Shown here: piece after piece, positions 1 through 64,000 of the stretch
How positions within the stretch are numbered: position 1 is the first letter of the stretch
Layout of the letters: the number at the start of each line of letters is the position of its first letter
Position numbers and translations under genes: made by a program
Notes under the pieces: model-generated
Seen by the model: only the letters and a program-made list of their open reading frames with translations
Databases searched by the model: none
What the model was told of the DNA's origin: nothing
From: Micromonospora sp. NBC_01699
GTDB lineage: Bacteria; Actinomycetota; Actinomycetes; Mycobacteriales; Micromonosporaceae
Length of the DNA stretch: 64,000 nt
Direction: 5' to 3'
Assembly (NCBI RefSeq): GCF_036250065.1
Contig: NZ_CP109199.1
Coordinates: forward strand, 5,642,001 to 5,706,000

Positions 1-40
1 GCTCACCGCGCTCGGCGAAGACCGCGCGGAGGGCCTGTGA
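1..40 (+). CDS. 3' end of an upstream gene (partial)
   Basis: Only the last 12 codons (LTALGEDRAEGL, frame from base 2) and the TGA at 38-40 are present. The stop overlaps the GTG start of the next gene as GTGA, so the two are probably co-translated. In actinomycetes a short single-PH-domain membrane protein often precedes the large PH-domain protein, so that is the likely identity, but 12 residues cannot show it. Confidence 0.5.
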   Translation, partial: LTALGEDRAEGL

Positions 41-1374
41 CCGAGCCGCCGCAGACCGGTGAACAGGTGGCGGTCGAGGAGCCCCGGCAGCGGCTGCATC
101 CACTGAGTCCGCTGCTGCACGGCGCCAACTCCCTGGTGGTGATCGTCGCCGCGCTCTCCTGGCAGACCCTGGGCCGGGTCGGCGTCGGCTGGTACGCCGG
201 CATGGTGGCGGTGCTGCTGCTCGGTGCGGTCGTACTCTCCCTGGTGAGCTGGTACAACACCGGTTATCACGTGGTCGGCCGGGAACTGCGGATCCACGAG
301 GGCCTGCTGTGGCGGCGTACCCGGGCGATCCCGCTGGAGCGGCTCCAGTCCGTCGAGGTGGTCCGTCCACTGCTCGCGCAGCTCACCGGCCTGGCCGAAC
401 TGCGGCTGGAGGTGGTCGGCGGCGGCAAGACGGAGGCGCCGCTGGCGTACGTGGCGGTGGCCGACGCGGTGGCGCTGCGGGAACGGCTGCTCGGCCTGGC
501 CGCCCGTACGCCGGCACCGGCCCAGCCCGGTGCGGAGCCGGCGGAGGTGGGCCCACCGGTCGAGCCGACCCGCCGGCACCTGGTCTCGGTGGTCAACCGG
601 GACCTGCTGGTCAGTCAGCTGCTCACCCCGCAGGCGATGCTGCTCCCGTTCGGGGTGGCGTTCGTCGTGGTCCAGTTCCTCTCCGAGGGGTCGTGGTCGT
701 TCATCGCGGTGGCCAGCACGCTGACCGCGATGGCCGGGGTGCTGCTGCAACCGCTGCGCCGGGTGCTCGCCGACTGGAGTTTCCAGCTCGCCCGTGACGA
801 CGCCGGCCTGCGGGTACGGCACGGCCTGCTGGAGACCCGCGCGCAGACCGTGCCGCTGGACCGGTTGCAGGCGGTCGGGGCGACCTGGCCGCTGCTCTGG
901 CGGATGAAGGGCTGGCTGCGGCTGCGGCTGGAGGTGGCCGGTTTCTCCACGGACGCGGACGCGAGCCAGCGGGCGGACCAGCTGCTGCCGGTGGGTGACC
1001 TGCCGACCGCACAGATGATCATGGCTGAGGTGCTGCCGGGAGTGGATCTCAGGGTGGCGTTGCCGCCACCGCCCCGGCGGGCCCGCTGGGTGCACCCGCT
1101 GGCCCAGCCGGTGCTCGGTGCCGGGCTGACCGACCGGGTGTTCGCCGTCCGGCACGGGCTGCTGACCCGGCAACTCGTCGTGGTGCCGTACGCGCGGATC
1201 CAGAGCGTGCGGGTGGTGCAGGGGCCGGTGCAGCGGCGGCTGCGGTTGGCGACCGTACACGCCGACACCGCCGGCGGGGCGGGTGCCGCGGCGCTGGACC
1301 GGGACCTGGCCGAGGCGTGGGCGCTGGCCGCCGAACTCACCACCCGCGCCCGCACCGCCCGCGGCGCCGGCTGA
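37..1374 (+). CDS. PH domain-containing membrane protein (YdbT-like)
   Basis: A 445-residue membrane protein starting at GTG 37, which overlaps the previous stop. Two hydrophobic segments lie at about residues 28-44 and 53-73, followed by a bPH2-type domain (about 75-150) with the family pattern 'YHVVGRELRIHEGLLWRR...IPLERLQSV'. A second membrane pair (about 200-240) precedes a second bPH2 domain ('LRVRHGLLETRAQTVPLDRL') and a third (about 365-430, 'VRHGLLTRQLVVVPYARIQSV'). Three PH-like repeats and this length are usual for the YdbT family. The molecular role is not established; the Bacillus homologues have been linked to resistance to antimicrobials, which is family knowledge rather than something visible here. 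Expected location is the cytoplasmic membrane. Confidence 0.85.
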   Translation: MTEPPQTGEQVAVEEPRQRLHPLSPLLHGANSLVVIVAALSWQTLGRVGVGWYAGMVAVLLLGAVVLSLVSWYNTGYHVVGRELRIHEGLLWRRTRAIPLERLQSVEVVRPLLAQLTGLAELRLEVVGGGKTEAPLAYVAVADAVALRERLLGLAARTPAPAQPGAEPAEVGPPVEPTRRHLVSVVNRDLLVSQLLTPQAMLLPFGVAFVVVQFLSEGSWSFIAVASTLTAMAGVLLQPLRRVLADWSFQLARDDAGLRVRHGLLETRAQTVPLDRLQAVGATWPLLWRMKGWLRLRLEVAGFSTDADASQRADQLLPVGDLPTAQMIMAEVLPGVDLRVALPPPPRRARWVHPLAQPVLGAGLTDRVFAVRHGLLTRQLVVVPYARIQSVRVVQGPVQRRLRLATVHADTAGGAGAAALDRDLAEAWALAAELTTRARTARGAG

Positions 1375-1459
1375 GCAGGATCGGCTGAGCGGGGACGGCC
1401 GAGCGGGATCGGTCGCGATGCCGATCATCCTGGGCCGGGGCACCGCCTAAGCTGCAAGC

Positions 1460-1864
1460 ATGGGACAACCGCCGGATTCCGGCTTCGCACCCGGCCTGAC
1501 CGGCCGGGTTGAACTCACCGTGAGCGACGCCGACACCGCCCTGGCGGTCGGCTCCGGCGACGTACCGGTGCTCGGCACGCCGAGGGTGCTGGCGCTGGCC
1601 GAGGCGGCCACGGTGGCGGCGACCGCGGCCGGGATGCTGCCCGGCATGACCACGGTGGGCCTGCGGGTGGAACTGGACCACACGGTGCCCACCCCGGTCG
1701 GCCGGACCGTCGTCGCCCAGGCCCGGCTGACCGAGGTCAGCGGCCGGCGGCTGCACTTCGACGTAAGCGTGACCGACGGCTCGGCCACCGTGGCCCACGG
1801 CCGGGTGGAGCGGGCGCTGGTCGACCGGCTCCGGTTCGTGGAGAGGGCGTCGCGGACACCATGA
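1460..1864 (+). CDS. hotdog-fold thioesterase (FlK-like)
   Basis: A 134-residue protein with the single hotdog domain of the fluoroacetyl-CoA thioesterase-like family: an N-terminal strand, the helix 'VLALAEAATVAATAA' and the strand 'VGLRVELDHTVPTPVGRTV'. Such enzymes hydrolyse small acyl-CoA thioesters; the physiological substrate cannot be read here. No Shine-Dalgarno is visible. A -10 box TAAGCT (1448-1453) ends 6 nt before the ATG, so the transcript is probably leaderless. The TGA overlaps the next ATG (ATGA at 1861-1864), coupling it to the MBL-fold hydrolase downstream, so the two may act on related thioester or ester metabolites (inference). Confidence 0.8.
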   Translation: MGQPPDSGFAPGLTGRVELTVSDADTALAVGSGDVPVLGTPRVLALAEAATVAATAAGMLPGMTTVGLRVELDHTVPTPVGRTVVAQARLTEVSGRRLHFDVSVTDGSATVAHGRVERALVDRLRFVERASRTP

Positions 1865-2691
1865 GCAGCGGATTCGAGGAGATCGGCGAGCGGGTCTACC
1901 TGCTGCGCCAGCCGGCACTCGACGTCAACGTGACCCTGGTGGTCGGTGACGGCGAGGCGCTGCTGGTGGACACGTTGTCGAACGCGGCCCAGGCGGGGGA
2001 GCTGGCCGTCGCGGCGCGGGCGATCACGCCGTACCCGTGGACGCTGGTCAACACCCACCACCACTTCGACCACTGCTTCGGCAACGCCACCCTGGCCGGC
2101 GAGCCGGCCCGGCCGATCTACGCCCACCGGGCCGCCGCGGCCCGGCTGCGGGAGCAACCCGAGCTGGTGCGACAGCAGGCGTACGACGAGATGCGCGACG
2201 CCGAGCCGCTGCTCGCCGCCGAACTGCTCCGGACCACGATCCTCGCGCCCACCCACCCGGTGCACCTGGAGTCCACCCTGGACATCGGCGGCCGGACGGT
2301 GGTCCTGCGCCACCTCGGCCGTGGCCACACCGACGGCGACCTGGTCGTCGAGGTGCCCGACGCCGACCTGCTGGTGGCCGGTGACCTGGTCGAGTCCAGC
2401 GGCCCGCCGTCGTTCTACGACAGCTACCCGCTGGAGTGGCCGGAAACCGTGGCGGAACTGCTCCGACTCGCCGGCCCGCGCACCGTGATCGTGCCGGGGC
2501 ACGGTGCGGTGTTCGGCGTCGACGGCGTACGCGCCCAGCACGAGCAGCTCTCCACCCTGGCCTGGCTGATCCGTGACGGGCACGCCGACGGCGCCCCGCC
2601 CGAACGAGTAGCAGCACGAGCCCCCTTCACCCCAACGGCAACAATGCCCGCGATCCACCTCGGCTACGCAGCCCTCTCCGGCGACACCTGA
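1861..2691 (+). CDS. MBL-fold metallo-hydrolase
   Basis: A 276-residue cytosolic metallo-beta-lactamase-fold hydrolase. The metal-binding signature NTHHHFDHCFGN lies at about residues 62-73, with the later ligands in 'HLGRGHTDGD', 'LVAGDLVE' and 'VPGHG', so the dinuclear zinc site appears complete. Members include glyoxalase II-like and quinolone-degrading enzymes; the substrate cannot be assigned. The ATG overlaps the stop of the hotdog thioesterase gene, which suggests a two-gene operon. A palindromic element follows before the convergent sugar kinase gene. Confidence 0.85.
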   Translation: MSSGFEEIGERVYLLRQPALDVNVTLVVGDGEALLVDTLSNAAQAGELAVAARAITPYPWTLVNTHHHFDHCFGNATLAGEPARPIYAHRAAAARLREQPELVRQQAYDEMRDAEPLLAAELLRTTILAPTHPVHLESTLDIGGRTVVLRHLGRGHTDGDLVVEVPDADLLVAGDLVESSGPPSFYDSYPLEWPETVAELLRLAGPRTVIVPGHGAVFGVDGVRAQHEQLSTLAWLIRDGHADGAPPERVAARAPFTPTATMPAIHLGYAALSGDT

Positions 2692-2732
2692 CCCCCACCC
2701 CCCTCCCCTCCCCTCCCCCCACCCGCCACCTC

Positions 2733-2794
2733 GTCGATCTAGGGCAAATACAGGTGAGTTGATCTTCAAACACCACCATATGCCCTAGATCAAC
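2733..2794. repeat. REP-like imperfect palindrome
   Basis: A 62-bp element with 14-nt outer arms: GTCGATCTAGGGCA at 2733-2746 pairs with TGCCCTAGATCAAC at 2781-2794 with one mismatch. An inner dyad (GGTGAGTTGA at 2753-2762 against TCAAACACC at 2766-2774) sits at the centre. It lies between two convergent genes, is much more AT-rich than its surroundings, and may serve as terminator or belong to a dispersed repeat family. Confidence 0.7.
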
Positions 2795-2839
2795 GGCGGT
2801 GGGGGTCACGGCGGTGGGGGTCACGGTGGTGGGGGTCCG
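2795..2839. repeat. 15-bp tandem repeat, 3 copies
   Basis: The unit GGCGGTGGGGGTCAC is at 2795-2809 and 2810-2824, with a diverged third copy (GGTGGTGGGGGTCCG) at 2825-2839. It ends just before the stop of the convergent sugar kinase gene and is not coding. Confidence 0.75.
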
Positions 2840-2848
2840 GGGGCGGGG

Positions 2849-3778
2849 CTACTCCGGGAAGCGGGCGGTTACCTGGGCTCGGGTTGGCATGGCGACGGCT
2901 CCGCCGGGGGCCTCGCAGACCAGGGCGGCGACCCGGAGGGCGTACGCGACTCGCGCCGGCCAGCCGTCCGGTGTGGGTGGGCCGGCCAGGAGCAGGTCGG
3001 CGACGAGAGCGGCCATGACGGAGTCACCGGCGCCGGTGGCGTCGACCGCGCGTACCGCCGGCGCGGGCACCTCCACCGGCTCCGCCCCGGCGGCGACCAG
3101 CGCACCAGCCGGTCCACGGGTGACCACGACCGCACCGGCGCCGAGCGCCCGCAGCCGGCCCGCCACCCGGTCCAGCGGCTCGCCGGGGTAGAGCAACTCG
3201 GCGTCGGCCGCGCTCAGCTTCACCAGGTCGGCGGTGGCGGCGAACTCGGCCACCACCGCCCGGAACCCGTCCAGCGCGGCCGGGTCGGGCAGCAGCCGGG
3301 GCCGTACGTTCGGATCGAAGACCCGCCGGCCGGCGGTCAGCGACCAGGCCCGCCGGGCGGCGGCCAGCACCGGTGGCCGGAGCAGGGCGATCGAGCCGCA
3401 GTAGAGCACCGCCGCCCCGCCGATCAGGGCCGGGTCGAGCGCGTCGGCGTCCAGTAGCCCGTACGACGGTGGTTCACCGTAGAAGCGAAAATCGGGTTCG
3501 GCCCCGGCGAAGGTGGCGACGGCGAGGGTGGTCGGCACCGGTACGGTCACCACCCCGCGCTGCCCCACGCCGCGCTCGCGCAGGAAGTCACGGATCCGTC
3601 CGGCGAGTACGTCGTCGCCGACCGACCCGACGAACTCCACCGGGGCGCCGAGCCGGGCCACCCCGACGGCGACGTTCAGCGGCGCGCCGCCGATCGCCTG
3701 ACGGTAGACCGGTTCCCCGTCGGCCCGCCCGTCGAGGAGGTCGACCAGCGCCTCGCCGAGCACCACCGCGTACCCCAT
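2849..3778 (-). CDS. PfkB-family carbohydrate kinase (fructokinase-like)
   Basis: A 309-residue cytosolic sugar kinase of the ribokinase/PfkB family. The N-terminal 'GEALVDLL' and sugar-binding 'GGAPLNVAVGVARLG' motifs and the C-terminal signature 'DATGAGDSVMAAL' with the catalytic Asp are all present. The sugar is probably fructose or a related hexose (family inference). The start is the ATG at 3776-3778, with GGGAG about 6 nt upstream; longer in-frame ATGs add about 98 residues of non-family sequence. The gene is monocistronic, with the LPMO gene divergent from it. Confidence 0.88.
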   Translation of the reverse strand: MGYAVVLGEALVDLLDGRADGEPVYRQAIGGAPLNVAVGVARLGAPVEFVGSVGDDVLAGRIRDFLRERGVGQRGVVTVPVPTTLAVATFAGAEPDFRFYGEPPSYGLLDADALDPALIGGAAVLYCGSIALLRPPVLAAARRAWSLTAGRRVFDPNVRPRLLPDPAALDGFRAVVAEFAATADLVKLSAADAELLYPGEPLDRVAGRLRALGAGAVVVTRGPAGALVAAGAEPVEVPAPAVRAVDATGAGDSVMAALVADLLLAGPPTPDGWPARVAYALRVAALVCEAPGGAVAMPTRAQVTARFPE

Positions 3779-4179
3779 GGGTTTTCTCCCTTGCCGCCGG
3801 ATCCTGCCCGGACAGCATGCCGGGTCGGGGTGCGGTGGGGTCAACGGCGTCCGGTGAACCGGCGGACCTATCGACGTCTGCCTATTGCATCGGGCGCGGA
3901 TCCGTGATGCACTGGCGCGTACCGGGACAGCGCGGGGGCTAACGCGCTGTGCCGGATGCCGCCAGGGGCCACGCGAGCAGCACACCCGTCCGTGATCGGA
4001 CGCAGCGTTGTGTCGCCGCCTGCCCGCCGCGCGTTCTCCCGTCAGCACCGCGAGCGGCTTCCGCGACACCACGACCGGGTGTCCGACCCGGGTACCCGCA
4101 GCCTGCGGGACCCGCTGGCAGTCCGCAGCACCGGCGTACCCACCCGCCTGCGGCTCTAGCCCTCATTAAGGAGTGCTCG
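3779..4179. other. intergenic region between the sugar kinase and LPMO genes
   Basis: No gene is supported in these 401 bases. The region holds a perfect 8-bp inverted repeat, ACAGCGCG (3927-3934) and CGCGCTGT (3943-3950), and a 6-bp dyad TGCATC/GATGCA around 3894-3911. Either could be an operator for the divergent pair. An open frame continuous with the LPMO gene starts at 3949 but lacks a ribosome site, and the true start at 4180 has one. Confidence 0.5.
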
Positions 4180-5313
4180 GTGAAACCCTTCCGCAGAGTC
4201 GCGGTGTTCGCCGCCGCGGCCATGCTCACCGCCGGCATCGTCACGGTGGTGACGCCCACCGCGGCGTTCGCCCACGGTGCCGCCATGGCGCCCGGCAGTC
4301 GTACCTTCCTGTGTTGGAAGGACGGGCTCAGCCCGCGCGGCGACATCCAGCCCAACAACCCGGCCTGTGCCGCCGCGGTCAACCAGAGCGGGGCCAACTC
4401 GCTCTACAACTGGTTCAGTGTGCTGCGCTCCGACGCGGGCGGCCGGACCACCGGCTTCGTCTCCGACGGACAGTTGTGCAGCGGCGGCAACGCCAGCTTC
4501 AGCGGCTACAACCTGGCCCGCAACGACTGGCCGCTGACCCACCTGACCGCCGGTGGGAACTTCAACTTCAAGTACAGCAACTGGGCCCACCACCCGGGCA
4601 CGTTCTACTTCTACGTGACGAAGAACAGCTGGAGCCCGACCCGGGCGCTGGCCTGGAGTGACCTTGAGGAGCCGTTCCTGACGGTGACCAACCCGCCGCA
4701 GAGTGGCGGGGTCGGCACCAACGAGGGGCACTACTACTTCAGCGGGCAGCTGCCGACCGGCAAGAGCGGCCGGCACATCATCTACTCCCGCTGGGTGCGC
4801 TCGGACAGCCAGGAGAACTTCTTCGGCTGCTCGGACGTGGTCTTCGACGGCGGCAACGGCGAGGTCACCGGGGTCGGACCGGGCGGTTCCAACCCGCCGA
4901 ACCCGACCACCCCGCCGCCGAACCCGACCACGCCCCCGCCGAACCCGACCACCCCGCCGCCGAACCCCACGACGCCGCCGCCGAACCCGACCACCCCGCC
5001 GCCGGGCACCGCCGGCTGTACGGCCACCTACCGGGTGACCGGCAGTTGGTCCGGGGGCTTCCAGAGCGAGGTCACGGTACGCAACACCGGCACGTCGGCG
5101 CTCAGTGGCTGGACCACCAGCTGGACCTGGGCGAACGGTCAGACGATCGCCAACCTCTGGAACGGCACCCTGACCCAGAGCGGATCAGCCGTGACCGTAC
5201 GCAACGCCGGTCACAACGGCAGCCTGGCCGCCAACGGCACCGCCACGTACGGCTTCACCGGCAGCAGCGGGGCCACCAACACCGCCCCGACGGTGAGTTG
5301 CAGCAGTCCGTAA
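4180..5313 (+). CDS. secreted AA10 lytic polysaccharide monooxygenase with CBM2
   Basis: A 377-residue secreted enzyme. A signal peptide (about residues 1-31, ending AAFA) leaves His32 as the mature N-terminus, the first half of the copper histidine brace that defines AA10 LPMOs. The AA10 domain spans about 32-225. A linker of repeated NPTTPPP units (about 240-275) leads to a C-terminal CBM2 with the expected tryptophans (GSWSGGF, LSGWTTSWTW, ANLWNGT). The enzyme should oxidatively cleave crystalline cellulose or chitin outside the cell. The start is GTG 4180, set by AAGGAG at 4168-4173. It is monocistronic, with a terminator-like hairpin after it. Confidence 0.93.
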   Translation: MKPFRRVAVFAAAAMLTAGIVTVVTPTAAFAHGAAMAPGSRTFLCWKDGLSPRGDIQPNNPACAAAVNQSGANSLYNWFSVLRSDAGGRTTGFVSDGQLCSGGNASFSGYNLARNDWPLTHLTAGGNFNFKYSNWAHHPGTFYFYVTKNSWSPTRALAWSDLEEPFLTVTNPPQSGGVGTNEGHYYFSGQLPTGKSGRHIIYSRWVRSDSQENFFGCSDVVFDGGNGEVTGVGPGGSNPPNPTTPPPNPTTPPPNPTTPPPNPTTPPPNPTTPPPGTAGCTATYRVTGSWSGGFQSEVTVRNTGTSALSGWTTSWTWANGQTIANLWNGTLTQSGSAVTVRNAGHNGSLAANGTATYGFTGSSGATNTAPTVSCSSP

Positions 5314-5331
5314 CCCCTGCCCCACGGAAAA

Positions 5332-5364
5332 CCGGGCCCGGCGCCGAATCGGCGTCGGGCCCGG
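5332..5364. terminator. bidirectional terminator-like hairpin
   Basis: CCGGGCCCGGCGCCGA (5332-5347) pairs with 5349-5364 except for one G-U pair. It lies between the convergent LPMO and asnB genes. There is no T-tract, as is common in actinomycetes. Confidence 0.7.
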
Positions 5365-5401
5365 CCGGTGTCCGTCACCCCGTACCGGTGGATCCCGCCG
5401 G

Positions 5402-7363
5402 TCAGGCCACCATCGAGCCGACCACCGGCTTGGTGAGCAGGGCCGACTGGTTGCGCTGGATGCCCGGGTCGAGCGAGCGCTCGACGAAGATCGCGTGCCA
5501 GATGCAGAAGATCAGTACGGTCCACACCTTGCGCGAGTGGTCGGCCTCCTCCCGCTTGTGCTCCTCCAGCAGCCGCATCGCGTACGACAGGTCGAGCAGT
5601 TCGCCCGCGCCGGAGGTGGACAGGATGTGCCGGGCCCACTCGTACATCTCGCCGCGCAGCCAGACCCGGGTCGGGGTCGGGAAGCCGAGCTTGCGCCGGT
5701 TGACGATGGCCGGCGGGACCACGTTGCGCAGTGCCTGGCGCATGGCGTACTTGGTGGCGTCGGAGCGGGGCGGCAGCTTCAGGTCGACCGGGATGCCGGC
5801 GGCGACGTCGAACACCTCGCGGTCCAGGAACGGCACCCGTACCTCCAGCGAGTGCGCCATCGAGATCCGGTCGGCCTTGACCAGGATGTCGCCGCGCAGC
5901 CAGGTGTAGAGGTCGATGTACTGCATCTTGGTCACGTCGTCGAGCTCGGTGGCCTCGGCGTAGATCGGCGCGGTCACGTCGGTGTAGCGCACGCTCGGGT
6001 CGTAGCGGCGCATCAGCTTCTGCTTCTCCTCCTCGGTGAACATCCGCGCGTTGCCGTAGTAGCGCTCCTCGATCGGGGTGGTGCCGCGCTCCAGGAAGCT
6101 CTTGCCCTTGACTCCCTGCGGGATCGCCCTGGAGACCGCGCGCAGGCCCTTCTGCATGCCGCCGGGCAGGCCGTTGACCGCGCCGAGCGAGAGCGGTTCG
6201 CGGTAGATGGTGTAGCCGCCGAAGAACTCGTCCGCGCCCTCGCCGGACAGGACCACGGTGACGTGTTCGGCGGCCTTCTTGGCCACGAAGTAGAGCGGCA
6301 CCAGGGCCGGGTCGGCGACCGGGTCGTCCAGGTGCCAGATGATCTTCGGCAGGGCGTCGATCATGTCCTGCGGCCCGATCTTGGTCGGGATGGTGGTCAC
6401 CCCGAGGTGCCGGGCCGACTCCTGGGCCACGTCGATCTCGGAGTAGCCGGGCACGTCGTAACCCACGGTGAAGGTCAGGATGTTCGGGTTGAACTCCCTG
6501 GCCAGCGCCACCACCGCGGTCGAGTCGATCCCGCTGGACAGGAACGACCCGACCGGTACGTCGGCCCGCATGTGCATCCGTACGCTCTCGCGCAGCGTCT
6601 CCCGGATCTGGTCGTACAGCCGTTGCTGGTCGTCGACCGGGGCGGGGCGGAACACCGGCCGGTACCACCGGCGGACGTCGATCCGGCCGCCGGGCGTCCA
6701 GGTCAGGTACTCGCCCGAGCCGATCCGCCGGATCCCGTGGTGCAGCGTGCCCGGCTCGGGCACGTACTGGAGGGTCAGGTAGTGCGACAGGTTCGCCGCG
6801 TCCACCCCGGCGTCCCCGGCGAGCGCCGCCGGCGCGAACGGGAGCAGCGCCTTCTTCTCCGACGCGAGATAGACCCCGTCGTTGGTCTCCAGGTAGTGCA
6901 GCGGCTTGATGCCGAAGTAGTCGCGGGCACCGAACGCCCGCCGCTCCTGCCGGTCCCAGATCACGAACGCGAACATGCCGCGCAACCGGTTGAGCACCTG
7001 CTCGCCCCAGTAGTGGAACCCGGCGACGATCACCTCGCCGTCGCCCTGGGTGGCGAACCGGGCGCCGAAGTCGCGGGCCAGTTCCTCGCGCAGTTCCAGG
7101 TAGTTGTAGATCTCGCCGTTGAAGGTCAGCAGGTAGCGGCCGTCGGCGTAGGGCAGCGGTTCGTGGCTGAGCGCCACGTCGATGATCGACAACCGCTTGT
7201 GCGCGAAGACCGCGTCCGCCCGCGCACCGGACGGGTCGGCGATGACCTCCACCCCGGTCTCGTCCGGGCCCCGGTGATGCAGGCATTCCAATGCGCCGGC
7301 AAGGGCGTCTCGGTGCGCGCCGGCGTCGCCGCGCGTGCTGAAAAAGGCCAGGAGTCCGCACAT
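5402..7363 (-). CDS. asnB: asparagine synthetase (glutamine-hydrolysing)
   Basis: A 653-residue cytosolic enzyme that makes asparagine from aspartate, glutamine and ATP. The start is fixed by the Ntn glutaminase domain, whose catalytic Cys must follow Met directly: 'MCGLLAFFSTRG' begins at 7363, with GGAAAG upstream, whereas the longer open frame would bury it. The glutaminase domain has 'HHRGPDE' and 'NGEIYNYLELREEL'. The synthetase domain has the PP-loop 'SGIDSTAVV' near residue 275 and 'SGEGADEFFGGY'. The length matches the long actinobacterial AsnB type. It is divergent from the aminopeptidase P gene. Confidence 0.95.
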   Translation of the reverse strand: MCGLLAFFSTRGDAGAHRDALAGALECLHHRGPDETGVEVIADPSGARADAVFAHKRLSIIDVALSHEPLPYADGRYLLTFNGEIYNYLELREELARDFGARFATQGDGEVIVAGFHYWGEQVLNRLRGMFAFVIWDRQERRAFGARDYFGIKPLHYLETNDGVYLASEKKALLPFAPAALAGDAGVDAANLSHYLTLQYVPEPGTLHHGIRRIGSGEYLTWTPGGRIDVRRWYRPVFRPAPVDDQQRLYDQIRETLRESVRMHMRADVPVGSFLSSGIDSTAVVALAREFNPNILTFTVGYDVPGYSEIDVAQESARHLGVTTIPTKIGPQDMIDALPKIIWHLDDPVADPALVPLYFVAKKAAEHVTVVLSGEGADEFFGGYTIYREPLSLGAVNGLPGGMQKGLRAVSRAIPQGVKGKSFLERGTTPIEERYYGNARMFTEEEKQKLMRRYDPSVRYTDVTAPIYAEATELDDVTKMQYIDLYTWLRGDILVKADRISMAHSLEVRVPFLDREVFDVAAGIPVDLKLPPRSDATKYAMRQALRNVVPPAIVNRRKLGFPTPTRVWLRGEMYEWARHILSTSGAGELLDLSYAMRLLEEHKREEADHSRKVWTVLIFCIWHAIFVERSLDPGIQRNQSALLTKPVVGSMVA

Positions 7364-7475
7364 GGCGGTCATCTTTCCACGCGCGCCGGGCGCGTGTGCC
7401 GGCACCGCTGGGAGATCCGAACCCCGGCTGCGCGGTACGGTCTGAGAGGTTGGACGGGCCTGGGAGGAGCGGACC

Positions 7476-8990
7476 ATGAGCGACGAGCGGAACGGTGACA
7501 CGGCGAACGAGGACACGGCGGAGACGGCGCGGGTCGAGTCACACGATCCCGACTACCCGGAGAAGTTCCTCGCGTTCATGCGGGAGGGCTGGCGGGACTC
7601 CGCCCTGGCCGTGAGCCCCCGCACCGAGGTGCCCAACTACGCCAAGCGCCGGGCCGCCCTCTCGGCCGCGTTCGCCGGCGAGACGCTGGTGATCCCGACC
7701 GGCACCGAACGGGTACGGGCCAACGACACCGACTACCCGTTCCGGCCGGGCAGCGACTTCGCGTACCTGACCGGTGACCACGACCCGGACGACGTGCTGG
7801 TACTGCGCCCGAACGGGTCCGGCCACGAGGCGACCCTCTACACCCAGCCGCGCAACTCCAAGGACACCGACGAGTTCTTCCGCAGCCGCAACGGCGAGCT
7901 GTGGGTGGGCCGCCGGCACACGCTGGCCGAGAAGTCGACCGAGCTGGGTGTCGAGACCGCCCCGCTGACCGACCTGGCCGCCGCGCTGGCCGACTGCGCG
8001 CCGGGGCGTACCCGGGTGTTGCGCGGGCTGGACGCCTCGGTCGACGCGGCCGTCCGCCCGTGGGAACCGGCGACCGCCACGGGCGACCAGCCGGCGGCGC
8101 GGCTCGGCCGGGACCGGGAGCTGGCCGCGGTGATCGCCGAGCTGAAGCTGGTCAAGGACGAGTGGGAGATCGCCCAGCTCCAGGACGCGATCGACGCCAC
8201 CGTACGCGGCTTCGAGGACGTCGCGCGGGTGCTGCCGGCCGACCGGGCGGTGACCGAACGGCTGCTGGAGGGGATCTTCGCGCTCCGGGCCCGGCACGAC
8301 GGCAACGACGTCGGCTACAGCTCGATCGTCGGGTCGGCCGAGCACGCGACGATCCTGCACTGGATCCGCAACACCGGTGTCACCCAGCCGGGCAAGCTGC
8401 TGCTGATGGACATGGGGGTGGAGGGCCGTCACCTCTACACCGCCGACGTCACCCGGGTGCTGCCGGTCTCCGGCACCTTCACCCCGTTGCAGCGCCAGCT
8501 CTACGACATCGTGTACGCCTCCCAGCAGGCCGGGATCGAGTTCATCCGGCCCGGGGTGAGCTTCAAGGACGTACACCGGACCTGCATGCGGGTGCTCGCC
8601 GAGGGCCTGTCCGAGCTGGGACTGCTGCCGGTGAGCGTGGACGAGGCAATGGAGGAGACCTCGACGGTCTACCGGCGCTGGACCCTGCACGGGTTCGGGC
8701 ACATGCTCGGCATCGACGTGCACGACTGCTCCAACGCCCGCAAGCAGACCTACCGCGACGGCACCCTCGGCGAGGGCTACGTGCTGACCGTCGAGCCGGG
8801 CCTCTACTTCCAGCCCGAGGACGAGCTGGTCCCGGCGGAGCTGCGCGGGATCGGCATCCGGATCGAGGACGACGTGCTGGTCACCGCGGCCGGCGCGGTC
8901 AACCTGTCGGCCGGGTTGCCCCGGCGCGCGGACGAGGTGGAGACCTGGCTGGCCGCCCAGCGCGAGGCGGGTCACCGGCTGCCGGGCTGA
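7476..8990 (+). CDS. pepP: Xaa-Pro aminopeptidase P (M24B)
   Basis: A 504-residue cytosolic metallopeptidase releasing N-terminal residues before proline. It has the AMP_N domain (about residues 40-190) and a creatinase-fold catalytic domain with all five metal ligands in context: 'LYTADVTRVLPVSG' (two Asp), 'HGFGHMLGIDVHD' (His), 'TVEPGLYF' (Glu) and 'RIEDDVLV' (Glu). The ATG follows GGGAGGAG by 6-7 nt. The N-terminus carries about 25 extra acidic residues. It is monocistronic, with a hairpin at 9050-9071. Confidence 0.93.
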   Translation: MSDERNGDTANEDTAETARVESHDPDYPEKFLAFMREGWRDSALAVSPRTEVPNYAKRRAALSAAFAGETLVIPTGTERVRANDTDYPFRPGSDFAYLTGDHDPDDVLVLRPNGSGHEATLYTQPRNSKDTDEFFRSRNGELWVGRRHTLAEKSTELGVETAPLTDLAAALADCAPGRTRVLRGLDASVDAAVRPWEPATATGDQPAARLGRDRELAAVIAELKLVKDEWEIAQLQDAIDATVRGFEDVARVLPADRAVTERLLEGIFALRARHDGNDVGYSSIVGSAEHATILHWIRNTGVTQPGKLLLMDMGVEGRHLYTADVTRVLPVSGTFTPLQRQLYDIVYASQQAGIEFIRPGVSFKDVHRTCMRVLAEGLSELGLLPVSVDEAMEETSTVYRRWTLHGFGHMLGIDVHDCSNARKQTYRDGTLGEGYVLTVEPGLYFQPEDELVPAELRGIGIRIEDDVLVTAAGAVNLSAGLPRRADEVETWLAAQREAGHRLPG

Positions 8991-9049
8991 GGGGGCGCGG
9001 CCTGCCGGTGACCGTGCTCCGGCCCGACGGCGCCCGGCGCGGCTGACCC

Positions 9050-9071
9050 GTGCCCCGCGGCGGCGGGGCAC
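9050..9071 (+). terminator. hairpin after pepP
   Basis: A perfect 9-bp stem, GTGCCCCGC (9050-9058) with GCGGGGCAC (9063-9071), and a 4-nt loop. It lies between pepP and the padR promoter. Confidence 0.7.
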
Positions 9072-9090
9072 CGAAACCCGACCAACTATT

Positions 9091-9127
9091 GTGCGACACC
9101 TAATAGCGTCTCTACTATGTGTCGCAT
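9091..9127 (+). promoter_or_regulatory. PadR operator over a leaderless promoter
   Basis: A 16-bp inverted repeat (9091-9106 against 9112-9127, 13 of 16 matches, 5-nt spacer) with conserved half GCGACAC. The -10 box TACTAT (9113-9118) lies in the right arm, 7 nt before ATG 9126, and TTGTGC (9089-9094) is a possible -35 with an 18-bp spacer. A dyad covering -10, +1 and the start codon suits autorepression by the encoded PadR protein. Confidence 0.65.
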
Positions 9128-9503
9128 GGTAGTGAACGAGCCGGACCCGACCCAGGACAACGACCGGCAGACGCAACTGCTCCGGGGCGCTCTGGACATG
9201 TGCCTGCTCGCCCTGCTCGCCAAGGAGCCGGCGCACGGTTACGAGCTGGTCCGTCGCTTCGACGCCGCCGGTTTCGAGGCGGTCGGCTACGGCACGATCT
9301 ATCCACTGCTGACCCGCCTGCGCCGCCTCGGCCTGGTCGCCGACGAGTCGCAGGCCAGCCCCAGCGGACCGGCACGCAAGGTGTACGGGCTCACCGACGC
9401 CGGTCACAGCAGGCTGCGTACCTGGAGTCGGCAGTGGACGGATTTTGTCGGCATCGTCAACGCCACACTCACCGACCCCGCCCCGTCCGGCCCGAGGAGC
9501 TGA
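9126..9503 (+). CDS. PadR-family transcriptional regulator
   Basis: A 125-residue DNA-binding protein with a PadR winged helix: 'LLRGALDMCLLALLAKEPAHGYELVRRF' continues to 'GTIYPLLTRLRRLGLVADE' and 'RKVYGLTDAGHSRL'. The C-terminal part is short, as in PadR subfamily s1. An ATG at 9117 is in frame, but it lies inside the operator and in the -10 box, so ATG 9126 with its 7-nt spacing from TACTAT is preferred. The membrane protein gene starts 3 nt after the stop, the usual PadR-plus-membrane-protein pairing. The regulator probably represses this pair in response to an unknown ligand. Confidence 0.9.
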   Translation: MVVNEPDPTQDNDRQTQLLRGALDMCLLALLAKEPAHGYELVRRFDAAGFEAVGYGTIYPLLTRLRRLGLVADESQASPSGPARKVYGLTDAGHSRLRTWSRQWTDFVGIVNATLTDPAPSGPRS

Positions 9504-9506
9504 CCC

Positions 9507-10169
9507 GTGGACCCCATCGACACCGCACTCGCGACCGCCGACGACGAATGGCGGCTCCTCGGCATCCAGCGCCACGACCGGGCCGCGCTCGCCGCCGACC
9601 TCCGGCTGGACCTGGAAGCCGCCGCCATGGACGGGGTCACCCCCGAGCAGTTGCTCGGCGGCGACATCCGCGCCTTCGCCCGCCGACTCGCCGACGAGGC
9701 GGGCGTGGCCCGGGTCCCGCGCGAATACCCGCGCCTGCTGCTCACCGCACTGGCCGGTGCCGTGCTGGGTGCCGCGCTCGGCTACCTCTTCGTGTCCTGG
9801 GGCTACTCGACCCTCGTCGGCATGTTCGACGCACCCGCCAGCGTCAACGTGCCGCTCCGCCTCGCGCTCCTGCTCTACTACGGCAGCGCCGCCGCGATCG
9901 TGGTCGGCGGGGCACTGGCCGCCGTGCACCTGCGGATGCGCGACGTCCCCCGGATCCGGCGCACCATCGCCCTGATGGGCCTGCTGCTGCCGGTGGCCGG
10001 CGCGGTGGTCACCCCGGTCACCATCGGGTTCGCCCGGATCACCGGCTACAGCCTCGCACCATCGGTGCTGCTCACCGAGATCGCGCTGGTCGCCGCCGCG
10101 CTCGCCGGTGCCACCGTCCTGGCCCGCCGCTGGTCATTGCGCGATGACACCCTGCCGGCTGCCTCCTGA
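9507..10169 (+). CDS. PadR-associated membrane protein of unknown function
   Basis: A 220-residue protein starting at GTG 9507, 3 nt after padR. Residues 1-75 form a soluble, acidic N-terminal helical part ('LAADLRLDLEAAAMDG', 'AFARRLADEAG'). It is followed by four hydrophobic segments at about 80-102, 118-140, 155-178 and 185-205. The arrangement resembles the DUF1700/DUF1048-like proteins often encoded next to PadR genes. No catalytic motif is visible. It is probably the regulated target of the upstream PadR protein. Confidence 0.8.
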   Translation: MDPIDTALATADDEWRLLGIQRHDRAALAADLRLDLEAAAMDGVTPEQLLGGDIRAFARRLADEAGVARVPREYPRLLLTALAGAVLGAALGYLFVSWGYSTLVGMFDAPASVNVPLRLALLLYYGSAAAIVVGGALAAVHLRMRDVPRIRRTIALMGLLLPVAGAVVTPVTIGFARITGYSLAPSVLLTEIALVAAALAGATVLARRWSLRDDTLPAAS

Positions 10170-10174
10170 TTGCA

Positions 10175-10197
10175 CCGTCCGTCGCGGGGACGGACGG
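10175..10197. terminator. bidirectional terminator-like hairpin
   Basis: CCGTCCGTC (10175-10183) pairs perfectly with GACGGACGG (10189-10197) around a 5-nt loop. It sits between convergent genes that end at 10169 and 10199. Confidence 0.7.
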
Positions 10198-10198
10198 G

Positions 10199-10909
10199 TC
10201 AGCGGGACGGAATCTCGACCATGATCTCCGTACCGAGTCGGGCACCGTCGGCGAGGACGAGGTCGTCGCCGCTCCAGAATCGGCCGGGGTCGTACCAGTT
10301 CGGCCGCCGCCCGGCCGGGAGCAGGCCCATTTCCTCGTACGTCACGGCCACCACTTCGGCGCAGTAAGCGGTCTCCAGGTCGCTTTCCCGGCGTTGTGCC
10401 GCGCCCGGCCCGGTCTCCGCTACGGCTTCGGTCGCGTCATCGGCCCCACCGGGACCGAACAACCCGGTACGCCGCACATCGGGCACCCGCCCGCGCAGCC
10501 AGCGCCAGGCCATCCGGGCGGTGGACGGAAACGGTGTCCCGTCGAGCCGCGCGATCGTACGCAGCACCGCGTCCTCGTGCTCGCGGTGGGCCGGCGGCTC
10601 CAGCTGGCGCAGCCAGGCGCGTTGTCCGTACCGGTTCGCCCAGACGCAGACGGCGTCGCGGAGGTTGTGCAGTTGGACGCCGCGTTGGTGGGTGCCGGAC
10701 CACATGTCCGGTAACGACCGACCCAGTTCGGCGTGCCACATCAGCGGCGGCAGGTCGTCCAGCACCACGGCCATCCCGACGTGGTTGACCGGACTGTTCG
10801 TGGTGAGCTGAATGGCCCGGTCCGGCATGCTGCGTCCCCGGAACACCCACAGATCACCGGTACGGGACACGTCGACGGCCTCATCGAGGCTGATGCTCGT
10901 ATCGACCAC
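10199..10909 (-). CDS. YiiX/NlpC-P60-like papain-fold protein
   Basis: A 236-residue protein with the layout of permuted NlpC/P60 (YaeF/YiiX) hydrolases: 'GDLWVFRGRS' near the N-terminus, the putative catalytic His43 in 'NHVGMAVV', and Cys183 in 'AYCAEVVAVTYEEMG' near the C-terminus. There is no signal peptide, so a cytoplasmic amidase or thioesterase acting on a lipid or peptide is plausible, but the substrate is unknown. The GTG start is 6 nt after a TAGGGT -10 box (complement of 10916-10921). It is divergent from the small membrane protein gene, with 17 nt between the start codons. Confidence 0.75.
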   Translation of the reverse strand: MVDTSISLDEAVDVSRTGDLWVFRGRSMPDRAIQLTTNSPVNHVGMAVVLDDLPPLMWHAELGRSLPDMWSGTHQRGVQLHNLRDAVCVWANRYGQRAWLRQLEPPAHREHEDAVLRTIARLDGTPFPSTARMAWRWLRGRVPDVRRTGLFGPGGADDATEAVAETGPGAAQRRESDLETAYCAEVVAVTYEEMGLLPAGRRPNWYDPGRFWSGDDLVLADGARLGTEIMVEIPSR

Positions 10910-10914
10910 TCGAC

Positions 10915-10921
10915 TACCCTA
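10915..10921. promoter_or_regulatory. overlapping divergent -10 boxes
   Basis: TACCCT (10915-10920, plus strand) is 6 nt before ATG 10927. Its complement, shifted by one base, gives TAGGGT (10921-10916, minus strand) 6 nt before GTG 10909. Both genes would be transcribed leaderless from the same 7 bp. Confidence 0.6.
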
Positions 10922-10926
10922 GGCGG

Positions 10927-11097
10927 ATGCGTTGGTGGAAGATAGTTGGCCTGGCAAGCGTCGTCGGTGTGGCGGCCACGGGAGTGGTGATCGCGCGGGC
11001 GGAGCGTCGTCGCCGGGCGTACACGCCGGACCAGATCCGGACCCGGTTGCGCGACCGGCACGCGGAGGCCAACGCCCTCGGATCCAGGGAGAACTGA
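10927..11097 (+). CDS. 56-residue single-pass membrane protein
   Basis: A 56-residue protein reading MRWWKIVGLASVVGVAATGV and ending in a basic, helical tail with RAERRRRAYTPDQIRTRLR. An N-terminal transmembrane helix (about residues 4-23) followed by an arginine-rich cytoplasmic part is typical of small conserved actinobacterial membrane proteins. The start follows a TACCCT -10 box by 6 nt, with no Shine-Dalgarno. Codon use (GC-rich third positions) fits a real gene. Function is unknown. It shares its promoter with the divergent NlpC-like gene. Confidence 0.75.
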   Translation: MRWWKIVGLASVVGVAATGVVIARAERRRRAYTPDQIRTRLRDRHAEANALGSREN

Positions 11098-11604
11098 CCA
11101 GTCCCCGACCCGATGTCCGGTATGTCCCACCGCCGTCCGCGGGCGGGGCGCCGATCGGCTTGATCAACTGACCCGGGCGGCCATCCGGCGGAATGCCGGG
11201 GGCCCCGGATCGGTTATACACACGTACGCCGGAGCACCCCGACCGGGTGGTCTCCTGGACCGGCCCCCCGGGTGGCACGCCCCCGGGAATGATTGACCCG
11301 CCGGCCCGGTTACATCCCCCCGAACGACGGAGCACCCCGAGCGGGTGACCTCCTGGACCGGCCCCCCGGGTGGCACGCCCCCGGGAATGATTGACCCGCC
11401 GGCCCGGTTACATCCCCCTGAACAATGGAGCACCCCGAGCGGGTGACCTCCGAGAACCGGCCCCGGGTGACGCCTCCCCGGAATGCACGTCGGGCCGGAT
11501 CGATTACACCCCCGAGCACGCCCGACCAGCCCCCTTGGCCAGGGCGTGTGGCTTATCCCCGTGCTTCTCCCCCGTACGGGAACCCCCATTGGAAGGCAAC
11601 CATC
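11098..11604. other. gene-free region with the 98-bp repeat array
   Basis: 507 bases without a supportable gene. The centre is the 98-bp tandem repeat described separately. Short open frames here are produced by the repeat and change frame in each unit, because 98 is not a multiple of three. The last 80 bases are the leader of the C39-like gene. Confidence 0.6.
11231..11524. repeat. 98-bp tandem repeat, 2 intact copies plus a diverged third
   Basis: The unit starts GGAGCACCCCGA at 11231, 11329 and 11427, an exact 98-bp period. Copies 1 and 2 are nearly identical, including CCCCCCGGGTGGCACGCC and GGAATGATTGACCCGCC. Copy 3 is recognisable but diverged, and faint copies flank the array. Two CCCGGG boxes in each unit can form a hairpin. 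The array lies upstream of a secreted cysteine-peptidase-like gene. Confidence 0.85.
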
Positions 11605-12375
11605 ATGACTACCTTCAGTCAGTGGCTACCGGCCATCGCAAAGACCCCCGCTATCCGTAAGGGCGCACTGACCGCCGCAGGTCTCGCGTTCGTCGGCGGA
11701 GCCATCGCCGGCCCGCTGGGCGCCACCGCGCAAGCGGCTCCGGCCCACCCGGCCCCGGCCATGACGACCGTCGCCCAGGTGACGTCCGACCGTGGTCACG
11801 ACGACGGCGGTCACGGCAAGACCGACGACCACGGCAAGGACAAGGGCAGGGACGCCGGTCGCGGCATGTCGACCAAGGAGCTCAAGAACGACTACCAGGC
11901 ACAGCCGAACTTCTTCTGGTGCGGCCCGGCCGCGACCCGGAACGCGCTGAGCGCGGACGGTCACAGCCTGACCCAGGACGAGCTGGCCAAGAAGCTGGGC
12001 ACCACGGTCGAGGGCACCAACTCGGCCGAGGACACCACCCGGGTGCTGAACGAGGTTGTCGGCGGTAACAAGTACAAGACCACGGCGATCCCGGACAGCA
12101 AGGCCAAGCCGGAGCAGATGGACAAGCTCCAGGCTGACGTCAAGCGCGCGGTCGACGACAACCGTGCCGTGGTGGCCAACATCATCGGCACCGGGACCGA
12201 CACCGACGGAGTCTCGCACTCCTACGAGGGCGGCCACTACCTGGCCGTGGTCGGTTACCGCGATGACGGTCGGGCAGTGAAGATCTCCGACTCGGCCAAC
12301 CCGAACAACTCGTCCTACTGGATGAGCACCATCGACATGACCAACTGGATCGCCACCCGCGGTTACTCGGCCTGA
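11605..12375 (+). CDS. secreted C39-like cysteine peptidase-fold protein
   Basis: A 256-residue exported protein. The N-terminal hydrophobic stretch (about residues 22-46, ending AQAAPA) is a signal peptide, followed by a His/Asp/Lys-rich low-complexity segment (about 60-90). The C-terminal papain-like Peptidase_C39_2 domain has Cys106 in 'FWCGPAATRNAL', His211 in 'GGHYLAVVGY' and Asp229 in 'ISDSAN', a complete catalytic set. It probably cleaves peptides or cell-wall amides outside the cell; the substrate is unknown. The ATG is set by GGAAGG at 11591-11596. It is monocistronic, with a tandem repeat upstream and a strong terminator downstream. Confidence 0.85.
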   Translation: MTTFSQWLPAIAKTPAIRKGALTAAGLAFVGGAIAGPLGATAQAAPAHPAPAMTTVAQVTSDRGHDDGGHGKTDDHGKDKGRDAGRGMSTKELKNDYQAQPNFFWCGPAATRNALSADGHSLTQDELAKKLGTTVEGTNSAEDTTRVLNEVVGGNKYKTTAIPDSKAKPEQMDKLQADVKRAVDDNRAVVANIIGTGTDTDGVSHSYEGGHYLAVVGYRDDGRAVKISDSANPNNSSYWMSTIDMTNWIATRGYSA

Positions 12376-12410
12376 CGCCGGTGACAACCGAATAGCGGGA
12401 CGGTAGGACC

Positions 12411-12439
12411 GAGGGGCCAGCTCACCGAGCTGGCCCCTC
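12411..12439. terminator. strong terminator hairpin
   Basis: A perfect 13-bp stem, GAGGGGCCAGCTC (12411-12423) with GAGCTGGCCCCTC (12427-12439), and a 3-nt loop, between convergent genes. Confidence 0.85.
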
Positions 12440-12479
12440 GTCGTCTCTCGTGCGTGGTCCGTGGCGACGGCCGACGGCA

Positions 12480-13007
12480 CTAGCCGGCGTCGGCCCCGTC
12501 ACCGCCGGAGGCACCGTTGGCGTCGGTGAGGATCTCCCCGCTGTCGGCGCCCGGCTCGCGTACGGCGTCGGGGCCGCAGAGCACGGTCACCCGGTAGGAC
12601 AGGCCGACGTTGGACCAGATGTCGCCGTGCACCCAGAGGCAGAGGCCCACACCGGCGCCGCCGTCGGGGTGCTCGTAGAACTCGACCACCGGATCGGCGA
12701 TCGCCCCGACCAGGCCCTGGGTGCCCTGGGCGGTGCCGGGGATCTGCAACAGGCCGACGCTGAGCTGCACCTCGACGTCTTCGAGGGCGTCCAGGTCGTA
12801 CCAGTGGGTGTCCGGCAGGAAGAGCCGGGAGTCGACCCGGCGGCGCTTGTACTCCGGCCCCATCAGGCCGGTGTCGGCGTCGGGCTGACCGCCGATCCAG
12901 GCGATGCCGGCGTAGTCGCTGCGCAGGCGCCGGGCGTCGTCGAAGAATCCGGTCGCCACGGTGTCGATGCGCGGCTGGGCAGCGAGGTGGACGGTTGCGT
13001 CGGTCAC
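12480..13007 (-). CDS. conserved hypothetical protein
   Basis: A 175-residue protein without signal peptide or membrane segment. It is not confidently recognised. It contains 'DYAGIAWIGGQPDADTG', 'DSRLFLPDTHWYDLDALEDVEV' and an acidic C-terminal tail, with four Trp residues and few charged clusters, suggesting a compact beta-rich domain. GTG 13007 is chosen because a TAGGGT -10 box (complement of 13015-13020) lies 7 nt upstream, giving a leaderless mRNA; the open frame extends 31 codons further without support. It is divergent from acnA, whose regulatory region begins immediately upstream. Confidence 0.65.
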   Translation of the reverse strand: MTDATVHLAAQPRIDTVATGFFDDARRLRSDYAGIAWIGGQPDADTGLMGPEYKRRRVDSRLFLPDTHWYDLDALEDVEVQLSVGLLQIPGTAQGTQGLVGAIADPVVEFYEHPDGGAGVGLCLWVHGDIWSNVGLSYRVTVLCGPDAVREPGADSGEILTDANGASGGDGADAG

Positions 13008-13097
13008 TCGCGGCACCCTAGCACCGACGTCTGGCCGGGTCCGACCCTGCGCCACACCCACGGTGTCCAACGCTCGGCACCGGCTTGCGCCAAGTAG

Positions 13098-13117
13098 CAA
13101 GACGGACGTACGGTTTG
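13098..13117. promoter_or_regulatory. candidate AcnR operator upstream of acnA
   Basis: CAAGACGGACGTACGGTTTG matches the near-palindrome at 25781-25800, in front of the AcnR-like gene, at 18 of 20 positions. Identity continues beyond it (TTTGAAT here, TTTGCAT there). Its right end overlaps a possible -35 (TTGAAT, 13115-13120). Confidence 0.6.
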
Positions 13118-13142
13118 AATAGCCGAAGGAGCCGGTTGGTAA

Positions 13143-13173
13143 GTGTTACCTAAGCCGCGCGCGGCGGTAACAC
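13143..13173. promoter_or_regulatory. inverted repeat in the acnA leader or promoter
   Basis: GTGTTACC (13143-13150) and GGTAACAC (13166-13173) are perfect 8-bp arms around an inner palindrome GCCGCGCGCGGC (13154-13165). The structure lies between the candidate AcnR site and the acnA start and could be a second operator or an mRNA hairpin. Confidence 0.55.
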
Positions 13174-13259
13174 GTACGAAAGACTGCTCAGGACTATTCA
13201 CGGTCGCCCTTCGGCCGGAAGGCATCGGCCGGAACGAACACAGCGTGAAGGAGTACGAC

Positions 13260-16049
<2,790 letters not shown>

Positions 16050-16072
16050 GGACCACCGACGCGCCCACACAG

Positions 16073-16112
16073 CCGGGCCCGCAGCCATCCGTCGGGATGG
16101 CTGCGGGCCCGG
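16073..16112. terminator. strong bidirectional terminator
   Basis: A perfect 18-bp stem, CCGGGCCCGCAGCCATCC (16073-16090) with its complement at 16095-16112, and the loop GTCG, between convergent acnA and the protease gene. Confidence 0.9.
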
Positions 16113-16133
16113 TCCCGTCGGCCACCGCCCGGT

Positions 16134-17003
16134 TCAGGGCAGGGTCACACCGTACGCGGCGAGGATCTCGGCGATCGGCTGGTAGTAGGTGGTTCCGCCG
16201 CTGGTGCAGTTGCCGCTACCGCCGGAGAGGATGCCGAGGATCGCTCCGGTGGCCGGGTCGTAGAGCGGCCCGCCGCTGTCGCCCGGCTCGGCGCAGATGT
16301 TGGTACGGATCAGGCCGGCGACCGAACCCTGGGCGTAGTTCACGGTCTGGTTGAGGGCGGTCACCGTCCCGCACCGGACCCCGGTGGTGGAGCCGCTGCG
16401 GCAGACGCGCTGACCGATGTAGGCGTTGCCGATCCCGTTCGCGGGGAGCAGTCCGGGGTAGGTGTAGGTGGCGCTGGGGTGCGGGATGGTGCTGTTGGTG
16501 TAGCGGACCAGGCCGTAGTCGTTGCCGGGGAAGCTGCTGCCGACGCGGGTGCCGAGCACGGGTGCCGGGCTGCCCTGGGCGTACCAGGTGCCGCCGGTGA
16601 CTATGCAGTGTCCGGCCGAGACGAAGTAGTAGGTGCTGCCGCTGCGTACGTTCGCGCCCAGCGAGCAGCGCCCCGAACTGCCGGCCGTCTGGATGCCCTC
16701 GCCACCGGCGATGAGGGTGGTCAACCGGCCCGGCTCGTGGCGCAGCACCGCACCGGCTCGGGCGGCGGTCGCCCGCAGCGGGGTCACCCGGGCAGCATCG
16801 ACGGTGTCGTCGACGGTGAGGGTCATTCGGCCGGTGGCCGGGTCGAGTCCCCAGACCGTGCCGGCGGTGCGTACGTCGGCGAGGGCCGCCGCCGCCCGAA
16901 CCGGGTCGGCGGCGTCGGGGGCGGCGGTTCGGGCCTGCGCGGCGGTCGGTGCGCCGAGCAGGAGCACCACCGCGAGCAGGGCGAGGAACGGGGAACGACG
17001 CAT
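16134..17003 (-). CDS. secreted S1 serine protease (streptogrisin-like)
   Basis: A 289-residue exported protease. A signal peptide (about residues 1-25) is followed by a pro-region (about 26-100) and a chymotrypsin-fold domain with the full triad: His132 ('SAGHC'), Asp162 ('GNDYGLVRY') and Ser243 ('[11 protein letters not shown]'). Paired cysteines are placed as in S1E proteases. It should degrade extracellular protein after autocatalytic removal of the propeptide. ATG 17003 is preferred to the one four codons earlier because GGAGG ends 5 nt before it. A promoter-like TTGAAA-N17-GATGCT lies at 17070-17042. Confidence 0.92.
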
Positions 17004-17041
17004 GCGGACCTCCATTGATCGACATCGGTTGATGCGATTAC

Positions 17042-17070
17042 AGCATCCACGGCAGTCGATCGAGTTTCAA
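17042..17070 (-). promoter_or_regulatory. promoter-like pair for the S1 protease gene
   Basis: On the minus strand TTGAAA (17070-17065) and GATGCT (17047-17042) are 17 bp apart, about 40 nt before the start codon. Confidence 0.4.
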
Positions 17071-17103
17071 TCACCGGCCGCCCCCGCCCACCCTCGAAAG
17101 GCG

Positions 17104-18756
17104 TCAGCCGGTGAACCGGCCCACCCCCGCACCGGCGGTGACCGCGGCCGGCACACCCGCCGCCGGACCCAACTGGTACGCGTAGTACGTGCTCGGTTCG
17201 ACCACCGAACCGGTTGTCTCCGGTACGCCGGAGTTGACGAAGATGTTGTTCCGCTGCACCGCCCGACCGGGGCCGCTGTCGGCGTAACCGCTGGCGGAGT
17301 AGATCGGGAATGGCACGTTCTCGAAGTAGTTCCCCTCCACCAGCACACCCGCGTTCTCGGTCGAGGCGACGGCGTACAGGTCGTTGCCGAGGAAGTAGTT
17401 GTTGTAGACGTGCACCGGTTCGCCGAACCGGACCCGTGGGTGGCGCTGTCGGGAGTGGTCGAAGAAGTTGTGGTGGATGCTCACCTTCAGGTGGCCGATG
17501 TCGGTGGAGCCGGCCCCGTCGGAGTGACTGATCAGCATGCTCTTGTCGGAGTGGTCGAAGTGGTTCCAGGAGACGGTGACGTAGTCGGCACCCCGGACGA
17601 TGTCGACCGAACCGTCCACCGCCCCGGCGAACCGGTTGTGGTCGATCCAGACGTGGTGTGACTCCTGCCCCACGTTGATCGCGTCGTCCTCCGCGTCGGT
17701 GAAGTTGATGTTGCGGATGATCACGTTGTACGACCGGTACATGTCCAGCCCACCGCCGGTGATCTCGGCGGTCGAACCGACCCCGATGATCGTCTTGTTC
17801 GGGCGTACGCCCTGCTTGCTGCTGATCCGGATGACACCCTGCACCCGGATCACCAGCGGACCGGTGGTGTCGATGTAGTTCAGGAAGTCGGTGGCGTTGG
17901 TGGCGGTCACCACCGGTCCGCCGGCCCCGCCGGTGGTGCCGCTCAGGCCGAGGGCGTTGACACCGGCGAAGCCGTCCGGCTGGCCCGGCACCGGGTTGCC
18001 GGTCGGCGGCGGCGTGGTCGGTGCCGGGGTGGTCGGGGCGGGAGTCGTCGGGGCGGGAGTCGTCGGGGTCGGGCCGGGAGTGGTCGGGGTCGGGCCGGCG
18101 GTGGTCGGCGTCGGCGTCGGACCCGAGCCGGTTTCCACCAGCACATCGTCGAAGTTCGCGCTGGCGTAGAAGGTGGCCACCCCGACCTGTCCGGTCGGGT
18201 ACTGGCCGTCGCTGGCGGTCAGCACCGGTCCGTTGTCCACCCGACCGGTCAGCGTGGCGCCGCTGACCTGGAGGCTGAGCCCGTACCAGGTGCCGGCCGT
18301 GACGGTGACCGGGGCGCTGGCCAGCGTGGTCGACGTACCGTTGCTGAGTTTTTTGATTTCGACCGTGTTGTTGCTGCGCAGGGCGAGGTAGTAGTAGCTG
18401 GTCGCGGACTGCACCCGGGCGGTGAGCGCGACGAACCGGTTGCTGCCGCTGAACGCGGTCGGCCTGACCCGGGCCCGCACGGTGTAGTCGGTCCAGTTCG
18501 TCGCGCCGGCCCGGGACCGGGCGTCGGCGCTGGTGCCGGACTGGCGCAGCACGCCGCTGCCGTCGGTGGCCACGCTCCAGCTTCCGCCGGAGGCGGTCCA
18601 ACCGGTCGAGTCGCCGTCGTCGAAGTTGTCGCTGAACAGGGTGGCCGCCCGCGCGGAGCCGCCGGTGACGACGAGTGCGGCGGCGACCAGCAACAGGGCG
18701 AGCAGGGCGCCGCCCAGCGCGGTCGGGTACGGGGTGAGCCGTCGGTGGAGGTTCAT
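17104..18756 (-). CDS. secreted pectate lyase (PL1) with an N-terminal LamG-like domain
   Basis: A 550-residue exported enzyme. A signal segment (about residues 1-38) is followed by a jelly-roll, LamG-like module (about 40-205), a Thr/Pro linker (about 210-245) and a PL1 parallel beta-helix. The lyase domain shows 'HHVWIDHNRF', 'DGSVDIVRGADYVTVSWN' and 'RQRHPRVRFGEPVHVYNN', with the catalytic Arg in RHPRVR. It cleaves polygalacturonate by calcium-dependent beta-elimination. The ATG is 4 nt after the stop of the other pectate lyase gene, so both are one operon read from the promoter near 20.1 kb. The two lyase domains are paralogous. Confidence 0.92.
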   Translation of the reverse strand: MNLHRRLTPYPTALGGALLALLLVAAALVVTGGSARAATLFSDNFDDGDSTGWTASGGSWSVATDGSGVLRQSGTSADARSRAGATNWTDYTVRARVRPTAFSGSNRFVALTARVQSATSYYYLALRSNNTVEIKKLSNGTSTTLASAPVTVTAGTWYGLSLQVSGATLTGRVDNGPVLTASDGQYPTGQVGVATFYASANFDDVLVETGSGPTPTPTTAGPTPTTPGPTPTTPAPTTPAPTTPAPTTPPPTGNPVPGQPDGFAGVNALGLSGTTGGAGGPVVTATNATDFLNYIDTTGPLVIRVQGVIRISSKQGVRPNKTIIGVGSTAEITGGGLDMYRSYNVIIRNINFTDAEDDAINVGQESHHVWIDHNRFAGAVDGSVDIVRGADYVTVSWNHFDHSDKSMLISHSDGAGSTDIGHLKVSIHHNFFDHSRQRHPRVRFGEPVHVYNNYFLGNDLYAVASTENAGVLVEGNYFENVPFPIYSASGYADSGPGRAVQRNNIFVNSGVPETTGSVVEPSTYYAYQLGPAAGVPAAVTAGAGVGRFTG

Positions 18757-18760
18757 CAGC

Positions 18761-19816
18761 TCAGCCCAGCTTTCCCACCCCGGCACCGGCCGGGACGATG
18801 GTCGGTACGGCGGCGGCGTTGTCCAGCCGGTAGGCGTAGTACGTGCTCGGCTCGGTGACCGTGCCCCTCGTCTCGATCGGATGGTTGCAGTCCACGAGGA
18901 TGTTGCCCCGCTCGACGATCCGGCCGAGGTCGCCGCTGAACTCGACCCGCCCCGGGTTGTTCACGCTGTAGAAGTAGTTCCCCTCGACCAGCACCCCGGC
19001 GTCGTACGTCGACGCGACCCCGTAGCTGTTGTCGTAGTAGTAGTTGTTGTAGACGTGGGTGAGGTTGGAGAACCGCACCCGCGGGTGCCGCTGGTCGGAC
19101 CGGTTGAAGTAGTTGTGGTGGTAGGTGACCCGCAGCCGACCGATGTCCTGCGCCCCGGCGTCCTCGTCGTGCGAGAGCAGCAGGGTCTTGTCGTGGTCGT
19201 GGAAGTTGTTCCAGGAGACCGTGACGAAGTCCGACCCGCGCTTGATGTCCACCGCGCCGTCGTCGCCGTTGGAGAACTCGTTGTGGTCGATCCAGATGTG
19301 GTGGCTGAACATCTGCACGTTGAGCAGGTCGTCGGTCGCCCCGGTCAGATGCAGGTTGCGGACGATGACGTTGTGCACCGCGTCCGCCGGTGGCGAGGTG
19401 ACGGTGTCGCTGACCGGCAGTCCGATGTTCAGCCCGCCGCCGGACAGGACCGCGTTGGCGCCCACCCCGATGATGGTCTTGTCCGAGGTGACGTTGTGCA
19501 TGCCGTCGCTGGTGCCGGTGGGCAGGGTGATCGTGCCGACCACCTGGATGACGTACGGGCCGGGGCGGGCGATGTAGTCGAGGAACTGCGCCGTGGTGGA
19601 CGCGGTGACCACCGGACCGCCGGCCCCGCCGGTGGTGCCGTTCTGGCCGAGCGCGTTGACGCTGGCGAAGCCGTCCGCCGGCCCGCTGACCGAGGTGGTC
19701 GGGGTGCCGGCGCCGGCGAGCAGGGCGGTGGCGAGCGCGGCGGCGGCCAGGGCCGGCCAGCGCGGGACTCGTCGCCGTGGGGTCGGTGGGATGGTGGGGG
19801 TGGGTGCGGTGGTCAC
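18761..19816 (-). CDS. secreted pectate lyase (PL1)
   Basis: A 351-residue exported PL1 lyase, first gene of the pectinase operon. A basic N-region (PRRRVPR) and a hydrophobic core (about residues 18-37) form the signal peptide. The catalytic beta-helix carries 'HHIWIDHNEFS', 'DGAVDIKRGSDFVTVSWN' and 'DQRHPRVRFSNLTHVYNN'. It has no extra domain, unlike its neighbour. GTG 19816 is set by GGAAGG about 7 nt upstream; an in-frame start 16 codons earlier lacks a site. The promoter and LacI-type operator are about 250 nt upstream, leaving an unusually long leader. Confidence 0.92.
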   Translation of the reverse strand: MTTAPTPTIPPTPRRRVPRWPALAAAALATALLAGAGTPTTSVSGPADGFASVNALGQNGTTGGAGGPVVTASTTAQFLDYIARPGPYVIQVVGTITLPTGTSDGMHNVTSDKTIIGVGANAVLSGGGLNIGLPVSDTVTSPPADAVHNVIVRNLHLTGATDDLLNVQMFSHHIWIDHNEFSNGDDGAVDIKRGSDFVTVSWNNFHDHDKTLLLSHDEDAGAQDIGRLRVTYHHNYFNRSDQRHPRVRFSNLTHVYNNYYYDNSYGVASTYDAGVLVEGNYFYSVNNPGRVEFSGDLGRIVERGNILVDCNHPIETRGTVTEPSTYYAYRLDNAAAVPTIVPAGAGVGKLG

Positions 19817-20059
19817 GGTTCCGCCTTCCGGGTGGTGGGCCGCCCGGCCGGGGGCGCCGACCATCGGCCCGCCGGGGCGACGGCCGTCCGGGGCCGTCGG
19901 GCGCGCTGAGGGCAGGCCGGAGCCGGCCGCCGGGTCGGCGGCGGGTCCGCGCCGAGCAGGTCACGACTGATGCGGTACGGGCTGCGCGAGGTGGCTGACA
20001 GGCGCGATGCGGTACGGAGACAGCGCCGGAACGGGGCGCCGACCGAACGGGAGATCTTT
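19817..20059 (-). other. long 5' leader of the pectate lyase operon
   Basis: About 240 nt between the likely transcription start and the first start codon. The plus-strand motif GATGCGGTACGG occurs twice (19969-19980 and 20006-20017, 37-bp period). No leader gene is supported. Confidence 0.45.
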
Positions 20060-20112
20060 CAGGAAAGCGCTTTCCTGTTCCTCACCATAGAAACATATTT
20101 CCGTCGTGTCAA
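20060..20112 (-). promoter_or_regulatory. promoter with an 18-bp LacI-type operator
   Basis: On the minus strand the -35 TTGACA (20112-20107) and -10 TATGGT (20089-20084) are exactly 17 bp apart. The perfect palindrome CAGGAAAGCGCTTTCCTG (20060-20077) covers the expected transcription start. Its GAAAGCGCTTTC core is the shape bound by LacI/GalR-family repressors. It reads toward the pectate lyase operon, so pectin-derived sugars probably relieve repression. No LacI gene is in the window. Confidence 0.8.
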
Positions 20113-20150
20113 TGAGGGATGTCGATACGACAAACGGCACCGACGCAGCC

Positions 20151-20217
20151 GTCGATCCACCCGCGCTGGCCCGTCGCGGAAGGTCTCCGGTCGACGGGCC
20201 AGCGCGCGTGGATCGAC
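20151..20217. terminator. large terminator hairpin after the PBP gene
   Basis: Arms 20151-20176 and 20192-20217 pair at 25 of 26 positions around a 15-nt loop, immediately after the PBP stop on the minus strand. Confidence 0.85.
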
Positions 20218-20222
20218 GAGGG

Positions 20223-22463
20223 TCAGCGGTTGCGACGGCCGGGAATGGCCGGCTGGTTCGGGTCGACCAGCGGCTGGCCGGTCCCGTTCCCGGTCCCGTC
20301 CGCGTTCCCGCCCGCGTTCGGGTCACCGGGATTCCGGTTCTGGACCGGCGGCTGGTCGGGGCCGTCGCTGCCGTACGCGATCTCCCGGCTCGGCGCCGGG
20401 AACTCCGCCGCCGGCTTGCCCTGCAAACCGGCCGCCATGGTCCGGGCGACCGCGTTGACGACCTTCGCCTGCACCGCCGAACCCACGTGGTCACCCGGAT
20501 CGTCGGGGTTCGCCGCGATCGACGCCACCGCCAGCTGCGGGGTGAAGCCGACGAAGGTCTCCGTCGCGTTCTCCTCCGAGCTACCGGTCTTGCCGGCGAC
20601 CGGACGACCGCCCAGGATGTCCGAGACCTGGTCGGCGGTGCCGCCGTCACAGGTGTTGAGGCTGGACTGGTCGCCGACCGGGCAACGGGCCGCGTCGGTG
20701 GCCGCCCGAGCCACGTCCGCGCTGACCACCCGGTTGCACGACGGTCCGATCCCGTCGACCTTCGCGCCGTCCGGACCGGTGATCGAGTTGACCGGCAACG
20801 GCTTGCAGTAGACCCCGTCCGCGCCCATCGTCGCGTACGCGTTGGCCAGGTCGAGCGGGGTGGTCGAGGCCACCCCCAGGGTGAAGGCGCCCCACCCGTC
20901 GGCACCATCGGCGGCCAGGTCGGCGTCGGAACCCGCCCGGAACTGGATCCCGAGCCGCTGCGCCATCTCCACCGCCTTCTCCGCGCCGACCTGCTGTTCC
21001 AGCCAGACGAAGTAGGTATTGACCGACCGGCCGAAGCCGGTCCACATGTTGCGGTAGCCGTCCATCCAGTCGGGGTTCGCGTTCTCCGGGCACCAGAAGC
21101 CGTCACAGCTGTTCGGCCCGCCGTCCGGGTATTTGCTGGGGAACTTCGCCGGCGCCACGAAGCCGGTGTCGAGACTCCTGCCGGACTCCAGCGCGGCCAG
21201 CATGGTGAACATCTTGAACGTCGAGCCGGCCTGGTAACCCTGGATAGCACCGCCACCGGCGACGAGCTGGTTCACCGTGTTGGGATAGTTCTGCTGCCCG
21301 TTGGGGTTCGGGGCGAGGCTGTAGTGCCGGTTCACCGCGAGCGCCAGCACCCGGCCGGTGCCCGGCTGCACCGCCGCCATCGGGGCCGCCCGCTTGTTGT
21401 CGTACCCGTACACGGTCAGGCTCTGCTTCAGCGCGGCCGCCTGGACCTTCGGGTCCAGCGAGGTGACGATGGTGTAACCACCGCGACGCAACCCCTGCTG
21501 CCGCTCGTCGACCGTCGCACCGAACGCCGGCTGGGCGTTCCACCACTGCCGGAAGTAGTCGCAGAAGAAACCCCAGTCGTCGTGCCCGGCCGACATGCCA
21601 CCGCAGTCGTTCGGCGCCTGGGTCGGGTGCAGGGCCAGCTCCTCGGCGTCGGCCGCCGCCGCCTCGGCATCCGTGATGACCTTCATCTTCGCCATCGCGC
21701 CCAGCACGTACGACCGTCGGTCCAGCGCCGCCTGCCGGTCCCCGCTGATCGGGTTGTCCGAGTCCGGCGACTGCACCAACCCGGCCAGCAACGACGCCTC
21801 GGCGAGCGTCAACGCCGAGGCGGGCTTGCCGAAGTAACGCTGGCTCGCGGCGGCGATCCCGTACGCGCCGGCGCCAAAGTAGGCGATGTTCAGGTAGCGG
21901 TCCAGGATCTCCTGCTTGGAGAGCTTCTTCTCCAGGGCGACCGCGTACCGCATCTCCTGGATCTTGCGACCCTTGGTCTCGGCGGTCGCCGCGGCCCGCT
22001 GCTCCGCGGTCAGGTTCGGGTCGGACTTGAGCACGTTGCGGACGTACTGCATGGTCAGTGTCGACGCGCCCTGCTCGACCGCGCCGTTGCTCTGGTTCGC
22101 TACGAACGCCCGGACCACCCCACGCAGGTCGACACCGCCGTGCTCGTAGAACCGGGTGTCCTCGGCCGCGACGATGGCCTGCTGCATGCTGGTGGCGATC
22201 TCGGTGATCGGTACGTCAACCCGGTTCTCGTCGTAGAACGTGGTCAGCAGCGTCTTGCCGTCGTTGGCGTACAGGTACGAGCGCTGCGCGGTCACCGGCA
22301 CCTTCAGGTCCGTCGGCAGATCCTCGTACGAGTCGGTGGCCGCCTTGAGCACCACACCGGCGAGCGCGCTCGCCGGCAGTGCCGACGCGGCGAGCACCGC
22401 ACCAGCCAGTACGCCGTACAGCAGGAGCCGCGCCGCCTTGCCCAACCGGGTCTTGTCCGTCAC
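20223..22463 (-). CDS. class A penicillin-binding protein (PBP1-like)
   Basis: A 746-residue bifunctional peptidoglycan synthase. One N-terminal membrane anchor (about residues 12-37) leads to a GT51 transglycosylase domain with 'AAEDTRFYEHGGVD' and 'QGASTLTMQYVRN'. The transpeptidase domain has Ser414 in the SxxK box 'GSTFK', an SVN box and 'KTGS' near residue 630. The C-terminal tail is rich in Pro, Gly and Asn. It polymerises and crosslinks glycan strands outside the membrane. The start is GTG 22463; the ribosome site is weak. It is divergent from the DUF2630 gene across a 201-bp region with a direct repeat. Confidence 0.93.
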   Translation of the reverse strand: MTDKTRLGKAARLLLYGVLAGAVLAASALPASALAGVVLKAATDSYEDLPTDLKVPVTAQRSYLYANDGKTLLTTFYDENRVDVPITEIATSMQQAIVAAEDTRFYEHGGVDLRGVVRAFVANQSNGAVEQGASTLTMQYVRNVLKSDPNLTAEQRAAATAETKGRKIQEMRYAVALEKKLSKQEILDRYLNIAYFGAGAYGIAAASQRYFGKPASALTLAEASLLAGLVQSPDSDNPISGDRQAALDRRSYVLGAMAKMKVITDAEAAAADAEELALHPTQAPNDCGGMSAGHDDWGFFCDYFRQWWNAQPAFGATVDERQQGLRRGGYTIVTSLDPKVQAAALKQSLTVYGYDNKRAAPMAAVQPGTGRVLALAVNRHYSLAPNPNGQQNYPNTVNQLVAGGGAIQGYQAGSTFKMFTMLAALESGRSLDTGFVAPAKFPSKYPDGGPNSCDGFWCPENANPDWMDGYRNMWTGFGRSVNTYFVWLEQQVGAEKAVEMAQRLGIQFRAGSDADLAADGADGWGAFTLGVASTTPLDLANAYATMGADGVYCKPLPVNSITGPDGAKVDGIGPSCNRVVSADVARAATDAARCPVGDQSSLNTCDGGTADQVSDILGGRPVAGKTGSSEENATETFVGFTPQLAVASIAANPDDPGDHVGSAVQAKVVNAVARTMAAGLQGKPAAEFPAPSREIAYGSDGPDQPPVQNRNPGDPNAGGNADGTGNGTGQPLVDPNQPAIPGRRNR

Positions 22464-22581
22464 CGGTCAACAGTGCCTGCGAGGTCACGGACCATCACCG
22501 ACCGGGCCCGGATCGTTAGCAAAGTCACGGCTTGTCCCAAGCTTGCGTACAGCCGGGAACCGGACGTCGGGCCCACCCGGC

Positions 22582-22616
22582 GGCAAAGCACACCCGACGG
22601 TGGCAAAGCACACCCG
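22582..22616. repeat. 15-bp direct repeat between the divergent PBP and DUF2630 genes
   Basis: GGCAAAGCACACCCG occurs at 22582-22596 and 22602-22616, two helical turns apart (20 bp). This is the spacing expected for a regulator that binds on one DNA face. Confidence 0.6.
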
Positions 22617-22664
22617 GCCCGGGGAACGGGGACGCCACCGCCGGGCCTGTGACAGGCTCTCGGC

Positions 22665-22910
22665 ATGGACGACAGCACGATTCTGAGCCGGATCAACGAA
22701 CTGGTCGACGAGGAGCACAAGCTCCGCGGCCAGGAACAGGCCAACCACAAGACCACCGACGAGGAGCGCGCCCGGCTCCGGGCCCTGGAGGAGTCCCTCG
22801 ACCAGTGCTGGGACCTGCTCCGCCGCCGGCGGGCCGCCCGCAGCGCCGGCAGCGACCCGGAGACGGTCGGCGACCGGAGCAAGAACGAGGTGGAGAGCTA
22901 CCTCCAGTGA
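22665..22910 (+). CDS. DUF2630 family protein
   Basis: An 81-residue soluble helical protein recognised as DUF2630 by 'ILSRINELVDEEHKLR' and 'LEESLDQCWDLLRRRRA'. Its charged, heptad-like pattern suggests a short antiparallel coiled coil. Function is unknown; the family is small, conserved and actinobacterial. A CAGGCT box 6 nt before the ATG hints at leaderless expression. It is monocistronic, with a hairpin just after the stop. Confidence 0.85.
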   Translation: MDDSTILSRINELVDEEHKLRGQEQANHKTTDEERARLRALEESLDQCWDLLRRRRAARSAGSDPETVGDRSKNEVESYLQ

Positions 22911-22915
22911 CACCA

Positions 22916-22938
22916 TCCCGCCGACACCGTCGGCGGGA
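22916..22938. terminator. terminator hairpin
   Basis: A perfect 10-bp stem, TCCCGCCGAC (22916-22925) with GTCGGCGGGA (22929-22938). A second, looser dyad (22949-22958 with 22976-22985) follows toward the convergent RIO kinase gene. Confidence 0.75.
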
Positions 22939-22998
22939 CGCCTCGACACAGCGCCGGGCCGGGCCGTTGCGCCGACCCGGCGCTGGGCCGGGACCGGG

Positions 22999-23934
22999 TC
23001 ACCGGATCCCCGCCTCCCCGAGCAGCCGGCCGGTCAGGGCCTCCGGGTCGAGCAGGTCGCCGGGCAGTCCCCGCGACCGGAACCAGTTCGACACCACCCG
23101 TACGTCGCGGGCCAGGAACTCCCTGCCCTGCGGGTTGGCGACCACGTCCACCACCTGCGGCAGGTCGATCAGCACCAGCCGGCCGTCGTGCACCAGCAGG
23201 TTGTACGGCGACAGGTCGCCGTGGGCCAGTCCGGCTCGGGCCAGCACCACCAGGGCGTCCAGCATCTGGTCCCAGAGGCTGCGCAGCTGCGCCGGCTCCG
23301 GCCGGGTCTGGGCCAGCCGGGGTGCGGCCAGCCCTTCCTCGGCGTCGCCGACGAACTCCAGCATCAGCTCGGTGCCGACCAACTGCACCGGGTACGGCAC
23401 CGAGATGTTGCCCATCGCTTTGCTGATCTCCCAGAGCCGGGCCAGCGCGTCGAACTCGGCGGCGGCCCACTGGCCGGCGATCATCTGCCGGCCGAACGCG
23501 GTCCGACCCTCCATCGCCCGGTTCTCCCGCGAGCGGCGTACCCGGCGCCCCTCCAGGTAACCGGCGTCGCGGTGGAACAGCCGGTGCTCGGCGTCCCGGT
23601 AGCGCTTGGCGGCCAGCAGGCAGGACCGGTCGGTGCCGGGCACGTGCCGCCGGACGAGGTGTACGTCGGCTTCCTTGCCCGTCTTGAGTACGCCCAGCTC
23701 ACTGTCGACCGCCGCCAGCTCGGTGATCAGCCAGTCCGGGTACGGTTCCGGCCCCTGTACCGCCTGGTCCCAGCTCGACCAGCGGTCGCCCGCCTCGGGC
23801 GTGTCGGTGTCGGTGTTCGTGTCGAAGCCGGCCGGCACGGCGTGCCGGGACCGCTTCAGGAACTGCGGTTCGTCGTCGTCGAAGCGACGGGTACGGCGCT
23901 CCCGCGCCGGTGGGACATGGTCATGCTCACGCAA
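22999..23934 (-). CDS. RIO-family serine protein kinase
   Basis: A 311-residue atypical protein kinase. An N-terminal charged segment precedes the ATP-binding 'GVLKTGKEADVHLV', and the catalytic core is 'AHGDLSPYNLLVHDG' with the metal-binding 'LIDLPQVVDV', both RIO hallmarks. Archaeal and eukaryotic RIO proteins act in ribosome maturation; the bacterial role is not settled. The start is uncertain. TTG 23934, giving (M)REHDHVPP, matches the N-terminus I expect for this family and has GAGGG upstream, whereas the open frame extends 300 codons further without family sequence. A small frame with a perfect Shine-Dalgarno overlaps this start. Confidence 0.88.
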   Translation of the reverse strand: MREHDHVPPARERRTRRFDDDEPQFLKRSRHAVPAGFDTNTDTDTPEAGDRWSSWDQAVQGPEPYPDWLITELAAVDSELGVLKTGKEADVHLVRRHVPGTDRSCLLAAKRYRDAEHRLFHRDAGYLEGRRVRRSRENRAMEGRTAFGRQMIAGQWAAAEFDALARLWEISKAMGNISVPYPVQLVGTELMLEFVGDAEEGLAAPRLAQTRPEPAQLRSLWDQMLDALVVLARAGLAHGDLSPYNLLVHDGRLVLIDLPQVVDVVANPQGREFLARDVRVVSNWFRSRGLPGDLLDPEALTGRLLGEAGIR

Positions 23935-24005
23935 GGTAGGAATCCCTCGATCGAGGTGGAAGAAGGCGGGTATGGGCACGCGGCAACGACAGCGGTGACA
24001 GCCAT
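23856..24005 (-). CDS. possible 49-codon upstream ORF overlapping the RIO kinase start
   Basis: An ATG at 24005 is preceded by a perfect AAGGAGG (complement of 24013-24019) with 7-nt spacing, the best ribosome site in this stretch. It reads MAVTAVVAACPYPP and ends at 23856, crossing the RIO start (23934) in another frame. The peptide resembles nothing I know. It may be a regulatory upstream ORF coupled to the kinase gene, or mark a start-site or frameshift problem. Confidence 0.35.
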   Translation of the reverse strand: MAVTAVVAACPYPPSSTSIEGFLPCVSMTMSHRRGSAVPVASTTTNRSS

Positions 24006-24131
24006 GACTCGACCTCCTTCTCTCCTCGACCCGGACTCGCCGGGACACTGCGGACGTGATCGGAACATGCTCACCGGCAACGGCTCGGGCCGTCAACCGA
24101 TTTTCGGCAGCCGAAATCCGGCCGACGCGAG

Positions 24132-24176
24132 ACGTCAACCGGCGACACGTCAACCGGCGACACGTCAACCGGCGAG
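24132..24176. repeat. 15-bp tandem triplication at the 3' end of the HAD gene
   Basis: ACGTCAACCGGCGAC is repeated at 24132-24146, 24147-24161 and 24162-24176 (last base changed). The HAD stop codon (24165-24167) lies in the third copy. Because the unit is 15 bp, each copy repeats the same in-frame stop. Confidence 0.8.
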
Positions 24177-24809
24177 GACGGCGGAGACGGCGGGGATGAG
24201 GCCGTCGGCGGTCCGGGTCGGCGCGAACCGGGACTCCATCCAGCTCCGGCCCCGGTGCAGCCAGACGCTGGGCAGTCCGACCGCGGCCGCGCCGCCGATG
24301 TCGGCCTCGGGACTGTCGCCGACCACCCAGGAACCGCGCAGCTGCATCCGTACCCGCTGTGCGGCCAGGACGAAGATGCGCGGGTTCGGCTTGCTGACCC
24401 CGGCCTCCTCGGAGATGACCCAGTCCGCCACGTACCGGTCGAGACCGGTCTTGCGGATGATCGCGTCCTGCTGGCGTACGGTGCCGTTGCTGACCACGAC
24501 CGGCACCCAGCCGGCGTCGTCGGCGATCCGCAGGGCGCAGGCGATCAGCGGGTCGAGCCGGGTGTGTTCCGCCAACCCGTCGTGCAGCGCCTCGACCAGG
24601 TCGATGGACGGGGTACGCAGCCGGTAGCGGTCCCGGATCGCGTCCGCCACGTCCCACCGGTCGGTCAGCCCGTCCGCGTCGATGGAGAGCAACCAGTCGA
24701 TGTCGGTGTCCGGTGCGCCGATCTCGGCCAGGAAACGCTGCCCCCAGGCGCGGAACGGTCCCGCCCGATCCAGCAGGGTGTTGTCCAGGTCGAGGAGCAG
24801 CAGTGGCAC
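24165..24809 (-). CDS. HAD-superfamily hydrolase
   Basis: A 214-residue cytosolic phosphatase-like protein. Motif I is 'LLLDLDNTLLD' with the nucleophile Asp, motif II is the Ser/Thr around 'VVSNGT', and motifs III-IV are 'SKPNPRIF' and 'VVGDSPEADIGGA'. A helical cap (about residues 18-90) places it with the subfamily IA phosphoglycolate phosphatase-like enzymes; the substrate is unknown. GTG 24809 lies 6 nt after a TAGGGT -10 box (complement of 24816-24821), so the mRNA is probably leaderless. Confidence 0.88.
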   Translation of the reverse strand: MPLLLLDLDNTLLDRAGPFRAWGQRFLAEIGAPDTDIDWLLSIDADGLTDRWDVADAIRDRYRLRTPSIDLVEALHDGLAEHTRLDPLIACALRIADDAGWVPVVVSNGTVRQQDAIIRKTGLDRYVADWVISEEAGVSKPNPRIFVLAAQRVRMQLRGSWVVGDSPEADIGGAAAVGLPSVWLHRGRSWMESRFAPTRTADGLIPAVSAVLAG

Positions 24810-24888
24810 TCGCGCACCCTACGGGAACCGGGGTGTCCGACAACAGACCCCAAGTGTTAACAGCTTTCCCAGGATGTGGCCGGCCGAA

Positions 24889-25749
24889 TCAGCCGGTGAG
24901 CAGGGCACGTTCGCCGCCGAGTTCGGCCCGCCGGTCGGCGAGCATCCGGTGGGTGGACCGGACCCGGACCAGCTCCACCGGATCGAACACCCCGACGACC
25001 ACCGCCTCACCGTCGTCGGCGGCGCGGGCCAGCGGGCGGCCCTGCGGGTCGTACAGGGCGGCGCCGCCGTTGAACCGCCACGGCGGTTCGCCGCCGATCG
25101 AATTGGCGAAGGCGACGTACATGGTGTTGTCCAGGGCGCGGGCGGCGTAGTAGAGGTCGCGGCGGTGGGCCGAGCCGGTGACGTAGCCGCTCGGGCACAG
25201 GTAGCCGTGCGCCCGGTCACCGGCTGCGGCGCGGGCGTGCTCCGGGAAGCAGCCGTCGTAACAGATGCCGAGGCCGAGCCGCCAACCGTCGACCACCAGG
25301 GTGGCGCCGCGTTCGCCGGGGACGAACAGCTCGTTCTCGTCCGGCCCCCAGAGCTGCTGCTTGTGGTAGCCGGCGCGGGCCGTACCGGATCGGTCGAGGA
25401 CGATCGCGGCGCAGGTGCGGCGCTGGTCGGCGTACCGGATGGCGGCGCCGACGACCACGACGGCCCGGCGGTCGCGGGCGGCGGCCCGCAGCGGGTCCAG
25501 CCGGGGGTCGTCGATCCGGCCGCCGTCGACCGCGGCCAGGTCGGTCCCGGCCGGGTCGGCCCGCAGGGTCGGCGGATGGTACGCGGGCAGGAACAGCTCC
25601 GGGAGTACGACCACGGTGGCGCCCTCGTCGGCGGCCCGGTGCACCAGCCGGGCGGCGGTGCGCGTGTTGCCGGTCAGGTCGCCGGGGATCGGTTGGGCCT
25701 GGATCGCGGCGACCGTCAGCGGGCCGGGCGGCGCGTCGGGGATGCTCAC
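24889..25749 (-). CDS. nitrilase-superfamily carbon-nitrogen hydrolase
   Basis: A 286-residue amidase-fold enzyme with the complete catalytic triad: Glu51 ('LPELFLP'), Lys130 ('YHKQQLW') and Cys163 ('GICYDGCFPE'). Such proteins hydrolyse amides or deaminated glutathione-like metabolites in the cytosol; the substrate is not determinable. GTG 25749 lies 7 nt after TAGGCT (complement of 25757-25762), a leaderless arrangement. The gene is divergent from the AcnR-like gene, and the palindrome at 25781-25800 covers its -35 region, so it may share that regulation. Confidence 0.88.
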   Translation of the reverse strand: MSIPDAPPGPLTVAAIQAQPIPGDLTGNTRTAARLVHRAADEGATVVVLPELFLPAYHPPTLRADPAGTDLAAVDGGRIDDPRLDPLRAAARDRRAVVVVGAAIRYADQRRTCAAIVLDRSGTARAGYHKQQLWGPDENELFVPGERGATLVVDGWRLGLGICYDGCFPEHARAAAGDRAHGYLCPSGYVTGSAHRRDLYYAARALDNTMYVAFANSIGGEPPWRFNGGAALYDPQGRPLARAADDGEAVVVGVFDPVELVRVRSTHRMLADRRAELGGERALLTG

Positions 25750-25780
25750 GAGCGGCAGCCTATCCCGGCCCGCGCCCAAC

Positions 25781-25800
25781 CAAGCCGTACGTACGGTTTG
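25781..25800. promoter_or_regulatory. candidate AcnR operator
   Basis: CAAGCCGTACGTACGGTTTG is a 20-bp near-perfect palindrome (one mismatched pair) between the divergent nitrilase and AcnR-like genes. An 18/20 copy lies upstream of acnA (13098-13117). The right end overlaps TTGCAT (25798-25803), a possible -35, 17 bp before CACGAT (25821-25826). Confidence 0.65.
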
Positions 25801-25832
25801 CATCGGGCAGCGCCACCTGACACGATCGACCG

Positions 25833-26426
25833 GTGCCCAGAGTGAGCCAGGACCAGCTCGACGCTCGCCGCCACGAGATCCTCGCCGCGGCGCGGGCCTG
25901 TTTCGCCCGCTACGGATACGAGGGTGCCACAGTCCGCCGGCTGGAAGAAGCGACCGGCCTCTCCCGGGGCGCGATCTTCCACCACTTCCGGGACAAGGAC
26001 TCGCTGTTCCTCGCCGTGGCCGAGGACGACGCGGTGGCGATGGTCTCCACCGTCGCCCGCAACGGTCTGGTCCAGGTGATGCGGGACCTGCTCACCAGCG
26101 CCAGCTCCCCGGAGACCGCCGGCTGGCTCGGCAGCCAGCTTGAGGTGTCCCGGCGACTGCGTACCGACCCCGAGTTCGCCAAGCGGTGGGCCGAGCGCTC
26201 GGCGGCGATCGCCGAGGCCACCCGGGACCGGCTGCTCCGGCAGCGCGACGCCGGGGTGCTGCGCGACGACGTACCGATCGACGTGCTGGCCCAGTTCCTC
26301 GAACTCGCCTACGACGGGCTGGTGCTGCACCTGGCCATGGGACGCCCGGCCGGCGACCTCGGCCCCGTACTCGACCTGGTCGAGGAGGCCGTACGTCGAC
26401 CCGCTGGCGGCGGTGCCGCACACTGA
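25833..26426 (+). CDS. acnR: TetR-family regulator, AcnR-like
   Basis: A 197-residue repressor. The HTH (about residues 30-52) reads 'GATVRRLEEATGLSRGAIFH', followed by 'HFRDKDSLFLAVAEDDA'. This stretch and 'LEVSRRLRTDPEFAKRW' closely resemble Corynebacterium glutamicum AcnR as I recall it, the citrate-responsive repressor of aconitase. In corynebacteria acnR adjoins acn; here it is 10 kb away, but a shared 20-bp site upstream of both genes supports the link. The start is GTG 25833, probably leaderless. The Gly/Cys-tail membrane protein gene begins 39 nt after it with its own ribosome site. Confidence 0.82.
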   Translation: MPRVSQDQLDARRHEILAAARACFARYGYEGATVRRLEEATGLSRGAIFHHFRDKDSLFLAVAEDDAVAMVSTVARNGLVQVMRDLLTSASSPETAGWLGSQLEVSRRLRTDPEFAKRWAERSAAIAEATRDRLLRQRDAGVLRDDVPIDVLAQFLELAYDGLVLHLAMGRPAGDLGPVLDLVEEAVRRPAGGGAAH

Positions 26427-26465
26427 GGAGCCCCCGGCTCCCCGTACGGCGAGGAGAAACTCCCG

Positions 26466-27365
26466 ATGTGGTCCGTACCCCTGTTCATCTGGTACTACCT
26501 CGGCACCGCGGCGGTCATCGTCGTCGTCGCGCTACTGCACCGGCGCCGGGTCCTCGACCAGCCGCCCGGCCTACGGCTGACCGACCTGACCCCGGCCCAG
26601 GCCGCCTATCTCGACAGCGGTGAACGACTGGCGGTCTACTCCTCGCTGGCCGCGCTGCGCCGAGCGGACGCCGTCGGTGTGACCGCCGACCGCCGACTGA
26701 CCGCCACCGGCCCGCTACCACCCGACGCCAGCCGGCTCGACCAGGCGGTGTACGCGGCAGCCGAGAGCGGCCTGTCCCAGCAGTGGCTGCGCGCCGACCC
26801 GGCGGTGCTGGCCGCCGTCGCCGAGCTCAAACGGGGCCTGGAACAGGCCAACCTGCTGCTCGGCCGGGAGGTTCGCCGGTCCGCCCGCCGGGGCTCGTGG
26901 CTGCTGCTGGGCCTGGTCGCCCTCGGCGCCGCCCGGCTCGGGATCGGACTCGGTCGGGGCGCCCCGGTCGACTACCTCTGGGTGGCACTGGCCCTGGTCG
27001 GGATCGCGTACCTGGTGCTGATCGCCCGGATCCCGCGCCGCAGCCTCGCCGCCGACGCGATGCTCGTCCAGCTCCGGCGTGGCCACCGGCACCTCGCCCC
27101 GGCGATGAAACCCGACCTCGCCAAGCAGGATGCCGGCCTGGTGGCGATGGCCGTCGCCCTGTACGGCGTGAGCGTCATGTCGACGCTGGACCCGGCGATG
27201 GCGCAGGAGGCACGCGACGAGCACGAGTCGACGTACACCGGATCGACCGGTGCGATCGGCTCCGACTTCGGGTCCGGTGACTCCGGATCGAGCGACTCCG
27301 GATCGGGCGGCGGATGTGGAGGCGGCGGTGGCGGCGGTGGGTGTGGAGGCGGCGGTGGTAGCTGA
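26466..27365 (+). CDS. TIGR04222-type membrane protein with a Gly/Cys tail (copy 1)
   Basis: A 299-residue membrane protein. An N-terminal helix (about residues 5-24) is followed by a soluble region with 'LTPAQAAYLDSGERLAVYSS', two helices (about 140-190) and a last helix (about 225-245). The final 45 residues are Gly/Ser-rich and end in poly-Gly holding Cys284 and Cys293, the only cysteines in the protein. This is the organisation of the TIGR04222 ('near-uncomplex') family. It is paralogous to the next gene. ATG 26466 has GAGGAG upstream. The adjacent DUF692 enzyme suggests the tail is a modification substrate (inference). Confidence 0.82.
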   Translation: MWSVPLFIWYYLGTAAVIVVVALLHRRRVLDQPPGLRLTDLTPAQAAYLDSGERLAVYSSLAALRRADAVGVTADRRLTATGPLPPDASRLDQAVYAAAESGLSQQWLRADPAVLAAVAELKRGLEQANLLLGREVRRSARRGSWLLLGLVALGAARLGIGLGRGAPVDYLWVALALVGIAYLVLIARIPRRSLAADAMLVQLRRGHRHLAPAMKPDLAKQDAGLVAMAVALYGVSVMSTLDPAMAQEARDEHESTYTGSTGAIGSDFGSGDSGSSDSGSGGGCGGGGGGGGCGGGGGS

Positions 27366-27402
27366 TCCCCCGCTGGTGGCGATGCTGTTCCACAATGGCC
27401 CC

Positions 27403-28317
27403 ATGACGATCAGCGCCGCGTCCCCGGCGGACACCTGGGGCATCTCCGGGCCAGCCTTCCTCTTCCTGTACGTTGCCGCAGCCGGCCTGTTGATCCTCGC
27501 CGCCGTGGTGCAACGTGCCATCGTCTTCGCCGGTCGGCGCGACCTGGCGGCGAACCAACTCACGCCGGAGCAGGCCGCCTACCTCAACGGCGGCGAACGG
27601 CTCGCCGTCTACGCCTCGCTCGGCAAACTGCGCGCCGCCGGCTCGGTCGGCACCAGCGCCCAGGGACGCACCCTGGTCACCACCGGCCCGCTGCCGGCCG
27701 GAGCCACCCGGCTCGACCACGCCGTCCACAACGCGGCCGGGCAACGGATCCGGCCTCGCGACCTGGCCACCCACCAGTGGGTCCGGGCCGCCCTGCACGA
27801 CATCCGGCGGCAACTCGAACACGTCGGGCTGGCGCCGACCGCGGAACAGCGCCGGGCCGCCCGCCTGTTCCCGCTGCTGCTGCTCGGCCTGCTGGCCGTC
27901 GGTGTGGCCCGGTTCATCGCCGGGATCATCGGGGACAAGCCGGTGTTGTTCCTGTTCGTGCTGCTCATCGCGCTGGCGGTGACCACCCTGATCCTGCTGG
28001 GCTCGGTGCCGAGGAACACCCGCGCCGCCCGGAGCGCCATCAGGACGCTCAAGGGGCAGCATGCGCACCTCTCCCCCAGCTCCCACCCGTCGTACCACAC
28101 CTACGGCGCGACCAGTGCCGCGTTCGGTGTGGCGCTGTTCGGCGGTGCCGCGCTCTACGCCCTCGACCCGGGCTTCGCCGCCGAGGCGGAGGTGCAGCGC
28201 AACCTTGCCAGCGGCAGCAGCAGCGACGGCGGCGGCTCCTCCTCCGACGGTGGCAGCAGTGGCGGCGACAGTGGTGGTGGCGGGGGCTGTGGGGGCGGCG
28301 GGGGGTGCGGCGGATGA
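27403..28317 (+). CDS. TIGR04222-type membrane protein with a Gly/Cys tail (copy 2)
   Basis: A 304-residue paralogue of the preceding protein with the same plan: an N-terminal helix (about 17-42), 'LTPEQAAYLNGGERLAVYAS', two central helices (about 150-200) and a last helix (about 232-252). A Ser/Gly/Asp tail ends in poly-Gly with Cys296 and Cys302, again the only cysteines. ATG 27403 is chosen over earlier in-frame starts, with CACAAT 6 nt upstream. Its TGA overlaps the ATG of the DUF692 gene (ATGA at 28314-28317), so substrate and enzyme would be made together. Confidence 0.82.
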   Translation: MTISAASPADTWGISGPAFLFLYVAAAGLLILAAVVQRAIVFAGRRDLAANQLTPEQAAYLNGGERLAVYASLGKLRAAGSVGTSAQGRTLVTTGPLPAGATRLDHAVHNAAGQRIRPRDLATHQWVRAALHDIRRQLEHVGLAPTAEQRRAARLFPLLLLGLLAVGVARFIAGIIGDKPVLFLFVLLIALAVTTLILLGSVPRNTRAARSAIRTLKGQHAHLSPSSHPSYHTYGATSAAFGVALFGGAALYALDPGFAAEAEVQRNLASGSSSDGGGSSSDGGSSGGDSGGGGGCGGGGGCGG

Positions 28318-29135
28318 GCCTGCCCGCGTACGGCGTCGGGATCGGCTGGCGGCCGGAGATCTCCGGTTTTGTCGCCGAGCTGCCCGGACTCCGCTTCGTC
28401 GAGGTCGTCGCCGAAACGGTAGCGGCCGACGGGCCGGCACCGGCGGCGCTGACCGCACTGCGCGAGCGCGGCGCGGTGGTCGTACCGCACGGGGTGCGGC
28501 TCTCCCTCGGCGGCGCCGAGCCGGTCGAGCCGGACCGGGTGACCCACCTGGCCCGGGTCGCCGAACTGCTGGACGCGCCACTGGTCAGCGAGCACATAGC
28601 GTTCGTCCGGGCCGGTGGCGTCGAGGCCGGTCACCTGCTGCCGGTGCCGCGTACCCGCGACGCCGTCGACGCGCTGGTGGAGAACATCACCCGGACCCAG
28701 GCGGAGCTGCCGGTGCCGCTCGCGCTGGAGCCGATCGCCGCGCTCTTCGACTGGCCGGACGACGAGTTGGGTGAGGCGGAGTTCCTCACCGAGATCCTCG
28801 ACCGGACCGGTGCGCTGCTCCTGCTCGACATAGCGAACGTCTACGCCAACGCTCGCAACCGGGGCACCGACCCGGTCGACCTGCTCGACCGGCTGCCGCT
28901 GGACCGGGTCGCGTACGTGCACGTCGCCGGGGGTGCCGAGCACGACGGGATCTACCACGACACGCACACCGACCCGACCCCCGCGCCCGTGCTCGACCTG
29001 GTCGGCGAGCTGTGCGCCCGGCACCGGCCACCGGCGCTGCTGCTCGAACGGGACGGGCGTTACCCACCGGCGCAGGCGCTGCGCGACGAACTCGACGCGA
29101 TCGCCGCCGCCGCCGGCTACCCGGCGATCACGTGA
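28314..29135 (+). CDS. DUF692 multinuclear non-heme iron oxidase (MNIO)
   Basis: A 273-residue TIM-barrel enzyme of the DUF692 family. Candidate metal ligands appear in order in 'VVPHGVRLSLGG', 'LVSEHIAFVR', 'LALEPIAALF', 'LLLDIANVYANARN', 'YVHVAGGAEHDGIYHDTH' and 'LLLERDG'. Known members (MbnB, TglH) use two or three iron atoms to modify cysteine residues of peptide substrates oxidatively, usually with a small partner protein. Here the enzyme overlaps the second Gly/Cys-tail gene and the following small gene at start-stop codons, so all probably form one functional unit. The actual chemistry is unknown. Confidence 0.88.
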   Translation: MSLPAYGVGIGWRPEISGFVAELPGLRFVEVVAETVAADGPAPAALTALRERGAVVVPHGVRLSLGGAEPVEPDRVTHLARVAELLDAPLVSEHIAFVRAGGVEAGHLLPVPRTRDAVDALVENITRTQAELPVPLALEPIAALFDWPDDELGEAEFLTEILDRTGALLLLDIANVYANARNRGTDPVDLLDRLPLDRVAYVHVAGGAEHDGIYHDTHTDPTPAPVLDLVGELCARHRPPALLLERDGRYPPAQALRDELDAIAAAAGYPAIT

Positions 29136-29620
29136 GCGGGGACCGGCCACCCGTGGGCGGGGACCGGCCACCCGGTCGAGACCGGCTCGCCGCCCGACAG
29201 GCGGAACTGGTCGCGGCGCTGGTGTCCGGGGCGCCGGTGCCGACCGGCTTCGACACCCGGCTGGTCGGGGCGGCCCGCGACGCGCTGCTGAACAAGCGGG
29301 CCGGTGACGTCGGCCGGCACTGGCCGATGCTCGCCGCCGGGCTGGGCGCCGCCTGGCTGCCCACCTTCCGTACCTTCGCCGCCAATCGACCGACCACCGG
29401 CTCGCTGCGCGACGGCTGGGAGCTGGCCCGGGAACTGGCTGCCGCCGGTCGGCTGCCGGGGCCGGCGGCCGAGGAGCTGGCCGTCCGGGAGGCGACCTGG
29501 CGCTACGACGGCGCCTCGAACCCCCGGCCCCGGCGCGGTCCGGCGCTCGGTCGGGCCGGTGGGACCCTGGTGGTCCGGGTGGCCGGGCGGGTCCGGGTGC
29601 TGCGCGGCGGGCGCGGGTAG
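29132..29620 (+). CDS. small protein coupled to the DUF692 enzyme, candidate partner
   Basis: A 162-residue soluble protein starting at GTG 29132, overlapping the DUF692 stop (GTGA). After a duplicated N-terminal GGDRPP segment it is helical: 'RQAELVAALVSGAPVPTGFD', 'ALLNKRAGDVGRHWPMLAA' and 'WELARELAAAGRLPGPAAEE', with a basic C-terminus. Size, helical content and position match the partner proteins (MbnC-like, DUF2063-like) that deliver substrates to MNIOs, but sequence similarity cannot be proven by eye. It may bind the membrane-protein tails. Confidence 0.7.
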   Translation: MSGDRPPVGGDRPPGRDRLAARQAELVAALVSGAPVPTGFDTRLVGAARDALLNKRAGDVGRHWPMLAAGLGAAWLPTFRTFAANRPTTGSLRDGWELARELAAAGRLPGPAAEELAVREATWRYDGASNPRPRRGPALGRAGGTLVVRVAGRVRVLRGGRG

Positions 29621-29654
29621 CAGCGGCCTTCGGGCGTACGGCAGGATCGTCGCC

Positions 29655-30416
29655 ATGGATCTCGGACTCACCGACCGGGTGTACGTACTGACCGGCGCGT
29701 CGAACGGGCTCGGCTTCGCCACCGCCGAGCAGCTGGTGGCCGAGGGTGCCCGGGTGGTGCTCGCCGCCCGTGACCCCGGCCGGGTGGCGGCCGCCGTCGA
29801 GCGGCTGGGCGGCCCGGCGTACGCGACCGGCCTGGCCGCCACGCTCGGCGACCCGGACACCGCACAGCGCCTGGTCGACGCGGCCCACGAGCACTACGGT
29901 CGACTCGACGGAGCGCTCATCTCGGTCGGCGGACCACCCGTCGGCTCGGCCGACCAGGTGACCGACGAGCAGTGGCGGGAATCGTTCGAAACCGTCTTCC
30001 TCGGTACGATCCGGGCCCTCCGTACGGTCGCCGGGGCGCTGTCCGACGGCGGCGCGATCGGCCTGGTCCTGTCCAGCTCCGTCCGGGTACCAATCCCCCA
30101 CCTGGGCATCTCGAACGGCCTGCGCCCCGGCATGGCGGCGGTGGCCAAGGAGATGTCCGACTCGTACGGCCCGCGCGGCGTGCGGTTCGTCAGCCTGCTC
30201 CCCGGTCGGATCATGACCGACCGCAACCGGCAGCTCTTCGCCGCCAGCGGCGACCCGGAACGCGCCCGCCTCGACGCGGAGTCGGCGATCCCGATCGGCC
30301 GGCTCGGTGACCCGGCCGAGTTCGGCCGGATCGCCGCGTTCGTGCTCTCCCCCGCCGCGAGCTACCTGACCGGGATCACCATCCCGGTCGACGGTGGCGC
30401 CCTGCGCGGCATCTGA
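29655..30416 (+). CDS. atypical short-chain dehydrogenase/reductase
   Basis: A 253-residue Rossmann protein with the cofactor motif 'TGASNGLG' at residues 14-21, 'AARDPGRV' and the usual C-terminal 'YLTGITIPVDGG'. The catalytic YxxxK is missing: the region reads 'SSSVRVPIPHLGISNGLRPG', with Ser and Arg where Tyr and Lys are expected. A subset of SDR proteins shares this pattern, so it is not necessarily inactive, but the reaction is unclear. The ATG lies 7 nt after CAGGAT. The glycosylase gene follows by 2 nt. Confidence 0.85.
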   Translation: MDLGLTDRVYVLTGASNGLGFATAEQLVAEGARVVLAARDPGRVAAAVERLGGPAYATGLAATLGDPDTAQRLVDAAHEHYGRLDGALISVGGPPVGSADQVTDEQWRESFETVFLGTIRALRTVAGALSDGGAIGLVLSSSVRVPIPHLGISNGLRPGMAAVAKEMSDSYGPRGVRFVSLLPGRIMTDRNRQLFAASGDPERARLDAESAIPIGRLGDPAEFGRIAAFVLSPAASYLTGITIPVDGGALRGI

Positions 30417-30418
30417 CC

Positions 30419-31099
30419 GTGCCGCGCGGCAGCGCAGTCGCCGCGTCGGGCCCGGTCCGGCCGGGACGGGCCGAGCTGGCCGCCGCGTACGGGCGGACGA
30501 TTCCCGACCTGATCGCGCCCGGACTGGACGTGCTGTTCTGCGGCATCAACCCGGGGCTCTACTCGGCGGCGATCGGCCGGCACTTCGGCCGCCCCGGCAA
30601 CCGTTTCTGGCCGGCGCTGCACCGGGGCGGGTTCACCCCCCGGTTGCTCGGCCCGACCGACCAGGAGGAACTGCTCGGCCTCGGCCTCGGCATCACCGAC
30701 CTGGTGGAGCGGGCCACCGCGCGGGCCGACGAGTTGACCCCGGCCGAACTGGCCCTCGGTGGGCGGCGGTTGCGGGCGAAGGTGCGGCGGTACCGGCCGG
30801 CGTGGGTGGCGGTGGTCGGGGTGACCGCGTACCGGGTGGCGTTCGACCGGCGCGGCGCTGCCCTCGGCCACCAACCGGACGGCCTCGGCGGCGCGGGACT
30901 CTGGGTGCTGCCGAACCCGAGCGGGCTCAATGCCCACTACACCCCGGACCGGCTGGCCGGGACCTTCGCCGAACTACGCGCGGTGGTCCTGGCCGGCCGG
31001 GGCGGGCCGGACGAGCCGGCCGTCGATCCGGATCACTCCGGGTCGAAGTCGCGCCGGGCCACCGTGGTGACCGGCTCCGGGCCGACCGCGTCGGTGTAG
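30419..31099 (+). CDS. mug: mismatch-specific DNA glycosylase (Mug/TDG family)
   Basis: A 226-residue repair enzyme of uracil-DNA glycosylase family 2, removing uracil or thymine mispaired with guanine. The active-site motif 'FCGINPGLYSAAIGRHF' and the base-binding 'LPNPSGLNAHY' are intact, and 'GRPGNRFWPAL' is also conserved. The start is GTG 30419, 2 nt after the SDR stop. The last 67 bases overlap the end of the convergent ABC exporter gene, so the C-terminal 20 residues are read opposite coding sequence. Confidence 0.9.
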   Translation: MPRGSAVAASGPVRPGRAELAAAYGRTIPDLIAPGLDVLFCGINPGLYSAAIGRHFGRPGNRFWPALHRGGFTPRLLGPTDQEELLGLGLGITDLVERATARADELTPAELALGGRRLRAKVRRYRPAWVAVVGVTAYRVAFDRRGAALGHQPDGLGGAGLWVLPNPSGLNAHYTPDRLAGTFAELRAVVLAGRGGPDEPAVDPDHSGSKSRRATVVTGSGPTASV

Positions 31100-33006
31100 G
31101 GCTTCGGGGAGTCGGCGACCGCGAACTGGGTGCGGTAGAGCTCGGCGTACAGCCCGCCGACCGCTACCAGTTCCTCGTGCCGGCCCCGTTCGACGACCCT
31201 GCCGTGGTCGAGCACCAGGATCTGGTCGGCGTCCCGAACGGTGGAGAGCCGGTGCGCGATGACCAGCGCCGTACGCCCGGTCAGCGCCACCGCCAGGGCC
31301 CGCTGTACGGCCGCCTCCGACTCCGAGTCGAGGTGTGCCGTCGCCTCGTCGAGGATGACGATGGACGGTGCCTTGAGCAACAGCCGGGCGATCGCTATGC
31401 GTTGCTTCTCCCCACCGGAGAACCGGTACCCGCGCTCGCCGACCATCGTCTCCAGCCCCTCGGGCAGGGCCCGGACCAGCTCCTCGACCTGGGCACCACG
31501 CAGCGCCGCCCAGAGTTCCGCGTCGGTCGCGTCCGGCTTGGCGTACCGGAGGTTCTCGGCGATCGTCTCGTGGAACAGGTGGGAGTCCTGGGTGACCACG
31601 CCGATCTCGTCGCGCAGCGAGTCGAAGGTGGCGTCGCGTACGTCGACGCCGCCGACGCGTACCTCGCCGTCGGTGACGTCGTAGACCCGCGAGACCAGCA
31701 TCGAGGTGGTCGACTTGCCGGCACCGGAGGGGCCGACCAGCGCCACCATCTGTCCCGGTTCGACGGCGAAGGAGACCCCGCGCAGCACCGGTTCGGAGAC
31801 GGTCCGGTCGAGCGCGGCGACGTCCTCCAGCGAGGCGAGCGACACCTCGGCCGCACTCGGGTAGCGGAACCGTACGTCGCGGAACTCCAGCCGGCCGTTC
31901 CCGCGCGGGATGGTGACGGCGTCCGGCTTCTCCGAGATCGACGGCTTCAGGTCGAGCACCTCGAAGACCCGGTCGAAGGAGACCAGCGCGCTCATCACGT
32001 CGACCCGGACGTTGGACAGCGCGGTCAGTGGCCCGTACAGGCGGGTGAGCAGCAGGGCGAGGGTGACGACCGTACCGGCGCTGACCGAGCCGTTGACCGC
32101 GAGCCAGCCGCCGAGCCCGTATGTGAGCGCCTGGGCCAGCGATGCGACGAGCAGCATCGCCACGAAGAAGGTACGGGAGTACATGGCGGTCTGTACGCCG
32201 ATGTCGCGTACCCGGTCGGCTCGCTCGGCGAACCGGCGGGCCTCCTCCTCGGGCTTGCCGAAGAGCTTGACCAGCAGTGCGCCGGCCACCCCGAACCGCT
32301 CGGTCATGGTGGCGTTCATCTTGGCGTCGAGGTTGTACGCCTCCCGGGTGATCTCGGCCAGCCGCTTGCCGACCCGGCGGGCCGGGATGACGAAGATCGG
32401 CAGCAACACCAGCGAGATGACGGTGATCTGCCAGGAGAGGGTGAACATCACGACGGCGGTGAGAACGAGCTGGATGATGTTGCTGACCACACCGGACAGC
32501 GTCGAGGTGAACGCGCGCTGCGCGCCGGTCACGTCGTTGTTGAGCCGGCTGACCAGCGCACCGGTCTGGGTACGGGTGAAGAACTGGAGCGGCATCCGCT
32601 GGACGTGGTCGTAGACCCTGGTCCGCAGGTCGAGGATGATGCCCTCGCCGATCCGGGCGGAGTACCAGCGCTGGGCCAGCGAGAGCAGTGCGTCGACGAC
32701 CGCGAGCCCGGCGATGAACAGGGCCAGCCGGACCACGATGGCGCCCGCCTCGGTGCCACCCTTGCTGATGGTGTTGATCACGTCCCCGGCGAGCACCGGG
32801 GTGGCCACGCCGATCACGGCGGAGAGGACCACCGTGATCAGGAAGACGACGATGTCCCGCCGGTACGGTCCCGCGAAGGCGACGATCCGCCGGGTGGCTC
32901 CCCGACTGAGCTGGTGGCTACGGACCTCGTCCCGGCTCCGCATCGAACGCAGAGTGCTCCATCCACCCATGCTGCCCATGCCGCCGCCCGCCATCGGGTT
33001 GGACAC
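31033..33006 (-). CDS. ABC exporter, fused permease and ATPase
   Basis: A 657-residue half-transporter. Six membrane helices occupy about residues 45-340, with the exporter motif 'LQFFTRTQTGALVSRLNNDV'. The nucleotide-binding domain has Walker A 'GPSGAGKST', signature 'FSGGEKQR', Walker B 'IVILDEATAHLD' and the H-loop 'VIAHRLSTV'. It should act as a dimer exporting a lipid, peptide or drug; the substrate is unknown. The N-terminus is Met/Gly-rich. GTG 33006 follows GGAGG by 6 nt. Its 3' end overlaps the glycosylase gene by 67 bp. Confidence 0.92.
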   Translation of the reverse strand: MSNPMAGGGMGSMGGWSTLRSMRSRDEVRSHQLSRGATRRIVAFAGPYRRDIVVFLITVVLSAVIGVATPVLAGDVINTISKGGTEAGAIVVRLALFIAGLAVVDALLSLAQRWYSARIGEGIILDLRTRVYDHVQRMPLQFFTRTQTGALVSRLNNDVTGAQRAFTSTLSGVVSNIIQLVLTAVVMFTLSWQITVISLVLLPIFVIPARRVGKRLAEITREAYNLDAKMNATMTERFGVAGALLVKLFGKPEEEARRFAERADRVRDIGVQTAMYSRTFFVAMLLVASLAQALTYGLGGWLAVNGSVSAGTVVTLALLLTRLYGPLTALSNVRVDVMSALVSFDRVFEVLDLKPSISEKPDAVTIPRGNGRLEFRDVRFRYPSAAEVSLASLEDVAALDRTVSEPVLRGVSFAVEPGQMVALVGPSGAGKSTTSMLVSRVYDVTDGEVRVGGVDVRDATFDSLRDEIGVVTQDSHLFHETIAENLRYAKPDATDAELWAALRGAQVEELVRALPEGLETMVGERGYRFSGGEKQRIAIARLLLKAPSIVILDEATAHLDSESEAAVQRALAVALTGRTALVIAHRLSTVRDADQILVLDHGRVVERGRHEELVAVGGLYAELYRTQFAVADSPKPYTDAVGPEPVTTVARRDFDPE

Positions 33007-33122
33007 CCGTCACCTCCGTGTCGCTAATTGTCGCGGACCTTACCGATCCGATTCCGCGGACGCTTAAGTCAACCCGAGAGGTAAGTAGTTCTCTTCCCAC
33101 TTGCTCCTTACCATTCGCTTTT

Positions 33123-33887
33123 TTATTCGCCGTGGCCGGCGAGATCGCCTAAACGGCGCATCTGTGCCTCGCGTTCGGCCCGTTGTTGCTCCTTCGGAGT
33201 GCGTCCGGACGCCCCGGCCAGCAGTGCCTTGATCTCAACCACCGCGTTCCGGTCCCCGGCGAGTACGGCGGCGGTGAGATCGACCACGGTGTCGTCCAAC
33301 TCCGCCCGGGGCACGATCACCGTGGCCAGCCCCATCCGCTGGGCCTCGACCGCGTCAAGTCGCCGACCGGTGACGCAGATCTCCAACGCACGGGCATAGC
33401 CGACCAGGTCGACCAGGCGCTTCGTGCCGGCCAGGTCGGGCACCAGGCCGAGCGTGACCTCGGCCATGGCCAGGCTGGCGTCGTCCGCCAGCACCCGCAG
33501 GTCGCAGGCGAGCGCGAGTTGGAAGCCCGCACCGATCGCGTGCCCCTGCACCGCGGCGATCGAGATGAGATCGGGGCGGTGCAGCCAGGTGAAGGCGGCC
33601 TGGAACCCGGCGATGCGATCGGCCGCCTCCGCCGAGGGCAGCGCGGACAGCGCGGCGAACGAGTCCGGGCCGGTGGCACCGGCGACGGACCGGTCCAGGC
33701 CGGCGGAGAACGCCCTGCCCTCGCCGCGTACCACCACGACCCGCACGTCCCCGGGCAGGTCACGGTCGAATGCGCGCAGCGCCCGCCACATCGCGGGAGT
33801 CTGCGCGTTGAGCACGTCGGGCCGGCACAACGTCACCGTCGCCACCGGCCCGTCGCATTCCAGCCGCACCCCGCTGTCAGCGGTCAC
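33123..33887 (-). CDS. enoyl-CoA hydratase/isomerase family protein
   Basis: A 254-residue crotonase-fold enzyme. The oxyanion-hole elements 'GEGRAFSAGLDRS' and 'GHAIGAGFQLALACDLR' are present, and 'AEVTLGLVPDLAGTKRL' covers the second catalytic region. It probably hydrates or isomerises an enoyl-CoA in fatty acid or aromatic degradation; the precise reaction is uncertain because the usual catalytic Glu pair is only partly conserved. The start is GTG 33887. Confidence 0.87.
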   Translation of the reverse strand: MTADSGVRLECDGPVATVTLCRPDVLNAQTPAMWRALRAFDRDLPGDVRVVVVRGEGRAFSAGLDRSVAGATGPDSFAALSALPSAEAADRIAGFQAAFTWLHRPDLISIAAVQGHAIGAGFQLALACDLRVLADDASLAMAEVTLGLVPDLAGTKRLVDLVGYARALEICVTGRRLDAVEAQRMGLATVIVPRAELDDTVVDLTAAVLAGDRNAVVEIKALLAGASGRTPKEQQRAEREAQMRRLGDLAGHGE

Positions 33888-33932
33888 CGTGGTTCCCCAC
33901 TGTGCGGGGCGCGGACCAGGCTGAGAAGCGAC

Positions 33933-34160
33933 TCACGCCTTCTTGCGACGGCGAGCGCCGCCGCGCTGGCGCAACTGGACGCCGGACTCGGTGAGCACCC
34001 GATGGATGAACCCATAGGAGCGGCCGGTCGAGGCCGCCAGGGCGCGAATGCTCTCGCCGGACGTGTACCGCTTGACCAGGTCCTTGGCGAGCGTCTGACG
34101 CTCGGCTCCGACGATCCGGCGACCCTTCTCAGTGCTGGTGGCTGTGCCGGTGGCTGCCAT
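33933..34160 (-). CDS. small helix-turn-helix DNA-binding protein
   Basis: A 75-residue basic protein, almost invariant across actinomycetes as far as I recall. Residues 22-62 form a homeodomain-like HTH: 'LAKDLVKRYTSGESIRALA' then 'STGRSYGFIHRVLTESGV'. The C-terminus is RRRKKA-type basic. It probably binds DNA as a small regulator or nucleoid factor; targets are unknown. The ATG is preceded by GAGG at moderate spacing, and the region upstream is unusually AT-rich and gene-free. Confidence 0.85.
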   Translation of the reverse strand: MAATGTATSTEKGRRIVGAERQTLAKDLVKRYTSGESIRALAASTGRSYGFIHRVLTESGVQLRQRGGARRRKKA

Positions 34161-34707
34161 GTTGATTCCTCACGTCCCAGACTGTGCGGTTCGATACGGT
34201 CCCACCTATTAGACCGCCTCGAACGATCATGCGCCAGATATCAACTCTTCGCCAACCGACACGCACAGCAGTGTCAATTTCCCGATTCAGCGATTGCGCC
34301 CTTGGCGAAAGCCCTCGTCGGGGCACGGGAGGCGTTCCGGGTGTCTGTCCGTTCGCTGCACTCCGTGACCGACTTTCTCGACAACATTGCCTCCGCGACA
34401 GCCGAGTTCGCCGCACCGACATCGACGACATCGTCCTCCGGACCGGACTGTTCGCGACTCCCCGCGCGGCCGACCGCAGGCACGCCGAATCCCGCGGCCA
34501 CCACCCGTCGGGCAGGCCTGATCGCGCCCGGCCGGTGCGCCGGCAGCACGGTGCTCGTCGGAGGTGAACCGGATGGACGGCCGCAGCGGGACCGCCGGTG
34601 CGGCCGACCCGTGGACGGGGACCGCTGCGGCCCGCTCCCGCTCGCTGCGGGCGTACCGGACCCCTCGGGCCGGGTCAGCGGGACGAGGGGGCGACTTGGT
34701 CGGCTGG
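34161..34707. other. 547-bp gene-free region
   Basis: No convincing gene on either strand. The first 200 bases are AT-rich and contain TAATAG (complement of 34208-34213), a possible -10 for the HTH gene. The remainder shows patchy coding-like periodicity but no start, ribosome site or recognisable protein, so it may be decayed sequence. It ends at the ABC-F stop. Confidence 0.45.
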
Positions 34708-36312
<1,605 letters not shown>

Positions 36313-36334
36313 GTCAGTGGACTCACTCTCGGGT

Positions 36335-36407
36335 CGAAGGCTGACTCAGGCACACGGATGCACCGGCGGGGACGATGTCCCCCCGGTGCGGGGCGGATCA
36401 GCCTTCG
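36335..36407 (-). promoter_or_regulatory. nested hairpin leader of the ABC-F gene
   Basis: The outer arms CGAAGGCTGA (minus 36407-36398) and TCAGCCTTCG (36344-36335) pair perfectly. Inside, about 36389-36377 pairs with 36373-36360 (12-13 bp, one bulge, 3-nt loop). The stop codon of the upstream minigene lies in the outer 5' arm, so a ribosome there would open the stem. The structure ends 22 nt before the ABC-F start codon. Confidence 0.65.
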
Positions 36408-36418
36408 CAGAGCAGCAC
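36398..36418 (-). CDS. leaderless 6-codon leader minigene (MLLCEG)
   Basis: GTG at 36418 is 7 nt after the -10 box TACACT (36431-36426) and reads Met-Leu-Leu-Cys-Glu-Gly followed by TGA (36400-36398). The last four codons, including the stop, form the 5' arm of the hairpin upstream of the ABC-F gene. The layout is that of a ribosome-mediated attenuator, as described for other actinomycete ABC-F genes. Confidence 0.5.
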   Translation of the reverse strand: MLLCEG

Positions 36419-36425
36419 GGGACCA

Positions 36426-36431
36426 AGTGTA
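36426..36431 (-). promoter_or_regulatory. -10 box for the ABC-F leader transcript
   Basis: TACACT on the minus strand, 7 nt before the minigene GTG. No clear -35 is visible. Confidence 0.45.
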
Positions 36432-36496
36432 CCGGGCGACCGGGCACGCCCCCGGTCGGATTGCCGCGCATGATCAGCCAGGCGAACGGTGCCAGG

Positions 36497-36967
36497 TCAC
36501 GCCGGTAGCGGGTCCCCGCAGATCCGCCAGCTACCCCGGTCCTCGACCACCCGGTAGGCATGCGCCTCGCTGGCCCCGCTCGGGTCGACCAGGGTCACCC
36601 CGACCGAGAACGCCGTACCGGAGCGTTCCATCGTGTCGATCTGGTACGAGCGCACCGCCGGCCGGCCGGCGACGTCGGCGGCGAACTGTTCCCGGTCGAA
36701 CCGCTCCCGGGTGTCGACACAGAGCTGGTCGTACGCGCCGCCGTAGTTGCCGGCGATCAGACGCTGGACGAAGGAGTCGATGGCGATCCGGGCCGCCGCC
36801 TCCGGCTCCTGGGCCGGCCGGAACCAGAAGAACCCGCCGATGCCCAGCCCGGTCAGGCAGAGCAGCAGCGCCAGCCCGGCGACGAGCAGCAGCGGCCGAT
36901 GCAGTTCGCGGTCCAGCCTCGGCCACGCCGGTGCGGAACGACGACGGGTTCGGGCGCGCACAGCCAT
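36497..36967 (-). CDS. single-pass membrane protein, DUF4878/NTF2-like
   Basis: A 156-residue protein: a basic N-terminus, one membrane helix (about residues 25-47), then an exposed domain with 'AIDSFVQRLIAGNYGGAYDQ' and 'FAADVAGRPAVRSYQI', the pattern of small alpha+beta DUF4878-like domains. Function is unknown. ATG 36967 is preferred over the open frame 12 codons longer because TACCCT (complement of 36974-36979) lies 6 nt upstream, giving a leaderless mRNA. Confidence 0.72.
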   Translation of the reverse strand: MAVRARTRRRSAPAWPRLDRELHRPLLLVAGLALLLCLTGLGIGGFFWFRPAQEPEAAARIAIDSFVQRLIAGNYGGAYDQLCVDTRERFDREQFAADVAGRPAVRSYQIDTMERSGTAFSVGVTLVDPSGASEAHAYRVVEDRGSWRICGDPLPA

Positions 36968-37086
36968 GGCGGGAGGGTAGCCAGTGCCCCGCGCCGACGC
37001 CATCCGGGGACCACCCGACCCGCCCGGGTGGTCAGGCCGGGTGCGGCCGGGTCGGGTCGCGGACCAGGACCGTACCGCCCGGGTGG

Positions 37087-37746
37087 TCAGGCCGCAGGCG
37101 GGTCGGGGTCGCGGACCAGGACGCGTACGGCACGGGCGGCGGCGATCGCGTCGACCAGCACCGCGTGCCGGGGCTCCGGGACGTCGAGCAGCCGGTCCGC
37201 GCGCAGGGCGGCGAGCGGAGCGAGCCGTCGGTCGGCCAGGATCGTGTCGATCGCCCGCCGGTCCCCACCCGCCACCACCGCGTCGAGGCTGCCGACCGCC
37301 GGCAGCAGCAGCCGCAGGGCCAAGTCGACGGCATCGGCCATCGCCGCCTTGGCCTGGTTGTCCCGGCGCCGCGCGAAGCGCTGCTGGGACCAGCCACCGG
37401 CGGCGGTGCGCCCCTGCACGTACCGGGTGTCCACCTTGGAGGTCACCAGGGTCGCCCCGTCGGCGACACCGACCGCCACCGCGCCCTTGCGGGCCAGCAG
37501 CAGCCCCAGTCGGCGGGCGGTGGACACCAGGTCCAGGAAGCCGGGCAGGTCACCGGCGGGCGGCGTACCCGGTGGGTGGTGCAGTTCGGCGCTGGCGCCG
37601 TCCGGGGCGGTGAGCAGCAGACCGTACGGCGTGGGGGTGGTCTGCGGCGGACCGTGCCGGGCGGCGAAACCGTCGATCCAGCGGGCCACGCGGGCCGGTT
37701 CGACGTCGACCCACCGGCCGCCGCCGGCGGCGGGTCGGCTGCTCAT
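37087..37746 (-). CDS. acVLRF1-type peptidyl-tRNA hydrolase
   Basis: A 219-residue protein of the actinobacterial VLRF1 (Vms1-like release factor) family. The catalytic loop 'GGWSQQRFARRRDNQ' (Gly117 to Gln131) corresponds to the GxQ-containing loop of eRF1/Vms1. It begins 'RWIDGFAARHG', typical of the family. Members release nascent chains from tRNA on stalled large ribosomal subunits (family knowledge). ATG 37746 lies 6 nt after TACGGT (complement of 37753-37758), a leaderless arrangement. Confidence 0.85.
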   Translation of the reverse strand: MSSRPAAGGGRWVDVEPARVARWIDGFAARHGPPQTTPTPYGLLLTAPDGASAELHHPPGTPPAGDLPGFLDLVSTARRLGLLLARKGAVAVGVADGATLVTSKVDTRYVQGRTAAGGWSQQRFARRRDNQAKAAMADAVDLALRLLLPAVGSLDAVVAGGDRRAIDTILADRRLAPLAALRADRLLDVPEPRHAVLVDAIAAARAVRVLVRDPDPPAA

Positions 37747-37868
37747 CCCCCGACCGTACGGCAACCGGCTCGGCCGGCGGGCGGCACCCGTACGGTGAGC
37801 ACCGAGACCAGCCGCCCTCGCGGCCCGGCGGACGGCCCGCTAGCTCGCGGGTATGTCGGTCAGGTATC

Positions 37869-37893
37869 GACGTTGTTAGGTCTTTCCAACGTC
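37869..37893. promoter_or_regulatory. inverted repeat upstream of the acylase gene
   Basis: Perfect 7-bp arms GACGTTG (37869-37875) and CAACGTC (37887-37893) with an 11-nt spacer, about 70 nt before the start codon of the secreted acylase-family gene. A candidate operator. Confidence 0.45.
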
Positions 37894-37964
37894 CTGAGTG
37901 AACGGTTAGCATCCGTTATCTGAAGTTTCTTCATGTAATGATCCCACCGGCAGGAGGATCAGCC

Positions 37965-40900
37965 ATGCCCGGACATGTCCTGAATCGACGGGTGACGGCG
38001 GCCCTCGCCGTCCTGGTCACCACAGCCACCGCCCTCGTGGCCGGCCCCACCCCCGCACCGGCCGCTCCGGCATCGGACCCGGTCGGGGCCGCCGCCGCGC
38101 CGGACACCGTCGGCACCGCCTCCTTCGCCGCCGGTGACTACTGCCTCGGCCAATGCGCCGACATCCTGCCGCCCGGCCAGAACGGCAACGCCACCCTGGT
38201 CGAGGTGCTCGGCAACCAGGCGTTCGGCACCCTGCCGCGGCACTCCGGCGACCAACTCGGCAAGTACGCCAACCTGGTCTACGGCTACGCCGGCCTGCGC
38301 GAGGACCAGATCGAGAACTTCTTCACCGACGCGTCCTTCGGCGTGCCGCCGGGCCAGGCCGAACGGACCTACTCCCCGCGTGCCGACGTGACCATCGTCC
38401 GGGACCGGTCCACCGGCGTCCCGCACGTCACCGGCACCACCCGGGGCGGCACCATGTACGGCGCCGGTTTCGCCGGCGCCGAGGACCGGCTGTTCACCAT
38501 GGACCTGCTCCGGCACGTCGGGCGCGGCACGCTCACCCCGTTCGCGGGTGGCGCCCCCGGCAACCGGGCCCTGGAACAGAGCGTCTGGCGCAACTCGCCG
38601 TACACCGAGGCGGACCTCCAGGCCCAGGTCGAGGCGCTGCGCCAGCGCGGCCCGCGCGGCGAGCAGCTCTACACCGACGTACGCGAGTACATCGACGGGA
38701 TCAACGCGTACATCGGGGTCTGCATGGCGGGCCGCAACTGCCCCGGCGAGTACGTGCTCACCGGGCACCTGGACGCGATCACCAACGAGGGCGGCCCGGA
38801 GCCGTTCGAGATGACCGACCTGATCGCCATCGCCGGTGTGGTCGGCGGGCTGTTCGGCGGCGGGGGCGGCACCGAGATGCAGTCGGCGCTGGTCCGGATC
38901 GCCGCTCGGGCCAAGTACGGCCCGGTCGAGGGAGACAGGGTGTGGACCGCGTTCCGGGCCGAGAACGACCCGGAGGCGGTGCTGACCCTGCACGACGGCC
39001 AGAGCTTTCCGTACGGCGGCGCCTCGCCGGACGCGCCCAGCGTGGTCCTGCCCGACGCCGGCAGCAGCCGGGTCGAACCGGTGGTCACCGACCAAACCGG
39101 TTCGGCGACCAGCGCCACCGGTGGCCCGTCCGAACTCGCCGCCGCACTGTCCGGGCTGACCATCACCCCGGCCAGCCGGGGCATGTCGAACGCGGCGGTG
39201 ATCTCCGGCGAGCACTCGACCACCGGCCACCCGGTCGCCGTCTTCGGCCCGCAGACCGGCTACTTCTCCCCGCAGCTGCTGATGGTGCAGGAGTTGCAGG
39301 GGCCGGGGATCAGCGCCCGGGGCGCCGCGTTCGCCGGCATCAACCTCTACGTCCTGCTCGGCCGGGGTCAGGACTACGCCTGGAGCGCCACCTCGTCCAA
39401 CCAGGACATCACCGACACGTACGCGGTCCCGCTCTGCACCACCGACGGCAGCGCGCCCACGCTGGCCAGCAACCGCTACCGGTTCCGGGGGCAGTGCCTG
39501 GCGATGGAGGAGCTGTCGCACGTCAACTCGTGGACGCCGAGCGTCGCCGACGGCACTCCGGCCGGGTCGTACCGGATCGTCGCCTGGCGTACCGCGCTCG
39601 GCCTGGTCGGGTGGCGCGGCACGATCGGCGGCCAGCCGTACGCGTTCACGTCGTTGCGGTCGACGTACCGGCACGAGGCGGACTCGGCGATCGGGTTCCA
39701 GATGTTCAACGACCCGGCCGCGATGGGCACCGCCGCCGGGTTCAAGGAATCCGCCGCCACCATCGGGTACGCGTTCAACTGGTTCTACGTCAACTCCGCC
39801 GAGTCGGCGTACTTCAACTCCGGCCTGAACCCGGTACGCGCCGCCGGGTCGAACCCGAACCTGCCGCAGAAGGGCGAGCCGGCGTACGAGTGGCCCGGCT
39901 TCGACCCGGCGACCAACACCGCCACCTACATTCCGGCCTCGGCGCACCCGAACTCGGTCGACCAGGACTACTACGTGAGCTGGAACAACAAGCAGGCCAG
40001 GGACTTCGGGGCGGCCGACGGCAACTTCAGCTACGGCGCGGTGCACCGGGCCGACCTGCTCGACAGGCCGGTACGGGCCGCGCTGGCCGCCGGCCAGAAG
40101 TTCGACCGGGCGTCATTGACCTCCCTGGTACAGCGGGCCGGGCTGACCGACCTGCGCGGCATCGAGGTGCTCGACGAGCTGATCCGGGTACTGGAGAGCC
40201 AACCGGTCACCGACGCCAACCTGGCCGCCACGATCGGCCGGTTGAGAAGCTGGCGGCAGGCAGGCGCGCTGCGGGTGGAGACCGCCAGCGGCTCGAAGGT
40301 CTACCAGCACGCCGAGGCGATCCGGGTCTTCGACGCATGGTGGCCGCTGCTGGTCAACGGCCAGTTCAAGGCGCCGCTCGGCCCCGACCTCTACCAGTCG
40401 CTGGTGAACGCGATGCAGGTCAACGAGTCGCCGTCGGGCCACCAGCGCGGCGACGTCTCCAACCTGCCCGGCTCGGCCAACGCGGCCCAGGCGCACAAGG
40501 GATCGTCGTTCCAGTACGGCTGGTGGGGCTGGGTCGACAAGGACCTGCGCGCCGTCCTCGGCGACCCGGTACGGGGCGGGCTCGGCCGCACCTACTGCGG
40601 TGGCGGCGACCTCGCCTCCTGCCGGCAGATCCTGCTCGACACGCTGCGTACCGCCGCCGCCCAGCCGGCGTCGACGGTCTATCCCGGCGACGCGAGCTGC
40701 TCCGCCGGCGACCAGTGGTGCGCCGACGCGATCATCCAGTCACCGCTGGGCGGGATCAAACACGCCACCATCGCCTGGCAGAACCGGCCGACGTACCAGC
40801 AGGTGGTGTCGTTCCCGGCGGGTCGGGGCGACGACGTGAGCAACCTGGCCGCCGGGCGTACGGCCACCGCGTCGAGCAGCCAGCTCGGCAACGGTGCCGC

Positions 40901-41222
40901 CCGCGCGGTCGACGGCGATCCCGGCACCCGCTGGGCGAGCTCATGGTCGGACAACCAGTCGATCACGGTCGACCTGGGCTCGGTCCGACCGGTCGGCCGG
41001 GTCGTGCTGGCCTGGGAGGCGGCGTACGCGCGCTCGTACCGGATCGAGGTCTCCACCGACGGCACCACCTGGCAACCGGTCTGGTCCACCACCACCGGCG
41101 ACGGCGGCACCGACAACATCACCTTCACCCCCACCGAAGCCCGCTATATCCGCACACACGGCCTCACCCGAGCCACCACCTTCGGCTTCTCCCTCTGGGA
41201 GTTCGAAACCTACGCCCACTGA
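37965..41222 (+). CDS. secreted penicillin-acylase-family Ntn hydrolase with F5/8C domain
   Basis: A 1085-residue exported protein. A signal peptide (about 1-30) precedes the alpha region ('SPRADVTIVRDRSTGVPHVTG', 'GAGFAGAEDRLF'). Autocatalytic cleavage is expected before Ser408 in 'SRGMSNAAVISGEHS', which becomes the nucleophile. The C-terminal 125 residues form a discoidin-like F5/8C carbohydrate-binding domain ('TASSSQLGNGAARAVDG', 'GTRWASSW'). It probably cleaves an amide such as an acyl-homoserine lactone or lipopeptide; the substrate is unknown. ATG 37965 has a perfect AGGAGG at 37952-37957. It is monocistronic. Confidence 0.9.
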   Translation: MPGHVLNRRVTAALAVLVTTATALVAGPTPAPAAPASDPVGAAAAPDTVGTASFAAGDYCLGQCADILPPGQNGNATLVEVLGNQAFGTLPRHSGDQLGKYANLVYGYAGLREDQIENFFTDASFGVPPGQAERTYSPRADVTIVRDRSTGVPHVTGTTRGGTMYGAGFAGAEDRLFTMDLLRHVGRGTLTPFAGGAPGNRALEQSVWRNSPYTEADLQAQVEALRQRGPRGEQLYTDVREYIDGINAYIGVCMAGRNCPGEYVLTGHLDAITNEGGPEPFEMTDLIAIAGVVGGLFGGGGGTEMQSALVRIAARAKYGPVEGDRVWTAFRAENDPEAVLTLHDGQSFPYGGASPDAPSVVLPDAGSSRVEPVVTDQTGSATSATGGPSELAAALSGLTITPASRGMSNAAVISGEHSTTGHPVAVFGPQTGYFSPQLLMVQELQGPGISARGAAFAGINLYVLLGRGQDYAWSATSSNQDITDTYAVPLCTTDGSAPTLASNRYRFRGQCLAMEELSHVNSWTPSVADGTPAGSYRIVAWRTALGLVGWRGTIGGQPYAFTSLRSTYRHEADSAIGFQMFNDPAAMGTAAGFKESAATIGYAFNWFYVNSAESAYFNSGLNPVRAAGSNPNLPQKGEPAYEWPGFDPATNTATYIPASAHPNSVDQDYYVSWNNKQARDFGAADGNFSYGAVHRADLLDRPVRAALAAGQKFDRASLTSLVQRAGLTDLRGIEVLDELIRVLESQPVTDANLAATIGRLRSWRQAGALRVETASGSKVYQHAEAIRVFDAWWPLLVNGQFKAPLGPDLYQSLVNAMQVNESPSGHQRGDVSNLPGSANAAQAHKGSSFQYGWWGWVDKDLRAVLGDPVRGGLGRTYCGGGDLASCRQILLDTLRTAAAQPASTVYPGDASCSAGDQWCADAIIQSPLGGIKHATIAWQNRPTYQQVVSFPAGRGDDVSNLAAGRTATASSSQLGNGAARAVDGDPGTRWASSWSDNQSITVDLGSVRPVGRVVLAWEAAYARSYRIEVSTDGTTWQPVWSTTTGDGGTDNITFTPTEARYIRTHGLTRATTFGFSLWEFETYAH

Positions 41223-41240
41223 GAGCGCGCCTCAGACAGT

Positions 41241-41278
41241 GAAAGAGTGGCTATCCGCACCCGGATAGCCACTCTTTC
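41241..41278. terminator. strong bidirectional terminator with T-rich end
   Basis: A perfect 17-bp stem, GAAAGAGTGGCTATCCG (41241-41257) with 41262-41278, and a CACC loop. A/T-rich ends on both sides suit intrinsic termination of both the acylase gene and the suf operon. Confidence 0.92.
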
Positions 41279-41307
41279 TCTGCAAGCGTGCCCAACGTGG
41301 GGCGGGG

Positions 41308-41784
41308 TCAGACGTTGAAGCCAAGGGCGCGGAGTTGGTCGCGGCCCTCGTCGGTGATCTTGTCCGGGCCCCACGGGGGGAGCCAGACCCAGTTGATACG
41401 GAAGTCGGCGACCAGGCCGCCACCGGGGCCGGTGGTCAGCGCCTGCCGGGTCTGGTCCTCGATGACGTCGGTCAGCGGGCAGGCCGCCGAGGTCAGCGTC
41501 ATGTCCAGGGTGGCGACATTGTCGTCACCGACGTGCACCCCGTAGACCAGGCCGAGGTCGACCACGTTGATGCCCAGTTCGGGGTCGACGACGTCCTTCA
41601 TCGCCTCCTCGATCTCGCCGATCGCGGCCTTGCTGACCACCGTTTCGCCGGCCACGGCCTCGACGGCCTCGCCCTTACCGATCGCGACATCGGCCGCACC
41701 GGTCGCGGCGACCTCGGCCGCACCGGTCGCGCCAACGGTCTCCTCGGAACTCATGCCTTCCAGCACCTCGCTGCGCTCGCTCAT
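41308..41784 (-). CDS. sufT: metal-sulfur cluster assembly factor (SufT/DUF59)
   Basis: A 158-residue protein, last gene of the suf operon. After an Ala/Glu-rich N-terminal extension (about residues 1-55) comes the MIP18/DUF59 domain: 'AMKDVVDPELGINVVDLGLVYG' in sequence, then 'TLTSAACPLTDVIE' with the conserved Cys. SufT-type proteins assist Fe-S cluster delivery to client enzymes. ATG 41784 overlaps the sufU stop (ATGA) with GGAGG upstream. A second in-frame ATG ten codons later is possible. Confidence 0.9.
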   Translation of the reverse strand: MSERSEVLEGMSSEETVGATGAAEVAATGAADVAIGKGEAVEAVAGETVVSKAAIGEIEEAMKDVVDPELGINVVDLGLVYGVHVGDDNVATLDMTLTSAACPLTDVIEDQTRQALTTGPGGGLVADFRINWVWLPPWGPDKITDEGRDQLRALGFNV

Positions 41785-42254
41785 GCCTTCACCTCCGGGC
41801 TCACGCCCACACCGGCGCGTACCGCGGCGTCCTTGAACGCCATCCACGGCAGCAGCGCACATTTCACCCGGCCCGGGTAGCGGGCGACACCGGCGAAAGC
41901 CACCCCGTCACCCAGCACCTCCTCGTCCGGCGTCACCAGCCCGCGACCGGAGACCAGCTCGACAAACGCCGCGTGCACGGCGAACGCCTCGTCGGCACCG
42001 CGGCCGTTGAGCAGTTCGTGCAGCACGCTCGCCGACGCCTGGCTGATCGAACAGCCCATGCCGTCGTACGAGATGTCGGACAGCACGTCCCGCGCCACCG
42101 CCACCCGCACCGTCACCTCGTCACCACAGGTCGGGTTGACGTGGTGGGCCTCCGCGACCCGGCCGGAGTTGTCGGCCGGGTCACGCAGCCCGCGACCGTG
42201 CGGGTGCTTGTAATGATCCAGGATGATCTCCTGGTAGAGCTGGTCGAGTTGCAT
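41781..42254 (-). CDS. sufU: SufU, zinc-dependent sulfur transfer protein
   Basis: A 157-residue NifU-like protein with the three ligand cysteines in 'NPTCGDEV', 'GMGCSISQAS' and 'RVKCALLPW'. In Gram-positive bacteria SufU binds zinc and accepts persulfide sulfur from SufS for cluster assembly on SufBCD. The ATG overlaps the sufS stop by one base (TGATG), and its stop overlaps the sufT ATG. Confidence 0.95.
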   Translation of the reverse strand: MQLDQLYQEIILDHYKHPHGRGLRDPADNSGRVAEAHHVNPTCGDEVTVRVAVARDVLSDISYDGMGCSISQASASVLHELLNGRGADEAFAVHAAFVELVSGRGLVTPDEEVLGDGVAFAGVARYPGRVKCALLPWMAFKDAAVRAGVGVSPEVKA

Positions 42255-43558
42255 CAGCCGAAAACCTTTCGCACCTGCTCAAGAGCAGCCACCATCGAAT
42301 CGATCTCGGTGGTGGTGGTGTACAGGTAGAACGAGGCGCGGGTTGTCGCCGGTACGCCGTACCGCACGCAGACCGGACGGGCGCAGTGGTGCCCGACCCG
42401 TACCTGCACGCCCTGGGCGTCCAGCACCTGACCGACGTCGTGCGGGTGCACGCCGTCGAGCGCGAACGAGATCGTGCCGCCCCGGCCGATCGGCACCACC
42501 GGCCCGAAGATCCGCAGCCCCGGTACGGTCCCGAGGGCGTCCAACGCGTACGCGGTGATCTCCTTCTCGTGCCACTGGATCGCCCGCATCCCGATGCCGG
42601 TGAGGTAGTCGACCGCGGCGCCGAGCGCCACCGCCTCGGCGATCGGCGGGGTGCCCGCCTCGAACCGGGCCGGTGGCGGTGCGAACGTGGAGCCGCCCAT
42701 GGAGACGGTCTCGATCATCGAACCGCCGCCCATGAACGGCGGCATCGCCGCGAGCAGCTCGGCCCGGCCCCAGAGCACCCCGATCCCGGTCGGCGCGCAC
42801 ATCTTGTGCCCGGTGAACGCGATGAAGTCGACGTCCAGGTCGACCACGTCCACCGGGATGTGCGGGACCGACTGGGAGCAGTCGAGCATCAGCAGCGCAC
42901 CGACCGCGCGGACCCGTTCGGTGATCCGCGCGGTGGCGTTGACGGTGCCCAGGATGTTCGAGACGTGCACCAGCGAGACGAGCTTGGTGCGCTCGTTGAC
43001 CAGGTCGTCCAGCTCGGACTCGTCCAGCCTGCCGCCCTCGGTGAGCTTGAACCAGCGCAGCGTGGCGCCGGTCCGCTCGCAGAGCAGCTGCCACGGGACG
43101 ATGTTCGAGTGGTGCTCCATCTCGGAGATCACCACCTCGTCGCCGGGGCCGAGGCGGAACCTCGGGTCACCGTGCGCGCCGGCGGAGGCGTTCGAGAAGG
43201 CGTACGCGACCAGGTTGATCGCCTCGGTGGAGTTCTTGGTGAACACCACCTCGTCCGGGCTCGGGGCGTTGATGAACGCGGCCACCTTCGCCCGCGCCCC
43301 CTCGTACGCCTCGGTCGCCTCGGTGCCCAGCGTGTGCACCGAGCGGGACACGTTGCCGTTGTGCCGCTCGTAGTGCTCCCGCAGGACGTCGAGCACCTGC
43401 CTCGGTTTCTGCGAGGTGTTGGCGCTGTCGAGGTAGACCAGCGGATGCCCGTTGACCTCCCGATCGAGGATCGGGAAGTCGGCGCGCACCTTCGACACGT
43501 CGAAGCGGGGCACGTCGTCGTACTGCGGCATGCCCGACGGGATCGCGATCGTGGTCAT
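42254..43558 (-). CDS. sufS: cysteine desulfurase SufS
   Basis: A 434-residue PLP enzyme (class V aminotransferase fold). It has 'FTKNSTEAINLVAYAF', the PLP lysine in 'FTGHKMCAPTGIGVL' and the persulfide-forming Cys in 'VGHHCARPVC'. It removes sulfur from cysteine for Fe-S assembly. The ATG starts 20 nt after sufC, and the stop overlaps sufU. The length is usual for group II SufS with a short N-terminal extension. Confidence 0.96.
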   Translation of the reverse strand: MTTIAIPSGMPQYDDVPRFDVSKVRADFPILDREVNGHPLVYLDSANTSQKPRQVLDVLREHYERHNGNVSRSVHTLGTEATEAYEGARAKVAAFINAPSPDEVVFTKNSTEAINLVAYAFSNASAGAHGDPRFRLGPGDEVVISEMEHHSNIVPWQLLCERTGATLRWFKLTEGGRLDESELDDLVNERTKLVSLVHVSNILGTVNATARITERVRAVGALLMLDCSQSVPHIPVDVVDLDVDFIAFTGHKMCAPTGIGVLWGRAELLAAMPPFMGGGSMIETVSMGGSTFAPPPARFEAGTPPIAEAVALGAAVDYLTGIGMRAIQWHEKEITAYALDALGTVPGLRIFGPVVPIGRGGTISFALDGVHPHDVGQVLDAQGVQVRVGHHCARPVCVRYGVPATTRASFYLYTTTTEIDSMVAALEQVRKVFG

Positions 43559-43578
43559 CTCCGGCAGCTTTCTCTCGT

Positions 43579-44352
43579 TCAGGCCCGAGCCGCGCCGGCT
43601 CCGGCCACGTACCGCTCGTAGCCCTCGGCTTCGAGCTTCTCGGACAGTTCCGGGCCGCCCTGCTCGACGATCTTGCCGCCGACGAAGACGTGCACGAAGT
43701 CCGGCTTGATGTAGCGCAGGATCCGGGTGTAGTGGGTGATCAGCAGCAGGCCGGTCTGGCCGGTCTCGCGGACCCGGTTGACGCCCTCGCTGACCACCCG
43801 CAGCGCGTCGATGTCGAGACCGGAGTCGGTCTCGTCGAGGATGGCGATCTTCGGCTTGAGCAGTTCGAGCTGCACGATCTCGTGCCGCTTCTTCTCGCCG
43901 CCGGAGAAGCCCTCGTTGACGTTGCGCTGGGCGAACGCCGGGTCCATCTGCAACCGCTCCATCGCGCCGCGCAGCTCGCCGGCCCAGGTGCGCAGCTTCG
44001 GTGCCGTACCGTCGACCGCCGTCTTGGCGGTACGCAGGAAGTTGGCCACCGACACGCCGGGAACCTCGACCGGGTACTGCATGGCCAGGAAGAGCCCGGC
44101 GCGGGCCCGCTCGTCCACGGTCAGCGACAGCACGTCGACGCCGTCGAGCGTCACCGAACCGCCGGTGATCTGGTACTTCGGGTGACCGGCGATCGAGTAG
44201 GCCAGGGTCGACTTGCCCGACCCGTTCGGGCCCATGATGGCGTGGGTCTCCCCCGCCCGCACGGTCAGGTCGACGCCGGCCAGAATCGGCTTGAGCTGGC
44301 CCTCGGGCAGCTTGACCGACACCTGAAGGTCACGGATCTCCAGAACGCTCAC
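43579..44352 (-). CDS. sufC: SufC, Fe-S assembly ATPase
   Basis: A 257-residue ABC-type ATPase of the SufBCD scaffold. It has Walker A 'GPNGSGKST', the SufC-typical signature 'FSGGEKKRHEI' and Walker B 'IAILDETDSGLDIDAL'. It is soluble and dimerises with SufB and SufD. The start is GTG 44352, overlapping the Rieske gene stop (GTGA); the open frame upstream belongs to that gene's antisense. Confidence 0.96.
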   Translation of the reverse strand: MSVLEIRDLQVSVKLPEGQLKPILAGVDLTVRAGETHAIMGPNGSGKSTLAYSIAGHPKYQITGGSVTLDGVDVLSLTVDERARAGLFLAMQYPVEVPGVSVANFLRTAKTAVDGTAPKLRTWAGELRGAMERLQMDPAFAQRNVNEGFSGGEKKRHEIVQLELLKPKIAILDETDSGLDIDALRVVSEGVNRVRETGQTGLLLITHYTRILRYIKPDFVHVFVGGKIVEQGGPELSEKLEAEGYERYVAGAGAARA

Positions 44353-44675
44353 GGGGTAACTCCATTGCTTGGCGTAAGAATGACGAATACATCTCCGTCG
44401 CGGACCTCGACGGGATAGACAGGCACGGGTTCGGTGGCGGGCAGGCCGCTCGGCGCACCGGTACGCAGGTCGAACCGGGAGCCGTGCAGCCAGCATTCGA
44501 GCGTGCAGCCGTCGAGCTCACCCTCGGAGAGGGCGACCGCGGCGTGCGAGCACTCGTCCCGGATGGCGTAGAAGGCGTCGTCGTCGGCGTGCACCAGGGC
44601 GATCTCGGTGCCGTCGATCTCCGCCCGGACGACGGCGCCCTTCGGCACCTCGTCGACGGCACAGACGCGGACCAT
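44349..44675 (-). CDS. Rieske-type [2Fe-2S] ferredoxin of the suf operon
   Basis: A 108-residue non-heme Rieske ferredoxin. The cluster ligands are in 'DECSHAAVALSEG' (C-x-H) and 'ECWLHGSRFD' (C-x2-H). Such proteins are regularly found between sufD and sufC in actinobacteria and probably supply electrons during cluster assembly. ATG 44675 overlaps the sufD stop (TGATG), and its stop overlaps the sufC GTG. The larger open frame around it is a shadow of sufD. Confidence 0.93.
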   Translation of the reverse strand: MVRVCAVDEVPKGAVVRAEIDGTEIALVHADDDAFYAIRDECSHAAVALSEGELDGCTLECWLHGSRFDLRTGAPSGLPATEPVPVYPVEVRDGDVFVILTPSNGVTP

Positions 44676-45817
44676 CAGGAGCCCACCTTGGCGAGCCGGG
44701 CCTCGATCGCGTCGCCGAGCCGCTCGCGCAGCTCCGGCACCGGGATCTTGTTGATCAGCTCGGCGAAGAAGCCGCGGACCACCAGCTTGCGCGCCTCCGA
44801 CTCCGGGATGCCCCGGGCCATCAGGTAGAACAGCTGCTCGTCGTCGAAGCGGCCGGTCGCGCTGGCGTGGCCGGCGCCGGCCACCTCGCCGGTCTCGATT
44901 TCGAGATTCGGTACGGAGTCCGCCCGCGCCCCGTCCGACAGCACCAGGTTCCGGTTGATCTCGTACGTGTCGGTGCCGGTCGCGGCTGCCCGGATCAGCA
45001 CGTCGCCGACCCAGACCGTGTGCGCGTCCTCGCCCTGCAACGCCCCGCGGTAGCCCACGTAGCTGCGGCAGTCCGGCACCGTGTGGTCGACCAGTTGCCG
45101 GTGCTCCAGGTGCTGGCCGGCGTCGGCGAAGTAGAGCCCGTACAGCTCGGCCTCGCCGCCGCGACCGGTGTACTCGACGCTGGTGAACTGCCGTACCAGG
45201 TCGCCGCCGAGGGAGACCTGCACGTGCACCACCTTCGCGTCCCGGCCGAGCCGGACCTTCAGGTGCTGGGCGTGGACCGCGTCCGGCGCCCAGTCGGTCA
45301 CCGTCACCAGGGTCAGCTTCGCCCCGTCGGCGACCGCCACCTCGACGTTGTCGGCCAGCAGCACGCTGCCGGTCTGCTCCAGCACCAGGGTGACCTCGGC
45401 GAACCGGCCCACCTCGACGAAGGTGTGCCCGAGGGCCACCTGCGCCGCACCGGCGCCGACCACCCGGACCAGCGCCGGCTCGGTGACCACCGCCTCCGGG
45501 GCGACCGAGATCAGGAAGGCGTCGGACGCACCGCCGTACGCGAGCGCGCTCACCCGGTCGAACGGGGTCAGCACACTTCCCACCCGTGGGTCGTCCCGGC
45601 CGATGGTGCCGGTGGTCACGCCGGCCGGCAACTCGCCGACCTCGTGGCCGAGCGGGGCGGCGACACCGGACGGGTCGCCGCCGAGCGCCCGCAGGCGCTT
45701 GAGCGGGGTGAACCGCCACTCCTCCTCCAGCCCGGTGAGGGCCGGGAAGTCGGCGACGTCGTACGAGCGGAGCGCCTGCGACTTGGTCGTGGGCGGCGCG
45801 AAAGCCTCGGTAGTCAT
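44675..45817 (-). CDS. sufD: SufD, Fe-S scaffold subunit
   Basis: A 380-residue beta-helical scaffold protein. It has 'VGYRGALQGEDAHTVWVGDV' and the C-terminal family signature 'DGARADSVPNLEIETGEV', then 'GHASATGRFDDEQLFYLMAR'. It pairs with SufB and SufC to build Fe-S clusters. It lies 55 nt after sufB with its own ribosome site, and its stop overlaps the Rieske gene. Confidence 0.95.
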   Translation of the reverse strand: MTTEAFAPPTTKSQALRSYDVADFPALTGLEEEWRFTPLKRLRALGGDPSGVAAPLGHEVGELPAGVTTGTIGRDDPRVGSVLTPFDRVSALAYGGASDAFLISVAPEAVVTEPALVRVVGAGAAQVALGHTFVEVGRFAEVTLVLEQTGSVLLADNVEVAVADGAKLTLVTVTDWAPDAVHAQHLKVRLGRDAKVVHVQVSLGGDLVRQFTSVEYTGRGGEAELYGLYFADAGQHLEHRQLVDHTVPDCRSYVGYRGALQGEDAHTVWVGDVLIRAAATGTDTYEINRNLVLSDGARADSVPNLEIETGEVAGAGHASATGRFDDEQLFYLMARGIPESEARKLVVRGFFAELINKIPVPELRERLGDAIEARLAKVGS

Positions 45818-45872
45818 CTCTTCCTTGAGTCTTCTCTGGCGAGGTCCGGCTGGGAGCGTACGGGCGGCGGCG

Positions 45873-47303
45873 TCAGCCGACCGCGCCCTCCATTTGCAGC
45901 TCGATCAGGCGGTTGAGCTCCAGGGCGTATTCCATCGGCAGTTCCTTGGCGATCGGCTCGATGAAGCCGCGGACGATCATCGCCATCGCCTCGTCCTCGC
46001 TCATCCCCCGGCTCATCAGGTAGAAGAGCTGGTCCTCGCTGACCTTGGAGACGGTCGCCTCGTGCCCCATCGACACGTCGTCCTCGCGGATGTCGACGTA
46101 GGGGTAGGTGTCCGACCGGGAGATGGTGTCGACCAGCAGCGCGTCGCACTTGACCGTCGACCGGCTGTGGTGCGAGCCCTCCAGCACCTGGACCAGGCCC
46201 CGGTACGAGGTCCGGCCGCCGCCCCGGGCGATCGACTTGGAGACGATCGTGCTGGACGTGTGCGGCGCGGCGTGCACCATCTTGGCGCCGGCGTCCTGGT
46301 GCTGGCCCTCACCGGCCATCGCCACCGAGAGCACCTCGCCCTTGGCGTGCTCGCCGACCATGTAGACGGCCGGGTACTTCATGGTGACCTTGGAACCGAT
46401 GTTGCCGTCGATCCACTCCATGGTCGCGCCCTCGTGGCACACGGCGCGCTTGGTGACCAGGTTGTAGACGTTGTTCGACCAGTTCTGGATGGTCGTGTAG
46501 CGGCAGCGCGCGTTCTTCTTCACGATGATCTCGACGACCGCGCTGTGCAGCGAGTCGGAGGAGTAGATCGGCGCGGTGCAGCCCTCGACGTAGTGCACGT
46601 ACGCACCCTCGTCGACGACGATCAGGGTCCGCTCGAACTGGCCCATGTTCTCGGTGTTGATCCGGAAGTACGCCTGTAGCGGGATGTCCACCCGGACGCC
46701 CTTGGGCACGTAGATGAACGAGCCACCGGACCACACCGAGGTGTTGAGCGCGGCGAACTTGTTGTCGCCGACCGGGATCACGGTGCCGAAGTACTCCTTG
46801 AAGAGTTCCTCGTGCTCGCGCAGCGCGGTGTCGGTGTCGAGGAAGAGCACACCCTGCTCTTCCAGGTCCTCACGGATCTTGTGGTAGACGACCTCGGACT
46901 CGTACTGGGCGGCGACGCCGGAGATCAGCCTCTGCTTCTCGGCCTCCGGGATGCCCAGCTTGTCGTAGGTGTTCTTGATGTCCGCGGGCAGGTCGTCCCA
47001 GCTGGCCGCCTGCTTCTCGGTGGAGCGGACGAAGTACTTGATGTTGTCGAAGTCGATCCCGGTGAGGTCGGCGCCCCAGGCCGGCATCGGCTTGCGACCG
47101 AACAGGCGCAGGCCCTTGAGCCGCAGGTCGAGCATCCACTGCGGCTCGCTCTTGAGCGCGGAGATGTTGCGCACCACGGCCTCGGACAGACCACGCTGGG
47201 CGGTCGCCCCGGCGGTATCGGTGTCGGCCCAGCCGTATTCGTACCGGCCCAGGGCGGCGAGGTGCTCTTCCTGGGAGACGGGCGCAACGATCTGCTCGGT
47301 CAT
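45873..47303 (-). CDS. sufB: SufB, Fe-S scaffold subunit
   Basis: A 476-residue scaffold protein. It has '[10 protein letters not shown]'-like helices, '[20 protein letters not shown]' with the cluster-related Cys, and '[20 protein letters not shown]'. It carries the nascent cluster in SufBC2D. The ATG overlaps the sufR stop (ATGA at 47303-47300), so regulator and scaffold are translated together. No intein is present, unlike in mycobacteria. Confidence 0.96.
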
Positions 47304-48073
47304 CTATCTGTCCTCACAGTGGTGACGGGATTACCGGGTTGGGCGCGCCTCGACTGGGCGGGAATGTGCGTGGTGCACACCCCGTCGCCGTGCGCGATGG
47401 TGGCCAGACGCTGCACGTGGGTGCCGATCAGACGGGAGATGACCGCCGTCTCGGCCTCGCACAGCTGGGGAAACTCCGCGGCCACGTGCGCCACCGGGCA
47501 GTGGTGCTGGCACAGTTGACCACCGGTGGCGATCGTGGACGCGTTGGCAGCGTAGCCCTCGGCGGTGAGCGCGCCCGCAAGCGCCTCCGCGCGGGCCATC
47601 GGCTCGTCGCCGGCGTCCTCCAGGGCGGCCCGGCAGCGGGCCTCCAGGCCGGACACCTGCTCGGCGGCGAAGGCGTCGACCGCCCGTGGTCCGCCCTGCC
47701 GGGCGATCCAGCGCAGCGCGGCGGTGGCCATGCCGTCGTAGGTGTGGGTGCCGCAGCGCACCTTCGCCGAGTCGGTGAGCATGAACACCCGGGCCGGGCG
47801 GCCGCGACCACGGTGGCCGCGCAGTGGCTGCTCACGGGAGATGACGTCGCCGTCGGCGAGCATCGCGTCCAGGTGCCGGCGGATCGCCGCCGGGCTCAGC
47901 CCGAGCGCCGTGCCGAGCTCGGCCGCGGTCGAGGCGCCCTGCGCCAGCAGCAACCGGGTGACCCGGTCACGGGTGCGATCGGCGATCAGGGTGGGAACGG
48001 GCGGTGACATGGCGGCACCGGCGGCCGGATCGGCCACCGGTTCGTGCTCAGAGAGCGCCGCCATGTTTTTCAC
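47300..48073 (-). CDS. sufR: SufR, Fe-S-sensing repressor of the suf operon
   Basis: A 257-residue winged-helix regulator. The HTH is at about residues 40-65 ('[20 protein letters not shown]'), with '[13 protein letters not shown]' in the wing. The conserved cysteines for a [4Fe-4S] cluster lie in '[13 protein letters not shown]' and 'FPQLCEAE'. Holo-SufR represses suf when clusters are plentiful (established for the family). GTG 48073 is preferred because TAACGT (complement of 48081-48086) lies 7 nt upstream and the N-terminus (VKNMAAL) matches homologues; ATG 48064 is possible. Confidence 0.92.
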
Positions 48074-48190
48074 TACGCCAACGTTACGTATTTCCCGAGA
48101 CGACCGCAAACCGTACCGCGAGTGATCCGGACCACCGGGTTGCGCCGGTCGGCGACGAGGCCCACCACTACGCTACGTAGGATTACCGCC
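48074..48190. promoter_or_regulatory. divergent sufR-ctaA promoter region
   Basis: The 117-bp region holds both leaderless -10 boxes: TAACGT (minus, complement of 48081-48086) for sufR and TAGGAT (48178-48183) for ctaA. AACGTT and two TACGTA dyads flank them, and CAAACCGTAC (48107-48116) equals one half of the candidate AcnR site. SufR should bind here; its exact site cannot be chosen by eye. Confidence 0.5.
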
Positions 48191-49150
48191 GTGAACCGAT
48201 TCGGCCGCCCCCCGGTCAGCCTCCCGCTCCTGCGCCGCCTCGCGCTCGCCTCGGTGGTCGCCAACGTCGGCATCGTGGTCACCGGTGGCGCCGTACGGCT
48301 CACCGGGTCGGGGCTCGGCTGCCCCACCTGGCCCCGCTGCACCGACGACTCGTACACCACCACTCCGGCGCTGGGCATCAACGGGGCGATCGAGTTCGGC
48401 AACCGTACGCTCACCGGCGTGGTCGGGCTGATAGCGCTCGCCGGCCTGGTCGCCGCGCTGATGTACCGTCCGCGCCGCCGATCCCTGGTGCTGCTCGCCG
48501 GGGCGGTGCTGCTCGGCATCGCGGCCCAGGCGGTGATCGGCGGGATCACCGTACGGATGCATCTGAACCCCGGCGTGGTGGGCGTCCACTTCATCGTGTC
48601 GATGCTGCTGCTGCTGTCCACGTACGCGTTCTGGCGCCGGGTCGGCGAGGAGGACGGACCGGTCCGGCCGACGGTGCCGCGCCCGGTCCGGACGCTGGCC
48701 TGGCTGACCCTCGCGGTCAGCGGCGCGGTGATCGTCGTCGGCGTGCTGGTCACCGGCAGCGGGCCGCACGCCGGCGACGCGGACGCCGCCCGCAACGGTA
48801 TCGACCCGCAGACCATCTCCCAGTTCCACGCCGACCTGGTGTTCCTGCTCGTCGGCCTGACCGTCGGCCTGCTGTTCGCGCTGCGCGCGGTCGGCGCCCC
48901 GACGGTCGCGGTACGCGCCACGGCGGTACTGCTCGCGGTCGAGCTGGCCCAGGGGCTGATCGGCGTCGTGCAGTACCTGACCCACCTGCCGGCACTCCTG
49001 GTCGGCGCGCACATGCTCGGGGCGTGCCTGGTCTGGCTGTCGACGCTGTCGGCGCTCTGGGCGACCGGGCAACGGCAGCCCGCCGTCCCGGCCGCCGCCG
49101 TGCAGCACCCCGACGCCTCCGCCACACCCGCCCCCGCCCTGTCCCACTGA
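48191..49150 (+). CDS. ctaA: heme A synthase
   Basis: A 319-residue membrane protein with eight predicted helices, converting heme O to heme A for cytochrome oxidase. The Cys pair in 'GLGCPTWPRC' and the heme-ligand histidines in 'GVHFIVSML', 'FHADLVF' and 'GAHMLGA' are present. The C-terminus is Ala/Pro-rich. GTG 48191 lies 7 nt after TAGGAT, a leaderless start. It is divergent from sufR; its partner ctaB is about 1 kb downstream on the other strand. Confidence 0.94.
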   Translation: MNRFGRPPVSLPLLRRLALASVVANVGIVVTGGAVRLTGSGLGCPTWPRCTDDSYTTTPALGINGAIEFGNRTLTGVVGLIALAGLVAALMYRPRRRSLVLLAGAVLLGIAAQAVIGGITVRMHLNPGVVGVHFIVSMLLLLSTYAFWRRVGEEDGPVRPTVPRPVRTLAWLTLAVSGAVIVVGVLVTGSGPHAGDADAARNGIDPQTISQFHADLVFLLVGLTVGLLFALRAVGAPTVAVRATAVLLAVELAQGLIGVVQYLTHLPALLVGAHMLGACLVWLSTLSALWATGQRQPAVPAAAVQHPDASATPAPALSH

Positions 49151-49306
49151 CCTCGGTCGTCCCACCGGTCCCCGCCGTTCCACCAGTCCCGGCCGTCCCG
49201 CCAGTCCCGGTGCCGCCCGCCCGCAGCCGGGTGCCGGAGGCCGGCGATCGCTCGCACTCCTCGCGCCCACCCTTGCCTACCGGTCGCGCCGATTTCCCGC
49301 CTTTGA

Positions 49307-49349
49307 CGAAACGAGTGCCCCGTCCGGGTGCGGACGGGCACTCGTTTCG
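49307..49349 (+). terminator. terminator hairpin after ctaA
   Basis: The arms 49307-49326 and 49331-49349 pair over 19 bp with one bulged C and a GGTG loop. The 150 nt between it and ctaA is Pro-codon-like low-complexity sequence without a gene. Confidence 0.8.
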
Positions 49350-49366
49350 GTGGCGACGCAACGAAA

Positions 49367-49392
49367 GCGACCCGGGGAGAGCCCCGGGTCGC
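49367..49392 (-). terminator. second hairpin, for the convergent gene
   Basis: A perfect 11-bp stem, GCGACCCGGGG (49367-49377) with CCCCGGGTCGC (49382-49392), just after the stop of the minus-strand gene. Confidence 0.75.
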
Positions 49393-49416
49393 GGTGTGCT
49401 GTGCGGACAGAATCTA

Positions 49417-49752
49417 TCAGCGGGCCATCGTGCGCCGGGCCATCGACCGCCACAGGTCGTTGCTCGGCCGCATCTGGTCCATGAGTTCCCGCTCCCACTC
49501 GTTCTCCACCACGATCCCCGCCTTCTCACAGGCCAGCCGGGCGACGTCGGTGCCGTCCGCGAACTGGTCCGCCCACACGCCGTCCTCGCCGACCAGGACG
49601 ATGCGTGCTCCCCGCTTGCCGACGTACTCGATGACCGCCTTCGCGCCGCCGTGTCCGGCGGCGAACGTCCTGAGGCCGGCTACCAGACCGCTCGGAGCCG
49701 GGGTCGCGACGGTCTGTTCACTCGTCAGCGTCGTATCGGAACCATCTGCCAT
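49417..49752 (-). CDS. conserved hypothetical actinobacterial protein
   Basis: A 111-residue soluble protein, not assigned to a function. It contains 'GGAKAVIEYVGKRGARIVLVGEDGVWADQ' split by a strand-helix pattern, then 'ACEKAGIVVENEWERELMDQ' and a basic end. ATG 49752 lies 7 nt after TAGGCT (complement of 49760-49765), a leaderless arrangement; the open frame 30 codons longer has no support. A GC-poor region with several dyads lies upstream. Confidence 0.75.
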   Translation of the reverse strand: MADGSDTTLTSEQTVATPAPSGLVAGLRTFAAGHGGAKAVIEYVGKRGARIVLVGEDGVWADQFADGTDVARLACEKAGIVVENEWERELMDQMRPSNDLWRSMARRTMAR

Positions 49753-50104
49753 GAACGGAAGCCTAAGCAGAGGTGACCTCATGTGCCGCCCACTTGTCGG
49801 GAATTTGTGATGCCAATTACCTATCGACTTAAGGAGATGCACAGGAGGTTTATGCCCATTTATCCGTTATAGGCGCTCATCATTGCGGGATGAACCAGGG
49901 CAAATCACCGCCCCTGTTGAGCCGACTCGACTCAGCTCCAGAACAGGGAGTTTCTCGGCATACCGGGCTGATTTGATTCAATCAGCTCGATTTGTACGAG
50001 TTATTCTGGTCGATTGACCTGATACGCCGTGGATCAGGTCAGCGTTGATCAAATTGGGGCAGTCCGGCCCCGATCGGGAGATACGGCAGGGCGGTCGGCG
50101 CGGC
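49753..50104. other. GC-poor intergenic region with dyads
   Basis: About 49800-50060 is near 50% GC against roughly 70% around it. Perfect dyads are GCTGATT/AATCAGC (49967-49973, 49980-49986) and GACCTGAT/ATCAGGTC (50016-50023, 50033-50040). An 11-codon frame (49837-49872) has AAGGAG before it, but nothing else supports it. The region may hold regulatory sites, a small RNA or a remnant of acquired DNA. Confidence 0.5.
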
Positions 50105-51070
50105 TCAGATCAGGGCGTCGAGCGCGACCGCGACGAACAGGATTGTCAGGTAGGTGGTCGACCAGTGGAACAGCCGCATCGGCTTGAGCGGCTCACCCCG
50201 GCGGGCCCGGCCCTGAAGGCGGTGCGCCTCCAGCAGGAAGATCGCCCCCACCACGACGGCCGTACCGCCGTAGATCGGGCCCAGCGCCTCGCTGAGCGGC
50301 CAGGCCGACAGCGACGCGGCCACGGTCAGCCAGGAGAAGGCGACGATCTCGACGCCGACCCGGCGGATCGACGCCACCACCGGCAGCATCGGAATCCCGG
50401 CCCGCGCGTAGTCGTCCTTGTACTTGATGGCCAGCGCGTAGAAGTGCGGCAGCTGCCAGAAGAAGACCAGTGCGAACAGCGCCCACGCGGCCGGCGACAG
50501 CGAGCCGGTCACCGCGGCCCAGCCGATCAGCACCGGGGCCGCCCCGCAGATACCGCCCCAGAAGGTGTTCTGCGGCGTGGTGCGCTTGAGCCACATCGTG
50601 TAGACGAGGTCGTAGTAGGCGATCGCAGCCAGGGTGAGCAGGGTGGCCAGCCAGTTGGTGAAGACCGCCATCAGCAGCACCGACACCACGGCCAGCGTCA
50701 GGCCGAAGTACAGCGCGTTGCGCGGGGCCACCGTGTGGGTCGGCAGCGGACGCCGCTTCGTACGCCGCATCAACTGGTCGATGTCACGGTCGATGTAGCA
50801 GTTCAGCGCGTTCGCCGCACCGGCGGCCAGCGAGCCGCCGACCAGCACCACCACGATCAGCCACACCGAGCCCAGGCCACCGGCCGCGAGCATCATCGCC
50901 GGCACCGTCGTGACCAGCAGCAGTTCCACGATCCGGGGCTTGGTGAGCGAGACATACGACCGGATCATCGCGCCGACGTCACGGGCAGGCACGGCCGCAC
51001 CAGCCGGAAGTTCGGCCTCCGGCTCCCCCGCCGGGCTGGTGGCGACCGGTCGCTCGGTGATCGTGCTCAC
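50105..51070 (-). CDS. ctaB: protoheme IX farnesyltransferase (heme O synthase)
   Basis: A 321-residue UbiA-family membrane prenyltransferase with about nine helices, making heme O from heme B. The Asp-rich motifs are 'NCYIDRDID' and '[12 protein letters not shown]'; '[16 protein letters not shown]' and '[19 protein letters not shown]' are typical. GTG 51070 has GGAAGG upstream; the open frame is 18 codons longer. It is divergent from tkt, the conserved actinobacterial order. Confidence 0.95.
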
Positions 51071-51339
51071 GGATTGCCACCTTCCGGCATCGAGGCGGGA
51101 GATCGGATTCGGCGGCGACCACACCGGGTCAGCACGCCGAGCGACAGCCTACGCGTCGCCCTTTTGGCTGACCGGGCGACCCGTCAAGGGTGCGGGCGGT
51201 CACATCTCGTGACGCGCACACACAAGTGGATCAGCCCGGTCCGAGAGTATCGGCATCCGGATCCCCGGGCGCACGTTTAGCCCGGGTCGCTAGGGTCATC
51301 CCAGAGGGTTCCGACCACTGCCTAGGAGCACAAACCATC

Positions 51340-53478
51340 GTGGCTGCCAAACGACCCGCGCAATCTCCGCTGAACTGGACCGACCTCGATCGTCGGGCCG
51401 TCGATACCGTTCGTGTGCTGGCCATGGATGCCGTGGAGAAAGCCGGCAACGGCCACCCCGGCACGGCGATGAGCCTCGCGCCCGCCGCGTACCTGATTTT
51501 CAACCGGCTGCTCAAGCACGACCCCACCGACGCCGCGTGGCCGGGTCGCGACCGATTCGTGCTCTCCGCCGGGCACTCCAGCCTCACCCTCTACATCCAG
51601 CTCTACCTCAGCGGTTACGGGCTCGGCCTGGACGACCTGAAGTCGCTGCGCCAGTGGGGTTCGCTCACCCCGGCCCACCCCGAGCACGGTCACACCGTCG
51701 GCGTCGAGACCACCACCGGCCCGCTCGGCCAGGGGATCGGCAACGCGGTCGGGATGGCGATGGCAGCTCGCCGCGAACGCGGCCTGCTCGACCCCGACGC
51801 CGAGCCCGGTCAGTCCGTCTTCGACCACCACATCTGGTGCATCGCCTCCGACGGCGACATCGAAGAGGGCATCAGCCACGAGGCGAGTTCGCTGGCCGCG
51901 CACCAGAAGCTCGGCAACCTCGTACTGATCTACGACGACAACGAGATCTCCATCGAGGACGACACCCGGATCGCCAAGAGCGAGGACGTCACCGCCCGCT
52001 ACGCCGCCTACGGCTGGCACGTACAGACCGTCGACTGGCGGGCCGGCGACGCCGACCAGGGCGACTACCACGAGGACGTGGAGGCGCTGTACGCCGCGCT
52101 GACCGCCGCCCGGGAGAACACCGACCGGCCCTCGTTCATCTCGCTGCGCACCATCATCGGCTGGCCCGCGCCGAACAAGCAGAACACCGGCAAGATCCAC
52201 GGTTCCGCGCTCGGCGCCGACGAGGTCGCCGCCACCAAGAAGATCCTCGGCTTCGACCCGGCGCAGACCTTCGCCGTCGCCGACGAGGTGCTCGCCCACG
52301 CCCGGGGCACCGTCGAACGCGGCCAGGCCGAGCACGCGCAGTGGAACACCGCGTACGACGCGTGGGCGAAGGCCAACCCGGAGCGCAAGGCGCTGCACGA
52401 CCGGCTGTCCGGGCGTACGCTGCCCGCCGGCTGGACCGACGCGTTGCCGACCTGGCCGGCGGACGCCAAGGGGGTCGCCACCCGGGCCGCCTCGGGCAAG
52501 GTGCTGGAGGCGCTCGCCCCGGTGCTGCCCGAACTCTGGGGCGGCTCGGCCGACCTGGCCGAGAGCAACAACACCACGATGAAGGGCGAGCCGTCGTTCA
52601 TCCCGGCCGAGTACGCGACCAAGGACTTCCCCGGTCACGAGTACGGCCGCACGCTGCACTTCGGCATCCGTGAGCACGCCATGGGCGCCATCCTCAACGG
52701 CATCGCGCTGCACGGCGGCACCCGCCCCTACGGCGGCACGTTCCTCGTCTTCAGCGACTACATGCGCCCCTCGGTGCGGCTCGCCGCGCTGATGAAGCTG
52801 CCGGTCGCCTACGTCTGGACGCACGACTCGATCGGCCTCGGCGAGGACGGCCCGACCCACCAGCCGGTCGAGCACCTCACCTCGCTGCGCGCCATCCCCG
52901 GCCTCGACGTGATCCGGCCAGCCGACGCCAACGAGACCGCCTGGGCCTGGCGGCAGGCGCTCACCAACACCGACCGGCCGGCCGCGCTGGCACTGAGCCG
53001 GCAGCCGCTGCCGACGTTCGACCGGGCGACGCTCGGCTCCGCCGAGGGCGTGGCCAAGGGCGGCTACATCCTGGCCGAGGCGTCCACCGCGCAGCCCGAC
53101 GTGATCCTCATCGGCACCGGCTCCGAGGTGCAGCTCTGCCTCACCGCACGGGAGCGGCTGGAGGCCGCCGGCACCCCGACCCGGGTCGTCTCGATGCCGT
53201 GCCAGGAGTGGTTCGAGGAGCAGGACTCGGCGTACCGCGAGTCGGTGCTGCCGCGCGCCGTCCGGGCGAGGGTCAGCGTCGAGGCCGGCATCGGCATGTC
53301 CTGGCGTCACCTGGTCGGTGACCTGGGCGAGAGCGTGAGCCTGGAACACTACGGTGCGAGCGCCCCGCACACGGTCCTGTTCGAGCAGTTCGGCTTCACT
53401 CCCGACCACATCGTCGCCGCCGCCCACGCGTCGCTGGCGAAGGTCGGCGAGATCACTGGTTCGACCACCGGTAACTGA
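51340..53478 (+). CDS. tkt: transketolase
   Basis: A 712-residue TPP-dependent enzyme, first gene of the pentose phosphate operon. It has '[15 protein letters not shown]', the TPP motif starting '[14 protein letters not shown]', the catalytic Glu region '[20 protein letters not shown]' and '[15 protein letters not shown]'. It transfers two-carbon units between sugar phosphates. GTG 51340 has AGGAG upstream with long (11-nt) spacing. A -10 box TAGGGT (51291-51296) gives a leader of about 40 nt. Confidence 0.96.
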
Positions 53479-53492
53479 GAGAGGTTCAGCAC

Positions 53493-54671
53493 ATGACGGA
53501 CAGGTTGGGTGAGCTCAGCGCGGCGGGCGTCGCGGTCTGGCTCGATGATCTTTCAAGGGTGCGGCTCAGCTCCGGCGGGCTGGACCAGTTGCGCCGCGAG
53601 AAGCACATGGTCGGGGTCACCACGAACCCGACGATCTTCGCCAAGGCGCTCAGCGACGCCGACGAGTACAACTGGCAGTTGCGTGACCTGGCCGTCCGCG
53701 GGGTGTCCGTGGAAGAGGCCGTACGCATGCTGACCACGTACGACGTCCGCTGGGCGACCGACGTGATGCGTCCGGCGTACGACAGCTCGGCCGGGGTGGA
53801 CGGGCGGGTGTCGATCGAGGTCGACCCGCGGCTCGCGTACGAGACCGAGAAGACCGTCGCCGAGGCCAAGTCGCTGTGGTGGCTGGTCGACCGACCGAAC
53901 CTCTACATCAAGATCCCGGCGACCGAGGCCGGCCTGCCGGCGATCACCGCGACCCTGGCCGAGGGGATCAGCGTCAACGTCACGCTGATCTTCGGGCTGG
54001 ACCGCTACTCGCAGGTGATGGACGCCTTCCTCGCCGGCCTGGAGCAGGCCAAGGCGAACGGACACGACCTGACCAAGATCGGTTCGGTCGCCTCGTTCTT
54101 CGTCTCCCGCGTCGACGCCGAGGTCGACAAGAGGCTGGAGAAGATCGGCTCGGCCGAGGCGAAGGGACTCAAGGGCAAGGCCGCGGTCGCCAACGCCCAG
54201 CTCGCCTACGAGCGCTACACCGAGGTCTTCTCCTCGGACCGCTGGCAGACCCTCGCCGACGCCGGCGCGCACCCGCAGCGCCCGCTCTGGGCCTCCACCT
54301 CCACCAAGAACCCGGACTACCGCGACGTCATCTACGTCGAGGAGCTGGTCGCTCCCGGTACGGTCAACACCATGCCGGAAGCGGTCATCCACGCGTACGC
54401 CGACCACGGCGAGACCCGGGGCGACACCATCACCGGCGCGTACGACGCGGCCCGCAAGGTTCTCGGCGACCTGATCTCGGTCGGCGTCGACTTCGACGAC
54501 GTGATCAACACGCTGGAGCGCGAGGGCGTGGAGAAGTTCGAGACGAGCTGGGAGGAACTGCTCGACGGCGTACGCAAGTCGCTCGAAGCGGCGGCCTCCG
54601 GTGTCGGTCACCCCAACCAGGCGGCCCAGGGCAGCGCCGACGCCGCCCAGCAAGCGGGAGGCAACGCGTGA
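53493..54671 (+). CDS. tal: transaldolase
   Basis: A 392-residue TIM-barrel enzyme exchanging three-carbon units. The Schiff-base Lys is in '[12 protein letters not shown]', with '[20 protein letters not shown]' and '[18 protein letters not shown]' as family signatures. This length is typical of the actinobacterial subfamily. The ATG is 14 nt after tkt, and the TGA overlaps the pgi GTG (GTGA). Confidence 0.96.
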
Positions 54672-56320
54672 CCGTGACCCAGGACCTGGGGAGCGCGGAG
54701 GCGGCGGCCGGACTCACGGTCCACGGCGCGGAGGCGATCGACGCCTCCGCGCCCGGCTCCACCCGTGCCGCCCTGATCGCCGACGACGCCCCGCGCCGAC
54801 TGGCGGCCAAGGACGCCACCCTGTGGGGGCCGGACGCGCAGGCCGAGGCGACCAAGCGGCTCGGCTGGGTGGACACCCACCAGCGCAGCCGTGAACTCCT
54901 CCCCCAGCTCGCCGAACTCAAGGCCGAACTGGCCGACCTCGACCACGTCGTCCTGGCCGGCATGGGCGGCTCGTCGCTCGCCCCCGAGGTGATCGCCCGC
55001 ACCCTCGGGCGGCCGCTGACCGTACTCGACACCACCGACCCGGGCCAGGTCCGGGCCGCGCTCGGCGACCGGCTGCTGACCACCGTCGTCGTGGTGGCCA
55101 GCAAGTCCGGCTCCACCGTGGAGACCGACAGCCACCGGCGGGCGTACTGGCAGGCGTTCCTGGACGCCGGCCTGACCGAGGCCGAGGCCGGGCGACACTT
55201 CGTCATCGTCACCGACCCCGGCTCGCCGCTGGCCGACACCGCCGCCCAGATGGGCGCCTTCGTCGTACTCGCCGACCCCAACGTCGGCGGCCGGTACTCC
55301 GCGCTGACCGCGTTCGGGCTGGTCCCGTCCGCACTGGCCGGGGTCGAGGTGGTCGAACTGCTCGACCAGGCCGAGGAACTCGCCGGGTCGCTCGCCGGGG
55401 ACAAGGACAACCCCGGCCTCGCGCTCGGCGCCGCGCTCGGCACCGCCGCCACCGGCGGCCGGGACAAGGTCTCGCTGATCTCGGACGGCACCGGCATCGA
55501 AGGGCTCGGCGACTGGGCCGAACAGCTCATCGCCGAGTCGACCGGCAAGGGCGGCGTGGGCATCCTGCCGGTGGTGGTCGAGTCGCCACAGGCGGCCGGC
55601 GCCACCGGGGCGGACGTACTCACCGTCACCTACGGCGGGGCGCTGGCCCCGGGCGCCTCGCCCGGCGCCGGGATCAACCCCCAGTTGGCCGTCAACGGCC
55701 CGCTCGGGGCCCATTTCCTGGCCTGGGAGTACGCCACCGCCCTGGCCGGGGTGGTGCTCGGCATCGACCCGTTCGACCAGCCGAACGTCACCGAGTCCAA
55801 GGAGAACACCAACCGGCTCCTGGCCGCCGGACTGCCGGACGAGGCACCGTCGTTCACCACCGGCGCGATCGAGGTGTACGCACCCGCCGGCACCCCGGGC
55901 GACCTGCCCGGTGTGCTGCGCGGACTGCTCGACGGGCTCGGTCCGGACGGCTACCTGGCCGTGATGGCGTACCTCGACCGGTTCGGTGACGCCGACGCCG
56001 GTCAGGTCCGGCCGCTGCTCGCCGAGACGAGCGGTCGCCCGGTGACCTTCGGTTGGGGACCCCGGTTCCTGCACTCCACCGGCCAGTACCACAAGGGTGG
56101 TCCGCAGGTCGGTTCGTACCTGCAAATCACCGGCGCGGTGGCCGAGGACCTGCCGGTGCCGGGCAAGCCGTACACCTTCGGTGTGCTCCAGGCGGCCCAG
56201 GCCGCCGGCGACCGGCAGGCCCTGGCCGGCCGGGAGCGGCCGGTGCTGCGCCTGCACCTGACCGACCGGGCGGCGGGCCTGCGCCAGCTCCTCGACACGC
56301 TCCGAGAGCTGCGGAGCTGA
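54668..56320 (+). CDS. pgi: glucose-6-phosphate isomerase
   Basis: A 550-residue isomerase linking glycolysis to the pentose phosphate pathway. It has the sugar-phosphate-binding sites '[13 protein letters not shown]' and '[11 protein letters not shown]', the catalytic region '[13 protein letters not shown]' and a C-terminal SIS domain. It belongs to the actinobacterial Pgi type found in tkt-tal clusters. GTG 54668 overlaps the tal stop; zwf follows by 34 nt. Confidence 0.94.
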
Positions 56321-56354
56321 GATGGGTCCGGGGTTGAGCAATGAGGGGGACACC

Positions 56355-57869
56355 GTGAATCCGCTGCGCGATCCGCAGGACCGGCGGCTGCCGCGGATCC
56401 CGGAACCGTGCGCCATGGTGATCTTCGGCGTGACGGGTGACCTGGCCCAGAAGAAGCTGATTCCGGCCGTGTACGACCTGGCCAACCGGGGGCTGCTGCC
56501 GCCGGGCTTCGTGGTGCTCGGCTTCGCCCGCCGGGACTGGGGGGACGGCGACTTCGAGTCGCTGGCCTACCAGGCCGCCCGCAAGGGTGCCCGTACGCCC
56601 TGGCGGGACGAGGTCTGGTCCCGGCTCGCCGGCAACATCAAGTTCGTCGGCGGCTCGTTCGACGACGACGAGGCGTTCGACTCCCTCGCCGAGACCCTGG
56701 ACGAACTGCGCAGTACCCACGGGATCGCCGGCAACGCGGCGTTCTACTTCTCCATCCCACCCGCCGCCTTTCCGGTGGTGCTCAAGCAGCTCGCCCGGAC
56801 CGGAATGGCCGACAACGCCAAGTCCGGCGGCTGGCGGCGGGTGGTGGTGGAGAAGCCGTTCGGCTCCGACCTGCCGTCGGCGAAGTCGCTCAACGACCTC
56901 GTCGACGACGTCTTCACCCGTGAGGACGTGTTCCGCATCGACCACTACCTGGGCAAGGAAACCGTCCAGAACATCATGGCGCTGCGGTTCGCGAACAACC
57001 TGTTCGAACCGCTGTGGAACTCCAAGTACGTCGACTCGGTCCAGATCACCATGGCCGAGGACGTCGGCATCGGCTCCCGCGCCGGCTTCTACGACGCGGC
57101 CGGCGCCGCCCGTGACGTACTCCAGAACCACCTGTTGCAGTTGCTCGCCCTGGTGGCGATGGAGGAACCGACCAGCTTCGACGCCGCCGAGATCCGGGCC
57201 GAGAAGCTCAAGGTGCTGCGCGCGATCACCGTCCCCAAGGACGTCTCCACCGGCACCGTACGCGGGCAGTACCTGCCCGGTTGGGTGGCCGGCCAGCGCG
57301 CGGTCGGCTACCTGGAGGAGAAGGACATCCCACCGGACTCGACCACCGAGTCGTACGTCGCGGTGCGGCTGGGTATCCAGAACCGGCGCTGGGCCGAGGT
57401 GCCGTTCTACATCCGGGCCGGCAAGCGGCTGCCCCGCCGGGTCACCGAGGTGGCCATCATCTTCAAGCGGGCACCGCACCTGCCGTTCAACGCCACCGAC
57501 ATGGAGATGCTCGGCAACAACCAGCTCGTCGTACGGGTCCAGCCGGACGAGGGCGTGGTGCTGAAGTTCGGCGCCAAGGTGCCCGGCACCACGATGGAGG
57601 TTCGCGACATCGCGATGGACTTCCAGTACGGCGAGGCGTTCACCGAGTCCAGCCCGGAGGCGTACGAGCGACTGGTGCTCGACGTGCTCATCGGGGACCG
57701 GACGCTCTTCCCGGACGCGGCCGAGGTGGAGCAGAGCTGGCAGGTCATCGACCCGCTCGAAGCCGCCTGGCGGGGCACCCGGCCGGAGCCGTACCGGGCC
57801 GGCGAGTGGGGGCCCAGGGCGGCCGACGAGATGCTGGAACGAGAGGGCCGGGCATGGCGGCGGGCGTGA
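56355..57869 (+). CDS. zwf: glucose-6-phosphate 1-dehydrogenase
   Basis: A 504-residue NADP-dependent dehydrogenase, first step of the oxidative pentose phosphate pathway. It has the nucleotide motif 'IFGVTGDLAQKKL' and the substrate-binding 'RIDHYLGKETVQNIMALRFA'. GTG 56355, behind GAGGGGG, gives the family N-terminus NPLRDPQDRRLPRIPEP; an ATG 11 codons earlier is possible. It is followed by its assembly factor opcA. Confidence 0.96.
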   Translation: MNPLRDPQDRRLPRIPEPCAMVIFGVTGDLAQKKLIPAVYDLANRGLLPPGFVVLGFARRDWGDGDFESLAYQAARKGARTPWRDEVWSRLAGNIKFVGGSFDDDEAFDSLAETLDELRSTHGIAGNAAFYFSIPPAAFPVVLKQLARTGMADNAKSGGWRRVVVEKPFGSDLPSAKSLNDLVDDVFTREDVFRIDHYLGKETVQNIMALRFANNLFEPLWNSKYVDSVQITMAEDVGIGSRAGFYDAAGAARDVLQNHLLQLLALVAMEEPTSFDAAEIRAEKLKVLRAITVPKDVSTGTVRGQYLPGWVAGQRAVGYLEEKDIPPDSTTESYVAVRLGIQNRRWAEVPFYIRAGKRLPRRVTEVAIIFKRAPHLPFNATDMEMLGNNQLVVRVQPDEGVVLKFGAKVPGTTMEVRDIAMDFQYGEAFTESSPEAYERLVLDVLIGDRTLFPDAAEVEQSWQVIDPLEAAWRGTRPEPYRAGEWGPRAADEMLEREGRAWRRA

Positions 57870-57909
57870 GCGTGCGTGGCCGGTTCGGCGAGCAGACCAG
57901 GAGGCTCCT

Positions 57910-58953
57910 TTGATCGGCCTATGGGACACCACCGGTAACGAGGTGGTCAAGGCGTTGGCCGCCGAGCGGCGCAGTGCCGGCGGCGTGGCCAGCGGCATGG
58001 CGCTCACGTTGATCGTGGTGGTGGACGAGAAGCGGGTCCGGGAGGCCGAGGCGGCGGCCACCATCGCCGCCGCCGCCCACCCGTGCCGGCTGCTGGTCGT
58101 GGTCCGCTCGGACGTCGAGCGGGAGCAGAGCCGGCTGGACGCGGAGATCGTCGTGGGCGGCCGACTCGGGCCGTGCGAGGCCGTGGTGATGCGGATGTAC
58201 GGCCGGCTGGCGCTGCACGCCGAGTCGGTGGTGATGCCGCTGCTGGTGCCGGACGTACCGGTGGTCACCTGGTGGCACAGCGAGCCGCCGTCGCAGATCG
58301 CGAACGATTTCCTCGGCGTGGTCGCCGACCGGCGGATCACCGACGCCGCCCAGGCGATCAACCCGATCGACGCCCTGCGCCAGCGGGCCCGGGACTACGC
58401 CCCCGGCGACACCGACCTGGCCTGGACCCGGATCACCCCGTGGCGCACCCTGGTCGCCGGTGCGTTCGACACCACCGCGGCCCGGGTCACCGAGGCCACC
58501 GTGGTGGCACCGAGCACCGACCCGACCGCGGCCCTCATGATCGGCTGGCTGACTGCCCGGCTCGGGATCGAGCCGCGGTGGCAGGACACCAACGACTACG
58601 CCCGGATGCGCTCGGTGGAGCTCGACTGCGCCAACGGCGACCGGCTGGTGCTCACCCGGGAGAACAACACCGCGATCTTCGAACGGACCGGGCAGGCCGA
58701 CCGGCACCTCCCGCTGACCCGTCGCCCGCTCGGTGACGAGCTGGCCGAGGAGTTGCGGCGGCTCGACGCGGACCAGATCTACGCCCAGGCGCTGAGCGCG
58801 TCCACGGGCCTCACCGGCCTGGACGACCGGCCGGGCCAGCGGGTGCACATCTGGAACGACCCGACCGCCGCGCGGCGTGCGGCCGTACCGGCCGGTGCGC
58901 CGGGCAGCACCCCGGTGGCGGCACCGGCCGGATCCGGTGGGCCGGCACAGTGA
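57910..58953 (+). CDS. opcA: OpcA, glucose-6-phosphate dehydrogenase assembly protein
   Basis: A 347-residue protein needed for active G6PDH multimers in actinobacteria and cyanobacteria. It has 'MALTLIVVV', 'HPCRLLVVVRSD' and 'VPVVTWWHSEPP'. The start is an unusual TTG (57910), decided by a perfect AGGAGG at 57899-57904 with 5-nt spacing. The stop overlaps the pgl GTG (GTGA), so the three oxidative-branch genes are coupled. Confidence 0.93.
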   Translation: MIGLWDTTGNEVVKALAAERRSAGGVASGMALTLIVVVDEKRVREAEAAATIAAAAHPCRLLVVVRSDVEREQSRLDAEIVVGGRLGPCEAVVMRMYGRLALHAESVVMPLLVPDVPVVTWWHSEPPSQIANDFLGVVADRRITDAAQAINPIDALRQRARDYAPGDTDLAWTRITPWRTLVAGAFDTTAARVTEATVVAPSTDPTAALMIGWLTARLGIEPRWQDTNDYARMRSVELDCANGDRLVLTRENNTAIFERTGQADRHLPLTRRPLGDELAEELRRLDADQIYAQALSASTGLTGLDDRPGQRVHIWNDPTAARRAAVPAGAPGSTPVAAPAGSGGPAQ

Positions 58954-59720
58954 GCGAAACCGCTGTGGAGGTGCACGCCGACCCGGCCGTACTCGCCCAG
59001 GTGGTGGCGGCCCGGTTGGTGGTCAAGCTGATCGACGCGCAGGCCGACCGGGGTGCGGCCGGGGTGGTGCTGACCGGGGGACGGATCGCCGCGGCGGTCT
59101 TCCTCGCGGTGCGGGACCTGCCGGCCCGGGACGCGGTCGACTGGTCCCGGGTCGACGTCTGGTGGGGCGACGAACGCTTCCTGCCGTCCGGTCACCCGGA
59201 ACGCAACGAGACCCAGGCGCGGGCGGCGCTGCTCGACACGCTGCCGCTGGACCCGCACCGGGTGCACCCGATGCCACCGTCGGACGGCCCGGACGGGCCC
59301 GACCCGGAGGCGGCGGCGGCCCGGTACGCCGAGACCCTGGCCGCCGCGGCCAGGCCCGGTACGGCCTCGCTGCCCCACTTCGACGTGCTGATGCTCGGCG
59401 TGGGTGAGGACGGTCACGTCGCCTCGGTCTTCCCGGAGCATCCGGTGGGTTACGAGACCCGTCCGGTCAGCGCGGTCCGGGGCAGCCCGAAACCGCCGCC
59501 GATCCGGATCACGCTCACCCTGCCGGCGATCAACACGGCCGAGGAGGTCTGGCTGGTGGCGGGCGGGGCCGACAAGGCACGGGCGGTCGGCATGGCGCTG
59601 GCCGGCGCCGGACCGCTCCAGTTGCCGGCGGCCGGCGTACACGGAGTGGAGCGCACCCGGTGGCTGTTGGACCGGGCGGCGGCGACCGAGGTCAAGCCGA
59701 CCTTCCGCAGCCTGCGCTGA
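58950..59720 (+). CDS. pgl: 6-phosphogluconolactonase
   Basis: A 256-residue enzyme hydrolysing the lactone made by Zwf. It has 'LTGGRIAAAVF', 'VWWGDERFLPSGHPERNE' and the active-site signature 'LGVGEDGHVASVFPEH'. GTG 58950 overlaps the opcA stop. The stop codon is the first base triplet of a 20-bp tandem repeat, so the repeat begins at the very end of the gene. Confidence 0.95.
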   Translation: MSETAVEVHADPAVLAQVVAARLVVKLIDAQADRGAAGVVLTGGRIAAAVFLAVRDLPARDAVDWSRVDVWWGDERFLPSGHPERNETQARAALLDTLPLDPHRVHPMPPSDGPDGPDPEAAAARYAETLAAAARPGTASLPHFDVLMLGVGEDGHVASVFPEHPVGYETRPVSAVRGSPKPPPIRITLTLPAINTAEEVWLVAGGADKARAVGMALAGAGPLQLPAAGVHGVERTRWLLDRAAATEVKPTFRSLR

Positions 59721-59818
59721 ACGAACCCGGCCTGTACCGAACGAACGCGGCCTGTACCGAACGAACGCGGCCTGTACCGAACGAACGCGGCCTGTACCGA
59801 ACGAACATGGCCTGTACT
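59719..59818. repeat. 20-bp tandem repeat, 5 copies
   Basis: The unit GAACGAACGCGGCCTGTACC starts at 59719, 59739, 59759, 59779 and 59799. Copies 2-4 are identical, while copies 1 and 5 differ at one and three bases, and a degenerate sixth follows. The pgl stop codon overlaps the first copy. It is non-coding and close to a terminator hairpin. Confidence 0.9.
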
Positions 59819-59831
59819 GGACGAACCGGCA

Positions 59832-59867
59832 CGGCCGGGCCCGACGGTTGTTACCGGGGCCCGGCCG
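59832..59867. terminator. terminator hairpin after pgl
   Basis: An 11-bp GC stem, CGGCCGGGCCC (59832-59842) with GGGCCCGGCCG (59857-59867), extended by weaker outer pairing, between convergent pgl and rbpA. Confidence 0.75.
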
Positions 59868-59965
59868 TTGTGCCGACGAGGTGTCCGCCCGCGACCGGGT
59901 GGCGGTTCCCCGGGGCGGTCGATCGGTGGCCGCCGCGACCGGGTAGCGGTGCCTGCGGCGGTCGG

Positions 59966-60304
59966 TCAGTGCTCGCCACGACGGCGACGCAGCGCGGCGA
60001 GCGCCTCGTCGAGCAGGGCGGCACCGTCGGCGTCGCTGCGCCGTTCCTTCACGTATGCCAGGTGGGACTTGTGCGGCTCGGCCCGGAGCCGACCCGGCGG
60101 GTTGTGCACGTCCTGCCCGGCGGGCTGGCCGCAGTGCGGGCAGTCCCAGGTCTCCGGCGGGTCCACCTCGGCGGCCAGCAGGATCTCCACCATGTGCGCG
60201 TTGGCGCACCAGTAGGTGACCGGGCGGCGGGGGGCCGGCTCGGTCCGGCCGGTCGGGCGGGCCGGACCGGCGCCGACCCTGGTGCCACGGATAGCGCTGC
60301 TCAC
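59966..60304 (-). CDS. rbpA: RNA polymerase-binding protein RbpA
   Basis: A 112-residue transcription factor that binds RNA polymerase and group 1/2 sigma factors and stabilises open complexes. The zinc-binding core is 'TYWCANAHMVEI' with 'WDCPHCGQPAG', and the C-terminal sigma-interacting helix is 'DEALAALRRRRGE'. GTG 60304 has AGGAG 8 nt upstream and gives the family start SSAIRGTRVG. It is monocistronic. Confidence 0.95.
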   Translation of the reverse strand: MSSAIRGTRVGAGPARPTGRTEPAPRRPVTYWCANAHMVEILLAAEVDPPETWDCPHCGQPAGQDVHNPPGRLRAEPHKSHLAYVKERRSDADGAALLDEALAALRRRRGEH

Positions 60305-60381
60305 GCTGCTCGCTCCTGTCGTCGGAGTGGAACCACCACCGGTGCGGTGGCGGCGTGTTGCGACGCGGTGCGACAAAACGG

Positions 60382-60415
60382 CTGCGCGCGGCCCGTTGGT
60401 ACGGACCGCGCGCAG
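60382..60415. terminator. terminator hairpin after secG
   Basis: CTGCGCGCGGCCCGT (60382-60396) pairs with 60401-60415 at 14 of 15 positions, with a TGGT loop. It ends the gap-pgk-tpiA-secG operon on the minus strand. Confidence 0.8.
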
Positions 60416-60439
60416 ATGTTGCGAGTTGCGGTAGGCAGG

Positions 60440-60697
60440 TCAGCTGGTCATCGCGAGCTTGAGCCAGAGGCCCAAGCCGACAATGCAGGCAAACCAGACA
60501 ACGCCCACCAGAACCGTATAACGGTCGAGGTTCTTCTCCGCCACCGACGAGCCGGCCAGGCTGGAGCTCACCCCGCCGCCGAACATGCTCGACAACCCGC
60601 CGCCCTTGCCGCGGTGCAGCAGGATCAGCATGGTGAGCAGCACGCTCGTGATGACCAGCAACACGATCAACGTGTATGCGAACTGGATCGGAAGCAT
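60440..60697 (-). CDS. secG: SecG, preprotein translocase subunit
   Basis: An 85-residue membrane protein with two helices (about residues 5-25 and 60-80) and the signature 'LLHRGKGGGLSSMFGGGVSS' between them. It assists SecYEG-mediated export. It lies 48 nt after tpiA, the conserved actinobacterial order. A GACGGGCCCGTC palindrome lies in that gap. Confidence 0.95.
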   Translation of the reverse strand: MLPIQFAYTLIVLLVITSVLLTMLILLHRGKGGGLSSMFGGGVSSSLAGSSVAEKNLDRYTVLVGVVWFACIVGLGLWLKLAMTS

Positions 60698-60745
60698 GGT
60701 AAGGGTCAGTCCTCTCGTGACGGGCCCGTCAACAATAGCGGCCGG

Positions 60746-61536
60746 CTATACGTTGATGTGCTCCGGGAACCGGCAGATTTTAGCGAACTCCTCGGCGTCC
60801 AGGCTCGCCCCACCGACCAGGGCACCGTCCACGTCCGGCTGGGCCATGATAGCCGCGATGTTGGACGACTTCACCGAACCGCCGTAGAGGACCCGTACCT
60901 GGTCCGCGGTGGCCTGGCCGAACGTCTCGGAGATCCGCTGACGCACCGCGCCACAGACCTCCTGGGCGTTCTCCGGGGTCGCCGTCTTGCCGGTGCCGAT
61001 CGCCCAGACCGGCTCGTACGCGACCACCACCTGCGCCACCTGCTCCGGGGTGAGCCCGGACAGGGCGGCGTCGAGCTGCTCGCAGCAGTGCGTCACGTGC
61101 CGGGACTCCTCGCGGACGTCCAGGCCCTCGCCGATGCACAGGATCGGCGTGATCTCACTGCCCAGCGCGGCCACCACCTTGGCGTTGACCAGGGCGTCGT
61201 CCTCGTGGTGGTAGGCCCGCCGCTCGGAGTGCCCGACCACCACGTACTGGCAGCCGAGCTTGCTCAGCATCGGCCCGGAGATGTCCCCGGTGTACGCCCC
61301 CGGCGGGTACGGCGACAGGTCCTGCGCGCCGTAGCCGAGCAGCAGCTTGTCGCCCTCGATCGCCGTCTGCACGCTGCGCAGGTCGGTGAACGGCGGCAGG
61401 ACCACCGCTTCGACGTCGGTGAGCTGCTGGACGTTCAACCGGAACGCCAGGTCCTGGACCAGCTTGTTGGCCTCGAAGTGGTTCAGGTTCATCTTCCAGT
61501 TGCCGGCCATCAGGGGCCGACGTACCGACGTTGCCA

Positions 61537-61537
<1 letters not shown>
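60746..61537 (-). CDS. tpiA: triosephosphate isomerase
   Basis: A 263-residue TIM-barrel enzyme of glycolysis. The catalytic Lys is in '[10 protein letters not shown]', the electrophilic His in '[11 protein letters not shown]' and the base Glu in '[17 protein letters not shown]'. ATG 61537 overlaps the pgk stop by one base (TGATG); the open frame's preceding TTG is not needed. Confidence 0.96.
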
Positions 61538-63770
<2,233 letters not shown>

Positions 63771-63819
63771 TCAGCCCGATCGCCGTCGGAAGTGTGCGCG
63801 CCGACCGCAGGAGTCGGCC

Positions 63820-63835
63820 GCCGATAGTTATCGGC
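63820..63835. promoter_or_regulatory. inverted repeat in the gap promoter region
   Basis: GCCGATAGTTATCGGC has perfect 7-bp arms and a 2-nt centre, 83 bp before the gap start codon. A candidate operator. The remaining 165 bases to the end of the window hold no gene I can support. Confidence 0.45.
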
Positions 63836-64000
63836 CACCCCGCCGCGGTCCGAGGACCTGACCGCCCGAGGCGGTGAATACGGCGCGAGTAACCGGTTCC
63901 GGCCCCGTCGCCGTACGCTCGGTACCTTATCGGAGCGGACGGGGCGTCGTTGCGTCGGGGCGTAAACCCACCACCGCCGAGGGACGATCCGGGCACTGTC

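Follow-up and report, generated by a model that had tools for sequence, protein, structure and literature searches.

A TIGR04222, MNIO and partner gene cluster in Micromonospora as a candidate system for modifying the cysteine tails of membrane proteins

Results

The window, by which we mean the whole 64,000-nt stretch of Micromonospora sp. NBC_01699 (NZ_CP109199.1) analysed here, contains four genes on the plus strand that encode, in order, two TIGR04222 membrane proteins (A and B), an MNIO (DUF692) enzyme of the MbnB/TglH/ChrH family, and a 162-aa protein. TIGR04222-A (299 aa) is encoded at 26466..27365 and TIGR04222-B (311 aa) at 27382..28317, with an alternative start for the latter at 27403; the enzyme (273 aa) follows at 28314..29135 and the 162-aa protein at 29132..29620. 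The enzyme gene starts within the stop of TIGR04222-B in an ATGA overlap (28314-28317), and the gene for the 162-aa protein starts within the stop of the enzyme gene in a GTGA overlap (29132-29135), which confirms the layout given in the initial annotation. A and B are 42% identical. With gaps of 39, 16 and 34 nt, there is no room between the genes on the plus strand for a separate short precursor gene. In the genome (8.28 Mb, one contig), these two proteins are the only TIGR04222 matches at E ≤ 0.001, and no second MNIO was seen.

The TIGR04222 profile scores A at 120.8 bits (6.5e-35) and B at 141.7 bits (2.7e-41), against an NCBIfam cut-off of 43 bits. In both proteins the domain is followed by a low-complexity Gly/Ser/Cys tail at the C-terminus, located at 27240..27362 in A and at 28210..28314 in B (left borders set by eye), the latter ending in CGGGGGCGG. 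The tail cysteine codons lie at 27315-27317 (C284) and 27342-27344 (C293) in A, and at 28288-28290 (C303) and 28306-28308 (C309) in B. For counting, we examined every TIGR04222 ORF with a stop and scored a Cys tail where the last 30 residues held at least two Cys and at least 60% Gly+Ser+Cys. Among the 524 ORFs of the window, A, B and one shadow ORF have such a tail. Across 181 loci it is present in 157 of 206 closed TIGR04222 ORFs, against 8 of the 10,050 remaining closed ORFs that reach 100 aa, and some of these 8 themselves resemble tails in the same loci. The tails exceed what GC content would give by chance and are specific to TIGR04222 proteins. In a filtered set of 126 MNIO-linked genes (the filter is described below), the commonest spacing of tail cysteines is C-x5-C, and exactly two residues follow the last Cys in 100 of the 124 genes with tail Cys; in a separate set of named MNIO loci, drawn from the best 80 of 572 relatives, 60 of 73 genes encode a protein that ends in CGG. 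A structure search with an AlphaFold2 model of TIGR04222-B (pLDDT 86.7) returned generic helix-bundle matches only. An A-x-A signal-peptidase site after the last helix, within DPxFAxEA, was considered as a tail-specific cleavage site and rejected, because DPxFA is also found in Cys-less paralogues without a local MNIO.

The identification of the third gene product as a DUF692 enzyme is borne out by its match to PF05114 (268.8 bits, 5.6e-80; cut-off 25), and its closest solved structures by sequence are TglH (8hci, 4.2e-29) and 3bww (7.4e-26). Among NCBIfam models BufB scores best, with 187 bits, below its equivalog cut-off of 310. Twelve chosen site residues, all kept in the window's enzyme, were compared across 132 aligned rows (131 loci, the window counted twice), and each is identical in at least 130 of them; H59, H94, E139, D172, H203, D216 and H218 are present in all 132, and E245 in 131, with one gap. 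These His, Asp and Glu residues are the presumed iron ligands, as read off the enzyme's alignment with 8hci and 3bww.

No Pfam or NCBIfam model matches the 162-aa protein at E ≤ 1. Encoded directly after the MNIO and free of the DUF2063 signature, it fits the description of a PME-type 2 partner and is treated here as a candidate of that kind. Its family is present at 130 of 131 MNIO loci and never without an MNIO; at the single miss (L262, in genome G672), another search found a short partner match beside the MNIO (2.4e-9). Enzyme and partner are fused into one ORF at 26 of the 131 loci. A scan seeded with the enzyme alone, covering the best 80 of 572 relatives and partly overlapping the genomes already sampled, recovered the partner at 80 of 80 named loci and TIGR04222 at 70; the remaining 10 begin at the edge of a contig. 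In a survey of 394 genomes of the class, 88 hold the partner family, all of them together with an MNIO, and the partner is found in 77 of the 79 genomes that hold both TIGR04222 and MNIO, a survey in which TIGR04222 may be under-counted (seven candidates per genome scored). Fisher tests on these genome counts take no account of relatedness, and we do not read them as probabilities. A lack of co-occurrence beyond close relatives, which the initial annotation had named as refuting its reading, is not what we find: enzyme, partner and TIGR04222 occur together in class genomes and outside the window's family. The partner role of the 162-aa protein is supported by this co-occurrence and by the enzyme-partner fusions.

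Within the window's family, the MNIO loci share further neighbours: TetR at 79 of 85, HAD at 76, ABC at 56, SDR at 54, UDG-like at 49 and nitrilase-type at 34, the HAD, UDG and ABC names being presumed. None of these six tested neighbours is metal-related, and none turns up at any of the 46 MNIO loci from other families, where TIGR04222, enzyme and partner stay together. No conserved protease or exporter was seen at these loci, with the reservation that outside the family the BLAST clustering of neighbours was swamped by shadow ORFs.

Tail cysteines go with the enzyme, with exceptions. Counted by locus, a Cys tail is found in 105 of 105 cases where the enzyme is unfused, in 19 of 26 where it is fused and in 19 of 48 with no local MNIO; counted by gene, the figures are 119 of 126, 19 of 31 and 19 of 49. 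Two of the 181 loci (L147 and L172) were left out of the locus count, as their ORFs continue past the contig end; Cys is present in the visible part of either tail, and no MNIO was seen locally. In 20 of 20 genomes where a Cys-tailed locus has no MNIO nearby, an MNIO was found elsewhere. Inspection by eye of 20 distant loci gave 8 with Cys tails, each in a genome that holds MNIO and partner, the MNIO of one (G427) being a fragment; the 12 without a Cys tail comprise 11 from MNIO-less genomes and one, G590, with an MNIO that has no partner beside it. When ORFs were read in the 30 sampled genomes with TIGR04222 and without MNIO, the Cys tail was absent in 28, several MNIO-less genomes having Gly-rich tails free of Cys; MNIO-less G462 has a Cys tail, with the contig ending nearby, and the ORF in G426 is cut off by the contig end. 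Overall, 30 of 109 TIGR04222 genomes have no MNIO, and 15 of 94 MNIO genomes have no TIGR04222 match.

Seven of the 26 fused loci (L217, L219, L224, L228, L235, L238 and L261) are counter-cases, in which the enzyme is paired with a Cys-less TIGR04222 protein. All 12 chosen site residues are intact in these seven enzymes, and no Gly/Cys-tailed ORF was found within about 5 kb on each side. Two of the genomes concerned, G161 and G334, contain a further, weaker TIGR04222 site. Loss of the tail cysteines where the enzyme is kept, which the initial annotation had named as evidence against a tail substrate, is therefore seen at these 7 of 26 fused loci. Earlier counts of MNIO-linked genes with at least two tail Cys (121 of 124 and 123 of 126) were too favourable and have been replaced by the every-ORF count, because a filter requiring the profile end had removed unfavourable genes. 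This filter took out 42 and 39 of 208 genes; 31 of the 39 were MNIO-linked, and these 31 included the Cys-less proteins from six counter-case loci out of seven. A tree-based test of independent pairs on the earlier filtered gene set had six usable pairs and was underpowered and not significant. The sampled loci were picked by their TIGR04222 match, and two thirds come from one family; the coupling of tail cysteines to the enzyme is strong in counts and not proven against shared descent.

Some loci carry the tail on a different protein. In 11 genomes with partner and MNIO, a repeat search in which nearly all candidates were scored found no TIGR04222 over the cut-off, and in 6 of these a Gly/Cys-tailed ORF adjoins the MNIO or the partner. 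At L419, L420 and L421, from one genus, the genes for enzyme and partner flank one for a tailed protein of about 99-119 aa that has a single hydrophobic helix, and at L425 a one-helix tailed protein of about 90 aa follows the partner; at L423 and L424 a Gly/Cys-tailed ORF, cut by the locus end, precedes the fused enzyme. No Gly/Cys-tailed ORF was found in the 1.5-kb flanks at L416, L417, L418, L422 or L426. The initial annotation's remark that there is no free precursor peptide is thus correct for the window and fails at four related loci (L419-L421 and L425), where the tail is borne by a protein of about 90-119 aa.

Discussion

We consider it likely that the four genes form a minimal unit in which the MNIO and its 162-aa partner oxidatively modify cysteines of the TIGR04222 tails, a reading of the sequences that draws on gene order, family membership, the near-obligate linkage of enzyme and partner, their fusions, and the coupling of tail cysteines to the enzyme, exceptions included. 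The MNIO and partner would recognise the TIGR04222 proteins, and their complex would oxidise cysteines in the Gly/Ser/Cys C-terminal tails, giving a membrane-tethered row of modified cysteines. We infer that a modification occurs, that cysteine is its target and that a metal such as copper is bound by the product; gene linkage does not prove the chemistry. According to PMC12668002, PME-type 1 relatives make 5-thiooxazoles on copper-binding peptides, and by analogy a 5-thiooxazole is our best guess for the product. It is an uncertain one for the window's enzyme, because enzymes with PME-type 2 partners carry out other chemistry according to Antoine et al. 2025 (PMC12452194). The simplest use of such a product would be a metal-binding membrane tail.

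That tail cysteines are the substrate had been proposed in the initial annotation, and the proposal gains from the co-occurrence, the gene fusions, the natural controls without Cys and the one-helix carriers, while the Cys-less proteins at 7 of 26 fused loci count against it. These same loci, in which the enzyme has a Cys-less TIGR04222 protein as its neighbour, and the Cys tails at loci with no local MNIO would suit another explanation, namely that MNIO and partner modify some other part of TIGR04222 or another protein in trans, and that the Cys tail is an unmodified metal- or redox-active tail co-selected with the enzyme. We regard this as unlikely, given that an MNIO is found elsewhere in 20 of 20 genomes with a Cys tail and no local one, that Gly-rich tails lacking Cys occur in MNIO-less genomes, and that in the one-helix proteins the tail alone is retained next to MNIO and partner. 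It is very improbable that the genes are neighbours by descent with no functional link: the surrounding genes are indeed conserved as well within the window's family, TetR above all, but the six tested are absent from the 46 MNIO loci outside it, where TIGR04222, MNIO and partner persist, and the enzyme-partner fusions also argue against mere synteny.

On which side of the membrane the modified tail of our preferred reading would reside is a separate matter, as the topology signs concern the side of the membrane and not whether the tail is a substrate. The topology of Antoine et al., in which the tail, once modified, is exposed outside the cytoplasm and resembles a membrane-anchored bufferin, seems to us to have slightly less than an even chance of being right. 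It agrees with loop charges, which place the tail outside in 21 of 55 aligned proteins, those with four called helices (32 of the 55 had three), and with the AlphaFold2-based reading in PMC12452194. Against it, the last helix is marginal, with a median apparent insertion energy of +1.3 versus -1.5 for the first helix and -2.0 for the second and third, and it reaches a hydropathy of at least 1.6 in 43 of 196 cases versus 194 and 196 for the other helices (full profile matches only). In the AlphaFold2 model of TIGR04222-B the last helix is broken at residue 254. In the one-helix tail carriers, arginines directly follow the helix, so that by the positive-inside rule the tail is predicted to be cytosolic. 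These weak signs, new here, may indicate that the Cys tail stays cytosolic and membrane-tethered, an anchored array of modified cysteines that is never released and is neither a secreted RiPP nor a periplasmic tail, a picture we offer tentatively and hold to be less likely than not. If it were correct, the one-helix carriers would be the minimal form of the system, and export ahead of modification would no longer pose a problem.

Antoine et al. 2025 (PMC12452194) have described TIGR04222 membrane proteins encoded next to an MNIO, for the most part in Actinomycetota, and put forward the C-terminal Cys-rich segment of TIGR04222 as an MNIO substrate. The substrate idea is thus already published as a hypothesis and is not new; among the literature matches listed, no experiment on modification of TIGR04222 tails was noticed at the level of title and abstract. 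Their TIGR04222-MNIO-PME-type 2 loci resemble ours in families, in taxa (Micromonospora examples) and in the proposed Cys-tail substrate. Their paper defines the PME-type 2 partners, one example being a 158-residue protein from Micromonospora, predicts them in at least 10% of TIGR04222 loci, and describes many TIGR04222-MNIO loci as apparently partner-less and the tails as predicted to be periplasmic. In our survey the partner is present, partly as fusions, in nearly all genomes with TIGR04222 and MNIO, and such a near-universal partner is new here relative to theirs. One-helix forms and enzyme-partner fusions were not seen in the sections of PMC12452194 consulted, though the former might belong to its adjamnio-V group of very small proteins.

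The bufferin/captophorin systems (DUF2282 or another precursor, BufB and a DUF2063 partner) likewise have an MNIO and a partner acting on Cys of a ribosomal product. They differ in that the window's enzyme falls under the BufB cut-off and that the candidate substrate is a multi-helix membrane protein instead of a Sec-exported peptide; a search of 148 class genomes, that of the window among them, gave no DUF2063 (PME-type 1) match at E ≤ 1e-5. Compared with MbnB-MbnC (methanobactin) and TglH-TglI, the window has no small precursor gene, and searching the PDB with the partner profile gave no sequence match.

The published survey (PMC12452194) asked how TIGR04222 is modified when a partner seems to be missing. 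Since the partner was nearly always found here, reconstitution is well defined, with enzyme, partner and tail as its components, and the one-helix proteins of about 90-119 aa are simple candidate substrates. Enzyme and partner occur in 88 of the 394 sampled class genomes, 77 of them with TIGR04222. If the proposed reading is true, a sizeable share of actinobacteria would use MNIO enzymes to modify integral membrane proteins.

Results and Discussion

The count of linkages between TIGR04222 membrane protein genes and MNIO (DUF692) enzyme genes may be too low in draft genomes, because their assemblies seem to break within the DNA that encodes the Gly/Cys tail. Among the 80 named contigs, which represent the best 80 of 572 enzyme relatives, 10 begin 1–64 nt upstream of the MNIO gene (loci L306, L324, L331, L342, L345, L352, L359, L366, L370 and L371), and at these contigs the tail-coding DNA appears to be the break point.

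Directly upstream of the four-gene unit in the window lies a gene for a TetR-family regulator (25833–26426), and a TetR gene was likewise found at 79 of the 85 MNIO loci of the window's family.

Loci at which the MNIO and its partner are fused in one reading frame can carry two TIGR04222 genes, one encoding a Cys/Ser/Gly tail and the other a protein without cysteines, as at L216, L223, L225, L230 and L233 (family f4, genus g8). Another kind of MNIO, scoring about 366–370 bits against PF05114, occurs in the sampled genomes G590, G610 and G649; in G590 the partner family is absent beside this enzyme, and the Gly tail of the TIGR04222 protein has no cysteines. A Tsukamurella record labelled as a plasmid (NZ_LR134462.1, locus L377) carries an annotated run of three genes, for TIGR04222, DUF692 and a short hypothetical protein; judged by eye, this last protein resembles a truncated form of the partner.

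At locus L287 of genome G427, the Cys tail of the TIGR04222 reading frame continues in frame into a stretch that, judged by eye, resembles the partner family. Elsewhere in the same genome there is a fragment of an MNIO, as well as a match to the partner family. The arrangement at L287 looks as if an enzyme gene that once stood between TIGR04222 and partner had been lost.
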